Shown in pieces: positions 1 to 64,000 of a stretch of DNA of 64,000 nucleotides (the stretch's first letter is position 1; the number at the start of each line of letters is the position of its first letter). The notes beneath the pieces were generated by a model. The model was not told the origin of the DNA, did not search any database, and saw only the letters and a list, made by a program, of their open reading frames with translations. Source of the DNA: Spiroplasma endosymbiont of Polydrusus cervinus (GTDB lineage Bacteria > Bacillota_I > Bacilli_A > Mycoplasmatales > Mycoplasmataceae); NCBI RefSeq assembly GCF_964019755.1, contig NZ_OZ026469.1, positions 372,001 through 436,000 on the forward strand, in the 5' to 3' direction. The position numbers were made by a program, and so were the translations under genes.

Positions 1-106
1 ATATTTAACTCTTGCCAAATAGTTCTAGAATCTCTATTCATTTGCTTAGCAATTTTTCGAATATTAATTGTTCCATTTTCCTTTTTAAATATTTTAGGAG
101 CAATCG
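1..106 (-). pseudogene. IS30-type transposase fragment (copy e)
   Basis: On the minus strand this encodes a piece of the N-terminal region of the IS30-type (SpV1 ORF3-like) transposase also seen near 46.1, 48.7 and 62.4 kb, including the KQMNRD and RTIWQELNI segments. The region between the KKENGT-like segment and the element end (ATTTTAGGAG) is deleted compared with the copy at 62.4 kb. It continues beyond the left edge of the window and cannot be functional in the part seen. Confidence 0.75.
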
Positions 107-240
107 GATTAACAGCAACAAGTACAACATCATTAATTAGTTGCGAAAAACCAAATAATAGTGAAAACGGCGAGTAATAAACCAGAACCCAAACCACAAC
201 AACCACCAGTTGGAAGTAATTGAAAGTTAATTGAAGATTG
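98..240 (+). pseudogene. lipoprotein signal-peptide fragment
   Basis: Reading + gives ILGAIGLTATSTTSLISCEK, the end of a Spiroplasma lipoprotein signal peptide with a lipobox Cys, then two stops (TAATAA) after ENGE. The copy at 62.57 kb has a small sequence difference here and continues into a Pro/Gln-rich stretch. The 5' end of the gene is missing and is replaced by the IS30-type end. A third copy lies at 48.5 kb on the other strand. It is a passenger fragment, not a working lipoprotein. Confidence 0.7.
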
Positions 241-265
241 TAAATTACGCGGGATAATTTATTCT

Positions 266-376
266 TTACTTTTTAATTTCAATATCATTTGCAATCTTAT
301 TGACAGTATTAATAACAATATTTTTACCATACTTTTTTACTAACGACCGCAAAATTAAATATTGCTTTATTTGCAT
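266..376 (-). CDS. 36-aa conserved small protein
   Basis: A small ORF starting MQIKQYLILRSLVKKYGK and ending IANDIEIKK. It has a perfect Shine-Dalgarno (AGGAGG) 8 nt upstream of ATG. A second copy with a single Asn-to-Asp change lies at 62733-62843 in the same context. Two near-identical copies with a strong ribosome binding site suggest a real, perhaps virus- or plasmid-derived, small protein. It is basic and probably helical. I do not recognise a function. Confidence 0.5.
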   Translation of the reverse strand: MQIKQYLILRSLVKKYGKNIVINTVNKIANDIEIKK

Positions 377-404
377 AATTTCAACCTCCTATAATTAACT
401 TAAA

Positions 405-479
405 AATTAACTTAAAAAAGTTAACTAAATTAATAGTTAACTTTTTATGATTTGGTATTTACAATTTACAATTTAAATA
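405..479. repeat. 80-bp palindromic repeat, truncated copy
   Basis: The core AGTTAACTAAATTAATAGTT and the right arm of a dispersed palindrome are present; the left arm is lost. Full copies lie at 3248-3343, 26637-26718 and 45859-45938. Here it lies between the 36-aa ORF and the end of coaX and may act as a terminator hairpin. Confidence 0.7.
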
Positions 480-544
480 CCTAAGTGGACTTTACAATTA
501 ATAAAATATTTCAAAAATATAAAAATAGGACTTTGGTTCTATTT

Positions 545-1309
545 TTATATTAGGTTATTATCTTGTAAAATAGCAACTAAACCGTGAAAAATTAAATCCT
601 TATCATAATGATAATTAACTAATTTTTTAATGTAGTCAGCATTGCCCCCTGTTAAAATGACTTGTGGTTTGCTTACTTCACTGGCAAGTTGATTAACAAA
701 GCCAGTTATTGCTAACAAATGACCATTAACTAACCCAATATTGATTGCTTGTTTGGTATTTTTTCCTAAAATAACATTCTCATAAGAGAAATCAAATTTT
801 TGTAATAATTGAGCCCGTTCAAATAAGGCTTCAGCTGATATTTCTAAACCAGGCATAATAATTGTTCCTAATAATATGCCTGGTTTTAATAAGGAAATCG
901 TTGTTACAGTTCCCATATTAACTAAAATAACATCTTGTTTTGGAAATAAATTTAATGTTGCATAAGAGCCAACAATTAAATCCGCCCCAAGATTACGAGG
1001 ATTAGGAATATCTGTTATTAACCGATCGGTTAATAAATTTTTTTTAACTTGATAAAAAGGAATCTTTAAATCTAACGTTAATTGATAAATTAGATCATCT
1101 CACATTGGTCTAACTGATAACAATGCCAATAAAGTAAGATCAGTTAAATTACAATTTATTTTACTTAAAGCAGTAGTTATTTTTTGGCGAAAATTTTTTT
1201 CCGCCACTAATTCATGACTAGACATTATTAAAAAAACAATGATTTTTTTTTGCCGATTAAGAATAGCAAATTTAATTGCGGTGTTACCAATATCAACTAA
1301 TAATTTCAT
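545..1309 (-). CDS. coaX: type III pantothenate kinase
   Basis: CoaX phosphorylates pantothenate, the first step of coenzyme A synthesis, in the cytoplasm. The N-terminus MKLLVDIGNTAIKF is the ASKHA-fold phosphate-binding motif. Other family motifs are NPRNLGADLIVG near residue 100, then VNMGTVTTI, MPGLEISAEAL and VILTGGNADY near the C-terminus. About 254 aa when one TGA is read as Trp, normal for the family. ATG at 1309 is preferred because it starts exactly at the family N-terminus; a GTG at 1321 is in frame but abuts the AAAGGAGC ribosome site. The half-palindrome 1322-1395 upstream supplies a promoter-like TGTTATAAT facing this gene. The enzyme fits an organism that takes up pantothenate rather than making it. 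Confidence 0.95.
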
Positions 1310-1321
1310 CTTATTGTTCAC

Positions 1322-1395
1322 GCTCCTTTATTAGTATATACTGTAAAACTAAATCATAAAAAGTTAATAAAATTATAACAAATTAAAAATAAACA
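1322..1395. repeat. half copy of IS30-end palindrome (left arm)
   Basis: It starts TATACTGTAAAACTAAATC and matches the left arm of the full palindromes at 27117 and 31537. On the minus strand it contains TGTTATAAT (1372-1380), an extended -10-like box pointing at coaX about 60 bp away. Nothing recognisable lies between its end and the riboswitch (1396-1555). Confidence 0.75.
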
Positions 1396-1555
1396 GCACA
1401 AGTTTAGCCCTATAAATATGACCATACTTTGTATTATATTATCTTATACTTCATGGATACCCTAAAAAAGCAATTTCACTCGGATTGTTTTTTTTTATTT
1501 TATTTGCTTTTTCTAAAAAAAGAGATTATGATGTAAGTATAAAAATAAATGATAT

Positions 1556-1687
1556 ACCTGTATATATTAGTAATATGGTCTAGTGTTTCTACGTCTTACC
1601 ATTGGAAAAAGACACTATAGGTTAATGCTTTTGCTTTTTAAACATTAACCATTCATTTTAATTGAAGATACCAGGTTGATTTTTTTT
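1556..1687 (+). promoter_or_regulatory. purine (guanine-type) riboswitch with terminator/antiterminator
   Basis: P1 pairs ACCTGT (1556-1561) with ATAGGT (1617-1622). P2 is ATTAG/CTAGT closed by loop TAATATGGT. J2/3 is TTTCTAC and P3 is GTCTT/AAGAC. J3/1 reads ACTATAG, with C at the specificity position (U would mean adenine). Downstream, GGTTAATG (1620-1627) can pair with CATTAACC (1643-1650) as antiterminator; it shares its 5' bases with P1. The alternative ATTAACC (1644-1650) with GGTTGAT (1674-1680) followed by eight Ts is an intrinsic terminator. Ligand binding should hold P1 and favour termination, an OFF switch for the BMP lipoprotein. A 2'-deoxyguanosine variant cannot be excluded by eye. 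Confidence 0.88.
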
Positions 1688-1724
1688 GTTTTTAGGAACA
1701 TTAAGTTAAAAAGGAGCAAATTTA

Positions 1725-3125
1725 ATGAAAAGAATTTTACAAAGTTTAATGATTATAAGTATTGCGGGGACTTCAGCTAGCAGTCTTATTGCTTGTATAA
1801 AAAAATATTATTTTGATAGTAGTATTTGAGTTATTATTGATGGTGGGACTATTACTGACCGTGCTTTTAATCAATCGGCATGAGAAGGGGCAAGTAAATA
1901 TGTTGTTGCCCAAAAAAATAACGCGATTTTAAGATTACAATGAAAAACTTCAGATTGACGAGCAAGTTATTTTGAATCAGTTAGTCAAACACCTGGTGAT
2001 TATAAACGTGCTTATATTACTTCTTCAATTGCAGGGGCCAAAACCTTAGTTTTACCAGGCTTTAATCATGGTAACATTTTGGGGTGAGCTGCAGATTTAG
2101 TTGATAATATTATTTATATTGATGGTAGTGGGCAAAATATTCATCTTAATATGTATCAAAAAGCTCCTTTAGCAAAAAATATTATTGGAATTACTTATCA
2201 AGCTGAAGCTTCTGGTTTTTTTGTTAGTTTAGCAACAAGTATTTATTTAAATGCTCATCAACAAGAATATAATGGTCAATTAAAAATAGGTACTTATGGG
2301 GGAATGGATAATCCTGTTGCTGTTTCAAATTATATGTGAGGTTTTTTAGTTGGGGTTGATTTATTTAATATGATTATTGATACACCATTAAACAATAAGT
2401 GAAATAATTTAAAAGGCAAATTATCCGAGCAAGTTCAAAATATTAATCCGTCAATAATAACTTTACAACCAGTTATTAAAGTTCAAAAAGTTTTAAAACA
2501 AAATGAATCATGATTTTCACAATCATTTCAAGCTGGCAACGGGAAAATTATTAGTGATGAATTATTGTCTCGGGGGGCTCGTATTATTTTTCCTGTTGCT
2601 GGGGCACAAGTGCAAGATACAATTAATCAAATTAAAGTTCATAAAGTTAATGCTAAAGTTGTTGGTGTTGATACTGAACAATCAAAAATTTATGGGGAAA
2701 ATTATGTTGTAACAAGTGCTCTAAAACAAATTGGCACTTCAACTTATGATGCTTTAAAAAATATTTATTCGCAAGAATGTGGTTATGATGCTCAAAATGA
2801 AATGTGAGATTTGACATATCAAACCAATAATTGTTGAATTAATACTGATCAAACTTCCCTTGATCATCCATCATGAACAGGGATTGAAACAACTAAATGG
2901 GTTAAACAAAACTTAGTTGATTTTTTACATAATACTAGTGAAGATAAAAGCAAAAATACTTTATTTGATCAAATTATTCAAATATTACAACGAGCTTATA
3001 AAACGGGGATTGATAACCATGGGGCAATTGCCGCACAGAACTTTGCTAATACTTTACAAAATACTTACGAGACACAAACAACATTAAAAGAATATTTATT
3101 AACAGAGATTGAAAAAATATTATAA
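1725..3125 (+). CDS. BMP-family nucleoside-binding lipoprotein
   Basis: Substrate-binding lipoprotein of the BMP/PnrA family, which delivers purine nucleosides to ABC permeases at the membrane surface. Signal peptide MKRILQSLMIISIAG ends in lipobox SSLIAC with Cys at about residue 24. Family motifs: VIIDGGTITDRAFNQSAWEG near residue 36, and GTYGGMDNPVAVSNYMWGF near 190. 466 aa, typical. RBS AAGGAG 8 nt before ATG. It is controlled by the guanine-type riboswitch directly upstream, which supports a purine substrate. No ATPase or permease gene follows; the next features are a palindrome and tRNAs on the other strand, so its transporter partners must lie elsewhere. Confidence 0.9.
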
Positions 3126-3247
3126 GATATTTGTTAGTAACAAACTAAATTGATATAAATCCAATAAATTTATGATTGTAAATTATAAATATTGTTCTTA
3201 ATTTAGCGTCCTGTACGATAAACCGGCAAAAAAAATTCTTGTTAGAT

Positions 3248-3343
3248 TTTTTTATTTTTATATTGTAAGTGCCAAATCATAAAAAGTTAACTAAATTAAT
3301 AGTTAACTTTTTATGATTTGGCACTTACAATATAAAAATAAAA
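3248..3343. repeat. full palindromic repeat
   Basis: A nearly perfect inverted repeat about 45 nt per arm around the core TTAACTAAATTAATAGTTAA, with arms reading GTGCCAAATCATAAAAAG and its complement. It lies between the BMP gene and the tRNA-Gly gene, which are convergent, so it could terminate both. Confidence 0.85.
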
Positions 3344-3371
3344 AATGTTAAACTAACAATTAATATCATGG

Positions 3372-3442
3372 AGCGGGTGAAGGGAATCGAACCCTCACAG
3401 TCAGCTTGGAAGGCTGAAGTTCTACCATTAAACTACACCCGC
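3372..3442 (-). tRNA. tRNA-Gly(UCC)
   Basis: On the minus strand it forms a full cloverleaf with acceptor GCGGGTG/CACCCGC, anticodon loop CTTCCAA and T-loop GTTCGAT. CCA is not encoded. Last gene of the seven-gene tRNA cluster transcribed right to left. Confidence 0.95.
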
Positions 3443-3517
3443 ATTTTTAAATTTTATCATTAACCACAATAATATATATACCATTGTCTTGTTTGATGTC
3501 AATTCTTTTTTAATAAA

Positions 3518-3604
3518 TGGTACCCAAGACCGGACTTGAACCGGTACAGTTGTAAAACCGACGGATTTTAAGTCCGTTGCGTCTACCTATTCCGCCACTC
3601 GGGC
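3518..3604 (-). tRNA. tRNA-Leu(UAA)
   Basis: Class II tRNA with long variable arm, anticodon loop CTTAAAA, acceptor GCCCGAG/CTTGGGT, discriminator A and encoded CCA. Part of the cluster. Confidence 0.95.
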
Positions 3605-3622
3605 ATATATCTTTTTTATAAA

Positions 3623-3698
3623 TGGTCTCCTGTAAAGGACTTGAACCTTTGACCCACTGGTTAAAAGCCAGATGCTCTACCTACTGAGCTAACAGGAG
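3623..3698 (-). tRNA. tRNA-Lys(UUU)
   Basis: Anticodon loop CTTTTAA, acceptor CTCCTGT/ACAGGAG, T-loop TTCAAGT, encoded CCA. Cluster member. Confidence 0.95.
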
Positions 3699-3702
3699 AC
3701 AA

Positions 3703-3777
3703 TGGCTGGGCTAGCTGGATTTGAACCAGCGCATGAAGGAGTCAAAGTCCTTTGCCTTACCGCTTGGCTATAGCCCA
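3703..3777 (-). tRNA. tRNA-Gln(UUG)
   Basis: Anticodon loop CTTTGAC, acceptor TGGGCTA/TAGCCCA, encoded CCA. Only 4 nt separate it from tRNA-Lys. Confidence 0.95.
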
Positions 3778-3793
3778 AAATACACAATAAATA

Positions 3794-3877
3794 TGGTGGA
3801 GGGGGAGGGATTCGAACCCCCGAACCCGAAGGAGCTGAGTTACAGTCAGATGTGTTTGGCCACTTCACTACCCCTCC
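3794..3877 (-). tRNA. tRNA-Tyr(GUA)
   Basis: Class II tRNA with long variable arm, anticodon loop CTGTAAC, acceptor GGAGGGG, encoded CCA. Cluster member. Confidence 0.95.
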
Positions 3878-3882
3878 AAAAA

Positions 3883-3958
<76 letters not shown>

Positions 3959-3966
3959 AGAAATCA

Positions 3967-4042
3967 TGGTCGGGTGTAACGGACTTGAACCGCTGACCAC
4001 CTGCTTGTAAGGCAGGCGCTCTCCCAACTGAGCTAACACCCG
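3967..4042 (-). tRNA. tRNA-Val(UAC)
   Basis: Anticodon loop CTTACAA, acceptor CGGGTGT/ACACCCG, encoded CCA. First gene of the cluster, whose order in transcription is Val-Thr-Tyr-Gln-Lys-Leu-Gly. Confidence 0.95.
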
Positions 4043-4206
4043 ATTATACAATTCGTTTATTGTGTTGAAACCTTCTTAATTTTATATAAAACAATAATTT
4101 TTGTCAATTAAAATATTATTAATTAATTAATTTTTTAAAATATTAAAATGCATAATAGATTTAAAAAATGGATTTTTATGCTTGTAAATCCATTTTCTAA
4201 TCTTAA

Positions 4207-5148
4207 TTAATGTTGACATTGCATATGATCAGATCCCTTATATTGGGGAATATTAATCATGTAACCGTCTTCACGTCGTCATAATCCTTTGATTACTTTG
4301 GTAATTAGATAAACCATAAAGAATATTCCAATTAAAGTTGAAGTAAAGTGTAAAATATTGACAAAAATTGATAAACCATCTTGTCCTTTTTGGAACATAC
4401 GTCCAAATGCTTCAATCAATTTTAATAATGCTGTAATAATTTGAATAATTAACATTATTGTTACTAAAACAGTATAAATAGTTGAAACCAAACGTAATCA
4501 TTTTCCATAAGAAGTTTCGGTCATCATATTAGCTACGACTTTATTACTATAAAAACCCGGGACAAAAATTAAACTTAAAACACTAACAACAGCTAAAACT
4601 CCCATCATAATGGCAAAATTTTGTTTTGCATCACCAACTCACACTTTATCTGTTGCTTTGTTGTAAAAAATCATTACAGAAGCAATGCAAGCAAGAGCTG
4701 AGACTAATCAAGCAGTTCCTAAATAACGAACAATAACAATGCGAGCATTTTTTGTCGCTTTAACATCAGTATCTGGTAATCATGTTAATGCAAAAGGTGC
4801 AAAAAATCCACCAAATGATAATGATAAAACCGCTAAACTTCATTTGTTAGCACATAATTCAGCATCAGTACTCCCAATCGCATAACGAATTAAACCAATA
4901 TTACAGATGATTGTGGTAAATAACGAAAAAATAACGGCTAATAAAATTAACACTTTGTAACTTGTTAAATCAGCATATGAATTCATTAATAAACTACGTG
5001 CCACATTTAGATCACCAGGAAAAGTTCCATTGTTATATTGACCTAAATAATAAAAGTAAGTTCCCACTGCTGCTGTCATCCCCACAATACCAACGATACT
5101 TGACAACACAATTCAAAATCTCATAAATAAAAAATTTCTTCTCATCAT
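4207..5148 (-). CDS. polytopic membrane protein, unknown function
   Basis: 313 aa with several TGA-encoded Trp residues; starts MMRRNFLFMRFW. About seven hydrophobic segments are visible, near residues 10-32, 62-85, 103-123, 135-160, 178-198, 222-245 and 265-290. The C-terminal tail is short, hydrophilic and His-containing (SDHMQCQH). A basic N-terminus suggests a cytoplasmic start. The nearest GGA-rich site (AAAGGAAT) is about 16 nt from the first ATG, so the start is not certain. No transporter motif is recognised. It stands alone between the tRNA cluster and the divergent guaC. Confidence 0.75.
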
Positions 5149-5304
5149 TTATATAATCACTATTCCTTTCTACAATTATATAAGTAAATTATATGCTTTT
5201 TTCAGTTTAATACAAGATATTTCTTTCATTCTTTTTCAACCGAAAAAATCCGTTTTTTCACCTTATTTTATGGTACATTTAATAAGTGAGGTGAAATTAA
5301 AATA

Positions 5305-6267
5305 ATGAAAGCATTTGATTATGAAGACATTCAATTGATTCCAGAATTATGTGTTGTTGATTCCCGAAAAGAATGTGATACAACCGTTAAATTAGGAAAA
5401 CATACCTTTAATTTACCTGTAGTACCTTCTAATATGGCAACGGTAGTTAATGAAGAATTATGTGAAAAACTAGCTGAAAAAAACTATTTTTATATTATGC
5501 ATCGTTTTAATGTTAATGAAATTAAATTTATTAAACATATGAAAAGTAAAAATTTAATTACATCAATTTCCGTTGGTGTTAAACCAGATGATTATGCCTT
5601 AATTGAAACATTGCAAAAAGAAGCTTTAATTCCTGACTATATTACAATTGATATTGCCCATGGTCACGCCGTTAGTGTTAAGAAAATGATTGAACATATT
5701 CGTCACCATTTAGGGCACGAAACATTTATTATTGCTGGTAATGTTGGAACCCCAAAAGCTGTTCGTGATTTAGAACAATGAGGCGCTGATGCAACAAAAG
5801 TTGGAATTGGACCTGGAAAAGTATGTATTACAAAATTAAAAACTGGCTTTGGGAATGGTGGATGACAATTATCGGCCGTTAAATGATGCAGTAAAGGTAG
5901 TTCAAAACCAATTATTGCGGATGGTGGATTACGAGTTAATGGTGATATTGCCAAATCAATCCGAATGGGAGCGACAATGTGTATGATCGGAAGCTTATTT
6001 GCTGCTCATCAAGAATCACCAGGAAAAAAAGTTGAAAATAATGGCGTTAAATATAAAGTATATTTTGGCTCAGCAAGTGAATATAATAAAGGTGAAAAAC
6101 GTTATGTTGAAGGAAAAAAAGAATTGATTGAAATTCGCGGTAGCATTTTTGAAACATTACGCGAAATGACCGAAGATTTACAATCATCAATTTCCTATGC
6201 TGGAGGAAAAGACCTTTCGGCCATTAAAAAAGTTGATTATGTCATTTTAAAAGATAGTAATTTTTAA
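5305..6267 (+). CDS. guaC: GMP reductase
   Basis: Converts GMP to IMP with NADPH, linking guanine and adenine nucleotide pools in purine salvage. N-terminus [14 protein letters not shown] is typical of the GuaC branch of the IMPDH/GMPR family. The TIM-barrel shows VPSNMATVV near residue 40, [10 protein letters not shown] near 118, and the catalytic loop [11 protein letters not shown] with Cys near 179. The phosphate-binding [19 protein letters not shown] comes later, with [12 protein letters not shown]. No CBS domains are present, which favours GMP reductase over IMP dehydrogenase. 320 aa. Functionally it fits with the purine-riboswitch BMP lipoprotein nearby. Confidence 0.95.
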
Positions 6268-6413
6268 ATTGGTCGTATAAATAAAAGTAGGGTAAAGATA
6301 AAGTTGGTCGCGTGAAAAAAAGAATGGTTTTGAAAAAAACTCAGAAATTGAATAAGAATATATACTGTAAAACTAAATCATAAAAAATTAATAAAATTAT
6401 AACAAATTAAAAA
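6268..6413. repeat. remnants of two repeat families
   Basis: Two partial TTGGTCG-ended repeats (related to the 108-bp element at 36733-36840 and to 62945-62988), followed at about 6358 by a left half of the IS30-end palindrome that runs right up to the tmRNA 3' CCA. No gene is seen. Confidence 0.65.
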
Positions 6414-6841
6414 TGGTGGAGATGGCGGGAATTGAACCCGCGTCCACAAATAACTTTCTAATACCTTCTACAGTTTAGTCTAATCATCTTTTTTTCATTA
6501 TTTAATAGTAGGATTAGACAACTAATTAAATAACTAGATAATAAGATTTTTCAAAATCCTAACATTATCAATCAGAATTTCTATTAGATTAAATTTTGAG
6601 ATACGATAATAATTAATAACCTACAATTAATCATCATTACGGCTAGCAATCCTCTAACAACGAGGAATTAAGCTGCTAACATTGGTCTCCCTGCTAATTG
6701 ATTATTCATCAAGAAAGTAGGAATTTCAACTTTTTCTTCTGTTTGTTTTTTGTTTGCATTTCTTCAAACCTAGTAGCATTATAGTTTGCCAAACTACTGC
6801 CAATATTAGTAGATCATTCCTGTCGAAACCAGAACATCCCC
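6414..6841 (-). ncRNA. ssrA: transfer-messenger RNA (tmRNA)
   Basis: Rescues stalled ribosomes and tags nascent proteins. The 5' end GGGGATG pairs with 3' CATCTCC, followed by encoded ACCA; the tRNA-like T-arm contains GGGTTCAATTCCC. The 5' part has the conserved GGTTTCGACAGG. The reading frame (6757-6668, minus) codes a 29-residue tag beginning ANKKQTEEKVEIPTF and ending GRPMLAA, followed by TAA. The long tag with a PTFLMNNQ core is mollicute-like, while the MLAA end differs from the more common LAA and YAFA endings. Confidence 0.95.
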
Positions 6842-6872
6842 ATATAGTAATTATACTCTTAAATTATTAAAC

Positions 6873-6990
6873 TGTATACTGTAAAACTAAATGATAAAAA
6901 GTTAATAAAACCATAACAAATTAAAAATAAAAAACAATAATCACAAAAAATATTAAATTAAAAATATTGTTTTTAATATTTATTTTTATA
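6873..6990. repeat. half copy of IS30-end palindrome
   Basis: Begins GTATACTGTAAAACTAAATG and runs through the arm and centre of the palindrome before diverging. It lies upstream of tmRNA (minus) and of the valS leader (plus); its TGTTAT box is altered here (CCATAACA). Confidence 0.65.
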
Positions 6991-7079
6991 ATTTTATTAA
7001 CTTTTATTTTTTATTTTATAAATATTCTTGTTGGGAAAAATTAAAAATAGTTGCAATTAATTAAAAAAGAATTATAATA

Positions 7080-7290
7080 AAACCATAAATATTAGAGGAG
7101 TAATTAATAACATAGTTCAGAGAGTTAATTGGCGGTGTGAAATTAACCTATTGTTTTAATGAAGGTTGCTAAATATTTTAACTTGATATTTTAATTAAGG
7201 TAGTAAGTAATACTTATTAAAGAAGGATGGTACCGTAATTATTGCATAATAATTGCTCCTATTATTTTATTTAAATAATAGGAGTTTTTA
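7080..7290 (+). promoter_or_regulatory. T-box leader of valS
   Basis: A tRNA-sensing leader. The T-box AAGGATGGTACCGT lies at 7223-7236. The attenuator CTCCTATTATT/AATAATAGGAG is followed by TTTTTATTT (7256-7290). Stem I is recognisable: AAATATTAG (about 7086) against CTAAATATTT (about 7171), the AGAGAG and GGTGTGAAA distal motifs, and GTT preceded by GAAG as the likely specifier, a valine codon. Uncharged tRNA-Val should stabilise the antiterminator and switch valS on. Confidence 0.9.
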
Positions 7291-7307
7291 TTTAGAAAGG
7301 ATAGCGT

Positions 7308-9971
7308 ATGGGAAAAGAATTAACAAAGAAATATAATCATGACTTAGTCGAAAAAGGAAAGTATCAATTTTGGAAAACAGCAGATTATTTTACAGCGGAT
7401 GTGAAAAGTAAACAACCAAGTTTTAGTATTGTCATCCCCCCCCCAAATGTAACTGGAAAACTACATTTAGGACATGCTTGGGATACAACATTACAAGATT
7501 TAATTATTCGTTATAAAAAATTAATGGGATTTGATACATTATATTTACCAGGAATGGATCATGCCGGAATTGCTACCCAAGCAAAGGTTGAAGAACGCTT
7601 ACGCGTAACAAAAAAGATGTTACGTCATGATTTAGGGCGTGAAAAGTTTATTGAACAAGTTTGAATATGAAAAGAAGAATATGCCGAAGTTATTCGAGAA
7701 CAATGAGCTAAGTTAGGATTAGCATTAGATTATTCTCGCGAACAATTTACTTTAAATGACAATTTATCAGCAGCAGTGCAAAAAGTCTTTATTGATTTAT
7801 ATCAAAAAGGATTAATTTATCGTGGCAAACGAATTATTTCATGAGACCCATTGCAAAAAACTGCTTTATCAAATATTGAAGTTATTTATCAAGAGCAACA
7901 AGGAAAAATGTATTATTTTAAATATTTTTTAGAAAATAGTACAAGCGAGTTTTTAACAATTGCAACAACTCGCCCAGAAACAATGTTTACTGATCAATGT
8001 GTTGTCGTTAATCCAAATGATAAGCGCTATCGACAATATTGAAATAAGAAAGTCGTAAATCCAGCGAATGGTGAATTAATTCCTGTTATTTGTGATGATT
8101 ATGTTGATCAAGATTTTGGAACAGGGGCAATGAAATGTACGCCAGCCCATGATGCTAATGATTTTGAAATTGCTTTGCGTCATCATTTAGCAATGCCAAT
8201 TTGTATGAATTTAGATGGGACAATGAATGAACTAGCTGGGGAATATAATAACCAAGATCGTTTTACCGCTCGTCAGAATTTAGTTAATGATTTAACTAAA
8301 CAGAAATTAGTCGTTGAGATTAAAGATCATTTTCATCAAGTCGGTTTTTCAGAACGAAGCGGGGCTATTGTTGAACCATATTTATCCGATCAATGATTTT
8401 TTAAAATGGCTTATTTTGCTGAAAAAATTATTAAATTTCAAGCAACAAATGACCAAATTAAGTTTTACCCGTCTCGTTTTAATACAACATTAATTAATTG
8501 AATGGAAAATGTACAAGACTGATGTATTTCACGTCAATTATGATGAGGGCACCAAATTCCTGCTTGATATCATAAAGATGATTTAACAAAGATTCATGTT
8601 GGTCTAACAGCACCAGATAATAGTAAAAATTGAGTGCAAGATGAAGATGTCTTAGACACTTGATTTTCGTCGGCATTATGACCAATGACAACTTTAGGAT
8701 GAATTTCAGATGAAACATTATTTCAACGTTATTTTCCAACCAATGTTTTAGTTACTGGTTATGATATTATTTTCTTTTGGGTTTCGAGAATGATGTTTGA
8801 ATCATTAGAATTTACCAATAAAAAACCGTTTAATGATGTTTTAATTCATGGATTAATTCGGGATGAAGAAGGGCGTAAAATGAGTAAATCCTTAGGAAAT
8901 GGGATTGACCCAATGGATGTTATTAAAGAATATGGGGCTGATACCTTACGTTATTTTTTAGTTACAAATAGTGCGCCAGGTCAAGACTTGCGTTTTTCTT
9001 TAGAGAAGGTAAAAGGAGCATGAAATTTTATTAATAAATTATGAAATGCTACTCGATATATTGAAATGAATTTACCAAGTAATTTCAACCCATTAGCTAA
9101 TTTTGACCAAGAGATTAAGAAATTATTAGCACATCAAGCGAATGAGATTGATCAATGAATTTTAACGGAATTAACAAAAACAATTGTGAAAGTTCAAACT
9201 AATATGGAGAAATATGAGTTTGTGTTAGTCAGTAAAGCTTTGTATGATTTTGTGTGAAATAAGTTTTGTTCATGATATATTGAATTAACAAAAGTTAATT
9301 TGCAAAGCGATAATGTCACCATTCAAATGGCATCGTTACAAACATTATTTTATGTGCTAAAACAAATTTTAATTATGATGCATCCTTTTATTCCATTTGT
9401 AACAGAAGAGATTTATCAGAAACTAAATTTAAAACAATCAATTATGTTAGAAAATTATCCAACAACTAATTTTAATTATGATGTTGATTATTTAAATGTA
9501 GTGACCGAAATTGTTGCTGCTATACGAGAAGTGCGTAGTGATTATCAAGTTAAAAAACAACAGGAAATTGAAATTTGAGTTGATCAAACAAGTAGCAAAA
9601 ATAAAATTAATACAGCATTAATTACTTTAATTAATGAATTTATTTTAAAAATGGTAAATAGTAAAATTATTGGTGTTTTGCAACAAAAAGATGAGCATCA
9701 AAAATATTTAACAATTCCATTATCCAATGTTATTTTAGAAGTTGTGGCAAATGATATTATTGATGAAACCACTGAACAAGCAAAAACAACAATCGAATTA
9801 ACTCGGCTAGAGCAAGAAATAAAACGAAGTAAAAACATTTTAGAAAATCAAAACTTTTTAGCAAAAGCTAGCGCGGAAAAGATTAAGATTGAGCAAGAAA
9901 AATATTCCCAGTATTTAGAGAAATATCAACAGTTAAAAGGGAAAATAACTAATGAGAACTCTAACAATTAA
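7308..9971 (+). CDS. valS: valyl-tRNA synthetase
   Basis: Class I synthetase charging tRNA-Val. 887 aa with many TGA Trp codons. Class I signature [14 protein letters not shown] near residue 46; the editing (CP1) domain follows, with [16 protein letters not shown] near 220 and [16 protein letters not shown] near 275. The second signature [14 protein letters not shown] lies near 523, then the anticodon-binding domain and a short C-terminal coiled coil from about 825 ([18 protein letters not shown]). ATG has the ribosome site AAAGGATAG. Regulated by the T-box leader. Its last 20 bases overlap the start of trmFO, indicating co-transcription originally. Confidence 0.98.
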
Positions 9972-12493
9972 TATTATTGGGGCCGGATTGGCAGGAACAG
10001 AAGCAGCGTACCAATTAGCACGAAGAGGTTTTAAAATTAACTTATATGAGAGTAAACGGTTAGTTAAGAATCTGGTGCAAAAACAAGATTCATTTGCTGA
10101 ATTAGTTTGTTCTAATTCCTTACGCAGTGATAGTTTAACGAATGGAGTTGGCTTATTGAAATATGAAATGTAGACTGCACCCTGTTTAGTAAGTATTAAT
10201 AAAAAGGTTTACAAACTTTCATTTATTATATATTTTTCTTTTTGGTTTGAATATCATTTATTTCATTTTTTAACATCATTAATATATTCATTATGAGATT
10301 TATAATTTTTATTATGGATTGTTCCTTTTTAAGTAATGAATGAAAACTTTCAATAATAATGTTGTCTGCACAATGATAATTTTTACCCATTGAAATTATA
10401 ATTTTGTTATCTAAACATTTACTATTATAATCTTTAGATGTATATTGATATCCGTGATCTGAATGAATTATTGTTTTATTTAGATCTTTTTTTATTTTTT
10501 TAATTTTATTAATTGCATCATTTAAATTATCAATTACAAGTTTATTATTATTAAATTTTGATCATTTTACATCAATAATTTCTTTAGTATATCCATCAAG
10601 TATTGTTGATTGATAATGTTTTTTACCATTTCAAATTAAATAAGTTACATCAGTAAATAAAATTGAAAATCTTTCTTTAATATCATTAAAATTACGATTT
10701 ACTAAATCAGGATATTTAATTATATTTTTATTTCTATTTTGTTTTATTAATATTTTTCTACGCATACGCTTTACATATTCAGCTTGAATATTATTTTCTT
10801 TCATAATTCGCAATACTTTCTTAGCATTATAAACAATGCCATAATCTTCTTTTAAATATTTGGTAATTCGACGATAACCAAATTGTTTTAAATTTTCTTC
10901 ATAGACTTTTACAATATTTTTTAATGATTCGCTATTCTTACCATTACTTGAATAATTTTTATATTTATCTCAATAACTACGCTTTAAATCTGTTATATCA
11001 AGTAATAAATTTAGTGGATATTTATTAATGTTTTCTTTGATAAAAGATACAATTTTTTTATTTAATTGTAAAAGTCATGAAGCTTTTTTAGTAATTCATA
11101 CCTAACTTTGTAATAGTTTAAATCTCTTTTTTCAAATGATTCTTTTGGACCTTTATTGGTGTTTAAAATTCCTTTCTTAAAATTTTCATACCATGAAGCA
11201 ACAGTTTTTTATTAATTTGATATTTTTTTGCAATAAAACTTATACTATTATTTTTAACCTCTTGTACTATCATTTTTCGAAAATATGCTGTATATTTATT
11301 AAATTTTTGTCATTTTCTTGCCATATAAAAATGCACCTCCTCTAAAGTTTAGCAAAGACTTTTTTTATTTACTTACTCTTTTGGGTGCAGTCTAATGTTA
11401 GCCTTTGATTCCTTAATTATTAAGGCAGCCTATGCAAGTCGTGTTCCAGCGGGAGGAGAATTAGCTGTTGATCGCCACCAATTTTCAGCCTATATTACAA
11501 CATGGTTAACAAATAATTCAAATGTAACTTTAATTGACCAAGAAATAACAACAATTGATTCGAATGCCATTACCTTATTTGCTTCTGGTCCATTAACAAC
11601 TCCAAAATTGCAAACTACAATGCAAGAATTATTAGGGCAAGAATATTTTTATTTTTATGATGCTGTTGCCCCAATTATTACCAAAGAAAGTATTAATTTT
11701 ACAAAGCTATATTATAAGTCACGTTATGACCAAGTCGATAGTAAAGATTATATTAATTGTTCAATGACAAAAGATGAGTTTGACTTATGAGTTCAAGCAT
11801 TAATTACTGCGGAGACAGTAACTTTACATGATTTTGAAAAAGAAATTTATTTTGAAGGATGTATGCCAATTGAAGCAATGGCGAAGCGAGGAGTTAAGTC
11901 CCTATTATTTGGACCACTAAAACCCGTTGGTTTAGAGAAATCAAATGGGGAACGACCATATGCTGTTGTTCAATTACGGCAAGATGATGCAATTGATACA
12001 TTATATAATTTAGTTGGTTTTCAAACTAATTTAAAATTTCCAGAACAACAACGCTTGATTATGATGTTGCCAGGATTAGAACAGGCTCATATTGTACGAT
12101 ATGGGGTTATTCATAAGAATAATTTTATTAATTCTCCTGTTTTGTTAAATCAATTTTTACAATTAAAGAATTATCCAAATATTTTTTTTCGCAGGGCAAA
12201 TTACTGGTATGGAAGGATATGTTGAATCAGCGGCAACGGGAATTATTAGTGCATTGAATATTGCAAAACTATTACAAAAAGAACCGATGATAGCATTACC
12301 CCCAGAAACAATGATGGGAGCATTAGTAAATTATATTATTAATGCGTCAACAACTAATTTTCAACCAATGAAATCTAACTTTGGAATTATACCTGCGTTT
12401 GACAAACGCTTTAAAAATAAACATGAAAAATATTTAGCATATAGTAATCGAGCATTAACAATTTTAAAAGATTTTATTACAAACAATGTGTAA
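9952..12493 (+). pseudogene. trmFO: tRNA uridine-54 methyltransferase, disrupted
   Basis: Folate/FAD-dependent m5U54 tRNA methyltransferase. The N-terminus has the dinucleotide-binding motif [20 protein letters not shown], then [20 protein letters not shown]. Translation stops where the IS150-type element enters at 10171. It resumes after 11394 with MLAFDSLIIKAAYASRVPAG, and removing the element plus one copy of the ATG duplication restores GLLKYEMLAFDSL exactly. The downstream half has [14 protein letters not shown] and [10 protein letters not shown] second lesion, an eight-T run at about 12182-12190, shifts the frame between YPNIFF and [15 protein letters not shown]. The gene is therefore inactive on two counts, unless the T run is a sequencing error. 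Confidence 0.95.
10171..11394 (-). mobile_element. IS3 family (IS150 group) element, copy 1
   Basis: 1224 bp with 12-bp inverted ends TAGACTGCACCC/GGGTGCAGTCTA, similar to IS150 ends, and a 3-bp ATG duplication (10168-10170, 11395-11397). orfA starts at ATG 11324 (minus) with SD GGAGGTGC and encodes a helix-turn-helix protein. orfB ends at 10209 and encodes a DDE integrase with FTDVTYL, IIHSDHGYQYT and NIIIESFHSLL. They are joined by a slippery A AAA AAG. Here orfA has lost one A in NKKTVASW (six As instead of seven), so it is frameshifted. It also has 3 nt fewer than the other copies just after the slippery site. Confidence 0.93.
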
Positions 12494-12869
12494 ATTGTAA
12501 ATACCAAATCATAAAAAATTAACTAAATTAATAGTGGTAGTCGGAAAAATTTTATTTTTGGCATCGTGTACGATGAACCTCCAAAAAACAACTCTTGTTA
12601 AATAAAAAGGGTTGTTTTTTTATTTGTAAACCCATAATTATTAATTAATTCAGAGAAAGGGTAGCATCTTAAATTCTTAAAATAGAAACTTTTTATCACA
12701 ACTTTAAGTTAACAAAAAAAGTTGTATTACACATTTATTAAATATCTTAGAAATCTTTACAAAGTGTACCTGTTTTTTCTCCTAATTTAAGGTGTTGTCC
12801 TTTCTCTGTTTTAGTTAATTAATTTGGCTAATAAATAAAAAAACTTAATATCAAAGAAAGGAGTAAGTA
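12494..12869. repeat. half palindrome, terminator and prophage left boundary
   Basis: About 375 bp without a gene. It begins with the left arm of the 80-bp palindrome (12494-12534), which stops abruptly at its centre and joins unrelated sequence, a likely recombination joint. A terminator-like hairpin lies at 12583-12621. The rest is AT-rich leader sequence up to the first phage gene; no attachment-site repeat could be identified by eye. Confidence 0.6.
12583..12621 (+). terminator. intrinsic terminator after trmFO
   Basis: AAAAAACAAC pairs with GTTGTTTTTT across a loop of about 19 nt, followed by a T tract. A similar but decayed sequence lies near 3215-3262 downstream of the BMP gene. Confidence 0.6.
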
Positions 12870-13049
12870 ATGGAAATTAATACGAAACAAACAATATGTG
12901 ATGTTGATAATTGCTATAAATCAATATCATTCATTACCGAAGAATTTTTATCAAATAAAGTTTTATGAACTTGTGATAAACACAAAGATTTATTAAATCG
13001 TACAAAAGATAAGAAACAAAAGCGATTTTATCAAAAAATAGAAAATTAA
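12870..13049 (+). CDS. small prophage protein with paired cysteines
   Basis: 59 aa, starting MEINTKQTICDVDNCYKSI. CDVDNC and a later WTCDKH give three Cys and one His spaced like a small zinc ribbon. Good ribosome site AAAGGAG 5 nt before ATG. It is the first gene of the rightward early module and lies just upstream of the structured RNA region. I do not recognise the family; a small Zn-binding phage regulator is possible. Confidence 0.6.
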
Positions 13050-13059
13050 AAAATTATCT

Positions 13060-13640
13060 TTGATTGAGAAACTGGTTATTTTAAACTTTGATTTTATAAA
13101 ACAACTTAATGCAGTGTGGGACGGTTATTTTAAATAACTGAGTGCTTCCATAAGAACATGAGTTTAAGCTCATTTCCACAGCCAGCCGAGGCAAGTACTG
13201 AAATAGTGTATGAGGAAATATGTAAATCGGCGCTGGTTTATTAGAACTAAGCGATAGTCGTGATAAGTGCAAGGTCAATATCAAACGACAATAAAGATAG
13301 AGATGGCCACTTTATAAATAAATTTGCGATAGATATTGTCCCCATCGAGGATGGCAGCGGTTTAAAAACCACAAAGCCAGCATTAGGCTCTTCAAGGTGC
13401 AAGTGAATTTATTTTAAAAACTGAACGTTTTGACCTGAAATGGCGCGGATGAAGAGAGAAAATTCTCTGGCGTAAACAATAAAAAACAACTGTCTATTAT
13501 CTAATAATAAATAAATATTAAATATATTATCGCCACCGCTCACCCCCAGTGAAGCGGATGGCGTAGTAAATAAGTAGATAAATACTTATATAACTAATTA
13601 TCGCTTTGGCACTTTCACTTGGGAGTGAGTGCCAGCGAAT
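13060..13640 (+). ncRNA. large structured G+C-rich region, candidate phage non-coding RNA
   Basis: About 580 nt between two small phage genes with no credible ORF in either direction. G+C is far above its surroundings: 13141-13200 is 28 of 60 by hand count, against 13 of 60 for 14221-14280. Strong stems: ATGAG/CTCAT (about 13155-13170), AGAGA/TCTCT (about 13454-13470), CGCCACCGCT with AGCGGATGGCG (13531-13563), and a three-part stem TCGCT, GGCACT, TCACT with AGTGA, GTGCC, AGCGA (about 13601-13638). Length, structure and phage setting resemble the large ornate phage RNAs (ROOL, GOLLD), but no match can be asserted by eye. Strand is inferred from the flanking genes. Confidence 0.7.
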
Positions 13641-13660
13641 TAAAAATAGGAGGAAATATA

Positions 13661-13942
13661 ATGGAATATAAAAGTTTGTATATTAATAAAACTTGAAATG
13701 AAATAACAACATTATTTGATTGAGTGAATTGTCAACCTTTTAATTGTCGTATTTCACATCATAAAAATCATTATGATTTACAATGTTTAGAATGAGCAAA
13801 AATGTATTTAAATTTATTTGAAAATAAATGAGATGTTATTGCTTCTTATATGCAACATTACAAAATTAACGATATTTTAGATTTAGCATCAGATGGTTGA
13901 AAAATATTACAAATTGAGAAAAAAATCAATCAAATAATTTAG
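13661..13942 (+). CDS. small prophage protein, unknown
   Basis: 93 aa, starting MEYKSLYINKTWNEITTLF, with a perfect AGGAGG 7 nt before ATG, immediately downstream of the structured RNA region. Rich in Trp (mostly TGA) and aromatic residues, with one CQPFNC pair. No known domain recognised. It ends in TAG, and the next ATG follows after 9 nt, so it is probably the first translated gene of the early operon after the RNA. Confidence 0.65.
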
Positions 13943-13951
13943 AAGGTTTAT

Positions 13952-14119
13952 ATGAAAAAGTTAAATAAAATTTGTCTTAAATAAAGATATTGAGGTTATT
14001 GTTTTTATAAAGAATGCAATAAAGAAAATAAATTGAATGAATTAATCCTTAAAAGTTATTCAGTATCGCAAGAAGATATTACGGATGAACATTGAGCATT
14101 AAACAATAAAAATAATTAG
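13952..14119 (+). pseudogene. small Cys-rich prophage protein with internal stop
   Basis: In one frame: MKKLNKICLK, a TAA codon, then RYWGYCFYKECNKE and on to LNNKNN with TAG. The uninterrupted protein would be 55 residues with Cys spacing suggesting a small zinc knuckle. A single C-to-T change (CAA to TAA) would explain the stop. No restart codon follows, so the product is probably lost. Confidence 0.55.
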
Positions 14120-14132
14120 GAGGAATAAGAAA

Positions 14133-14423
14133 ATGTCATATTGTATTCGTGATTACTTAAATGAAAAGTGAATTAATAATAACGCATTAAAAATTAGTAA
14201 TAAAGATATTATTTATGCACAAATTGATAGTGACTATGATATGAGTTGAGAATTAAATTTATATCTTAAATTTGGTAATGAAGAGCGACATGTAGGTAAT
14301 ATTTTATTGCCAAAATATTTTGACTTAAATTTAAAATGATATGAAATTGATGAGGTTAAAGGTTTAATAGATGATTATTTAGAAAATGAAGAAGCAGACT
14401 ACGAAGTGATAAATTATGAATAA
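14133..14423 (+). CDS. small acidic prophage protein
   Basis: 96 aa, starting MSYCIRDYLNEKWINN and ending EEADYEVINYE. SD AGGAGG precedes ATG. Acidic, with no motif recognised. Its last 8 bases overlap the next ORF, typical of a compact phage operon. Confidence 0.65.
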
Positions 14424-14562
14424 TATGTGAAAAGATGAAAGTGGTTATGTTTATAGCGAAGAAGATTTATTTAATATCGCATTAGAAGAATGTTATTCAG
14501 AAGAGACTGCTTACGAATATATTGATAATTTAATAAGTGAAGTGGATTTGAAGGAAATTTAA
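14416..14562 (+). CDS. 48-aa acidic prophage protein
   Basis: MNNMWKDESGYVYSEEDLFN onwards, strongly acidic, overlapping the upstream gene (ATG before its TAA) and followed 2 nt later by the next ATG. Translational coupling is likely. Function unknown; short acidic early phage proteins are sometimes inhibitors of host enzymes, but nothing here shows that. Confidence 0.55.
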
Positions 14563-14564
14563 TT

Positions 14565-15341
14565 ATGGCAGATTTAAAGTTAAATAATCAAATTAAAAAT
14601 ATTACCTATCCATTTTATTTAAAAGGTAATGATTTTAAAGAATTAAGTTTAAAAGCATTATCGATTAAAAATTGAATTGATAATCACGGTAAAGAATTAG
14701 CAGAGTTTATCTATCGTCATCTTAATCATTATGCATTAAATGGTTATCAAGATATACATTTAAAAGATATACCCAGTGCTATTAGTAAAATTGATTTTGT
14801 TTTTAGAGAACCATTAGAATTAATAAAAGATTTTAAAGATGAATTAAATCGAATTAGAGTTAATATTATTAATTTAGAAAAAGTACTTCAAAATAATAAA
14901 ATTGAAATTAAAAATAGCCTAATACAAGTTCAATACTTAAAACAACAACAGTTTATTCAAACTAAAAAACAAGAACAAGAAAATAGGGTTGAATATGCTA
15001 ATAACTTAACGCCTGATATGGGGTTAGACATGGACCAAATTGAAGATGAACAAGTTCGTGTTATGGAAGATGTAGCAAAAATAGAACAAGATTTAGAAAA
15101 AACTACTAGTAAATTTCGGAAAGAAAAAATATTAATTAAAGATATTGATATTTTGGGTGTTAATGATGATTTTTTACAAAATGCTGATAAATTAGAACTT
15201 ATTAATTTAATTAAAAATTATTTAATTGTTGATGAACAAATTGTTAAAAACGAAATTAAAAAACAATGAGATAGTAATAAAAACATTAATACTATTGGTG
15301 TTAATGGAATTAAATTCAAAATAAATAAAGGAGAGAAATAA
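14565..15341 (+). CDS. coiled-coil prophage protein upstream of RecT
   Basis: 258 aa, starting MADLKLNNQIKNITYPFYL. Residues about 85-200 form a long charged region with predicted coiled coil (ELNRIRVNIINLEKVLQ, later EDVAKIEQDLEKTTSKF). It sits directly before recT (2 nt gap), the position that in many phages is taken by a nuclease or recombination partner. No nuclease motif is visible. It may be an early recombination accessory protein, but that is only position-based. Confidence 0.6.
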
Positions 15342-15343
15342 TT

Positions 15344-16213
15344 ATGAATAATCAAATGGGAATAAAAGAATTAGTAGCAACAGCAGTTAAAGCATATGAA
15401 TTAAATGTTAATTCTAAATATTTACAAGAAAATTTAATTGCTTTACAAGAACTAAAATTAAAAAATAATCAAAGTTATATGAATTTAGTGGGTAATGCTG
15501 ATAATGGAAAAATTACAGCCTTAGGAATTATTAATTTAAGTAATAAAGGTTTAATATTCGGAAAAGATTTTAATATTATTCCATTTAAAAATAAATTAAT
15601 AACTATTATTGATAGTAGTGTGTTTCAAAAAAGAATGGAACAAGAAAATTGAATGTTAAAACGAGGAATTATTTATAAAAGTGAAAAATTTGTATGAGAT
15701 ACCGATTTACAAAAACCAAAATTACATGAAATAGATTTTATGACAAATACCAGTCAATATGAAAATATTATTGGTGCTTATGCTTTTGGAATTAATCGTT
15801 TAACTGGTGAAACAAAAGGAATTTTATTAAGAAAAGCTGATATTGACCGTTTAAAAAATAGTAGTCCAAGTGAAAATAGTGAATATTCGCCTTGAAATAA
15901 ATGACCAAAATAAATGGTTGAAGCAAAATTATATCGTAAATTAGCCCAAGAATTAGGTATAGATATTACTGACATTGATTTAGATGAAAAAGAAATAAAA
16001 GAAGATAGTAATTTTGATTATATACCTTTTAATGATATTACTGTCGCCAAAAATAAGGGGCATATGAGCGATGAACCATTATCAAATAATATAAAAACCC
16101 TATCTTATGAAGAAATAGCGGACACTAATGATAATGTAGTTAAAGAAGAAGATATATCAAATGTAGTACCAACAGTTAATAATAATGATGAAGAATGAGC
16201 AAGATGGGAATAA
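15344..16213 (+). pseudogene. recT: RecT-family single-strand annealing protein, nonsense-interrupted
   Basis: RecT anneals complementary strands during phage recombination. The N-terminal part (189 aa, 15344-15913) has the family core: INLSNKGLIFGKDFNIIPFK, RGIIYKSEKFVWDTD, and IGAYAFGINRLTGETKG. It ends SPWNKWPK followed by TAA, and the same frame continues with ATG at 15914: MVEAKLYRKLAQELGIDI. In the family this region is continuous (NKW-(x)n-KLAQELG), so the TAA is a nonsense mutation, probably from CAA or GAA. The C-terminal piece is acidic and ends at 16213. Reinitiation at the adjacent ATG could give a split protein; no SD precedes that ATG. Confidence 0.8.
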
Positions 16214-16701
16214 AAATGGGTATTGACCACCCATCAGGAACTGGTACTACGGCTATTGTTGCTTTTAAAGATAATATGTTATTAGATAAACAAGAATTTA
16301 TAAACAAAGATTGAAAAGAACACTCTAAATTTATTATAAATTATTTGAAAAATGAAAAACCATTTGAGGAAATATTATCAAATAATAATAAACTAAAATA
16401 TTTAATTTTTATAGAAAATTGTTTATATACAAATGCCAATGGCTCAAAAGATAGAGATAATTTATTAAGACTATTAGGTTCATTAGAAACACAAGGATAT
16501 ATTGCTACTGTTTCACCAAAACACACTAAATCAGTTGTTAAAAATATGGAAAATTTAAGTAAATATAATGATAGTTGTTTATGAGAATTTGATAAAGATA
16601 GTAATTTAATTTATCAATATGGTAAAGGTTGAAAATATAATAATGAGAAAATAAGTAATCATTTACGAAATGCCATTATTATTGCTAATTATGAGGTTTA
16701 A
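16195..16701 (+). CDS. RuvC-like Holliday junction nuclease (candidate)
   Basis: 168 aa, overlapping the end of recT. It begins MSKMGIKMGIDHPSGTGT, giving a first acidic residue in a GID motif followed by a Ser/Thr/Gly turn, as in RuvC/RNase H-fold resolvases. YLIFIENCLY near residue 80 gives a second acidic residue at the end of a beta strand. TQGYIATVSPKHTKSVV resembles the resolvase region that follows. The C-terminal NHLRNAIIIANYEV sits where RuvC has D-H-x-x-D-A, but Asn replaces Asp, so activity is uncertain. Position next to recT supports a recombination role. Confidence 0.5.
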
Positions 16702-16705
16702 TATT

Positions 16706-16885
16706 ATGAAAAAATCATATAATCAAAAAACAGGAAAATATTATTCTTGTAAAATTCGAAATGTTAATTTTTACTTAAATAAAAATGAAGAAAAAGTTTG
16801 AAATCAATTATCTAACTTTGATACTTATTCGCAACGAATAGAACATCTTATTAATTTTTATATAAGTCACAACAAAGAAAAATAA
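16706..16885 (+). CDS. 59-aa prophage protein
   Basis: MKKSYNQKTGKYYSCKIRNV onwards, basic N-terminal half and a helical C-terminal half (QRIEHLINFYISHNKEK). The pattern of a beta strand followed by helices could fit a small ribbon-helix-helix DNA-binding protein, but this is a guess. Last gene of the rightward arm; a bidirectional terminator follows. Confidence 0.55.
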
Positions 16886-16912
16886 AAAATAACCTTAATT
16901 GGTTATTTTTTT
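16885..16912. terminator. bidirectional terminator between convergent prophage arms
   Basis: AAAAATAACC and GGTTATTTTT pair across a 6-nt loop, with A/T tracts on both sides. It marks the meeting point of the rightward early arm and the leftward late arm. Confidence 0.85.
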
Positions 16913-17189
16913 AAATACTATTTGTTAGTTTTCTAATAGCATCTTTTTGTGCTTGTTTTTTGTCGTTTACTTTAACTTGTTTTTTAACATTTTTAATTTG
17001 TCCTGTTTTAAGGGCTAATTCTGTTGCATAATCAGGCCCTCATAAATGTTTTTCGTGGGCAATAACAGCCGTTCTTAATTCTCTAATTTCTGCTTTATAT
17101 TTTTTAATTTTTTTAGCAGATAATCCAAGAATGCCAAGACCCCCTGCGCCAGCTAACACAAGTAAAGCAATCATTAATGTTTCATTCAT
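16911..17189 (-). CDS. small membrane protein of prophage late arm
   Basis: 92 aa starting MNETLMIALLVLAGAGGLG: one N-terminal transmembrane segment (about residues 4-26), then a Lys-rich cytoplasmic tail (KKIKKYKAEIRELRT). SD GAAAGGAAG upstream. ATG at 17189 fits the ribosome site better than an upstream in-frame start at 17294. Layout of one membrane segment plus a charged tail fits a holin or a membrane-anchored assembly protein; no family is recognised. Last gene of the leftward operon. Confidence 0.6.
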
Positions 17190-17344
17190 TTTTTTGCTTC
17201 CTTTCTTATCCTTACTCAAACAGTGGCCATCCATTCTTTCAGAACAAAATAATTTATAAATTAAGCTATATAACCACCCAAAAATATCTACCACCCCTAT
17301 ATATAGTCTATTTTAATAAAATTTAATTATTAGTTTCATAATTA

Positions 17345-17977
17345 TTATTTATATTTATTTTTATCGTTATTTTCTTCTTGTTTTTGTTTTTTAATATTTT
17401 CATCTTGTATATTTTTAAATATTTCTTCTGTTATACCATCTAAATTATTTCATTGTTTTGCTATTCTTGGTTGAATAACGCGCGGATTAATCCGACAATC
17501 TAAGCAATATCTTAAATGGTCTTTTTTTCATTTTGATTTATCAATTAAAATAATAATTAAAGAAATTATTAAAGTAATTAAAGGTAAAATTGTAAATAAT
17601 AATCCCATTTTAGATAATTTTAATCGTGGAATATCAATTTTCATATCTACTTTCGGTTTACTACTAGCAACAAATATACCCTGAATTCCATGGGTAAATA
17701 AAGGTGTTAATAAAATAGCGATGCCATTACCTCAATATTGACCATAATTGTATCAATCAATTTTTCCTTTCATTGCATCAATCATTCCATATTCTAACCA
17801 ACAATTTAATGCTAAAAATATTAATGTATAAAAACTAACTACTCAACTACGAATTTTATATTTTCTTTCTCATTCTCTAATATCTTTATGAATTCAATTA
17901 TAAGTTGGAATAGGATCTTTTTTAAATCAATTTCAAGGTAATACACCCTTTAATCAAGTTGTTTTATCTTGTTTCAA
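17345..17977 (-). CDS. prophage membrane protein, TTG start
   Basis: 210 aa. TTG at 17977 follows AAAGGA by 9 nt and comes right after an in-frame stop, so it is the only reasonable start. It is Trp- and aromatic-rich at the N-terminus. Hydrophobic segments lie near residues 47-65, 92-112 and 137-160, followed by a basic, then acidic, Gln/Asn-rich tail with CLDCRINPR. Unknown function. Its place after structural genes suggests a late role such as tail or envelope interaction. Confidence 0.55.
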
Positions 17978-17992
17978 TAATTAAATTCCTTT

Positions 17993-19201
17993 CTAACTTA
18001 CTTTTTTTCTTTGAATATATAATGCTTGCATTTTTGCAGGTGTTCCGTATTGATTTTTATATGATATAATTTTTCCTTGTGAAAATGATACATAAAAAGA
18101 TAATCCATCATTTGTTTCAATCGGGGCTTTAACAGAAAATGGGAACCTAGGATTTGTTGTAACCATACCACCATATCCACCAGTTGGATTATTTTCATTA
18201 TTTTGAACAAAAACTTGATAACTATAATTATCTTTATCATAGTTTTTAATGTCATAATAATGACTACTATCTGATATAAAATCACTAGTATTCACAACTT
18301 CTCAATCATTATCAGTATTAATAGATATATCACCATTACCTAATAATGAATTCCCATTAATAGTTTTAATATTTGTTCCACTTATTAATTTATCTTGTTT
18401 AACATCTGATACCATTAATTGTTGTTGGTCATTTTTAATAATAGTTTTATTATCAATTGATGTTTCTACACTTGAACATTGTTTTGCTTTTCATACATTA
18501 TTTTCATAATAAATCGTATCATTATCAAACGGAACAACAAGTTTAATATATTCATTATAATCAATTTTACTATAATCGATAATTGTTGGATGAGTAATAT
18601 TAATAGTGTTATCAGTTTGCACTTTTTCTTTTAAATAAAATAATAAACTGTCATAAAATGTTTTTTTAGTAATATATTTATATTCTTCTTCTCAAGAATG
18701 AGCATAATTCCCTAAATGATAATTATATGGTCTATCAACCGTTTTACTAGATATAATATCAATTATTTCACCAACTAATTTTAAAGCATTTTTAACATCT
18801 CTAGTAATATTTTCATTTGCTTCGGGGTCATTAGTTTGTGAATAAGCAACTCCACCTTGTGAAAAAGATGCACTACCAGTTAAATCATTAACACCTTTTG
18901 GTAAATATCAATTCATAACTGCTAATAAACAAGCAGATTGAATATAACTTAATCATTTATCATATTCAATTAAACCAGTATTATCTTTTTTCACTCAGGG
19001 AAATAAATCTTTTTTATTAATCTTATCTGAAATTGTGCCACCTGATAATCTATCCATTCATAAACTAGTTTTTAAAATAGCATTATAAATTAAATTATCA
19101 TTATAAGCAGATTGCTTACGGTCATTAATAGGTTGTCAAAGGTTACTTTCTTTAACATCTTCAACTGTTATAAATAACAAATTACTTAAATTATTTTCCA
19201 T
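17993..19201 (-). CDS. prophage structural protein, connector/fibre-like
   Basis: 402 aa. The N-terminal 160 residues (FITVEDVKESNLWQPINDRK, then WLSYIQSACLLAVMNWYL and GSASFSQGGVAYS) have the look of a small head-to-tail adaptor. Residues about 280-300 contain TINGNSLLGNGDISI, a motif typical of phage tail-fibre or baseplate proteins. The C-terminal 100 residues are beta-rich. An adaptor fused to a fibre-type segment would be unusual. ATG at 19201 follows AAGGGGTG and overlaps the end of the upstream gene by 11 bases. Confidence 0.5.
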
Positions 19202-20108
19202 ATAAAACACCCCTTAATTGATTTCGATATTTATTTCTTAAATTAGATAGTTTATAACTATTAACTTTTCTTTGTACTTTTTTAATTTTTTTAATAGTTT
19301 GATTAGTTTTATAAAAAATACTTTTAACTGGTGTTTTATATAAATTCTTAATATTTTTAACATCACTTTTTCGCTCTCGATACCATTTTTTATTATTAAT
19401 TTCACCAGCAAAATTGAAATTAAAATGGCCAATCTTTAAATTATTAATAAACCTTTTAATTTGTTGTAATTTTTGAATATGTGGTAATGTTAATTTAATA
19501 TTTCCTTTTGGATATTTTTCTTTTAATTCTTGTGGTAATCGTTTTTTAATATAATCTCTTAAATGACTAGGTAATCATTTTCTTAATCAATAACGCCAAA
19601 ATAAAGTTCCTGCATTAGACACAGCATTACTTAATAATTTTCAAATTTCAACTGGAACACTAGGATAAACATATGGACCATAAAATTTCGGATGTTTTGC
19701 TGTTTTTGTATATATTAAAATAGTTAAATTACCTGTTAAAGTTAACTTATTTGTTATATTAAACATACCACTATTAAGCCAACTACTATTTAAAGGTTGT
19801 CAATTAGTATTTAGATAATTTTCTTTTTTAAATTGTTCTCTATTTTTAATATTGTTATCTTTTTCTAATTTATTTAATATTTGCTGTATTTCTTTTTTAT
19901 GATCTTTTTTAATTAAATTTAAATAAGTATAAGGATTTAATCACTGATAAATATCTTCAATTTTATTTGTAATATTTTGAAAAGGATTAGCATAATATGA
20001 AGCAAACTTATTAACCTTATTAATTAAATTAACAAACTTATTTATTAAAGGTTTATTGCCTAAATTTTCTGTTAATAAAGTTAAAATTCGTAATATTAAT
20101 AAATTCAT
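19191..20108 (-). CDS. prophage late protein, basic, unknown
   Basis: 305 aa, starting MNLLILRILTLLTENLGNK. The N-terminal half is Asn-rich and helical. The centre has YGPYVYPSVPVEIWKLLSNA and WRYWLRKWLP. The C-terminal 80 residues are very rich in Lys and Arg (YRERKSDVKNIKNLYKT and similar), possibly DNA-binding. It lies 6 nt after the capsid gene's stop codon. Position downstream of the capsid suggests a head-completion or minor capsid protein, but homology is not recognised. Confidence 0.5.
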
Positions 20109-20114
20109 TGTTTA

Positions 20115-21521
20115 TTAAGAATTTTTAATTACTACTTCAATTGACTTTGTTTTACCAGTTGCTTTGTTTTTACCTTCAATTAAAACTTCAACAATTTTAT
20201 CATTTGTAATATCAATTGGTCAGTCTTCATCTTTAGGATTAATAGAATAATCAAAATCATTTTCAGTTAAAGAACTATCTACTGTTTTAACTGCTTTTAA
20301 AACAACATCTTTAAATTGTGGTTTTAATTCTTCTGGTGTTGTACTTGCTGCGTTTGCAACATGAATGATTGGTTTGTCTATTTTATTAATTTTACTAATA
20401 TCTATTTTAGCAACGTCTGGTGTTAAAATTGCATTAGATTTTGTTGTATTTATTAGTGTAGAAATTTCATAATCAACCGGCACTCTAAATGTTTTATTTA
20501 AATTACTTTTAGCAGTATTTATTTCTTCTTGTGTTGGTTGTTTTTCTAAAATAATCTTACATGTTTTTGGATATAAAATTGTTGGTGTTGCATATTGTAC
20601 TTTACCAATTCATTTAGGGTTAGCAGTATCATTATCTAAAACTTGTTGAATAGTATCCATATTAATTGGATATGCTCATACTTGTTTATTAATAAGTAAA
20701 CCATTTACATTAGTAAAATTATAACCCTTATCTCGGTTAACTTGTCCTTTTGTATATGTTTTTTCTAAATGAAAACTTTTCGATACCGGAATACCCATTG
20801 CGGTATTTTCATATAATTCACCATTAACCATTGCTTTTAATTGAGCTTGTAAACCAATTACTTTTAAATAAGCAGGTGTTAATCCTAAATAGGCTCTTCG
20901 ACCTAAAACCATAAACATTTTATCGGTTGGCAAACCAAAATATAGATTACTAATTTGATTAGTTAATTCAATCAAAGTTTCATTTAATGTAAAGAATGCT
21001 TTATTTGCTTCATCAGCACTATCGGCTGTATAACTACGAAATGGAATTACTTCATATTGACCATCTGCTAAACAATAATCATAAATAGCTTGAATTAATT
21101 CACATTCTAAGTTAACAAATTTATTTTGTACAATACTAGAAATAGCGTTAGCAATAACACCATTTTTAATATTTTGTTCTATCATTGCTAAGTCAAATGC
21201 TTCATTCATTAATTTTAAATTAAATCTTTTATTAATAGGCACCGGAATTCTTGTTAATCCCATAGTTTGAGTTGCCCCACCATTTGGTAATGAATAATCA
21301 TCTTGTCATACCACACGATGAGTTAAATTATATAACGCTTGTCCTGCATTAGGTAATCAAGCAACTTGTTCAGCAGTTGCAGTTGCATATTGCATAATAC
21401 TTGCATGCTCATTCATTAATGGTCCTCTTAGCATAGCGTTAACCATATCAACATAGGCTTTTTGACCTGTTGTATTACCTTGTAATGTAAAATGTACTTG
21501 TGGCAAATTAATTGTTGCCAT
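20115..21521 (-). CDS. major capsid protein (candidate)
   Basis: 468 aa, starting MATINLPQVHFTLQGNTTG, with SD GGGAG 7 nt upstream. The core (about residues 85-330) alternates helices and strands: TRIPVPINKRFNLKLMNEAF, VNLECELIQAIYDY and YLGLTPAYLKVIGL. It lies directly after a scaffold-like gene, the usual order for a tailed-phage capsid. Residues about 385-468 form an extra domain (TPEELKPQFKDVVLKAVKTV onwards, ending EVLIEGKNKATGKTKSIEVV) resembling an Ig-like decoration; it also loosely resembles the repeated domain of the secreted proteins at 22.2 and 61.1 kb. Identification rests on gene order and composition. Confidence 0.6.
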
Positions 21522-21538
21522 AATATTTCACTCCCGTA

Positions 21539-21982
21539 TTATCTAAGGTTTTTAAGTGTATAATCAGTTAATTTTTTAATATCTTCCGGAGTATATGCTC
21601 CTTTTTCTTTAATAGTTTCAATTTTATCATTCTTATTTTCAACCGAATTTTCAATCATTTCTTTAATAAAATTAGTGGGTGAAACTGATTGTTGTTCTTG
21701 CACAAACAAATCAGGTTTTAATTCTTTTAAAGTTTGCATTTTTTCAGATAAAGAACTACCACTAACTTTTTCTAAATTAGTTTTAATATCTTCAATTTTA
21801 GTAGATGGAACATCTTTAAAGGCTTTTAATTCATCTAATTCATTAGATAATTTAATAAAGTCTTCTTTTGATATAACATCTTCGCGTTTTTGCACACTTT
21901 CTCTAATTTGTTTTGCTTCATTATTAAACTGATTTAAGATATTTTCCGCAATCCTTTCACTTAAACCTTGTTCGATTAACAA
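21539..21982 (-). CDS. scaffolding-like protein, probably 5'-truncated
   Basis: About 147 aa from TTG at 21982; the frame is open to 22025 (a stop lies at 22025-22027) but has no ATG. Acidic and helical throughout (DELDELKAFKDVPSTKIEDI; KGAYTPEDIKKLTDYTL), as in phage scaffolding proteins, and immediately upstream of the capsid candidate. A weak AAGAG precedes the TTG. The missing clear start, and the absence of portal and terminase genes upstream, suggest that the prophage was cut here. Confidence 0.6.
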   Translation of the reverse strand: MLIEQGLSERIAENILNQFNNEAKQIRESVQKREDVISKEDFIKLSNELDELKAFKDVPSTKIEDIKTNLEKVSGSSLSEKMQTLKELKPDLFVQEQQSVSPTNFIKEMIENSVENKNDKIETIKEKGAYTPEDIKKLTDYTLKNLR

Positions 21983-22170
21983 GTTAGCATAACTCTTTTT
22001 ACGAAAAAAGATTAAACCTATGAATTAATTATATACTATTATTTTACCAATACAATACTTTTTATACATAAATACTAAACTTAATATATTTTATTACCAT
22101 TTTAGGTCTTAAAACGCGTGATAATGGTTATTTAACAAGATAAAATTTTTAAAATAATTCATAATTTTGC

Positions 22171-22199
22171 TTGTATATATATATATATATATATATAAT
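22171..22199 (+). promoter_or_regulatory. TA-repeat promoter of secreted-protein module A
   Basis: TTGTAT (22171-22176) and TATAAT (22194-22199) are separated by exactly 17 bp made of alternating TA. Gain or loss of TA units would change the spacing. The matching promoter of module B (61185-61213, minus) also has 17 bp, interrupted by one G. Confidence 0.75.
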
Positions 22200-22233
22200 G
22201 TCAATAGAAATTGAAAAAGGGAGAAATATAAGT

Positions 22234-23322
22234 ATGAAAAAATTACTAAGTTTATTAAGTGTATTAACAATTAGTGGAACTGGTGTGCCAATAATGATTG
22301 CTGATATTCCTTATCAAAAAAATACTATTAAAGATTTATCTGAATTAAATTGAACAGGTTTAAATATAAATAAAAATAAAAGAGACACAAAAAACAATCA
22401 AACTAAACATATATTTAAAACTAATGGAGCTGACAAACCAACTGAAAAACAAATCAAAAATAAAGTAAAAGAATTAAATCCTCAATTAAATATTAATAAC
22501 ATTAATGTTGCAAAAATTACTGAAAATAGCGCGGTAATCACTCTAACTGGTTTTAGTAATACGAAAACAATTAATTTTATAATTGATAAATCTGTTGATT
22601 TAAATACTATAATTCCAAATAATACTAGTTTAGGTCAAATAATTGATAATGAGGAGGGTAAACAAAATATTGTAAATATAAGTGAAATACAAATTAAAGA
22701 TAAATTAAAAAAATTATTTCCGTCATTAAACATTTCAAAAATTAATATTAAACTACTTAGTACACATTCTTCTAAAATTACTTCAAACGATATAAACGTT
22801 TATACTGGTGAAACAGATGTTAAATATACCTTACCACTAGGTTTTTATATAAAAAATAATAATTTGGGTGTAATAAAAACTAATGGTCTAAGTATACCAA
22901 CAGATAATCAAATTAAAGATAAAATAAAAGAATTATACCCTATAATGTTAAAAAGTAGCTTTTTAAATTTTTTGAACATTAATATTATAAATTCTATAAA
23001 TGCAAAAATTAGTTGTAGACCAAATAATGATACTGTTTCTGATATATTAGATATCAATTTTACAGTTGATAAATCTGTATTACTAAGTACAGTTATTAAT
23101 AATAATACTTTAGGCGAATTTAAAACTAATAATTTATCTAACCCAACAGGACAACAAATCAAAAATAAAATAAAAGAATTAAATCCACGGGTAGATATTG
23201 ATAAAATAAAAGTTGAAAATATTAATAATAACAAAGCAACTATTAATTCTTCTGATTTAACTGTTTATATTGGAAATATAGATGTTAATTATTCTATTTC
23301 AATAGATTCACTTAATTGATAA
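22234..23322 (+). CDS. secreted repeat protein, module A
   Basis: 362 aa. Signal peptide MKKLLSLLSVLTISGTGVPI without a lipobox Cys; nearly identical to that of the propeller protein at 61131. The mature part holds about four copies of an 80-90 residue domain, each with an N-terminal helix of the type QIKNKIKELNP followed by beta-rich sequence (INVAKITENSAVITL; VYTGETDVKYTLPL). Linkers read LGEFKTNNLSNPTGQQI. SD AAAGGGAG lies 10 nt before ATG. TGA encodes the last residue before TAA. Probably an exported adhesin-like surface protein; function unknown. Confidence 0.75.
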
Positions 23323-23337
23323 TAAAAAAATAATTAA

Positions 23338-23748
23338 ATGAAAAAAATATTAGTCTCCTTAATAACAATCACTTTAATTGGAATAAGTACAACCAGTTTA
23401 GTTGCTTGTAATAGACCACAAGAAAATACAAAAGAAGAATTAGCAAAATTAAAAGAAGAAAACAAAATAGATACAAATGATGAAAATATTAAAAACAATT
23501 TAGAATGAATAGCACCACAAGAAAAACCATTTAATGAAGTGATAGATAATAAATGGTATTACATAATATATAAGGATAATTCTAATAATATAAAATTATC
23601 AAAAAGAATAAATAATAATCCAGATGTTAATATTAAATTACCATGGTCTAATTCATGAATAAAAGTTTATCGTTGAAATTTAGTAGGTATTAAGGAACCT
23701 TATTTAATTTTAGATGAAAACGTTAATATAAAAGTTAAGGTTGGGTAA
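23338..23748 (+). CDS. small lipoprotein, module A
   Basis: 136 aa. Signal peptide MKKILVSLITITLIGISTTS with lipobox SLVAC (Cys at about 24). A charged linker is followed by a conserved core NLEWIAPQEKPFNE, KWYYIIYKD and VYRWN. The lipoprotein at 58535-59020 shares LEWxAPQEKPFNE, KWY and VYRWN. It starts 15 nt after the secreted protein and lacks a clear SD, so coupling is likely. Probably membrane-anchored on the outer face. Confidence 0.8.
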
Positions 23749-23772
23749 AAAAGAGATTTACATCTTTTTTTA
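23747..23772 (+). terminator. terminator of module A
   Basis: AAAAAAGAGAT and ATCTTTTTT form a hairpin overlapping the lipoprotein stop codon, followed by a T run. It also sits at the end of the convergent phage gene. Confidence 0.6.
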
Positions 23773-25401
23773 TCTTGGCCTCATTGTTATTTTAACAGGA
23801 CTATTACTTTTATTTATAAAACCTAAAATATTTGGATTTTCAACATCTAATATAATGTTTTTATCATTACCTCAATATTTAAAATATTCTTGATGTGGGA
23901 ATTTTTCAATACCAACACATGATAAATTAATAAATAATACTTTTGAAAATCTAATTTTTAATTTTAAATCATTATTATAATATGCCTGTAAATATGTTTC
24001 TTTAATTTTATTACTAATTAAATCATTATAATCTTCGTTGGAAAGATTTGTTATTTGAAGCAAAAAATTAATACCACAATTTCTATCATTTATATTGCTA
24101 TTATAAGTATTTTTATAACCTTTTTCAGATAATCCATTAGTATATGCAGTAGCAGATGTTTTAATATTATTTATTTCTATATTATCTGTATATAAAGTTA
24201 TTATATTATCAAAATTAATATTATCAGTTTGTGATAAATCCTCTTTTTGTAAAGTTATATTCGACAATAAACCTAAATCATAATTACAACTATTGTTTCC
24301 AGCAGATAAATTAACATCTCTATCATAAATAAATTTTTCTATATCAGGTTTGAAACAATTAACTTCTAAATTAGATAGATTACTTATTTCTATGGTTTTA
24401 TAAGCATCTTGAAATTTACTAATACTTTGAATTGTTGGGTCAATTTGTTTTAAATCAATTTCTATTTCATAATAAGCAGAATTAAATTCATTATTAAATA
24501 AATTAATTAAATTATTATCATTTACATAACCGCTATTAGTACATTGAATAGGTGCTGTAATTTTAGTTTTTAATGGTTTGATTGTATTAGCATCTCAGAT
24601 ATCTTTGGTATAAGTTTTATAATTATATGGCACTGGTGGTAATACATATTTAGGGTAATTAAATGTTGGCATTTCATAGTCGTGTGATAATAAGAAACTG
24701 GTTTTATAATTAGTTGTCATATCTCGTAAATAATTATTTAAGGTACTTTTTGTTTTACCTCTAAAAATTCATACTGATAATCTTAAATAATCTTCTTCAT
24801 TATTTGTATATGGGTTATCAGAATAAAAGATAATTTCAAAATTACCTTTATATAATGAATGCTTGGATTGAAAACATATCAATTATATAACTACAATTTA
24901 TCCCATCGGGTGTTTGTAAGAATTCACAATCATTATCTTCTTCACCATCACTAACTGGTGTTTGAGCATCTACTGCTGTTGTAAGTTCATTAATTAAATA
25001 AATTCAGTTAGTTTTTTGATTTAATTGTTTTAGATTATATGTTGAATAAACTATATTATTTGTTGGTTTACCATCCTTAGTTAAAACAGTACCTACTAAT
25101 TTATCAGTTAATAAAGTAGTAAACCCGAAACTAGTGGCATTTGCTCCAAAAATAGCACCAACTTTATCATTACCTTGTTCTCTAAATATTTCAAATGGTA
25201 AATAACCATTACCTTTTGCATTACCACTTCAAAAAGCATGGTTATAAAAACTATAAACATTAGCACTCATAAAGCCATTAAGTCATTGAAAATTAGGTCA
25301 AGTTTTTTCATCTTGATTAATAACTCAGCCTCATGGAATACCAAATGAAATAAAGTTTAGGAATTTACCAACACCACCCGGTATAGTAAAAGGATTAACA
25401 C
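23770..25401 (-). pseudogene. prophage late gene, IS-truncated and frameshifted
   Basis: The minus-strand frame is open at its 5' end where the IS begins and reads INPFTIPGG-type sequence followed by FLNFISFGIPWGWVINQDEK. It continues to about 24880, where a one-base shift is needed to pass from CSYIIDMFSIQ into KHSLYKGNFEIIFYSDN. The remainder (about 365 aa) ends NSPVKITMRPR and TAA at 23770. Trp-rich and beta-rich; it could be a tail or receptor-binding protein of the prophage, judging from place and strand only. The 5' part is missing from the other side of the IS, so this is not a simple insertion. Confidence 0.6.
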
Positions 25402-26632
25402 TAGACTGCACCCTGTTTAGTAAGTATTAATAAAAAGGTTTACAAACTTTCATTTATTATATATTTTTCTTTTTGGTTTAAATATCATTTATTTCATTTT
25501 TTAATATCATTAATATATTCATTATGAGATTTATAATTTTTATTATGGATTGTTCCTTTTTTAAGTAATGAATGAAAACTTTCAATAATAATGTTGTCTG
25601 CACAATGATAATTTTTACCCATTGAAATTATAATTTTGTTATCTAAACATTTATTATTGTAATCTTTAGATGTATATTGATATCCGTGATCTGAATGAAT
25701 TATTATTTTATTTAAATCTTTTTTTTATTTTTTTAATTTTATTAATTGCATCATTTAAATTATCAATTACAAGTTTGTTATTATTAAATTTTGATCATTT
25801 TACATCAATAATTTCTTTAGTATATCCATCAAGTATTGTTGATTGATAATGTTTTTTACCATTTCAAATTAAATAAGTTACATCAGTAAATAAAATTGAA
25901 AATCTTTCTTTAATATCATTAAAATTACGATTTACTAAATCAGGATATTTAATTATATTTTTATTTCTATTTTGTTTTATTAATATTTTTCTACGCATAC
26001 GCTTTACATATTCAGCTTGAATATTATTTTCTTTCATAATTCGCAATACTTTCTTAGCATTATAAACAATGCCATAATCTTCTTTTAAATATTTGGTAAT
26101 TCGACGATAATCAAATTGTTTTAAATTTTCTTCATAGACTTTTACAATATTTTTTAATGATTCGCTATCCTTACCATTACTTGAATAATTTTTATATTTA
26201 TCTCAATAACTACGCTTTAAATCTGTTATATCAAGTAATAAATTTAGTGGATATTTATTAATGTTTTCTTTGATAAAAGATACAATTTTTCTTTTATTTA
26301 ATTGTAAAAGTCATGAAGCTTTTTTAGTAATTCATACCTAACTTTGTAATAGTTTAAATCTCTTTTTTTAAATGATTCTTTTGGACTTTTATTGGTGTTT
26401 AAAATTCCTTTCTTAAAATTTTCATACCATGAAGCAACAGTTTTTTTATTAATTTGATATTTTTTTGCAATAAAACTTATACTATTATTTTTAACCTCTT
26501 GTACTATCATTTTTTGAAAATATGCTGTATATTTATTAAATTTTTGTCCTTTTCTTGCCATATAAAAATGCACATCCTTTAAAGTTTAGCAAAGACTTTT
26601 TTTCTTTACTTACTTTTTTTGGGTGCAGTCTA
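25402..26632 (-). mobile_element. IS3 family (IS150 group) element, copy 2
   Basis: Same 12-bp ends as copy 1. orfA (26561-26298, minus) is intact, with seven As in NKKTVASW, and reads MARKGQKFNKYTAYFQKMI onwards. orfB has one extra T in a poly-T tract near 25720, which shifts its frame in the DDE domain. No target duplication: left flank CAC, right flank TTT, and the two sides belong to unrelated regions (phage gene; palindrome and nusB), so a deletion or rearrangement has used this copy. Confidence 0.92.
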
Positions 26633-26636
26633 TTTT

Positions 26637-26718
26637 GTGTAAATTGTAAATACCAAATCATAAAAAGTTAACTAAATTAATAGTTAACTTTTTATGATTT
26701 GGTATTTACAATTTACAC
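26637..26718. repeat. full 80-bp palindromic repeat
   Basis: Perfect-looking inverted repeat, arms GTGTAAATTGTAAATACC and complement around TTAACTAAATTAATAGTTAA. Sits at the 3' end of nusB (minus) and may serve as its terminator. Confidence 0.85.
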
Positions 26719-27099
26719 TTAGACTTGGTCAAGAACTGAATTAATATAACTAAAATCAGTATCTTCACTATATATTTTTAAAATTTCTAAACTTTCATTA
26801 ATAACAATTGCTTTTGATAATTGTTGATAACGAATTTCATAAACACCATATACTAAAACAGCTTTATGATAATTACTTAAGCGTTCAAAATGTCAACCAG
26901 GCTTTAAATATTGATTAATATTCGCAATAATATCTGGCAAATTTGCTAATATTTCCTCAATTTGGATTGTTTCAATGGTTGTTGTTACCATTTGAGAATA
27001 ATCATAAGCTTCTTGTTTCGTTGTTAAAACATCATGCTGTAAAACAAAATGACGATATAACAAATTAATAATATTAATGCGTTCCTGGCGTTTCGACAC
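26719..27099 (-). CDS. nusB: transcription antitermination factor NusB
   Basis: 126 aa, GTG start at 27099 with SD GGAG 7 nt upstream. All-helical protein beginning MSKRQERINIINLLYRHF, then LANLPDIIANINQYLKP and a C-terminal LSNYHKAVLVYGVYEIRY followed by KAIVINESLEILKIYS, the usual NusB end where the tail helices contact NusE and boxA RNA. Short but typical for mollicutes. The full IS30-end palindrome lies directly upstream and provides a TGTTATAAT facing this gene. Confidence 0.88.
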
Positions 27100-27116
27100 G
27101 TGACATACTCCTTTTT

Positions 27117-27303
27117 GTATACTGTAAAACTAAATCATAAAAAGTTAATAAAATTATAACAAATTAAAAATAAAAAACAATAATCACAAAAAATATTAAA
27201 TTAAAAATGCTGTTTTTAATTTAATATTTTTTGTGATTATTGTTTTTTATTTTTAATTTGTTATAATTTTATTAACTTTTTATGATTTAGTTTTACAGTA
27301 TAC
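27117..27303. repeat. full IS30-end palindrome (MITE-like, 187 bp)
   Basis: A nearly perfect inverted repeat with arms of about 92 bp, ends GTATACTGTAAAACTAAATC and complement. Each arm equals the right end of the IS30-type elements at 46.7, 49.9, 56.7 and 61.3 kb. Each arm has an outward TGTTATAAT with TTGTTT 16 bp upstream. It lies between divergent nusB and tyrS. Confidence 0.9.
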
Positions 27304-27338
27304 AAACCCCAACTAAAAAAGATGCAAAAGTTGATAAG

Positions 27339-27366
27339 AAAAAACTCTAAATTATTAGAGTTTTTT
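27339..27366 (+). terminator. terminator-like hairpin in the tyrS leader
   Basis: AAAAAACTCTAA/TTAGAGTTTTTT lies only 18 nt before the tyrS start and 36 bp after the palindrome. No upstream + gene needs it, so it looks like the end of an attenuator leader cut by the palindrome; no T-box GGTGG motif remains. Confidence 0.7.
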
Positions 27367-27384
27367 AAATAACAAAGGAGATAA

Positions 27385-28650
27385 ATGGTGGCAAAAAATA
27401 TTTTAGAAGAATTAAAATGAAGAGGTTTATTAAAACAAGTAACTAATGAAACAAAATTATTGAAAGCACAAGAATTAAAAAAAGGAGTTTATTGTGGTTT
27501 TGACCCAACTGGTGATTCATTGCATGTTGGTCATTTGATTCAAATTATGTTATTGAAACGTTTTGAAATGTTTGGCTTTCAAGCTATTGTGATTATTGGT
27601 GGTGGAACCGGAATGATTGGTGATCCTAGTGGAAAAAAAGAAGAACGAGTATTATTAGATAATAAGACTATTAAGCATAATGTTGAAGCTATCAGTCAAC
27701 AAATGAAGCAATTAATTGGAACAAAGATTAAAATGGTGAATAATGCCGAATGATTACAAAAAATGACCTTGATTGATTTTTTACGAAATGTTGGAAAAGA
27801 TTTTAATATTAGTTATTTGTTAGCGAAAGAAAATATTGCAACTAGAATTGAAGTTGGTTTATCATATACGGAGTTTGCTTACACGCTATTGCAAGCTTAT
27901 GATTTTTATCAATTATATCTTAATTATGATTGTGCTGTTCAAACTGGGGGTAGTGACCAATGAGGAAATATTACTTCAGGGACCGATTATATTTATAAAC
28001 AAGTTGGGGAAGATAATTTAGCGTGTGGTTTAACAATGAATTTATTAACAAAAGCGGATGGTTCAAAATTTGGCAAGACAGAATCAGGAGCAGTTTGGTT
28101 AGACGCCACAAAAACTTCACCTTATGAATTTTATCAGTTCTTTTTTAATCAAGATGATCAAGAAACAGGGAAATTATTACGTTATTTAACAATGCGATCG
28201 GAAACAGAAATTATCGTGCTTGAAGCAAACCACAAAAAAGAACCAGCACAACGAATTGCTCAAAAAAAATTAGCAGAAGAAGTAACCTTATTTGTTCATC
28301 AAACAACAGGATTAAAAGAAGCCCAAATTGTTAGTGAGGCTTTATTTAAAGGTAGTTTACATGAATTATCAGAACAACAGTTAGATCAATTGAAAAATAG
28401 CTTACCTAATTTTCAATTATTAGACCTTGATTTACTAATTCTTGATTTGTTAGTGCAAGCAGAAATTGTTACTTCGAAACGAGAAGGTCGTGAATTTTTA
28501 GAACAAGGGGCAATTACTGTTAATAGTGAAGTTATTAAAACAAAGACTTGAACTGTAACAAAAGATAAGTTTTTATTTGATAAATATTTAATTATTCGTC
28601 GTGGCAAACGTAAATATCATTTAATTTCTTTTACTAATCACAAAAAATAA
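27385..28650 (+). CDS. tyrS: tyrosyl-tRNA synthetase
   Basis: Class I synthetase for tyrosine; 421 aa. CGFDPTGDSLHVGHL near residue 35 carries the HIGH-type motif; then QTGGSDQWGNITSGTDYI near 190, and KFGKTESGAVWLD near 228 as the KMSKS-type loop. The C-terminal S4-like domain reads SKREGREFLEQGAITVNSE near 372. SD AAAGGAG 7 nt before ATG. Upstream are a hairpin terminator and the mobile palindrome. The gene ends at a long bidirectional terminator. Confidence 0.97.
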
Positions 28651-28705
28651 TAAAAGAATCGTTTTTCTGAAACAATAATATTGTTTCAGAAAAACGATTC
28701 TTTTA
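28651..28705 (+). terminator. intrinsic terminator of tyrS
   Basis: A long perfect hairpin, arms AAAAGAATCGTTTTTCTGAA and complement, with A and T tracts on both ends, starting directly after the tyrS stop. Confidence 0.9.
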
Positions 28706-29004
28706 TTTTCCTTTAAAATTATTGTAATTCTATTGGTTTATTTTTAGTTGCTTTTTTTATTTGGCGTCCTGTGTATATTGTAAAACTAAATCATAAAAAG
28801 TTAATAAAATTATAACAAATTAAAAATAAAAAACAATAATCACAAAAAAATAGTTTCATTTATTTTAAATAATGTTATTATCAATTTAATTTAACAAGAG
28901 ATACAAATTTGGAGCTTGTATCTAGACAATGCCAAAGAAAAAATATTATTATCTTTATTAGTCGACTTTTCCCACTATATTTACAATTTTCAATTAAAAC
29001 TTTT
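28706..29004. repeat. gene-free stretch with half IS30-end palindrome
   Basis: The left arm of the palindrome is present at about 28771-28848 (GTATATTGTAAAACTAAATC onward) and breaks off before the centre. The rest is AT-rich with no ORF or RNA structure that I can identify. A short ACAAGAGATACAAAT to GCTTGTATCTAG hairpin lies near 28903-28935. Confidence 0.55.
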
Positions 29005-29331
29005 TTATTTCTTTGTTATTTGTTCTTTTCACCGATAGTAACCATAAATTCCAGTTGTTAAAACATAAGCATTTTGATATCCTAATTGGCGTAATTCGGA
29101 TGCAGTTTCACTACTACGATTGCCTCCATTACATAAAGTAATAATTAACTGGTCTTTATCTGGTAAATAGCGGGTTGGATCTTGGAGTAAATCAAAAATG
29201 TAAACATTAGTTGAATTGGAAATTTGACTTAAGGCTTTAAATTCAACATTAGTGCGGACATCTAATAATAACGCTTTGTCTTTTTCAATGTCAAAAGTAG
29301 CATTATCAAGATAAATTGGTTTTTGATTCAT
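29005..29331 (-). CDS. single-domain rhodanese
   Basis: 108 aa, ATG 29331. Rhodanese-like sulfurtransferase: LLDVRTNVEFKALSQI near residue 21, active-site loop CNGGNRSS with catalytic Cys near 68, then ELRQLGYQNAYVLTTGIYGY. One TGA encodes Trp near the C-terminus, extending the frame by nine codons to TAA at 29005. Likely a persulfide carrier or thiol-related protein in the cytoplasm; substrate unknown. Stands alone, divergent from pnp. Confidence 0.9.
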
Positions 29332-29436
29332 TTTGTTCTCCTTATTTTTTGTATATTTATATCATATCGTAAATATAAAATAATGTGTGATAAAATTAAG
29401 AAGATAAATTATAACAGAGAGGAATAAAAAGTTTTG

Positions 29437-31560
29437 ATGGCAAAACAAGTATTTAAAAAAATAATAAATAATCGAAAGTTGCTTGTAGAACATGGTCAGT
29501 TAGCAAAACAAGCAAGTGGCTCAGTCTTAGTTCGCTATGGAGAAACGGTTGTTTTAGTAACAGCAACAGTTAATAATAAAGTTAGTGAAGCTGATTTTTT
29601 TCCGTTGACGGTTGTTTTTCAAGAAAAATTATATTCAGTAGGGAAAATCCCAAGGGGATTGTTAAAACGAGAAGGGAAACCATCAGAATATGGGACATTA
29701 TCAGCACGGGTAATTGACCGAGCTTTACGGCCATTATTTTCTGAAAACTTTCGGAATGAAGTGCAAATTGTTATTAATGTTTTAGCAGTTGATAATGATA
29801 ATGATGTTCGAATTGTTAGTTTATTTGCCGCATCATTATCCCTTGGTATTTCAAAAATTCCTTTTGCTGGACCAGTAGTGGGAACATTAGTAATGGTTGA
29901 TCAAAAGAATAATATTATTATTAATCCCTCATTAGAGCAACTAAATGATGGCCAATTGGAACTAATTGTGGCAGGAACAGCGAATGCAATTAATATGGTT
30001 GAAGCAGGGGCCAAAGAAGTTTCCGAGAGTTTAATGTTGCAAGCAATTTTAACTGGCCATGAGGTTATTCAGGAGTTAATTGTTTTTCAAAATGAAATTA
30101 TCGCTAAAGTTGGGGTTTCCAAAATGGCGGTTGAATTGTTTCAAGTTAGACCAGAAATCATGACTTATGTTGATGAAAATTATGCAAAGGAATTAGTTAC
30201 TGCATCACAAATTAAAACAAAGATTAAACGTTATGAGACAATTGAATTTTTAACTGAGCAAGCAATTAGTTATTATCCTGTTCCATCATCGCTTGCGGAG
30301 AAAGAACAAAAAAGGTTAATTACCGAATTAAAAACAGCATTACATGATATTGTTCGCCAAGAAGTACGCCGTCAAATTCTAATTGATAAAAATCGGTTAG
30401 ATGGCCGGAACTTAGATCAAATTCGTCCATTAAGTAGTGAGATTGATATCTTACCAGTTGTTCATGGGAGTGCTTTATTTACGCGTGGTGAAACACAAGT
30501 TTTATCAGTTGTAACGTTAGGAGCATTAGGGAAAAACCAAATTATTGATGGCATTACTGACAAAGAAGGGAAACGCTTTATGCACCATTATAATTTTCCC
30601 CCATTTTCTGTTGGAGAAATTGGCCGAATGGGCCCTCCTTCACGACGAGAAATTGGCCATGGTGCATTAGGAGAGAAGGCCTTAAGTCAAATTATTCCGA
30701 ATGAAAAAGTGTTTCCATATACAATTCGAATTGTTTCAGAAGTTTTAGAATCAAATGGTAGTACTTCGCAGGCATCAATTTGTGCTGCGACATTAGCTTT
30801 AATGGCGGCTGGTGTTCCAATTACAGCTCCCGTAGTGGGAATTGCAATGGGATTAGTTAAAGAGGGGAAAAATTATACTATTTTAACTGATATTCAAGGA
30901 ATGGAAGATCACCTTGGCGATATGGACTTTAAAGTAGCGGGGACGGCAGCGGGGATTTGTACCTTACAAATGGATATTAAAGTTGCGGGGATTGATAAAG
31001 CAATATTAAAAGAGGCATTAATGGTGGCTAAAAAAGCACGTTTAACAATTTTAGAAAATGTCTTGGCTGCCATTGCAACTCCACGGTCGGAGTTAGCCCC
31101 AACAGCGCCAAAAATGAAAACATTTATGATTCCAGTTGATAAAATTCGGAAAGTTATTGGTCCTGGCGGTAAGATGATTACAGCTATTATTGAAAAATCT
31201 GATGATGTCAAAATTTATATTGAAGATGATGGACAAGTTACCATTTATCATAAAGCAACAACAGCAATTGAAAAAGCATATCAATTAATTAAAGCGATTG
31301 CAATGCCCGTTACAATTGGTGAGGAAATAATTGGGCCAGTTGTTAAAATTGAAAAATTTGGGGTTTTTGTTAATTTGAAAGAAAATGTTGATGGTTTAAT
31401 TCATATTTCGAAGTTATCAGACAAACATGTTGAAAAAGCAGAAGATATTGTTCAATTAAATGATAATGTTAAAGTTAAGGTTTTAGAGATTAATGAAAAG
31501 GGGAAAATTAAATTACAATTAATGGAAATTTTACCTGTATACTGTAAAAATAAATCATAA
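29437..31560 (+). CDS. pnp: polynucleotide phosphorylase
   Basis: Phosphorolytic 3'-5' RNA exonuclease of the degradosome. 707 aa; two RNase PH domains, with FPLTVVFQEKLYSVGKIPRG and SARVIDRALRPLF in the first and SALFTRGETQVLSVVTLG, YNFPPFSVGEIGRMG and DIQGMEDHLGDMDFK in the second. Then a KH domain (KIRKVIGPGGKMITAIIEKS near 570) and an S1 domain (GPVVKIEKFGVFVNLKENVD near 630). The last codons (PVYCKNKS) are supplied by a 187-bp palindrome inserted at the end of the S1 domain, so the native C-terminus has been replaced. The core enzyme is intact. Confidence 0.97.
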   Translation: MAKQVFKKIINNRKLLVEHGQLAKQASGSVLVRYGETVVLVTATVNNKVSEADFFPLTVVFQEKLYSVGKIPRGLLKREGKPSEYGTLSARVIDRALRPLFSENFRNEVQIVINVLAVDNDNDVRIVSLFAASLSLGISKIPFAGPVVGTLVMVDQKNNIIINPSLEQLNDGQLELIVAGTANAINMVEAGAKEVSESLMLQAILTGHEVIQELIVFQNEIIAKVGVSKMAVELFQVRPEIMTYVDENYAKELVTASQIKTKIKRYETIEFLTEQAISYYPVPSSLAEKEQKRLITELKTALHDIVRQEVRRQILIDKNRLDGRNLDQIRPLSSEIDILPVVHGSALFTRGETQVLSVVTLGALGKNQIIDGITDKEGKRFMHHYNFPPFSVGEIGRMGPPSRREIGHGALGEKALSQIIPNEKVFPYTIRIVSEVLESNGSTSQASICAATLALMAAGVPITAPVVGIAMGLVKEGKNYTILTDIQGMEDHLGDMDFKVAGTAAGICTLQMDIKVAGIDKAILKEALMVAKKARLTILENVLAAIATPRSELAPTAPKMKTFMIPVDKIRKVIGPGGKMITAIIEKSDDVKIYIEDDGQVTIYHKATTAIEKAYQLIKAIAMPVTIGEEIIGPVVKIEKFGVFVNLKENVDGLIHISKLSDKHVEKAEDIVQLNDNVKVKVLEINEKGKIKLQLMEILPVYCKNKS

Positions 31561-31723
31561 AAAGTTAATAACATTATAACAAATTAAAAATAAAAAACAA
31601 TAATCACAAAAAATATTAAATTAAAAACAATGTTTTTAATTTAATATTTTTTGTGATTATTGTTTTTTATTTTTAATTTGTTATAATGTTATTAACTTTT
31701 TATGATTTATTTTTACAGTATAC
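31537..31723. repeat. full IS30-end palindrome inserted between pnp and tRNA-Trp
   Basis: A 187-bp inverted repeat like that at 27117, with paired changes in both arms (AAAAATAAATC / GATTTATTTTT and AACATTATAAC / GTTATAATGTT), showing that the arms co-vary. It supplies the stop codon of pnp and ends on the base before tRNA-Trp(UCA). TGTTATAAT near 31680-31688 points at the tRNA. Confidence 0.9.
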
Positions 31724-31799
31724 AGGGGTATAGTTCAAGTGGTAGAACATCGGACTTCAAATCCGAGTGTTGTGGGTTCAAGTCCTGCTACCCCTGCCA
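31724..31799 (+). tRNA. tRNA-Trp(UCA), reads UGA
   Basis: Cloverleaf with acceptor AGGGGTA/TACCCCT, anticodon loop CTTCAAA, encoded CCA. The UCA anticodon decodes UGA as Trp and is required by nearly every protein in the window. Confidence 0.96.
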
Positions 31800-31880
31800 T
31801 AACATGAAAAGATGAAAGTATAGAAATACTTTTTTATTTTGCCATATTTCTATTATTATGTTATGCTTGAAAAAGGATTT

Positions 31881-31955
31881 AGGGGTGTAGTTTAATGGTA
31901 AAACAGCGGTCTCCAACACCGTACGTTGTGGGTTCAAGTCCTGCTACCCCTGCCA
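31881..31955 (+). tRNA. tRNA-Trp(CCA)
   Basis: Acceptor AGGGGTG/TACCCCT, anticodon loop TCTCCAA region with CCA, encoded 3' CCA. Adjacent tRNA-Trp(UCA) and tRNA-Trp(CCA) genes are known from S. citri. Confidence 0.96.
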
Positions 31956-31965
31956 GTAAAAAAGT

Positions 31966-32058
31966 GGAAGTATACCCAAGCCTGGTTGAAGGGGGCGGTC
32001 TCGAAAACCGTTAGATGGAGTGATTCATGCAAGAGTTCGAATCTCTTTACTTCCGCCA
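31966..32058 (+). tRNA. tRNA-Ser(CGA)
   Basis: Class II tRNA with a long variable arm, acceptor GGAAGTA/TACTTCC, anticodon loop CTCGAAA, encoded CCA. Third gene of the small tRNA operon. Confidence 0.93.
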
Positions 32059-32062
32059 TTAA

Positions 32063-32126
32063 AATTAAATAACAATAAAAAAACCATTTATAAAGTAGAA
32101 ATGGTTTTTTTATTGTTATTTAATTT
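32063..32126. terminator. bidirectional terminator
   Basis: Long hairpin: AAATAACAATAAAAAAACCA pairs with TGGTTTTTTTATTGTTATTT around a short loop. It ends the tRNA operon (+) and overlaps the 3' end of the convergent degV gene (-). Confidence 0.9.
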
Positions 32127-32973
32127 GAGGAACTGCGACAAAAGCAATTGTATTTAAGCCCGCATGGGCAACAAAAATATTAGCTAAATTTTCAGTTTGA
32201 TATGTAACTTTTAACTTATCTAATTTTTGGATAACGTTGTCCCAAACTTTATTATTACATGCACTTGTTTTTAAAACAAATAATTGAAAGTTTAATTTCA
32301 CTGCTTTCTTAAATTTTTCTCAAGTTTCAACTAATGTTTCAATTAAATTATTTAAAGTTCGTGATGAAGCAATTTTTTTTGGATGTTCACCTCATTGAAT
32401 TAAAATTTTAATTTTGAATAGATTAATTATTGATAATAAAACTTTTCCAACACGACCACCCTTTGATAAACGATCTAGGCTGCCAGGAATCATTGCCATA
32501 TATGTTCTTTGTTCAAGAGCGCTTGTTTTAGCAATGATTTCTTTTATGCTAAGATTTTGTTTTATTAATTCATTAGCATAAATTACTAATGTTTTTAAAG
32601 CAAAAGCTGCTGTGTGATTACAAACAACATGAATTCTACCAAGATATGCTTCATCTTGACTTAGAGTATAAGCTGTTTCATATTGACTTGAAAGTTTTTC
32701 ATCGATTGGATAATGAATAATTTCATCATATGTTTTTAATATTTTATCATATTTTTCCATTAATTCACCAATTGAAGCTTGGCTTGTTTTTGTTGTTCCA
32801 GTTTGAACAATTTCATAAAAATTATATTTTGTTGTTTCTTCTTCAGTATCTAAAATATCAGTTTCATTATTTAAAATAATGTGTAAGGGAATGACATGAA
32901 TACCCAATTGTTTAATTTCTGCTGTTGTAAAACCTGCGGATGAATCAGTTACGATTGCAATTTTTTTACTCAT
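32116..32973 (-). CDS. degV: DegV family fatty-acid-binding protein (1)
   Basis: 285 aa. DegV/FakB-type protein that binds a fatty acid for phosphorylation by FakA before use in phospholipid synthesis. N-terminal IAIVTDSSAGFTTAEIKQLG and VIPLHIILNN are typical; TTKTSQASIGELMEKY near 62 and the DRLSKGGRVGKVLLSI region near 165 are conserved. SD AGGAGG. It lies just downstream of a second degV (16 nt gap), as a tandem pair on the minus strand. Confidence 0.9.
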
Positions 32974-32988
32974 TAGCTGGACCTCCTT

Positions 32989-33831
32989 TTATTGATCTCA
33001 ACATACTAACACGACTGTATTTGCTCCTGTATGAGCTGCGATAACATTTGGCAAAATGTATGTCGAATTAATTTTAGCACCCGCATCGTCAATAATGTTA
33101 TAAACTTCTTGCAAAGTTTCATCATCAGTTTTTGAATGCAATAAAATAATATTTTTTCAATTTTGCCGTTCTTTTTTAATTTGTTGGAAAGTTGTTTCGA
33201 CAGCTTTTTTAAATGTTCTAGTTTTGTTAAATTTATCAATGCGACCATCATATCTCAAAATAGGTGTTATTTTTAAAAGCGATGCTAAGGCTGCAGCTGT
33301 TGCTGTAATTCGCCCTCCACGCTTTAAAGTTTCCAAACTTTTTGAGATAATGAATGCGCTAACTTTTGTTTTAATTAAATCAAGTTTTGGTTGAATTTCT
33401 GTTAATTTAATTCCTTCACCAATTCATTGATAAACTAAATCAATCATATATACCAATAGTTGACTTACACCATCAGTATCAATAATAAAAACCTTGTCTT
33501 TATATTCATCACCTTGTGCTAACATTGAGATATTTTCATGTTGGCCAGATAATCCTTTTGATAATCCCATAAAAACAATGCCATCATATTTTTTTAATAA
33601 TTCGTTTCAAGCACTTAACATTTTCCCCATTGGAATCTGACTAGTTTTAATTACTTGATGTTCTAAGATATCATAAAATTCATTAAAAGAAATAATATCT
33701 TCATCATCTTCAACTTCACTACCATCTGGGAAATTTAGTAATAATGGTAACAAATAGGTATCTTCGTATTTTTTTAGTTCTCCTTTTTTAATTCCTGACG
33801 ATGAGTCGATTATTAATGCATCTTTGCGCAT
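32989..33831 (-). CDS. degV: DegV family protein (2)
   Basis: 280 aa, ATG 33831 with SD GGAGG. Starts MRKDALIIDSSSGIKKGELK; KTSQIPMGKMLSAWNELLKK near 72, the SGQHENISMLAQ region, and SLETLKRGGRITATAAALAS near 165. The C-terminus INSTYILPNVIAAHTGANTV matches the family. Divergent from its neighbour; the two copies probably bind different acyl chains, as FakB paralogues do. plsX further along uses the same acyl-phosphate pathway. Confidence 0.88.
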
Positions 33832-33960
33832 ATTTTTCCTCCATATATTTTCTGTAATTTTAAGTATCATTGAATCTAAGTTAATGTATTGTTAATGTTT
33901 TAACAATAAATTAATTATAAACTTTGATATAATAATTTCAAGGACGAAAGGAAGATAACA

Positions 33961-35054
33961 ATGAAAATTAGTGCGGAAAAGCAAAAAAATGTATGAAAGT
34001 ATTTTACAAGCATTTGGTCCATCTGGATGTGAATATCAAGTTGCTACATTGCTAAAAGAATACTATCAAAAATATACGTCAGAAATAATTCAAGATAACT
34101 TGGGGGAGTTGTTTTGCTGTCATCCGAAAGTAAAAGAGGATTGCAAATCCCAAAAAAGTAATGTTAATGGCACACGGTGATGAAGTTGGTTTTATGGTTA
34201 GTCAAATTAATAGTAAAGGATTAGTTCGGATTAACCCTTTAGGTGGAATTTGAGAACAAACATTATTAGCTAAGCGAGTAAAGTTGTTAAAAGATGATGG
34301 GTCATTTCTAAGTGGAGCAATTTCAGTAATTACACCGCATTTATTATCGCCAGAAGCGCGATCAAAACCAACACCAATTGCTAACATGCTAGTTGATTTT
34401 GGTTTTTCTACGCAAGCAGAAGCATATGCGGCAGGAATTTGGGAAGGGAACGTTGTTATTTGTGAAGGGTCAACACTCTTTTTAAATGATAAAAGATTAT
34501 TATCTAAAGCAATTGATAACTAGATGGGAGTTATTTTAGGTTTAGAAGTTCTAGAACAAATTAAAAATAAAAAATTAGATTATGATTTATATGTTGGTTT
34601 TAGTGTACAAGAGGAAGTTGGAACACGAGGAGTTAAAACAGCAACAGCATTAATTAATCCTGATTTTGGCATTGTCACAGCTGTTTCGCCAGGACAAGAT
34701 TATAAATCAGCAACAATTTTTGGATAATTAGGACAAGGGGTAATGTTACGTGGAATGGATAATGGTTATATTACTCGGTATGATTTAATTCAATATCAAC
34801 TTAAATTAATGTAAGAGCATCAGATTAAATATCAATTTTATATTTCACCAGGAGGAACAGATGCTGGGGCTGTTCATTTATCAGGAGCAGGTGTATCAAG
34901 AATTCAAGCGTGTTTAATTGCGCGTAATTTTCACACAATTAGTGGTATTATTGATTTAGATGACTTTAATGAAACAATTAAGTTAGTAACAACTATTATC
35001 GCGGATATAGATGAAACAAAAATTAAGAAATTTAATTGAAGTAGTAAGGAGTAA
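33961..35054 (+). pseudogene. M42 family aminopeptidase, decayed
   Basis: Metal-dependent M42 peptidase (glutamyl aminopeptidase/endoglucanase type). Family pieces appear in three frames: YESILQAFGPSGCEYQVATL, then LMAHGDEVGFMVSQINSKGL, GISMNP-type region, and YISPGGTDAGAVHLSGAGVS near the end. Lesions: an early frameshift near 33990, another near 34130-34160, TAG at 34521 within DN*MGVILG, TAA near 34726, and TAA near 34812 in LM*EHQIKYQFY. The gene is clearly dead, with accumulated mutations but little deletion. Confidence 0.88.
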
Positions 35055-35056
35055 AA

Positions 35057-35672
35057 ATGGAAGCAAAAAAATTGGTTTATTTTATAATCAAGGCTTTGAT
35101 GTTTTAATTTGTTATCAACCATCAGCAACACCGACCTGTCATGTTATTAAGTAATGATTATGTTTTCTTTTATAATTAAAGATAACCAATGTTGTGGTTT
35201 TAATTTGTTAAATGTTAGTAAATATTTAACAACCCCTTTATGGTTAGGTGTTAATAGTGATAATAATGATTTATTAGCTGAATTAGGAACTATTTTTAAA
35301 CAAAAAGATTGTTCTTTTAATAATATTAATGAAGAACCGTAATTTGTTGTTGTAAAAATTATTGAGCGAGAAAAACATCCTAATTCTGATAAACTAAGTA
35401 TTTGCCAAGTAAAAATTGGTTCAACAACAGAACAAATTATTTGTGGTGCGGATAATTGCAATGCTGGGAAATTAGTTGTTGTTGCGCATGTTGGGGCTAT
35501 TATGCCATCAACATTGCAAATTATTCTTAGTGAGTTATGAGGAGTTATTTCGAATGGGATGCTCTGTTCTGAACGAGAGTTAGGTTTAGAAGTTACTACT
35601 ACTGGAAAAAAATTATGTTATTACCAGAAAAACAATATCATCTTGGCAATAGTTTTTGAAAGGAATATTATA
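35057..35672 (+). pseudogene. YtpR-type tRNA-binding domain protein, decayed
   Basis: Pieces of a protein with a tRNA-binding OB domain as in YtpR/PheT: GLFYNQGFDVLICYQPSATP, then LLNVSKYLTTPLWLGV, KIIEREKHPNSDKLSICQVK, CGADNCNAGKLVVVAHVGAI, and NGMLCSERELGL. Disrupted by a frameshift near 35070, TAA near 35147 and 35341, and a shift near 35605. It follows the dead M42 gene, so the two probably formed an operon that decayed together, upstream of the intact pncB. Confidence 0.85.
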
Positions 35673-36695
35673 ATGGGAAAAATTAAGGCAGGATATTATA
35701 GTGCAGTCTATTTTTTAAAAACAGCAAATATTTTAAAACATGAAAAACCGAATGATATCGTAACAATACAATTTTTTCAACGAGAAGAAAATGTTATTTT
35801 AGCCGGAATTGATGCATGTGTTGAGTTATTAAAAACAGAAGCTTTTAATTCAGAAAGTTTAGAAATTGTTGCCTTAACAGATGGTGATTTAATTCAAGCA
35901 AATGAGCCTGTTTTAAAAATAACAGGACATTATTATCAGTTTGGTCATTTAGAAGGCATTATTGATGGAATTTTAGCACGACAAACAAGTATTGCAACTA
36001 ACTGCCATCGTGTTTTACAAGCAGCAAACAATAAACCAGTCATATATATGAATGACCGTAGTGATTATTATTATAATCAAGAAAATGATGGAGCAGCTGC
36101 TAAAATTGGTGGCATAACTAATTTTGTTACTGCTGCGCAAGTAACAAAATTAGAAGACAATTATGAACCAATGGGAACTGTTCCGCATGCTTTAATTCAA
36201 GCCTTTAATGGTGATTTAATTGTTGCATTAAAAGCGTATCAAAATTTTTATCCAACTGATAAACTAGTAGCTTTAGTCGATTATAATAATGATGTTATTA
36301 CTGATACGTTACAAGTAGCGCATCAGTTTTCAAATTTATATGCAGTTCGTGTTGATACTTCAAAAGCATTAATTGATAAATATTTTGTTGGAAAAGAGAG
36401 TAAATATCCGGCAGATGAAATTAATGGTGTTAATAAGCATTTAATTCGAGCTTTACGACAAGCTTTAGATCATGAGGGATATCAACATGTTAAAATTATT
36501 GTTTCCTCAGGTTTTAATGCTCAGAAAATTGCTACTTTTGAAAAAGAAGGTGTTCCCGTTGATATTTATGGTGTTGGTAAATTGTTGGCAAAAATTAATA
36601 TTGGTTTTACTGGTGATGCGGTGCAATTAAATGGTGTTGATCAAGCAAAAGTTGGCCGTCATAATATTGTTTCAAATCGACTAGTTAAAAAATAA
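35673..36695 (+). CDS. pncB: nicotinate phosphoribosyltransferase
   Basis: 340 aa; makes nicotinate mononucleotide from nicotinate and PRPP for NAD synthesis. Starts MGKIKAGYYSAVYFLKTANI. The core has FFQREENVILAGIDACVELL, DGDLIQANEPVLKITGHY, and GILARQTSIATNCHRVL. Then GGITNFVTAAQVTKLEDN, GTVPHALIQAFNGD, and the phosphate-binding IYGVGKLLAKINIGFTGDAV near the end. SD AAAGGA. It survives between a decayed operon upstream and repeats downstream. Confidence 0.93.
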   Translation: MGKIKAGYYSAVYFLKTANILKHEKPNDIVTIQFFQREENVILAGIDACVELLKTEAFNSESLEIVALTDGDLIQANEPVLKITGHYYQFGHLEGIIDGILARQTSIATNCHRVLQAANNKPVIYMNDRSDYYYNQENDGAAAKIGGITNFVTAAQVTKLEDNYEPMGTVPHALIQAFNGDLIVALKAYQNFYPTDKLVALVDYNNDVITDTLQVAHQFSNLYAVRVDTSKALIDKYFVGKESKYPADEINGVNKHLIRALRQALDHEGYQHVKIIVSSGFNAQKIATFEKEGVPVDIYGVGKLLAKINIGFTGDAVQLNGVDQAKVGRHNIVSNRLVKK

Positions 36696-36701
36696 AAAAT
36701 G

Positions 36702-36945
36702 TGTATACTGTAAAAGTAAATCATAAAAAGTTGGTCGTATGTAAAAAATAAGGGTTTTTGTTTTTAAATGTTATTTTGTTCAATAAAATAAAGACATTTT
36801 TTACCTGTTTTTATAAAACCCTTCTTTTTTCCATGCGACCAAAAAGTTAATAAAATTATAACAAATTAAAAATAAAAAACAATAATCACAAAAAATATTA
36901 AATTAAAAGTATTGTTTTTAATATTTATTTTTAAAAGGCATCATA
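36702..36945. repeat. half IS30-end palindrome split by a 108-bp inverted-repeat insertion
   Basis: The palindrome arm begins at 36702 (GTATACTGTAAAAGTAAATC), is interrupted at 36733-36840, and continues to about 36945. AAAAAGTT flanks the insert on both sides (36725-36732 and 36841-36848), an 8-bp target duplication. Confidence 0.9.
36733..36840. mobile_element. 108-bp MITE-like element with GGTCG ends
   Basis: Ends GGTCGTATG and CATGCGACC, with imperfect inner inverted repeats (AAGGGTTTTTG / AAAACCCTT). Flanked by an 8-bp duplication AAAAAGTT. No coding capacity. Partial relatives occur near 6270-6350 and 62945-62988. Confidence 0.85.
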
Positions 36946-36953
36946 GACTGCAC

Positions 36954-38171
36954 CCAAAAAAGTAAGTAAAGAAAAAAAGTCTTTGCTAAACTTTAAAGGA
37001 GGTGCATTTTTATATGGCAAGAAAAGGACAAAAATTTAATAAATATACAGCATATTTTCGAAAAATGATAGTACACGAGGTTAAAAATAATAGTATAAGT
37101 TTTATTGCAAAAAAATATCAAATTAATAAAAAACTGTTGCTTCATGGTATGAAAATTTTAAGAAAGGAATTTTAAACACCAATAAAGGTCCAAAAGAATC
37201 ATTTGAAAAAAGAGATTTAAACTATTACAAAGTTAGGTATGAATTACTAAAAAAGCTTCATGACTTTTACAATTAAATAAAAGAAAAATTGTATCTTTTA
37301 TCAAAGAAAACATTAATAAATATCCACTAAATTTATTACTTGATATAACAGATTTAAAGCGTAGTTATTGAGATAAATATAAAAATTATTCAAGTAATGG
37401 TAAGGATAGCGAATCATTAAAAAATATTGTAAAAGTCTATGAAGAAAATTTAAAACAATTTGGTTATCGTCGAATTACCAAATATTTAAAAGAAGATTAT
37501 GGCATTGTTTATAATACTAAGAAAGTATTGCGAATTATGAAAGAAAATAATATTCAAGCTGAATATGTAAAGCGTATGCGTAGAAAAATATTAATAAAAC
37601 AAAATAGAAATAAAAATATAATTAAATATCCTGATTTAGTAAATCGTAATTTTAATGATATTAAAGAAAGATTTTCAATTTTATTTACTGATGTAACTTA
37701 TTTAATTTGAAATGGTAAAAAACATTATCAATCAACAATACTTGATGGATATACTAAAGAAATTATTGATGTAAAATGATCAAAATTTAATAATAACAAA
37801 CTTGTAATTGATAATTTAAATGATGCAATTAATAAAATTAAAAAAATAAAAAAAGATTTAAATAAAATAATAATTCATTCAGATCACGGATATCAATATA
37901 CATCTAAAGATTACAATAGTAAATGTTTAGATAACAAAATTATAATTTCAATGGGTAAAAATTATCATTGTGCAGACAACATTATTATTGAAAGTTTTCA
38001 TTCATTACTTAAAAAAGGAACAATCCATAATAAAAATTATAAATCTCATAATGAATATATTAATGATGTTAAAAAATGAAATAAATGATATTCAAACCAA
38101 AAAGAAAAATATATAATAAATGAAAGTTTGTAAACCTTTTTATTAATACGTACTAAACGGGGTGCAGTCTA
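36954..38171 (+). mobile_element. IS3 family (IS150 group) element, copy 3
   Basis: Ends TAGACTGCACCC/GGGTGCAGTCTA. orfA starts at 37014 (SD GGAGGTGC) but has six As in NKKTVASW and is frameshifted. The slippery A AAA AAG lies at 37249-37255. orfB is open from the -1 frame (KKASWLLQLN) to TAA at 38133, with DVTYL, HSDHGYQYT and IIIESFHSLL, so the integrase part is intact. No target duplication (left TCA, right TAA). The right flank contains a 22-bp scrap of the IS30-type transposase and a palindrome end. Confidence 0.92.
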
Positions 38172-38266
38172 TAATACAATACTTGCCTTTTTACAGTATA
38201 CAATCCATGTGACCTAAAAATATATAATATAGTAAAATACCTTTTTAAATAGATAAGGAGAAAATG

Positions 38267-39790
38267 ATGAAAAAACTATTAAGTATTTTAAGCACTTTTT
38301 ATTGACTACAACGGGCACTTTTAGTGTCGCTAGTTGTATGATACGGAATAAGAATTTAGTTAAAAATGAAGAATATAATGGCGAACTAAACCAAGATATT
38401 AATACCTTTTATAAACTAATGGTAGAAGCTAAAAAAACATTTCAAACATGATGGAAGGCAAAAGAATTAATTAATATTAATGATTATTCTGAACATGTTG
38501 CTAAATTTAATGAGTTTATTACAACTTTAAAAGAAGATGAAACAAAAATAATTAATGGTGCAAATATTGGCCCTTGACCTTTTTTAAAACAATTAGTTAG
38601 TGATTTTAAAAAAGAAGTTAATAATATTAATGAGGAGATTGTTAATGATTATAGTAATTTTTATCCTGATCCTACGAAAGCGCCACCAATAATGTTTAGC
38701 GAGGATAAGATTAATTTTAGAATTGAAAAAGTTAATTTTGATTTTAGTTATGACATTAATTTTAAAGAACTGTCACAACCTGATGGATGAACACAAAGAG
38801 TTGGTTATTATTAGTAATAATCTTGAAGAACTAAGTAATGTGCAAGATAAACTTGAGTCATGGTTTCTTCAATTTATTAATGATTTGTTTGAAACCCAAC
38901 AAAATAAAATTATGGTCAGATTAAATGATCAGTTTAATGAAATTGATACGTATAATATAATTTGACCAATTATTAAACAAGAGCTAGAGAATAAAAAAAT
39001 ATATTTAGTAATATGCCTGCTTTTGCTGAATTTTTTAACACTCTAAATTTATGAAGTCCATTTGCGAAAACTGATTCAATCTTAAACTGCGTAGGGGAAG
39101 GTTATCAACCAGAAAAATTAACCAAGGAAAACTTTTTAAAACTTTATAAAGAAAAGAATCATATTGTTAGTGAGGGTGATTATTATGTTAAAGCAGATAT
39201 AACATATTTTTACCAATGAATTTTATAATTGAAAATTTACCATTTAAGGATAAAAAAAGTAATTGAAGAACATTAAAAACACCAATTAAAGTTTTGGTGG
39301 CAAAAAAGCAAGTTGATCAACAATTAGAGCAATTTGCGGAAAAGACAATGGCCTTTTGACAACATTATAAAATAGAAACTTATAATGATAAAATTGTTTT
39401 CAATATGAATCAAACTGATTTTGATAAATTACTCGGAGAGGTTAATTCATTTAAACCAAATAGTTCAGTAAATTCAAGAATTTCTCTAATTTTTAAAATG
39501 ATTTTTAATTTTTTTAAGAATCCTACTGGCACAATAAGTGCCTTTAAAACAAAGTTTTATCAAACTACTGCTATAGATGCCAAAGGAATTGTTCCTAAAT
39601 TTAAAATGGAAATAATAACTGATGATAAAACTATTACAATTAAATTATTTCGGAATCATTATACTAATGGTTGAATATCCAGATTATTATATTAAATTTT
39701 ACTTACAATAACTTTGGGTATAGTTTCTTTTTTAAACCTGATAAGGAAGAAAACAATAATCCCGATGATGACGAGTATCAATTTTTATAA
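38267..39790 (+). pseudogene. decayed Spiroplasma lipoprotein
   Basis: Starts MKKLLSILST after SD AAGGAG; then one T is missing from a poly-T, so the signal peptide shifts from the frame that continues LLTTTGTFSVASCMIRNKNL. The protein sequence can be followed through further shifts near 38785, 38995 and 39220: QDINTFYKLMVEAKKTFQTW, QDKLESWFLQFINDLFETQQ, MPAFAEFFNTLNLWSPFAKT, and NSRISLIFKMIFNFFKNPTG. Stops close all frames by 39790. It is one large degenerate lipoprotein; the function is unknown. Confidence 0.75.
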
Positions 39791-39850
39791 ACATTTGAAT
39801 TTAAAGTAAATTAATTTTTGCATTAAACGTTAGAAAGTTAAAGTTTCTTA

Positions 39851-39890
39851 AAAAAACAGATAATTAAATAGTTTTAATATCTGTTTTTTA
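39851..39890 (+). terminator. intrinsic terminator
   Basis: AAAAAACAGATA pairs with TATCTGTTTTTT around AATTAAATAGTTTTAA. Ends the decayed lipoprotein region and precedes the membrane-protein operon. Confidence 0.8.
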
Positions 39891-40033
39891 ATATTTTTTA
39901 GGGTTTTCTTCTATAATATAGTTATTCTTGAATTACATAATTTATTTTTAACAATTTTACATTTTACATTAATTTAGGAATAATGTTATAATAATATAAG
40001 AAAAATATAATCAAATCTATGAAGGTGATGGTA

Positions 40034-40744
40034 ATGAAAATATCTGTTTTGAAAAAGTATCAAAAATTTATTAATATTTTCTTTATTATTTTTATTGGTT
40101 ATATTTTATTTTCATCATCTTTTTCAATTATTAATATTGCTGATAATTATAGTTTTGTAAATATTACATTAAATTTATTTTATCTTGTTTGAACTAGTTT
40201 TATTTTTCTTTTTTGTATGGGAATTTTAGTTAATTTTAAGCAAATGAAAAAAACAACAATCTCAGCCTGAAAATTAATTTTATTTTCTAATTGACAAATT
40301 ATTATTTTATGATTTTGTAATATTCTCTTAATTTCATATATCTTGTTTTTTAGTCATACTTCAATAATTTCTCAATTGCAAAATATAATTGTATATAAAG
40401 CAATATATTCTTTTTTAGTTATTTTATGTTATGTTTTTTATGCAATTTTTACAATTGGTTTTATCACCATGTTAATATTATTTCGTTTATATATTGGTTA
40501 TTTAAAAAAGATTAATGATGTCATTGCTTTTAGCTATTATATGTTTAGTAAAAGCACTTTTACTAATATTGTGTTTTGACTACACCATCAGTTAACAATT
40601 TCAATTTTAGCCATAATTTGTCGAAATTTTAAATTCAACCAATGATTTATTGAAATAACTAGTATTATTGATAATCTTCGCAAAACAGAATTGTTAACAC
40701 AATTTAAGAAACAAACAACCCCACCCAATTTTATTTTTAACTAA
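40034..40744 (+). CDS. four-to-five-helix membrane protein, unknown
   Basis: 236 aa, starting MKISVLKKYQKFINIFFIIF; many Trp from TGA. Hydrophobic segments near residues 12-33, 52-72, 90-115, 125-155 and 185-205. SD GAAGGTGATG. The cytoplasmic tail is short and polar (NLRKTELLTQFKK). No motif recognised. It lies 42 bp before the giant permease and may be co-transcribed with it. Confidence 0.7.
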
Positions 40745-40785
40745 ATTCAAATAATAATAAGAAAGAAAAGAAAGAGGGTGGAAAA

Positions 40786-43700
40786 ATGCCAGGTTTTAAG
40801 TTATTATTTAAAAACAATTTCAAAAACACGGTTAAAAATAAAATTCAATTTATTGGCTTAGTTGTCTTAGTATTTTTAACTAGTTTTATTTTTACAATTA
40901 TTGAAGTTTCAAAACAACGAGTAGATAATAACTACAATAGTTTTATTTCTGAGCAACAAAGTAATCAACATGATTTTGTTGTTAGTTTTAGTGAAACTAC
41001 TTATGTTAAAAATCCAAATGTAAAACCCGACCAGTTTGAAAAAATTACCGATAATGCCTTACGCCAAAATGCAATGTTGGAATTTATTAAACAAAAATTA
41101 AGTAATCAAAAAGAAAACTTTAACTATAATCGTGTTGAGGCACGAACATTTACCTTAGGGAATAATAAAATTATTAAAGCAGTAACATTAAATTCTTCTC
41201 AAGAAATTGATAAGTTTATTGTAGCGAATGGACTACCATTGAGTTTTTATATGCAATATTTATCATCAATTAGGCAAGAAACAATGCATTGAATTTATTT
41301 AACTTCCGAGTTTGCGCGAAAAAATAAGATTAAAATTAATGATATTGTGCGATTACAACCGGATCGATATGGAACTACCATTAAAGTTGTCGATAGTGAA
41401 TTGGAAAATGTTGATTTAAGTTCATATCAAAAAGAAGATATTAATAAATGATTGCCACATTCCCCTTATACAAAAGAAAATTGATTTCGCGTAGTCGGTT
41501 TTGGCCAATCAGCGGATTATGTTACCCCAATTATTGATGCATCGCATCCATTTCCAAATATGCGAGACGAAGGGATTGCTTATTTAGATCCACGGTTATT
41601 TGGTTTAGTTGAGGAAACGGTGGAAGACACAGATGGTAACCAATATCTGGTAACAAAGTTAGATTTAGCAAAACAAGTTTTAATTCCGGAAAGTCAATTA
41701 GAACGAGAAGTTTATTATGTTGGAAAATTCCAACAAACAAAAGTTGATCAAACTCGCAGTGTCTATAGTAAAATAATAAATAATTATTTAAATAGTGATC
41801 AAGGTGAGCACATTGGTTTACAAGGTTATTATGTGAAAACATTATCAACGGGAATTCCCACTGCTACTTTTCGAACTGATAATAGTTATGAGTTTGCGAA
41901 GCGAATCACATACTTTACTTCAACATTAAATGCTTTTATTAGTGCTTCGTATATTTTAATTACCATTTTATTAATTATTTCATTTTTTGTCTTAATTTTA
42001 GTTGTTCGTCGGCAAATTGATGCAACCGGACCCCAAAATGGTTTATTACGAGCATTGGGATATCGTCGTCGTGTTTTAACCCTTAGTTATATTTCCTATC
42101 CATTAATGATTGCTTTGATTGGTGGAATCGTTGGTTATGGAACCGGAATTAGTGGTCAATTTACTGTTAAATATTTATTTGGTTCTTATTTTAATCTACC
42201 ATATGGTAATTTTGTGTTTGCTCCGTTAGCATTAGTAACTTGTGTCTTATTTATTTTTGCCTTGTTAACTTGTGTAACAATGATTAGTGGCACAATTATG
42301 ATGGTTTCACGAACACCATTACAATTGATTCGAAAAGAAAAAACAGTGTTAAATGGCCGTTTTAAAAAAGTTGTTTATAAAATGTTTGCAATTCGAAAAA
42401 CATTTGATGCTCTTTTTCAAGCAGTTCAATTATCTAATTCAATCGGAAAAATGGTTGGAGTATCATTAACAATGATTATTAGTACCATAATGATTACGAT
42501 GTCGACATCAATTCCAATTATTTTACAGAATAATATTCGTTATTCATATGAAGGTGATAATTATCAAACATTAGTTGAATACAATAGTCCAGTTTATAAT
42601 TTACCAACAACTTTTTTAAAGACATATGATCCAACGCAAAAACCATGAGATAGTAATAATAGTTTGCTAGCTAATACAAATATGACTAAAGATAGTAACC
42701 AATATTTGCTTGATTTAGTAACAGGGCAAATTAACCCAGAAAATTTTGCTCCAACATATCAAGCAGAAGATATGCGTTCGTTATTATATCGTAATATTTC
42801 AAAAGAATTTTTGCAAAGTAATAAATTAACTTCAAGTCAGTCTGGTTTAGCAAAAGCAATTTGTACGACAACATGAAGTGATTATAATGATTTTTCTGTA
42901 AATCTTTTAACAAAACCAACAATTGAAGAATATTTGTGAACAACAGAAACTGCTCGTGAGCATATTAATGCTTTAGAAAAATATCGTTTATTTTATTGAA
43001 AATATCGCGAAACAGTTGGTCTAAATATTAAACGAGAACCGTATTTTGATGCAAGGGGTAATTTAAATTTAGATGATAAAAATGCGCAGTTAAAAGATAA
43101 TATTTTTACGCAAAGTGATTATCAACGCAATTTTGGTCAAGGAGGACCATCAATTATCTTAGCAAATAATCATTTTCGTCCTGCATTAGAGCAACCATTG
43201 TCAGAATCTTTTTATGATGTCTTTTCAGCAACTGGAAATGAGTTTAATACGCGGTTAAAAAAACCAATGTATGATTTGTACAATTGAATTTATGCTTATT
43301 TTTTTGAAAATGTTAATCAATGTTTTATTCAAGGAGTGTATTCACGTTTACCACAAACAGTTCGCATAAAAATGAAAGAAACCTTTAATCAACAGAACAG
43401 TAATTTCAATTTAGGCTTTGGCGTTGTTCCATTTAATCCCTTAACAGATGATCGGGGAACAATGATTCATGCCGAAACAAATGGGATTAAATTTGAAATT
43501 TATGGAATTAATAAAACCTTTAAAGATCAAGCATTAATTAATAAAGATCAAGAACGTTTAAACGAAAAATTATTTGCTCCAAGTGACAATATTATTTTAA
43601 ATAAAACTTTAGCGAAGCTGTTAAATGTTGCAGTTGGCGATCAAATTGATCCTAATCTGACTCGGAAAGCCTTAGTTGCGGCGGACCAGAAAGTTACCAC

Positions 43701-44880
43701 AGATCAAATTTTACAAAGTTGAGATGCTAGTGATGTTACTGACTATGATGCGAAAGCACAAGGCCATGTTGGGAAATTAATGTTTAATGGTGATAATAAA
43801 TATAAAAATAAGGTTTTAAAAAATGTAGATAGTGAAAATGTCTTAGAAAGTAAACTTGATGCGCTTGATCCTAATTTTACCCAACCAACAATTTTAAATG
43901 ATAAAATTATTAACGGTAGTTATCGGGTAAGTAATCAAAATTATAATCAATCATTTACGATTGTTGGAATTACTAATCAATATGGTTCACCACGGGCTTG
44001 AATTAATGAAAATCGCGCGCAAAAATTATTAGAATATGATAAAACACGAAACTATTTATTACGCTTATTTTTAAAGGAATGAACAGATTCTTTTATCAAG
44101 AATAATTTATCTGAGGAAAATAAAAAAAGTTTAGCCTTATTAGAGGATTTTATTAGAGCTCATCCTGGTAAACCAGATGAAAATGATTTATGAAAAAAAT
44201 TTGTTGCTTACTGAACAGCACAACAAAGCGCAATTGATTGAATTGCAGTGTTTGAAAATACATATCCAATTTTTAATTATAAAATTTCGAATAGTGCTAA
44301 AATTGATGATATTGAGATCGGATTAGGAACAAGTCAATTATTTGGTGACTATAGTTTTTATGGCTTAAATGGGGGCATTAGAAACGATATTGCTTATCCA
44401 CCATACGCAAATAGTCCTTTTAGTAGCTTAATCCCAATTACACAGGCTCAAGCAATTTTAGGTAATATTTCAAAAGCCATTAATGATATTGTTTTCTTTA
44501 TTATTGGAATTTCTTTTGTCCTAAGTTTTATGATTATTATTTTAACAAGTAATATTGTTATTGCAGAGAATCAGACAATTATTGCAACAATGAAAGTATT
44601 AGGGTATCGTAACCGGTATATTACAAAACTAGTTATTGGAATGTATATTCCGATTATTGTAATAATGACCATTGCCGGATTTGGTTTTGGATGGCTATCC
44701 TTAATTATTTCAAACATGATTTTAATTCGGATTGGCATTGTTTTACCACTATTTATCAATATTATTATTCCAATTATTGCAATTGGTAGTGGGTTATTAC
44801 TATACTTTATTGCATATTTAATTAGCTGGTTTAATATGAACTGGATTAATCCATTAATTGCAATTATAAATGCGGATTAG
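40786..44880 (+). CDS. giant FtsX-like ABC transporter permease
   Basis: 1364 aa with about 20 TGA Trp codons. One membrane segment near residue 20 (FIGLVVLVFLTSFIFTI), a large outside domain, then a membrane block near 385-520 with an FtsX core (ITILLIISFFVLILVVRRQI; NGLLRALGYRRRVLTLSYIS). A short segment near 560, a second large outside domain (about 590-1220), and a second FtsX core near 1235-1360 (TIIATMKVLGYRNRYITKLV) follow. This layout matches mollicute MacB/FtsX-type permeases that move lipoproteins or peptides. SD AAAGAGGGTGG. No ATPase gene is adjacent; a lipoprotein follows after 11 nt, probably a partner. Confidence 0.85.
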
Positions 44881-44891
44881 GAGGAAATAAA

Positions 44892-45851
44892 ATGACGAAA
44901 TTATTAGCAGTGATGGGAATTGGTCTCGTAACATTTGGACCAACAATGGCATTAGTTAGTTGTAATAAAAATGATAATTGAAATATTATTCCAGTTGATC
45001 CGCCGATATTACCTGTTGAAGTAAGGGGTTTTGCAGGAATTAATTTTAAAACATTTAATCCGCAGAATAATAAACAAACAATTCCAGATCTATTAGATCA
45101 GTTAGCACAATTGTTTATAGGAACACAATGAAAATTTGAACAATTAACAAAAAATTATAAATTTAATAATCAAACAAAACCAGTTGCACAAATTGATTTA
45201 TATCGTAATGGGCAATATGAATTAAATTTTAATGATGGAACAAATGCCAATACCATTAAAATTAATAAAACAGTAATGACTTCAAATCATCTTACTGATA
45301 AAGTAAAAAGTACTGATTTAGGGAAAATTACTGATGCTCGTCCCAAAACAATTTTAATTGCCATTATTTTTAACAATATGCAACTTATTTCAGAATTAGA
45401 TAAGTTTGGTGAGTTTTTTATTGGAGAACAAGTGCCAGAGATTTGAAATGAACAGATTGAAACAGTCGCTAACATTGAAATTAATGCTGATCAAACGGCG
45501 GCAACTTTAAAGACAGGCAAAGATACTTGGTCCAAAGATGATAATCCAGCAACAGATTATTATGGTTCAGTTAATGTTCGTTTTTCAGTTGTAACTCCGC
45601 CACCCCCAGCAGTAAAAGAAGATTTAGGGAAAATGGAGTTAAAAACAAGTTTAGGAAAATTACCAAAAGTGACAATTTTAGAAGTAATGATGATGTTCAT
45701 TAGTGTTAACTTTATTAGTCAGTTAGATCGGTTAAGTGCTTTGTTAAATGATTTATATTTAGATATTAACCCCGACCAAAAAAGGGGAAGAATTACGACA
45801 TATGCTAAATCAGATTATTATACTGGTGAAGTTAACATAACTTTTAGTTAA
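44892..45851 (+). CDS. lipoprotein linked to FtsX-like permease
   Basis: 319 aa. Signal peptide MTKLLAVMGIGLVTFGPTMA with lipobox LVSC at about residue 24. SD TAGGAGG (the TAG is the stop of the permease gene). Mature part with DQLAQLFIGTQWKFEQLTKN and NDGTNANTIKINKTVM, and a Pro-rich linker (VVTPPPPAVKEDLGKM) followed by a C-terminal region starting LKTSLGKLPKVTILEVMMMF. It looks like a two-domain exported protein working with the permease upstream. Function unknown. Confidence 0.8.
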
Positions 45852-45858
45852 TTTTTAC

Positions 45859-45938
45859 TGTAAATTGTAAATGCTAAATCATAAAAAGTTAACTAAGTTA
45901 ATAGTTAACTTTTTATGATTTAGCATTTACAATTTACA
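45859..45938. repeat. full 80-bp palindromic repeat
   Basis: Inverted repeat with arms TGTAAATTGTAAATGCTAAA and complement, downstream of the lipoprotein, directly joined to IS30-type debris. Confidence 0.85.
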
Positions 45939-46720
45939 AATTCATTATCTTTTAATTTTTCCAAATTTACTCTTTCATTAAAATCTAATCTTTCATATTT
46001 TTTCACACTTTACCTCCTAAAATATTTAAAATGTTATAATTATTGCACATAAATTATAATATTTTAAATATTTTAGGAGGTAAAGTGTGAAAAAATATGA
46101 AAGATTAGATTTTAATGAAAGAGTAAATTTGGAAAAATTAAAAGATAATGAATTATTTAAAAAGGAAAATGGAATAATTAATATTCGAAAAACTGCTAAG
46201 CAAATGAATAGAGATTATAGAACTATTTGGCAAGAATTAAATATATTTGATAATATTAATGATTATAATGCTGCAAAAGCACAAAGAAATACATGATAAA
46301 AATAAAAAACAATAGAAAAACATTTTAAAATAAGAGTTTATTTTTGTGATCTTGGTAAATCTCGCCAGAAAGCATTAGTAGAAAGAATAAATAGAGATAT
46401 AAAGCGTTGATTTGGGTTAAAATGAGCCATTAATTAATATTCGTAGTAGATTAAAATCTATTTTAGATATATTAAATAATACAATTAGACCTTGCTTGGA
46501 AAATTTTACATCAAGACAATATTTTAAAAAAATTTTTTTAAATTAAATTAGTGTTTGTTAAGATTAGTAAAATTTATTTTTTGTTGTGTTTAATTTTATA
46601 ATTTTAAAAATAAATATTAAAAACAATATTTTTAATTTACTATTTTTTGTGATTATTGTTTTTTATTTTTAATTTGTTATAATTTTATTAATTTTTTATG
46701 ATTTAGTTTTACAGTATACA
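45936..46720 (+). pseudogene. IS30-type element remnant (copy a), inverted 5' duplication
   Basis: The plus strand from 46087 reads a GTG-started MKKYERLDFNERVNLEKLKD, the transposase N-terminus, with SD AGGAGGTAAAG, ending early (RNTW then TAA). After 46310 the sequence jumps to the C-terminal part (KHFKIRVYFCDLGK, VERINRDIKRW), so the DDE core is deleted. To the left, 45936-46010 carries the same N-terminus on the minus strand, joined through the hairpin 46016-46083, giving a head-to-head duplication. The right end (46614-46720) is the palindrome arm, with TGTTATAAT facing plsX. Confidence 0.85.
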
Positions 46721-46743
46721 TTAAAGAATTAGGAGAGTTAATT

Positions 46744-47748
46744 ATGAGTAAAATTGCAATTGATATGATGGGAACTGATTTAGGTATTACACCGATTATC
46801 GGAGCTTTAAAAGTTTTTATGAAAAAATATCAAGATGTTACTTTTATCTTAATCGGAAATGAAAAAGAGCTTAAAATTGCTGCTGAAGGAGCAAAATTAG
46901 ATAATACTAAATATGAAATTTTTGCTACAACAGAAATAATTGCTATGACAGAAGGAATGATGGAAGTTCGGCGTAAACCAGATAGTTCAATGGTTCGGGG
47001 AGCGGAATTATTACGTGATCAAAAAGTGGATGCTTTGGTTTCAGGTGGTTCAACGGCTGCTTTTTTAGCCGCATGTCATTTTCTTGTGGGCGAAATTCCT
47101 AGTGTTTCTCGGTCAGCTTTTATGCCTTTTATTCCAACCGTTAAAAAAGGAAAGTCGGTTTTAATGTTAGATGTTGGGGCTAATTTAGAAAATGATGCCC
47201 AAGATCTTGTTAATTTTGCAATTATGGCCAGTATTTATGCTCAAGAAATTATGCATAATCCAACACCAACTGTTGCAATGTTAAACATTGGCGAAGAAAC
47301 AACAAAAGGGAAAGATTATCATAAAGAAGCTTATAAATTATTAACAAATAATAATAAAGTTTTTTTTAAGGGGAATATTGAACCACGTGATATTACTAGT
47401 GATGTTGTTGATATCATTATAACAGATGGTTTTACTGGTAATATTGCTTTAAAAACATTAGAGGGAATGGCTAAAAATTTAATGGGTGTAATTAAATACG
47501 AGTTAACAAAGAACTTTTATCGAAAATTAAAAACACTATCGTTGCGAAAAGTTTTTGGCTGTATGCGCCAAACCTTTGATTATCGAAATAATGCAGCAGC
47601 ATTAGTCATCGGTTTAAAGACAATTGCTGTTAAAACCCATGGTAGTAGTGATGAAAAATCATGAATTAGTACTTTAGAATTAACTCGTAATGCAGTTGTT
47701 AATGATTTTGTTCAAAAAATGACAGCAAAATTGTTAAAGGGGGATTAA
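46744..47748 (+). CDS. plsX: phosphate acyltransferase PlsX
   Basis: Makes acyl-phosphate for phospholipid synthesis; 334 aa. Starts MSKIAIDMMGTDLGITPIIG; then VRRKPDSSMVRGAELLRDQK, SGGSTAAFLAACHFLVGEI, LMLDVGANLENDAQDLVNFA, and TDGFTGNIALKTLEGMAKNL. RBS AGGAGAG. It is followed by rnc after 7 nt, the common plsX-rnc order. The IS30-type right end 24 bp upstream is the likely promoter source. Confidence 0.95.
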
Positions 47749-47755
47749 TGATACG

Positions 47756-48502
47756 ATGCAGTTTGTAAATAAACAGCCACAACAACTTTTTCATGAATTA
47801 AAAGCTTTTTTTGAACAGTATCATATTTTTATTAAAAAACAACAATATTATTTAGAAGCCTTAACACATAACTCTTATGCCAATGAGCATAATTTGACTT
47901 ATACTTATCAACGAATGGAATTTTTGGGGGATGCTATTTTAGCGAAAGAAATTTCCTTATATTTATTTTTAAGTTTCCCTGATAAAAATGAAGGCGAAAT
48001 TACTAATTTACGTAGTAAAATTGTGCGGGAAGGAACTTTAGCAGAATTAGTGTGCCGGATGAATTGAGCACCCTTTTTATTATTAGGAAAAGGAGAAATT
48101 AAAACAAAAGGGTATGAAAAAAACCGGATTTTAGCCGATATTTATGAATCAATGCTGGCCGCCTTATATCTTGATTTGGGGGAAGAAACTGTCCGAACCT
48201 TTATTAATAATACTCTTATTCACATGGTTTCTAATCCTGGTTTTTTTGACCAAATTCGCGATTATAAAACTGAATTACAGGAATTTTTACAAGCTGGTGA
48301 TGCCCGCACATTAGAATATAAGTTAGTTAAAGAATCGCCACCATTGGAAGGCAACCGCGTTTTATATACTGTTATTGTTGAAATTGGCGGTATTCGGTAT
48401 GGCGAAGGGTGCGGCTATACGCACAAGGAAGCCGAGCAATTGGCCGCCCGCAATGCCGTACAAAAGTTAGCAAAGAAACCAGAATATCATTTTGATAAAT
48501 AA
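47756..48502 (+). CDS. rnc: ribonuclease III
   Basis: Cuts double-stranded RNA, including rRNA precursors; 248 aa. RNase III domain with EALTHNSYANEHN, the signature QRMEFLGDAILAKEISLYLF, then ADIYESMLAALYLDLG. C-terminal double-stranded RNA-binding domain: DYKTELQEFLQAGDARTLEY and GEGCGYTHKEAEQLAARNA. ATG 47756 lies 7 nt after the plsX stop; its SD GGGGGAT is inside plsX. In many mollicutes smc follows; here IS debris follows. Confidence 0.96.
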
Positions 48503-48511
48503 TTTACAATT

Positions 48512-48645
48512 TTCAATTAACTTTCAATTACTTCCAGTTGGTGGTTGTTGTGGTTTGGGTTCTGATTTATTACTCGCCGTTTTCACTATTATTTGGTTTT
48601 TCGCAACTAATTAATGATGTTGTACTTGTTGCTGTTAATCCGATT
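48512..48645 (-). pseudogene. lipoprotein signal-peptide fragment (third copy)
   Basis: On the minus strand the same ILGAIGLTATSTTSLISCEK sequence as at 98-240, with the CGAGTAAT variant of the left-edge copy. It abuts the IS30-type copy b in the same arrangement but inverted with respect to the other two copies. The 36-aa ORF that accompanies the other copies is absent. Confidence 0.7.
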
Positions 48646-49882
48646 GCTCCTAAAATATTTAAAATGTTATAATTATTGCACATAAATTATAACATTTTAA
48701 ATATTTTAGGAGGTAAAGTGTGAAAAAATATGAAAGATTAGATTTTAATGAAAGAGTAAATTTGGAAAAATTAAAAGATAATGAATTATTTAAAAAGGAA
48801 AATGGAACAATTAATATTTGAAAAATTGCTAAGCAAATGAATAGAGATTATAGAACTATTTGGCAAGAGTTAAATATATTTGATAATATTAATGATTATA
48901 ATGCTGCAAAAGCACAAAGAAATACATGATAAAAATAAAAAACAATGTCGTAAATATTCAATGTTAAATTCACAAGAATTAAGTCATTTTTCTAATGAAT
49001 ATAATAATTTTGGTCGTTCGCCACAAAATATTATTACTTCGTATGAATTACAATATAATGTAAAATTTGGTGTATGTTTAAAATAATGTATAAATATATT
49101 AAATTAGGTTATTTTAATTTAAAAAAAGAAATGTTATATTTTAAAAATAAAAAAAGAAAAACAAAAAATGAGGAACAAAATGATAATCGTGGAAAATTAC
49201 TTAATATTAGAGATTATAAGCAATTTTTAAATAATTATGGAAATGATTTAAGTTTTAGTCGAATTTGAGAAATGGATACTCTTGATTGTGGTAATTTTTA
49301 TTTGTTAGTTTTAGTAAATTGTAAATCAAAAATACTTTTTTATCATATTTTATTTAGTAAAAAGGCAAGTATTGTATTAACAATTTTAATGAAAATGATT
49401 AAACAAATTGGTATTAGTAAATTTAGTTGTATTTTAACCGATAGAGGAAAAGAATTTTATAGATGAAAAACAATAGAAAAACATTTTAAAATAAGAGTTT
49501 ATTTTTGTGATCTTGGTAAACCTCGTCAGAAAGCATTAGTAGAAAGAATAAATAGAGATATAAGGCGTTGATTTGGGTTAAAATGAGCCATTAATTAATA
49601 TTCGTAGTAGATTAAAATCTATTTTAGATATATTAAATACCAGAATTAGAGACCTTGCTTGGAAAATTTTACATCAAGAAAATATTTTAAAAAAATTTTT
49701 TTAAATTAAATTAGTGTTTGTTAAGATTAGTAAAATTTATTTTTTGTTGTTTTTAATTTTATAATTTTAAAAATAAATATTAAAAACAATATTTTTAATT
49801 TACTATTTTTTGTGATTATTGTTTTTTATTTTTAATTTGTTATAATTTTATTAACTTTTTATGATTTAGTTTTACAGTATAC
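48641..49882 (+). pseudogene. IS30-type (SpV1 ORF3-like) element, copy b
   Basis: The least truncated copy. Left end hairpin AAAATATTTAAAATGTTATA with complement, SD AGGAGGTAAAG, GTG start at 48720. The transposase is in pieces: MKKYERLDFNERVNLEKLKD to KAQRNTW; CRKYSMLNSQELSHFSNEYN; FSRIWEMDTLDCGNFYLLVL; FSCILTDRGKEFYRWKTIEK; VERINRDIRRWFGLKWAIN. DDE residues lie in MDTLD, TDRGKEF and VERINRD. At least three frameshifts break it. The right end is the palindrome arm ending GTATAC at 49882, with a promoter-like box facing the ABC operon. Confidence 0.88.
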
Positions 49883-50027
49883 AAAAGAAATTTTAAAAAT
49901 GGAACTAAAATTAAAAAAAGCAAATAGAGAAAGATAAAATATATTTTTTATTTACTTAAAAAATTTAATTTATTGTTTTTATGTTAAAATTATTATAATT
50001 TATAAAAAATAGATAGGAATTAAAGAT

Positions 50028-50933
50028 ATGGAAATAATATCATTAAAAAATATGACGAAGAAATATAGCCCTAATATTGGTTGTTTTGATATTAATATAA
50101 CCGTTAAAAAACGAGAAGTTTATGGTTTTCTTGGACCCAATGGTGCTGGTAAAACAACTGTTATTCGCCAAATGATTGGATTTATTAAATCAGATAATGG
50201 AACAGGCACTATTTTAGGTTATGATGTGTGAAAAAATACTAAAAATATTATGAAAGATTTAGGCTATTTAGCTGGTGAAGTTAATTTACCAGAATATATG
50301 ACAGGAATTGGTTATTTAAAAACAATTTCTGAAATTAGAGGGAATATTGATTGAAAATATGTAGAAAAACTAATTGAATATTTTGATTTTGATCCTAAAC
50401 GGAAAATTAAAAAAATGTCAAAAGGAATGAAACAAAAAGTAGCTATAATTAGTGCTTTTATGCATAAGCCAAAAGTATTAATTTTAGATGAACCAACATC
50501 AGGATTAGACCCCTTAATGCAACAAAAATTTGATACATTAGTTAAAAATTCACAAAAAGAAGAGGCAACCGTTTTTATGAGTTCCCATGTTTTTAGTGAA
50601 ATTGATAATACTTGTGATAAAGTAGCAATTATTAAAAAAGGTAAAATTGTATCAGAAGCTAATATTAAAGAAGTTAAAAATAATGCTGATAAAATTTATG
50701 AAATAAAATTTATAAGTATTAATGATTATGATAATTTTATGAATAAAAAATGAAAAATAATTGATACTAATAAAGTAACAAAAATAATAAAAGTTGAAAT
50801 CAGCAACAATAGTATAAATAATTTTTTAAAAGAAATAACAGATTATCAGTTAGAATATTTTAAGGAATTACCATTTAATTTAGAACAACATTTTATTAAA
50901 TTTTATGAAAAAGAGGTAAATTTCAATGATTAA
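50028..50933 (+). CDS. ABC transporter ATP-binding protein
   Basis: 301 aa. Walker A GPNGAGKTTVIRQ near 37-45, signature SKGMKQK near 130, Walker B VLILDEPTSGLD near 148-159, H-loop SSHVF near 180. About 80 residues beyond the ATPase domain form a C-terminal extension. SD TAGGAAT. It overlaps the permease gene by 8 bp, so the two form an exporter of the drug/lantibiotic type (ABC-2 permease). Substrate unknown. Confidence 0.93.
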
Positions 50934-51798
50934 TTTTAAGTTTGTCAAATCACAGTTTAAAAATATAATTATTCCAATAATTATTTTCTTTGTTTTATTT
51001 TTTGTTCTTTTAATTCCTTCTTTGTTTTGTAGTGCATTTGCTCCAGCTAAATACATTTATAATGATAGTTATGGTTATGGTTCGCGAACCTCACTTTCTG
51101 CATCTCAAATATTACCATGAACTTTATATGGAATTCCTGCTTTTATATTAATTTTTAGTTTTGGAATTATTTTAATCCGTATTTTATTGGTTAAAGAAAT
51201 TGATCGTGGTTATATGGCATCCTGATTAACTACTCCAATGTCAAGAAATACCATTTTAAATTCAAAATTATTTGTTATTTTAAGTTCAATTTTAATTATA
51301 AATATTACACTGTTACTTTTACAATTAATTTTCTTCGCTGTAATACAACAGGATTTTAACAAACAAGTACTAGGAAATGTTGTATTAACAAGTTTTAGTT
51401 TTTTATTTTTGTCTTTATTATGAACATCAATTAATTTTGTCATTATGGTTTATTTAAATAGACCATCCGTTGCAATAACAGTTGTAGCTGGAATATCGAC
51501 TTTTTTTGTAATTTGTAATATTTTATTTAATTTATCATTAGTTATTGAACAATTAAAATTTTTTAAATTTATTCAATATTTAACAATTACATCATTTTTT
51601 AATGTTTCATTTGAGTTTGATGTTAATAATTTAACAAAAGAAATTTCAAATGATACTCCTGATGGTTATATTTATGCAACGTGAAAACAAATTAATGCTT
51701 TAAAATTTGCTTGACAATTGCCAATTATGTTGATTGGAGCATCGGGATTATTTGCTTTAGGAAATTGAATATTTATTAAAAAAAGTTTATCATTATAA
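50926..51798 (+). CDS. ABC-2 type permease
   Basis: 290 aa, starting MINFKFVKSQFKNIIIPIII; ATG overlaps the ATPase stop and has SD AAGAGG. Six membrane segments: near 15-37, 70-92, 125-150, 158-180, 188-212, and 260-285. Between segments 2 and 3 the LLVKEIDRGYMASWLTTPMS loop is the coupling-helix region typical of ABC-2 permeases. Pairs with the ATPase; no accessory gene follows. Confidence 0.85.
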
Positions 51799-51870
51799 TT
51801 TATTTTAAAAAATATAAATAATGTATATTTGTATAATATAAAACTAAATCATAAAAATGAGGGGGATATT

Positions 51871-53454
51871 ATGAGTCAAAACAAGAAATTATTTTATGTT
51901 ACAACCCCAATTTATTATCCAAGTGCCCAGTTACATATTGGTCATGCTTATACTACTAGTTTAGCTGATATTCTTAATCGTTATAAGAAGATGGATGGTT
52001 ATGAAACTTTCTTTTTAACCGGAAGTGATGAACATGGGAAAAAAATTGAGAAGAAGGCAAAAGAAGCCGGGATTACACCGTATCAATTTACAACAATGAT
52101 TGTTGATAATTTTAAATTGTTGTGAAATAAATTAAGGATTGAATATTCGAAATTTATTCGAACTACGGATAAAAGCCATAAAATTAGTGTGCAAAAGATT
52201 TTTAGTAAATTATATAATAATGGGGATATTTATTTAGGAACATATGAAGGATTGTATTGTGTTAGTTGTGAAGAATTTTTAACTGAAGCACAAATAGATA
52301 AAGCAACGAACCAATGTTTGGTTTGCGGTAATAAACCACAAAAGGTGAAAGAAGAAACTTATTTCTTTAAAGTTTCAAAATATAGCCAATTTTTAATTAA
52401 CTACTATAATAATCATTCGGGTTTTATTGAACCAGAAGCAAGGAAAAATGAAATGTTAAATAATTTTATTTTACCCAGTTTAACAGATTTATCGGTAACG
52501 AGAACAACTTTTTCATGAGGAATTAAAACATTAGAAAATGATAAACATATTATTTATGTTTGAATTGATGCTCTATCAAATTATTTAACAGCATTAGGCT
52601 ATTTGTCAGAAGATAATACTTTGTTTAATAAGTTTTGAAATAATCCAAATGTTGAAATTTTACAGTTATTGGGAAAGGAAATTGCTCGTTTTCATACTAT
52701 TTATTGACCAAGTATGTTAGAAAGTTTAGGATTACGGCAACCAAATAAGCTTTTATCACATGGTTGAATTTTATTTAAGGATACTAAAATGAGTAAATCA
52801 ATTGGGAATGTTGTTGATCCCTTATATTTAATTGATAAATATGGCCTTGATACCTTACGTTTTTACTTAGGATATGAAATTCCAACGGAAAATGATGGGA
52901 AATTTTCTTATGAAATGTTTTTAGAATCATATAATACTCATTTAGTTAATAATATTGGGAATTTAGTATCACGAGTAAGTAATATGATTAGTAAATATTT
53001 TGATGGTAAGTTAGTGAAACAAAAAAAATTAGTCAATGATTTAATTAAAAGTTGTGCATTAGCAGTTCAAAATTATCAACAAGCAATGAATGCTTATCAG
53101 ATATCAAAAGCATTAGGTATTATTTTAGAATTGTGTAATAAGGCTAACAAATATATTGAAGAAAACAAACCATGAGAATTAGAAAAAAACCAAAAAATTA
53201 ATCAGTTACATGAAACTTTAGCAAGCTTAGCTTATACTATTATTGTTAGTGCTTTTTTATTACAACCAGTTTTAATTGATAATGCTCAAAAAATTGCCGA
53301 TTATTTTAATATTAATTTAGAAAATTTAACATTTGCCACAATTTTAGAGCAAGAAATCATATATAATAAAAAGATAGAGAAAAAAGAAAATTTATTTAGT
53401 CGTGTAAATGTTGAACAAGAATTAAAAAAAATTGAAACAGAATTAAATCAATAA
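51871..53454 (+). CDS. metG: methionyl-tRNA synthetase
   Basis: Class I synthetase; 527 aa. [20 protein letters not shown] with HIGH motif near 18-21, [17 protein letters not shown], zinc cysteines CVSCEE and CLVCGN near 130-150, [15 protein letters not shown], and [20 protein letters not shown] near 300. No C-terminal dimerisation domain is present. SD GAGGGGG. The upstream 50 bp hold a scrap of the palindrome (TAAAACTAAATCATAAAAA). First gene of metG-mnmG-cysS. Confidence 0.97.
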
Positions 53455-53477
53455 AATTTATAAAAGGAGGGAGTTTA

Positions 53478-55355
53478 ATGAAAAAATACGATGTAATTGT
53501 CATTGGTGCTGGTCACGCTGGTGTTGAAGCAAGTTTAGCAGCTGCGAGAATGCAGAAGAAAACATTATTAATTACTTTACATAAAGATAAAATTGCATTA
53601 ATGCCATGTAATCCCTCAATTGGAGGACCAGCGAAAGGGATTGTAGTACGAGAAATTGATGCAATTGGTGGGGAAATGGCAAAAGCCGCTGATGCAACAA
53701 CACTCCAAATGAAATTATTAAATTCTTCGCGGGGACCAGCAGTGTGAGCAGTGCGAGCTCAATCAGATAAAATTAAATATGCAAAATATATGCAAACAGT
53801 AATTGAAAAACAAGATAATTTAGATTTATATGAAGGAGCAGTACAAGAGTTATTAGTTGATGATAATAATTGTTATGGTGTAATTTTAAAAGATCAAACG
53901 CAATTTTTAGCAAAAAAAGTTATTTTAACAACGGGAACATATATGCAATCATTGGTATTACAAGGAATGACAAAAAAAGTGGAAGGACCAGCTGGTGATG
54001 TTACAACAGCTGGTTTATCAACTCAGTTAAAACATTTAGGGTTTGAATTATTTCGTTTAAAAACAGGAACCCCCGCACGAGTTCTTAATACTTCAATTGA
54101 CTATACAAAAGCACAAGAAGAGCCCGGAAGTAATTTACCGTTAGCCTTTTCTTATTCAACAAAAACCTTTACGCCATTGCAAGAACAAGAATTATGTTGA
54201 TTAATTCATTCAACACCACAGACACATAGTATTGTACAAGAAAATCTAACATCATCTGCAATGTATTCTGGTAATGTGCAAGGAACAGGGCCACGTTATT
54301 GTCCAAGTTTTGAAGATAAAATTGTTCGTTTTGTTGATAAACCACGTCATCAAATTTTTTTAGAACCAGAATCAAAAAGTTTAAACACAATTTATGTTCA
54401 AGGCTTTTCAACTTCAATGCCAATTGATGTTCAAGAAAAAATGCTGCGTTCATTACCAGGATTTGAAAATGTTGAGGTTTTAAAATGAGCTTATGCAATT
54501 GAATATGATGCCATTGTGCCAACCCAATTAAAACATACCTTAGAAACAAAAAAGATTAATAATTTATATACCGCGGGACAAATTAATGGAACTAGTGGTT
54601 ATGAAGAAGCGGCTAGTCAAGGTCTAATGGCGGGGATTAATGCTGTTTTAAGTATTGACCACAAAGAACCATTTATTTTACGCCGTGATCAAGCATATAT
54701 TGGGGTTCTAATTGATGACTTAATTACAAAAGGAACACAAGAACCATATCGTTTGTTAACTTCTCGTGCAGAATATCGCTTATTGTTACGAAATGATAAT
54801 GCTGAAGAACGTTTAAAAAAATATGCAAATCAATTTGGATTAATTGACCAAGAAAGTTGAGAAGAATATCAAGTTAATGTGCAAAACTATAATGCGGTCA
54901 TTCAATTATTAAAAGAAACTTTTTTTATGGCGAAATCACCCTTAATTCAGAAATTAAATGAATTAGGTCTTGCAAATATTACTGAACGAATTTCTGCTTA
55001 TAATTTATTAAAACGACCAAATATTGAGTTAAAATATTTAGAGGAGGAGTTACCACCATTAAATAATTTAAAATCATTTTTAAAACAAAATTTATTAATT
55101 AATATTCGCTTTAAGGGATATATTAAAAAAGAACAAAAAATTGCTTTAAAAACAATTAAGTTGGAAAAAAAATTAATCCCATTTAATTTAAATTATGATT
55201 TAGTCGATAACTTAGCTCTTGAAGCCCGCGAAAAATTTAAACAAATTCGACCAATTTCAATTGGCCAAGCAAATCGAATTTCAGGGATTAATCCAGCTGA
55301 TATTCAAATGCTGTTAATTCATTTAAAAAAGATGGAATTTGATGCAAATAGATAA
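53478..55355 (+). CDS. mnmG: tRNA uridine-5-carboxymethylaminomethyl enzyme MnmG
   Basis: FAD-dependent modification of wobble U34 in tRNAs, with MnmE; 625 aa. Starts [20 protein letters not shown] (dinucleotide fold); [18 protein letters not shown] near 46, ILTTGTYMQ near 155, [11 protein letters not shown] near 195, [20 protein letters not shown] near 370, [20 protein letters not shown] near 400, and [27 protein letters not shown]. Trp residues from TGA occur throughout. It is a distant relative of the broken trmFO. Confidence 0.97.
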
Positions 55356-55366
55356 GAGGATGAAGA

Positions 55367-56704
55367 ATGAAATTATATAATACTTTGACACGTAATTTTA
55401 CTGATTATGGTCAAACAAAGAAAGTTAATATTTATGGTTGTGGGCCAACAGTTTATAATTATATTCATATTGGGAATTCCCGCACAATTATTACCGTTGA
55501 TTTGTTAGTTAGTTTTTTACAATTCCAACAAATTGAGGTTAATTATATTCAAAATTATACCGATATTGATGACAAAATTATCAACAAAGCAACAACAGAG
55601 GAGAAAACAGAGCAACAAATTGCCGAATTTTATATTAAGGCTTTTGAAGAAGATGTTTTTAACTTAAATATTAAAACACCAACAAAACGCGTCCGGGTAA
55701 CAGAACATATTAAAGATATTATTACTTTTATCCAGAAATTAGTTAAAATTGATGCTGCCTATGAAGTTAATGGTAATGTCTATTTTAATATTGCCAATTA
55801 TCAAACAGAATATGGGAAATTAGCAAATAAAAAATTAGCCGAATTAGCTGTTAATGCTCGGATTGACCATGATGCTAATAAACATAGTCAATATGATTTT
55901 GCGTTATGAAAACAACCAACAGAAGGTATTTCATTTCCCTTTTATGATCAAAAAGGCAAATTATATCAAGGCCGCCCTGGCTGACATACCGAATGTGTTG
56001 TCTTGATTGATCAATTTTTTCATAAAGAAAAAATTGATATTCATGCCGGTGGAATTGATTTAGTTTTTCCCCATCATGAAAATGAACGAATTCAATTTCT
56101 AGCTAAAAATAAAGCCGAGATTGCAAAAATTTGAATGCATAATGGGCATTTAAATGTTGCGGATGAAAAAATGAGTAAATCATTAAACAATACTATTTTA
56201 GTTCATGATTTTATTAAATTATATGGGGCAAATACATTGCGTTATTTGTTATATACAACCAATTATACCCAGCCATTAAATGTCACAGAAAGCTTAATTA
56301 GTAGTGCTCAAGGTGAAACAGGAAAGATTTTTAAAGTATTAAAAGCGATGAATTTATATTTGGCTGAATATGATTTAAATTATAATTTAACAAAACATGG
56401 CGAAAATATTAAAAAAGTTCTGGCAGAATTAGGAAACAACTTAAATAGCCCTAATATTTTAACAATTATTAGTAAAATGATTAAAATTATTAATGGACAG
56501 TTACGTGATAAAAAACTTGATTTACAACTTGCCAGTGACTTTTATAATATTATTTTTAATATTATGAATTTTAATTTTAATTTACCAATGATTAGTGGTG
56601 AAATTCGTTGATACTTATTAGAATGAATTAAATCAAAAAATAATAAAGATTTTGTTAAAGCCGATGAACTACGTAAAGTTCTCTTAGAAAAAGATATTTT
56701 ATAG
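55367..56704 (+). CDS. cysS: cysteinyl-tRNA synthetase
   Basis: 445 aa class I synthetase. [20 protein letters not shown] near 21 carries the first zinc Cys and HIGH-type HIGN; PGWHTECVV gives the second Cys near 205; [10 protein letters not shown] gives the His/Glu ligands. [20 protein letters not shown] near 258 is the KMSKS region. C-terminal domain short. SD GAGGATG overlaps the mnmG end region (11 nt gap). A palindrome arm starts 5 bp after the stop. Confidence 0.97.
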
Positions 56705-56708
56705 AACT

Positions 56709-57265
56709 GTATACTGTAAAACTAAATCATAAAAAGTTAATAAAATTATAACAAATTAAAAATAAAAAACAATAATTACAAAAAATATTAAATTAAAAAT
56801 ATTGTTTTTAATATTTGTTTTTAAAATTATAAAATTAAACACAACAAAAAATAAATTTTACTAATCTTAACAAACACTAATTTAACTTAAAAAAATTTTT
56901 TTAAAATATTGTCTTGATGTAAAATTTTCCAAGCAAGGTCTAATTGTGGTATTTAATATATCTAAAATAGATTTTAATCTACTGCGAATATTAATTAATG
57001 GCTCATTTTGAGCCAATCAACGCCTTATATCTCTATTTATTCTTTCCACTAATGCTTTCTGGCGAGGTTTACCAGGATCACAAAAATAAACTCTTATTTT
57101 AAAGTGTTTTTCTATTGTTTTTCATTTATAAAATTCTTTTCCTCTATCGGTTAAAATACAACTAAATTTACTAATACCAATTTGTTTAATCATTTTCATT
57201 AAAATTGTTAATACAATACTTGCCTTTTTACTAAATAAAATATGATAAAAAAGTATTTTAGACTG
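56709..57265 (-). pseudogene. IS30-type element, copy c, 3' part only
   Basis: On the minus strand, from the right end inward: palindrome arm (56709-56800), then the transposase C-terminus. In contrast to copies a, b and d the frame is intact here: RWLAQNEPLINIRSRLKSIL, then CLENFTSRQYFKKIF. Upstream lie VERINRDIRRW and FSCILTDRGKEF. The N-terminal half is missing; the copy ends where IS150-type copy 4 begins at 57266. Confidence 0.85.
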
Positions 57266-58495
57266 TAGACTGCACCCAAAAAAAAGTAAGTAAAGAAAAA
57301 AAGTCTTTGCTAAACTTTAAAGGAGGTGCATTTTTATATGGCAAGAAAAGGACAAAAATTTAATAAATATAAAGCATATTTTCGAAAAATGATAGTACAC
57401 GAGGTTAAAAATAATAGTATAAGTTTTATTGCAAAAAAATATCAAATTAATAAAAAAATGTTGCTTCATGGTATGAAAATTTTAAGAAAGGAATTTTAAA
57501 CACCAATAAAGGTCCAAAAGAATCATTTGAAAAAAGAGATTTAAACTATTACAAAGTTAGGTATGAATTACTAAAAAAGCTTCATGATTTTTACAATTAA
57601 ATAAAAGAAAAATTGTATCTTTTATCAAAGAAAACATTAATAAATATCCACTAAATTTATTACTTGATATAACAGATTTAAAGCGTAGTTATTGAGATAA
57701 ATATAAAAATTATTCAAGTAATCGTAAGGATAGCGAATCATTAAAAAATATTGTAAAAGTCTATGAAGAAAATTTAAAACAATTTGGTTATCGTCGAATT
57801 ACCAAATATTTAAAAGAAGATTATGGCATTGTTTATAATGCTAAGAAAGTATTGCGAATTATGAAAGAAAATAATATTCAAGCTGAATATGTAAAGCGTA
57901 TGCGTAGAAAAATATTAATAAAACAAAATAGAAATAAAAATATAATTAAATATCCTGATTTAGTAAATCGTAATTTTAATGATATTAAAGAAAGATTTTC
58001 AATTTTATTTACTGATGTAACTTATTTAATTTGAAATGGTAAAAAACATTATCAATCAACAACACTTGATGGATATACTAAAGAAATTATTGATGTAAAA
58101 TGATCAAAATTTAATAATAACAAACTTGTAATTGATAATTTAAATGATGCAATTAATAAAATTAAAAAAATAAAAAAAGATTTAAATAAAATAATAATTC
58201 ATTCAGATCACGGATATCAATATACATCTAAAGATTACAATAGTAAATGTTTAGATAACAAAATTATAATTTCAATGGGTAAAAATTATCATTGTGCAGA
58301 CAACATTATTATTGAAAGTTTTCATTCATTACTTAAAAAAGGAACAATCCATAATAAAAATTATAAATCTCATAATGAATATATTAATGATGTTAAAAAA
58401 TGAAATAAATGATATTCAAACCAAAAAGAAAAATATATAATAAATGAAAGTTTGTAAACCTTTTTATTAATACTTACTAAACAGGGTGCAGTCTA
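57266..58495 (+). mobile_element. IS3 family (IS150 group) element, copy 4
   Basis: Same 12-bp ends. orfA starts at 57338; a C is missing after the A run (NKKMLLHG instead of NKKTVASW), so orfA is frameshifted. orfB is intact from the slippery site to TAA at 58457, with DVTYL, HSDHGYQYT and IIIESFHSLL. The left flank lies in IS30-type copy c and the right flank in the lipoprotein of module B, with no target duplication (CTG and TAA), so flanks have been exchanged or deleted. Confidence 0.92.
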
Positions 58496-58534
58496 TAAGC
58501 TAATAAATGACTTTTTATATTATCTATTCTTATT

Positions 58535-59020
58535 TTAATTTTTAATATTTCCGTTATTATCAATTTCTGGTGTTTGTAATTCACTTGTTCCATTTCAACG
58601 ATAAACTGATTTAAAGTAAGAACCATTATCATCTCTCCAATGTGTCACATATTTAACAAATCCTGAATCATTTGTAATATATAAATCTCTTCCCATACCT
58701 AAATCAGTTTTCTGCAATTGTCGATTATTAGAATTATCAATTTTGATAGTCATTTCATTATTTTTAAACTTAATAATACGCCAATCAGTATTTTTATCAC
58801 TATGCCAAACAGCAAAATATCACTTATCATCTTTCTCATTAAATGGTTTTTCTTGTGGTGCCATTCATTCTAAAATATTTCCATTTATATTTATATTATT
58901 TTTTTCTTTTTCTTTTTTTAATTCATCTTCGCTATATTGAGGTGTATTACAAGCAACTAAACTTGTTGTACTTGTTCCTGATAAAGTAATTGTGCTCAAA
59001 ATACTAAGTATTTTTTTCAT
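58535..59020 (-). CDS. small lipoprotein, module B
   Basis: 161 aa. Signal peptide MKKILSILSTITLSGTSTTS with lipobox SLVAC. After a charged linker comes ILEWMAPQEKPFNEKDDKWY, then FKNNEMTIKIDNSN, MGRDLYITNDSG and YFKSVYRWNGTSE. It shares LEWxAPQEKPFNE, KWY and VYRWN with the module A lipoprotein. It starts 2 nt after the propeller protein stop, so it is translationally coupled. Probably anchored at the outer face of the membrane beside the secreted protein. Confidence 0.8.
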
Positions 59021-59022
59021 AT

Positions 59023-61131
59023 TTATATTATTTCTGTATTTAAAATTAGTTTAGGTTTTCCATCTCTTATTAAAGATAAAATTGCTTTTCCATTAAAAGT
59101 TATACTATTATCTTCATTAATAATAATTTCATCTGGTAATAAACTATATTTTTGTAAAATCTGCATTGCTTCTTTAATTGATAATGTAACAATTTGCTCT
59201 TTATTATCACCACCATTAATTATTTCAACATTAATAGTTCCTATAATTTTTTGTTTTAAATTTATTGTAGATTCATATTTACTTTCTCTTACTGAATAAA
59301 CAATTGTTATTTTTTCATGGGGGGCAAGTTCTATTTCATCTTCGGGTTCATTAAATGGATATAAAATCATTTCTTGTTCTTGTTTATTTATATTTGATAA
59401 ATCAAAATTATTTGATAAAGTATGTGTTGTTATTTCATCCCTATAATTAATATTTACAAAGTCTCATAATTTATTTTCATTATCCATATTTAAAGTTCAA
59501 CCAGTTTGTAAATTATCTTTTCCATCTTTACTTATTCCTTTTATAATCTGAAACATAAATTTTGATTTTTGATTATATTCACATTTTGGTATGCTTACTG
59601 ATTTTATAATTAAAGAATTGTTTTTGCGTTCTTTTATAGTAAAACAAACACTTTTATAATTAACACCCCAATTTAAATCTTCGTTTCTTTTTGCTTCAAT
59701 ATTTCCAAAATTTAAATTATTAGTATTAATATAATTTATTTTCTTAAATTTTAAATTGGGATTCTCATCTCGAAATTTAAAAAATACTGCTTTTTTAATT
59801 AATTCATTTAAATTAACAATTTTATTTTGTTGATTAATTATATAATATATTTTATTATTTTTAGAAAAATATTTATTATTATTATTTTTTTCTTTTACTA
59901 TAGCTGAATTATTTGTTTTGTTAATAATTTCTAATTGTGAAATATCTAATTCAGGATTTAAATAATTTAATTCATTTAAAATTACACTATCAAAATTATT
60001 ATTAATTTGTCCTAAATTATAGTAATTAGGATCATATTCATAAACATTTTTATCATCTGAACCAAAATATATTTTATTATTTAAAACCACCCCAGAAGAA
60101 GCAACTTTATCATTTGTTGTGATTGCAATTTTTTGTTGTTCTGTAACAGGATCATATTCATAAACATTATGGTCTCATGATCCAAAATATATTTTATTGT
60201 TAAAAACAACGCCAGAACATCAAATTTCTCCATTTGCTATAATAACAATTTTTTGTTGTTCTGTAACAGGATCATATTCATAAACATTTTTATCATATGA
60301 ACCAAAATATATTTTATTATTTAAAACTAACCCAGAAGATTCAATTCAACTATTTGTTTTAATAACAATTTTTTGTTGTTCTGTTATTGGATCATATTCA
60401 TAAACATTATTATCATCTGAACCAAAATATACTTTATTATTTAAAACAACCCCTGAAGATCAAAAAAATTCCGCTTTTTCTGTTTTAATAATAACTTTTT
60501 GTTGTTTTGTTACTGGATCATATTCATAAACATTTTTATCTTGTGAGCCAATATATACTTTATTATTTAATACAACTCCAGAAGATTTAATTGAACCGTT
60601 TGTTTTAATAACAACTTTTTGTTGTTTTGTTACTGGATCATATTCATAAACATTATTATCTCCTGAGCCAAAATATAATTTATTGTTGAAAACTACACCA
60701 GAAGAAGCAATTCAACCATTCGTTTTAATAATAACTTTTTGTTGTTCTGTAACAGGATCATATTCATAAACATTTTTATCATATGAACCAAAATATATTT
60801 TATTATTTAAAACAACCCCTGAAGATCAAATTTGTGACCCTGTTGTAATAACAATTTTTTGTTGTTCTGTAACAGGATCATATTCATAAACACTATAATC
60901 TAATGATCCAAAATATACTTTATTATTTAAAATAATTCCACTAGTAGAAATTCCGCCATTTGTTGTAATGACAATTTTTGTTCTATTTATTTTATCATTT
61001 TCATTGTTACTTCGCTTTTGTCTTTTATTATTTATATTTTCTATTTTTTGATAAGGGTTGGCAGCAATGACATTTGGAATTGCAGTTCCGGTAATTGTTA
61101 ATACACTTAATAAACTTAACAGTTTTTTCAT
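59023..61131 (-). CDS. secreted propeller-repeat protein, module B
   Basis: 702 aa. Signal peptide MKKLLSLLSVLTITGTAIPN, nearly identical to module A and without a lipobox Cys. Residues about 53-375 are eight tandem repeats of about 40 residues built on SSGVVLNNKIYFGS, a variable D-x-NVYEYDPVTEQQK part and an IVIKTNGxI strand; this is PQQ/beta-propeller type, enough for one eight-bladed propeller. After it comes a domain like those of module A (LNELNYLNPELDISQLEIIN) and a beta-rich C-terminus. SD AAAGGAAAT. Probably an exported surface protein for binding a host or carbohydrate partner; this is inference. Confidence 0.85.
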
Positions 61132-61184
61132 TTTGTATAATTTCCTTTCTTTCACCTTGAAACTTTTTATCAAGATCTATTGAC

Positions 61185-61213
61185 ATTATATATATATACA
61201 TATATATATACAA
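61185..61213 (-). promoter_or_regulatory. TA-repeat promoter of module B
   Basis: On the minus strand: TTGTAT (61213-61208), 17 bp of alternating TA with one G, TATAAT (61190-61185). Same geometry as module A and the same downstream sequence (GTCAATAGA). Candidate slipped-strand phase switch. Confidence 0.75.
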
Positions 61214-61327
61214 GCACTTTTAAATATATTTTAGAAAGAAGATTGTTTGGAATGATTGTTATTGTAATTATATTGTACTAATCTGGGCTCGCGTGATTTT
61301 CATAAGTTTGTGAAAAATTACTTAGAG

Positions 61328-62569
61328 TCTATACTGTAAAAATAAATCATAAAAAGTTAATAAAATTATAACAAATTAAAAATAAAAAACAATAATCACA
61401 AAAAATATTAAATTAAAAATATTGTTTTTAATATTTATTTTTAAAATTATAAAATTAAACACAACAAAAAATAAATTTTACTAATCTTAACAAACACTAA
61501 TTTAATTTAAAAAAATTTTTTTAAAATATTGTCTTGATGTAAAATTTTCCAAGCAAGGTCTAATTGTGGTATTTAATATATCTAAAATAGATTTTAATCT
61601 ACTACGAATATTAATTAATGACTCATTTTAACCCAAATCAACGCCTTATATCTCTATTTATTCTTTCTACTAATCCTTTCTGACGAGGTTTACCAGGATC
61701 ACAAAAATAAACTCTTATTTTAAAGTGTTTTTCTATTGTTTTTCATCTATAAAATTCTTTTCCTCTATCGGTTAAAATACAACTAAATTTACTAATACCA
61801 ATTTGTTTAATCATTTTCATTAAAATTATTAATACAACACTTGCCTTTTTACTAAATAAAATATGATAAAAAAGTATTTTTGATTTACGATTTACTAAAA
61901 CTAACAAATAAAAATTACCACAATCAAGAATATCCATTTCTCAAATTCCACTAAAACTTAAATCATTTCCATAATCATTTTAAAATTGCTTATAATCTCT
62001 AATATTAAGTAATTTTCCACGATTATCATTTTGTTCCCCATTTTTTGTTTTTCTTTTTTTATTTTTAAAATATAACATTTCTTTTTTTAAATTAAAATAA
62101 CCTAATTTAATATATTTATACATTGTTTTAAAAACATACACCAAATTTTACATTATATTATAATTCATACGAAGTAATAATATTTTGTGGCAAACGACCA
62201 AAATTATTATATTCATTAGAAAAATGACTTAATTCTTGTAAATTTAACATTGAATATTTACGACATTGTTTTTTATTTTTATCATGTATTTGTTGTGCTT
62301 TTGCAGCATTATAATCATTAATATTATCAAAACATATTTAACTCTTGCCAAATAGTTCTATAATCTCTATTCATTTGCTTAGCAATTTTTTGAATATTAA
62401 TTGTTCCATTTTCCTTTTTAAATAATTCATTATCTTTTAATTTTTCCAAATTTACTCTTTCATTAAAATCTAATCTTTCATATTTTTTCATACTTTACCT
62501 CCTAAAATACTTAAAATATTATAATTATTGCACATAAATTATAAAATTTTAAGTATTTTAGGAGGTAAT
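61328..62569 (-). pseudogene. IS30-type (SpV1 ORF3-like) element, copy d
   Basis: Nearly complete on the minus strand. The N-terminal half keeps the frame through KAQQIHDKNKKQCRKYSM, where other copies are shifted. Then TAA appears in KQF* (TTTTAA instead of TTTTTA), followed by MDILDCGNFYLLVLVNRKSK, LTDRGKEFYRWKTIEK and VERINRDIRRWFGLKWVIN. The left end is the hairpin CTCCTAAAATACTTAAAATA with its complement, joined to the lipoprotein fragment. The right end is the palindrome arm at 61328-61440. Confidence 0.88.
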
Positions 62570-62720
62570 CGGATTAACAGCAACAAGTACAACATCATTA
62601 ATTAGTTGCGAAAAACCAAATAATAGTGAAAACGGGGGGGATAATAAACCAGAACCCAAACCACAACAACCACCAGTTGGAAGTAATTGAAAGTTAATTG
62701 AAGATTGTAAATTACGCAGG
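62566..62720 (+). pseudogene. lipoprotein fragment (second copy)
   Basis: Signal-peptide end IGLTATSTTSLISCEKPNNS, continuing without the early stop of the left-edge copy into KPEPKPQQPPVGSNWKLIED and on past 62720. A run of seven Gs (ENGGDN) distinguishes it. The 5' end of the gene is replaced by the IS30-type hairpin, so it is not expressed as a lipoprotein. Confidence 0.7.
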
Positions 62721-62732
62721 ATAATTTATTCT

Positions 62733-62843
62733 TTACTTTTTAATTTCAATATCATTTGCAATCTTATTGACAGTATTAATAACAATATCTTTACCATACT
62801 TTTTCACTAACGACCGCAAAATTAAATATTGCTTTATTTGCAT
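62733..62843 (-). CDS. 36-aa conserved small protein (second copy)
   Basis: MQIKQYLILRSLVKKYGK, Asp in place of Asn, then VINTVNKIANDIEIKK. SD is GGGGG instead of AGGAGG. The ORF overlaps the opposite-strand lipoprotein fragment only slightly. See the copy at 266-376. Confidence 0.45.
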   Translation of the reverse strand: MQIKQYLILRSLVKKYGKDIVINTVNKIANDIEIKK

Positions 62844-62865
62844 AATTTCAACCCCCTATAATTAA

Positions 62866-62994
62866 CTTAAAAAGTTAACTAAATTAATAGTTAATTTTTT
62901 ATGATTTGGTATTTACAATTTACATGATTTAGTTTTACAGTATAGAATTTCTGAGTTTTTTCAAAACCCTTCTTTTTTCCATGCGACCAAAAAA
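62866..62994. repeat. truncated palindrome, palindrome end and GGTCG-type repeat end
   Basis: The 80-bp palindrome lacks its left arm (as at 405-479), followed at 62926 by the last 20 bp of the IS30-end palindrome (GATTTAGTTTTACAGTATA), then the end of a GGTCG-type repeat reading AGAATTTCTGAGTTTTTTC to CCATGCGACC. Confidence 0.7.
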
Positions 62995-63027
62995 TAAAAA
63001 AACTCTCTTTTATTCGAGAATTTTTTT
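62995..63027 (-). terminator. terminator of tpx
   Basis: Imperfect hairpin: AAAACTCTC, loop TTTTATTC, GAGAATTTT, flanked by A/T tracts, at the tpx stop codon. Confidence 0.6.
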
Positions 63028-63532
63028 ACTTTTGTAATGTAGCTAAAAATTGATAAACTTCATCATAATTTGGTTCTAAAGAAACTGGTAACACAATTTG
63101 TAAATAAATTATTTCATTATTTTGATTCAAAACCATAACACTACGTGCTAATAAATTAGTAAAAGTAAAATATAACTTTGTATGGTTACCAAATTCACGA
63201 TAATTAGTATCTGATAATAGAATATGTTCTGGATTAATAAATCCTTCACAAGTGCGTTTTAAAGCAAATGGTAAGTCTCGTGAAATTGTTATTAATTGAA
63301 CATCGGGATATTTGCTAATAATTGTTTCATTAAATTGCTTTGTTTGGGTTAAACAAACACTAGTATCAATACTAGGCACGGATGAAATAACTTTATATGC
63401 TTTAGTTACCGTTGTCAATTCAAAATCTTTTCAATCAACCATATCAGCTTTAAATGTTACCTTATCACCAACTTTGAGATGATCTTTTGCTAGTAAAGTT
63501 ATAACTTCACCGCTCATTGTTCCGACTGCCAT
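63026..63532 (-). CDS. tpx: thiol peroxidase
   Basis: 168 aa atypical 2-Cys peroxiredoxin of the Tpx group, reducing hydroperoxides with thioredoxin. VGDKVTFKADMVDWKDFELT near 22, then the active-site segment SIDTSVCLTQTKQFN with the peroxidatic Cys near 60, ITISRDLPFALKRTCEGF with the resolving Cys near 95, and NYREFGN-type middle. ATG 63532 with SD GGGAGGC. Good family length. Stands alone on the minus strand. Confidence 0.93.
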
Positions 63533-63583
63533 AAAGTTTACTGCCTCCCTTCTGCTTTGAACATATTATATCTTAAAATGTTA

Positions 63584-64000
63584 TTAAAATAGTAAACTAT
63601 TTCAAGCATTTTCAATTATTGTCGTTATCATTTGATCAGAAAGATGATTAATTGGTTTTGTTACTCGTTGTAATAAACAAATAAATTCAATGTTTTTCTT
63701 CTTATTTCCTAAAATTGGGGAGTAATCACAATTAATAACACTAAAACAATTATCAAGGGCTAAATGAAAGATTTTCTTAATAACATCATAATGAACTGTT
63801 TTTTGATTAATTTTCCCTTTATTAACCATTTCTTTGGTACTCTCAAACTGGGGTTTAATTAAGAAAAAAGCATAATGGTTTAATAACAAAATATCTTTTA
63901 ACGGGGGAATAATTTTATCTAATGAAATAAATGAAACATCACAACAAGCAAATTCAATTTGATCAGGGGCAAATAATTCTTTCGTAACATACCGAAAATT
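63584..64000 (-). CDS. tlyA: TlyA-type rRNA methyltransferase/hemolysin, partial
   Basis: The minus-strand frame enters from beyond the right edge: FRYVTKELFAPDQIEFACCD, VSFISLDKIIPPLKDILLLN, HYAFFLIKPQFESTKEMVNK, and DYSPILGNKKKNIEFICLLQ. This is the C-terminal two thirds of a TlyA-family FtsJ-like methyltransferase (2'-O-methylation of rRNA cytidines): the catalytic segment IKPQFE is present. One TGA encodes Trp near the end (ENAWNSLLF). The 5' end and S4 domain lie outside the window. Confidence 0.88.

Follow-up and report, generated by a model that had tools for sequence, protein, structure and literature searches.

Among the described systems closest to the locus studied here, ROOL is a non-coding RNA of phages and prophages that contains multiple pseudoknots and whose function is unknown, and GOLLD, also encoded by phages and prophages, consists of a conserved part and a more variable 5' part (PMC12286853). 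The canT RNA of Tn916 is roughly 340-450 nt long and acts in cis without other genes of the element (PMC11658703), and the put RNAs of phage HK022 are about 70 nt long and made of two stem-loops (PMC9378689). Few complex phage RNAs of unknown function are known, and their roles are an open question.

We analysed a stretch of 64,000 nucleotides (the window), belonging to a 1.12 Mb Spiroplasma chromosome in which UGA is read as Trp. Positions 13111-13475 on the + strand, 365 bases with putative ends at both coordinates, correspond to a structured RNA, and it is highly likely that this segment encodes a previously undescribed + strand RNA of a family of Spiroplasma phages of about 19-22 kb. A sequence-only reading of the window had suggested an undescribed structured non-coding RNA of a Spiroplasma phage, and this suggestion held: the RNA is absent from Rfam 15 and from the papers found. 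The Rfam cmsearch recommended in that reading returned no family for the region, ROOL, GOLLD and introns included, either at the gathering threshold or up to E=10, the only hits being below threshold (e.g., Teg49 and MCS4), and seven homologous loci searched up to E=1 gave no match. Our literature searches, which left most subscription journals uncovered, the original MaM-2019a paper among them, returned no description of the RNA.

The Spiroplasma RNA resembles ROOL in being a phage/prophage non-coding RNA with multiple pseudoknots (PMC12286853) and GOLLD in having a conserved portion with a more variable 5' portion. However, it is about half as long as ROOL, which forms a multimeric RNA cage and is often found near tRNA islands, and far shorter than GOLLD, many members of which exceed 800 nt; no tRNA was detected in the prophage, nor anywhere from about 4.0 to 31.7 kb of the window. 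The resemblance to these two classes proposed in the sequence-only reading was thus not sustained, as no model matched up to E=10 and the homologues measured 235-388 nt from the start box to the PG helix (median 332.5), against at least about 580 nt. Identity with either ROOL or GOLLD was rejected on the same grounds, namely the lack of a covariance-model match, the shorter length and the lack of nearby tRNAs. The RNA is a new phage RNA family, distinct from ROOL, GOLLD and introns, which we place in the broad, already known category of structured phage RNAs.

The G+C content of 13111-13475 was 39.7%, compared with 20.8% directly upstream and 22.7% in the early genes, and no other stretch of 365 bases sampled from 10 to 27 kb reached this value; the earlier hand counts of 28/60 in 13141-13200 and 13/60 in 14221-14280 were exact. 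The longest + frame (13260-13475, code 4) was free of TAA and TAG in only 2 of 71 homologues, so that no ORF is conserved, and the spacing between conserved anchors varied through all three phases. A protein-coding reading was therefore rejected, in agreement with the original impression that the region held no credible ORF. In public records the RNA is unannotated and in part mis-annotated as small hypothetical proteins. Two such annotated genes (984-1163 in locus L039 and 737-862 in L040) overlap both the RNA, at its 3' end, and the adjacent hairpin module; as the RNA core holds no conserved frame, they are probably spurious.

About 80 homologous loci were compared side by side, and helices were proposed and then counted. 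The resulting 48-pair model, comprising nine core helices and two pseudoknots, showed 93.8% of cells paired in 28 loci (23 distinct), in an alignment that leans towards the structure as it was made with a model built from most of it. Changes on both sides occurred at 20 of the 48 pairs (84 cells in all), none of 500 shuffles matched the values of the model, and partner-slid controls paired in only 38-44% of cells. The six principal helices were paired at 92-99.6% in 65 loci, above all 1000 shuffles; these counts and those of the helix variants used sequence anchors for most helices, with parses corrected by hand in a few cases, namely L018, L020 and, for the PE segment, L072-like loci. For the covariation check advised by the sequence-only reading, a tree-aware count gave 23 compensatory double changes, whereas 60 simulations preserving the number of changes per column averaged 2.25 and reached 5 at most, although recombination among prophages can inflate such counts of independent changes. 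When the full-length MAFFT alignment was put through a cruder, R-scape-like G-test with a phylogenetic null, a single pair was significant, which we attribute to the mosaic alignment and to low divergence (about 2.4 changes per column). Because these two properties limit the G-test, each helix was anchored separately, and it is on these anchored helices, not on the MAFFT alignment as a whole, that the claim of a structure is based.

Folding of the single sequence was only mildly better than that of shuffles (z of -2.2 on the + strand and -2.7 on the - strand) and left the strands indistinguishable, so the structure is supported by the comparison of homologues. RNAalifold on the whole MAFFT alignment, which is blind to pseudoknots, gave -139.4 for the plus and -134.2 for the minus strand and was not decisive. 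In the 65 loci, G-U cells exceeded A-C cells 203 to 21 when read on the + strand, thus identifying the + strand as the RNA.

The predicted fold, as shown by covariation, starts with a variable 5' domain (P1 and P2) and an H-type pseudoknot formed by PA and PB; the long helix PC then encloses PD, whose loop takes part in the other pseudoknot, PE, and the hairpins PF and PG close the structure, all on the + strand. The 5' part is modular, P1 being followed by module X or Y, and the further helices P0, P1 and P2 covary. P1 (13116-13179) pairs GTGGGA (13116-13121) with TTCCAC (13174-13179), with an exchange between GTGGGA/TCCCAC and GTGGAA/TTCCAC, and contains two hairpins at 13123-13139 and 13158-13173. 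P2, here module X (13182-13236, CCAGCCGA/TCGG-CG-CTGG), is swapped in other phages for the unrelated module Y (GCgGTCTA/TAGACGC), in which GC/GC changes to GT/AC. PA (13257-13289) pairs GTCG (13257-13260) with CGAC (13286-13289), varying to GTGG/CCAC, and is pseudoknotted with PB (13265-13312), which joins AAGTG (13265-13269) to CACTT (13308-13312) and TATC (13279-13282) to GATG (13302-13305). The PB variants include AAGTG/CACTT, AAGTC/GACTT and GTGTC/GACAC on the one part, and CATC/GATG and TATC/GATA on the other.

The 12-bp helix PC (13316-13414) is formed by 13316-13327 and 13403-13414 and occurs as AAATAAATTTGC/GTGAATTTATTT, AATTAAATTTGC/GTAAATTTAATT and AAATATTTATGC/GCATGAGTATTT. It encloses an optional insert with its own hairpins (13328-13379), missing or replaced in many homologues, and the PD hairpin (13380-13400), in which GCATT (13380-13384) pairs with GGTGC (13396-13400) and which varies among GCATT/GGTGC, GCACT/GGTGC, GCATT/GATGC and GTAAC/GTTGC. 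The most telling of the predicted helices is PE (13388-13456), in which the PD loop CTCTTCA (13388-13394) pairs with TGAAGAG (13450-13456); the two sides change together to TTCTTCA/TGAAGAA, TCCTTCA/AGAAGGA, TCCTTTA/TAAAGGA and TCTCTC/GAGAGA, and to CTCTTTC/GAAAGAG in the most distant locus, L020. The PF hairpin (13426-13448) is less well aligned, with 75-79% of cells paired and one column exchanging CG and UA in 10 loci, and the PG hairpin (13455-13468) is 97% paired through GAGAG/CTCTC, AGACA/TGTCT and GTGGA/TCCAC.

Thirteen matches to the RNA were found in the genome to which the window belongs, and within the genus 8 of 14 genomes contained it, with up to 37 matches each. It also occurs in the phage records OL689226, OL689227 and OL689230 and in several S. 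citri plasmids. A search of 84,980 species genomes by sequence pattern yielded S. phoeniceum, S. poulsonii and three single hits in unrelated bacteria, which we take as chance. A covariance model of the core, run with strict filters over 148 genomes at the level of the order and 395 at that of the class, found nothing outside the genus. In IMG/VR the exact pattern had no hits and the capsid protein no relatives. The RNA was thus found only in Spiroplasma, in one family of phages of about 19-22 kb carrying transposase genes. One of the S. citri records, a 22 kb circular 'plasmid' (L041, NZ_CP047430.1), has a phage terminase alongside the RNA and early genes and appears to be the phage in circular form. 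An insertion of about 1.2 kb splits the RNA in two prophages (L084 and L085) of another Spiroplasma, which indicates that it can be lost, at least in resident prophages.

The prophage in the window starts at about 12559, its left end (TGGCATCGTGTACGATGAA..., 12559-12580, + strand) directly following the host trmFO region, and the left end, the + strand early genes and the - strand late genes match the plan of the approximately 19 kb Spiroplasma phage MaM-2019a. This end sequence recurs in about 50 loci, where the AT-rich host DNA before it differs from one locus to the next. Four types of left end were recognised (TGGCATC, TGTATAAT, TGTAGAAT and TGTAAACT), the ends beginning with TG, and the phage records carry differing transposases (IS30, IS285-like and UPF0236) near the other end. 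End types and transposases together suggest transposable phages that may exchange transposases along with their ends. The host gene at 9952-12493, which we take to be trmFO-like from reading the sequence rather than from a database search, looks broken, with an IS3-type transposase fragment at 10226-10813 and a frame change near 12209; copies of this fragment also lie at 25440-26573 and 37528-38133.

Behind the prophage end, an intrinsic terminator facing inward (12585-12620, + strand; a hairpin of -11.2 kcal/mol followed by a T run) is conserved in most loci and probably insulates the phage from host read-through. It is followed by the RNA either directly or after an optional small leader gene (here 12870-13049, + strand, 59 aa in code 4, with no Pfam or PHROG match), which some loci with the RNA lack, and then by the early genes. 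Bases 13060-13110 fall outside the conserved RNA. Directly 5' of the RNA lies a CTTAAT/TTTAAT box (13105-13110, + strand); a CAA(C/T)TTAAT-like box occurs at this place in at least 72 of 77 loci, whichever 5' module follows, and its resemblance to a -10 sequence makes it a putative promoter element. In the loci read, the RNA stands ahead of the early genes on the same strand, and in the genome of the window early-gene loci were paired with an RNA locus in 8 of 9 cases. Here a ribosome-binding site and the start of the first main early gene (13647-13661) open an early operon (13661-16885, + strand) that includes a RecT-like protein (15344-15913, RecT PHROG E=1.4e-7), and a two-way terminator at 16883-16912 separates the early (+) from the late (-) genes.

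The comparison of loci shows that the predicted fold is kept by selection at a fixed place, independently of the gene that follows. Transcription would start behind the insulating terminator at the prophage end and, given such a start, the early (recombination) transcript would have the RNA as its 5' portion. The most likely role is that of a folded element heading this transcript, by a mechanism that we can only infer. Since the fold persists where adjoining genes have been exchanged, and is followed by no conserved switch of the ribosome-site or terminator type, the RNA is probably a self-contained element of the early transcript. It might act in cis on the transcribing polymerase or on the fate of the transcript, as leader RNAs of phages and mobile elements do, an option of somewhat less than even probability for which canT of Tn916 (PMC11658703) and put of HK022 (PMC9378689) would be the models. 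It might instead be cut free and act in trans, which is possible and would find its models in GOLLD and ROOL (PMC12286853). We regard cis action and a released trans-acting RNA as about equally likely.

The most specific form of cis action would be a processive antiterminator like put or canT, in which the nascent RNA binds RNA polymerase so that terminators are passed; we consider it a tentative reading. The Spiroplasma RNA heads the early transcript of an integrated element that has an insulating terminator at its end, as in Tn916, and it is independent of which gene comes next. Like canT (PMC11658703), it is a structured RNA, a few hundred nt long, of a mobile element that bears an insulating terminator at one of its ends, and it possibly acts in cis; like putL/putR (PMC9378689), it is located near the start of early phage transcripts. 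However, the insulating terminator precedes the RNA rather than following it, an order that differs from that of canT, with which no kinship in sequence was noticed short of a direct comparison, and the put RNAs, with about 70 nt and two stem-loops (PMC9378689), differ from an RNA of up to about 390 nt with two pseudoknots. From the RNA to 16.88 kb no terminator-like hairpin was found on the + strand, in a search by which weak AT-rich terminators can be missed, and no target for antitermination emerged within the early operon. This apparent lack of downstream terminators would disfavour simple antitermination.

A stand-alone ornate phage RNA that would work in trans like GOLLD or ROOL, perhaps as a multimer, likewise has a limited probability. 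It would agree with the phage setting, the two pseudoknots, the exchangeable outer modules and the preservation of the fold independently of its neighbours, but the RNA is shorter, has no Rfam match, is followed by no terminator directly behind it and lies in a prophage free of tRNAs; the last two features disfavour a close analogy to GOLLD or ROOL. It is possible, though less likely than not, that ROOL and GOLLD are joined here by a third class of ornate phage RNA that stands alone and is unrelated to either; if so, growth of the phage in Spiroplasma would be accompanied by production of a folded, perhaps self-assembling molecule with exchangeable outer domains. Compact, with a well-supported double-pseudoknot fold, numerous natural variants that differ by exchanged modules, and a copy number reaching dozens in Spiroplasma symbionts and plant pathogens, the RNA offers a ready case for structure and function studies.

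A role as riboswitch or as leader controlling translation of the first early gene is improbable: the RNA does precede a ribosome-binding site and a gene, but this gene differs among loci, the spacer between RNA and gene is not conserved and there is no conserved expression platform. Even less probable is a DNA site, such as a replication origin or a transposase or packaging site, which the vicinity of the prophage end and the transposase genes of these phages might suggest, since compensatory changes in pseudoknotted helices and the excess of G-U over A-C cells point to a single-stranded RNA of one strand. A self-splicing intron or its remnant, evoked by the size and the pseudoknots, has a negligible chance, as no group I or group II model matched up to E=10 and the RNA sits between genes with varying flanks rather than inside a conserved gene.

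Finally, we considered the two G+C-rich hairpins at 13531-13563 and 13601-13638 (together 13531-13638, + strand), the strongest of the region. The sequence-only reading had treated 13060-13640 (about 580 nt) as one region; it is indeed G+C-rich and structured, but it joins two separate elements, and the stems quoted in that reading exist as these hairpins, belonging to a neighbouring module and not to the RNA. Hairpin 1, or both, lie ahead of other genes in loci devoid of the RNA (L013, L046, L095-L102, L104 and L105), and the RNA occurs without the hairpin module in L018, L020, L025, L026, L032, L081, L083 and L090. Since each occurs without the other, the hairpins constitute a separate, mobile module and were set aside as parts of the RNA. 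The mobile hairpin (CCGCC..CCGCTCACCCCC..AGTGAAGCGG..GGCG) precedes various phage and plasmid genes (L046, L095-L105), and L093 has the second hairpin with its loop in inverted orientation.
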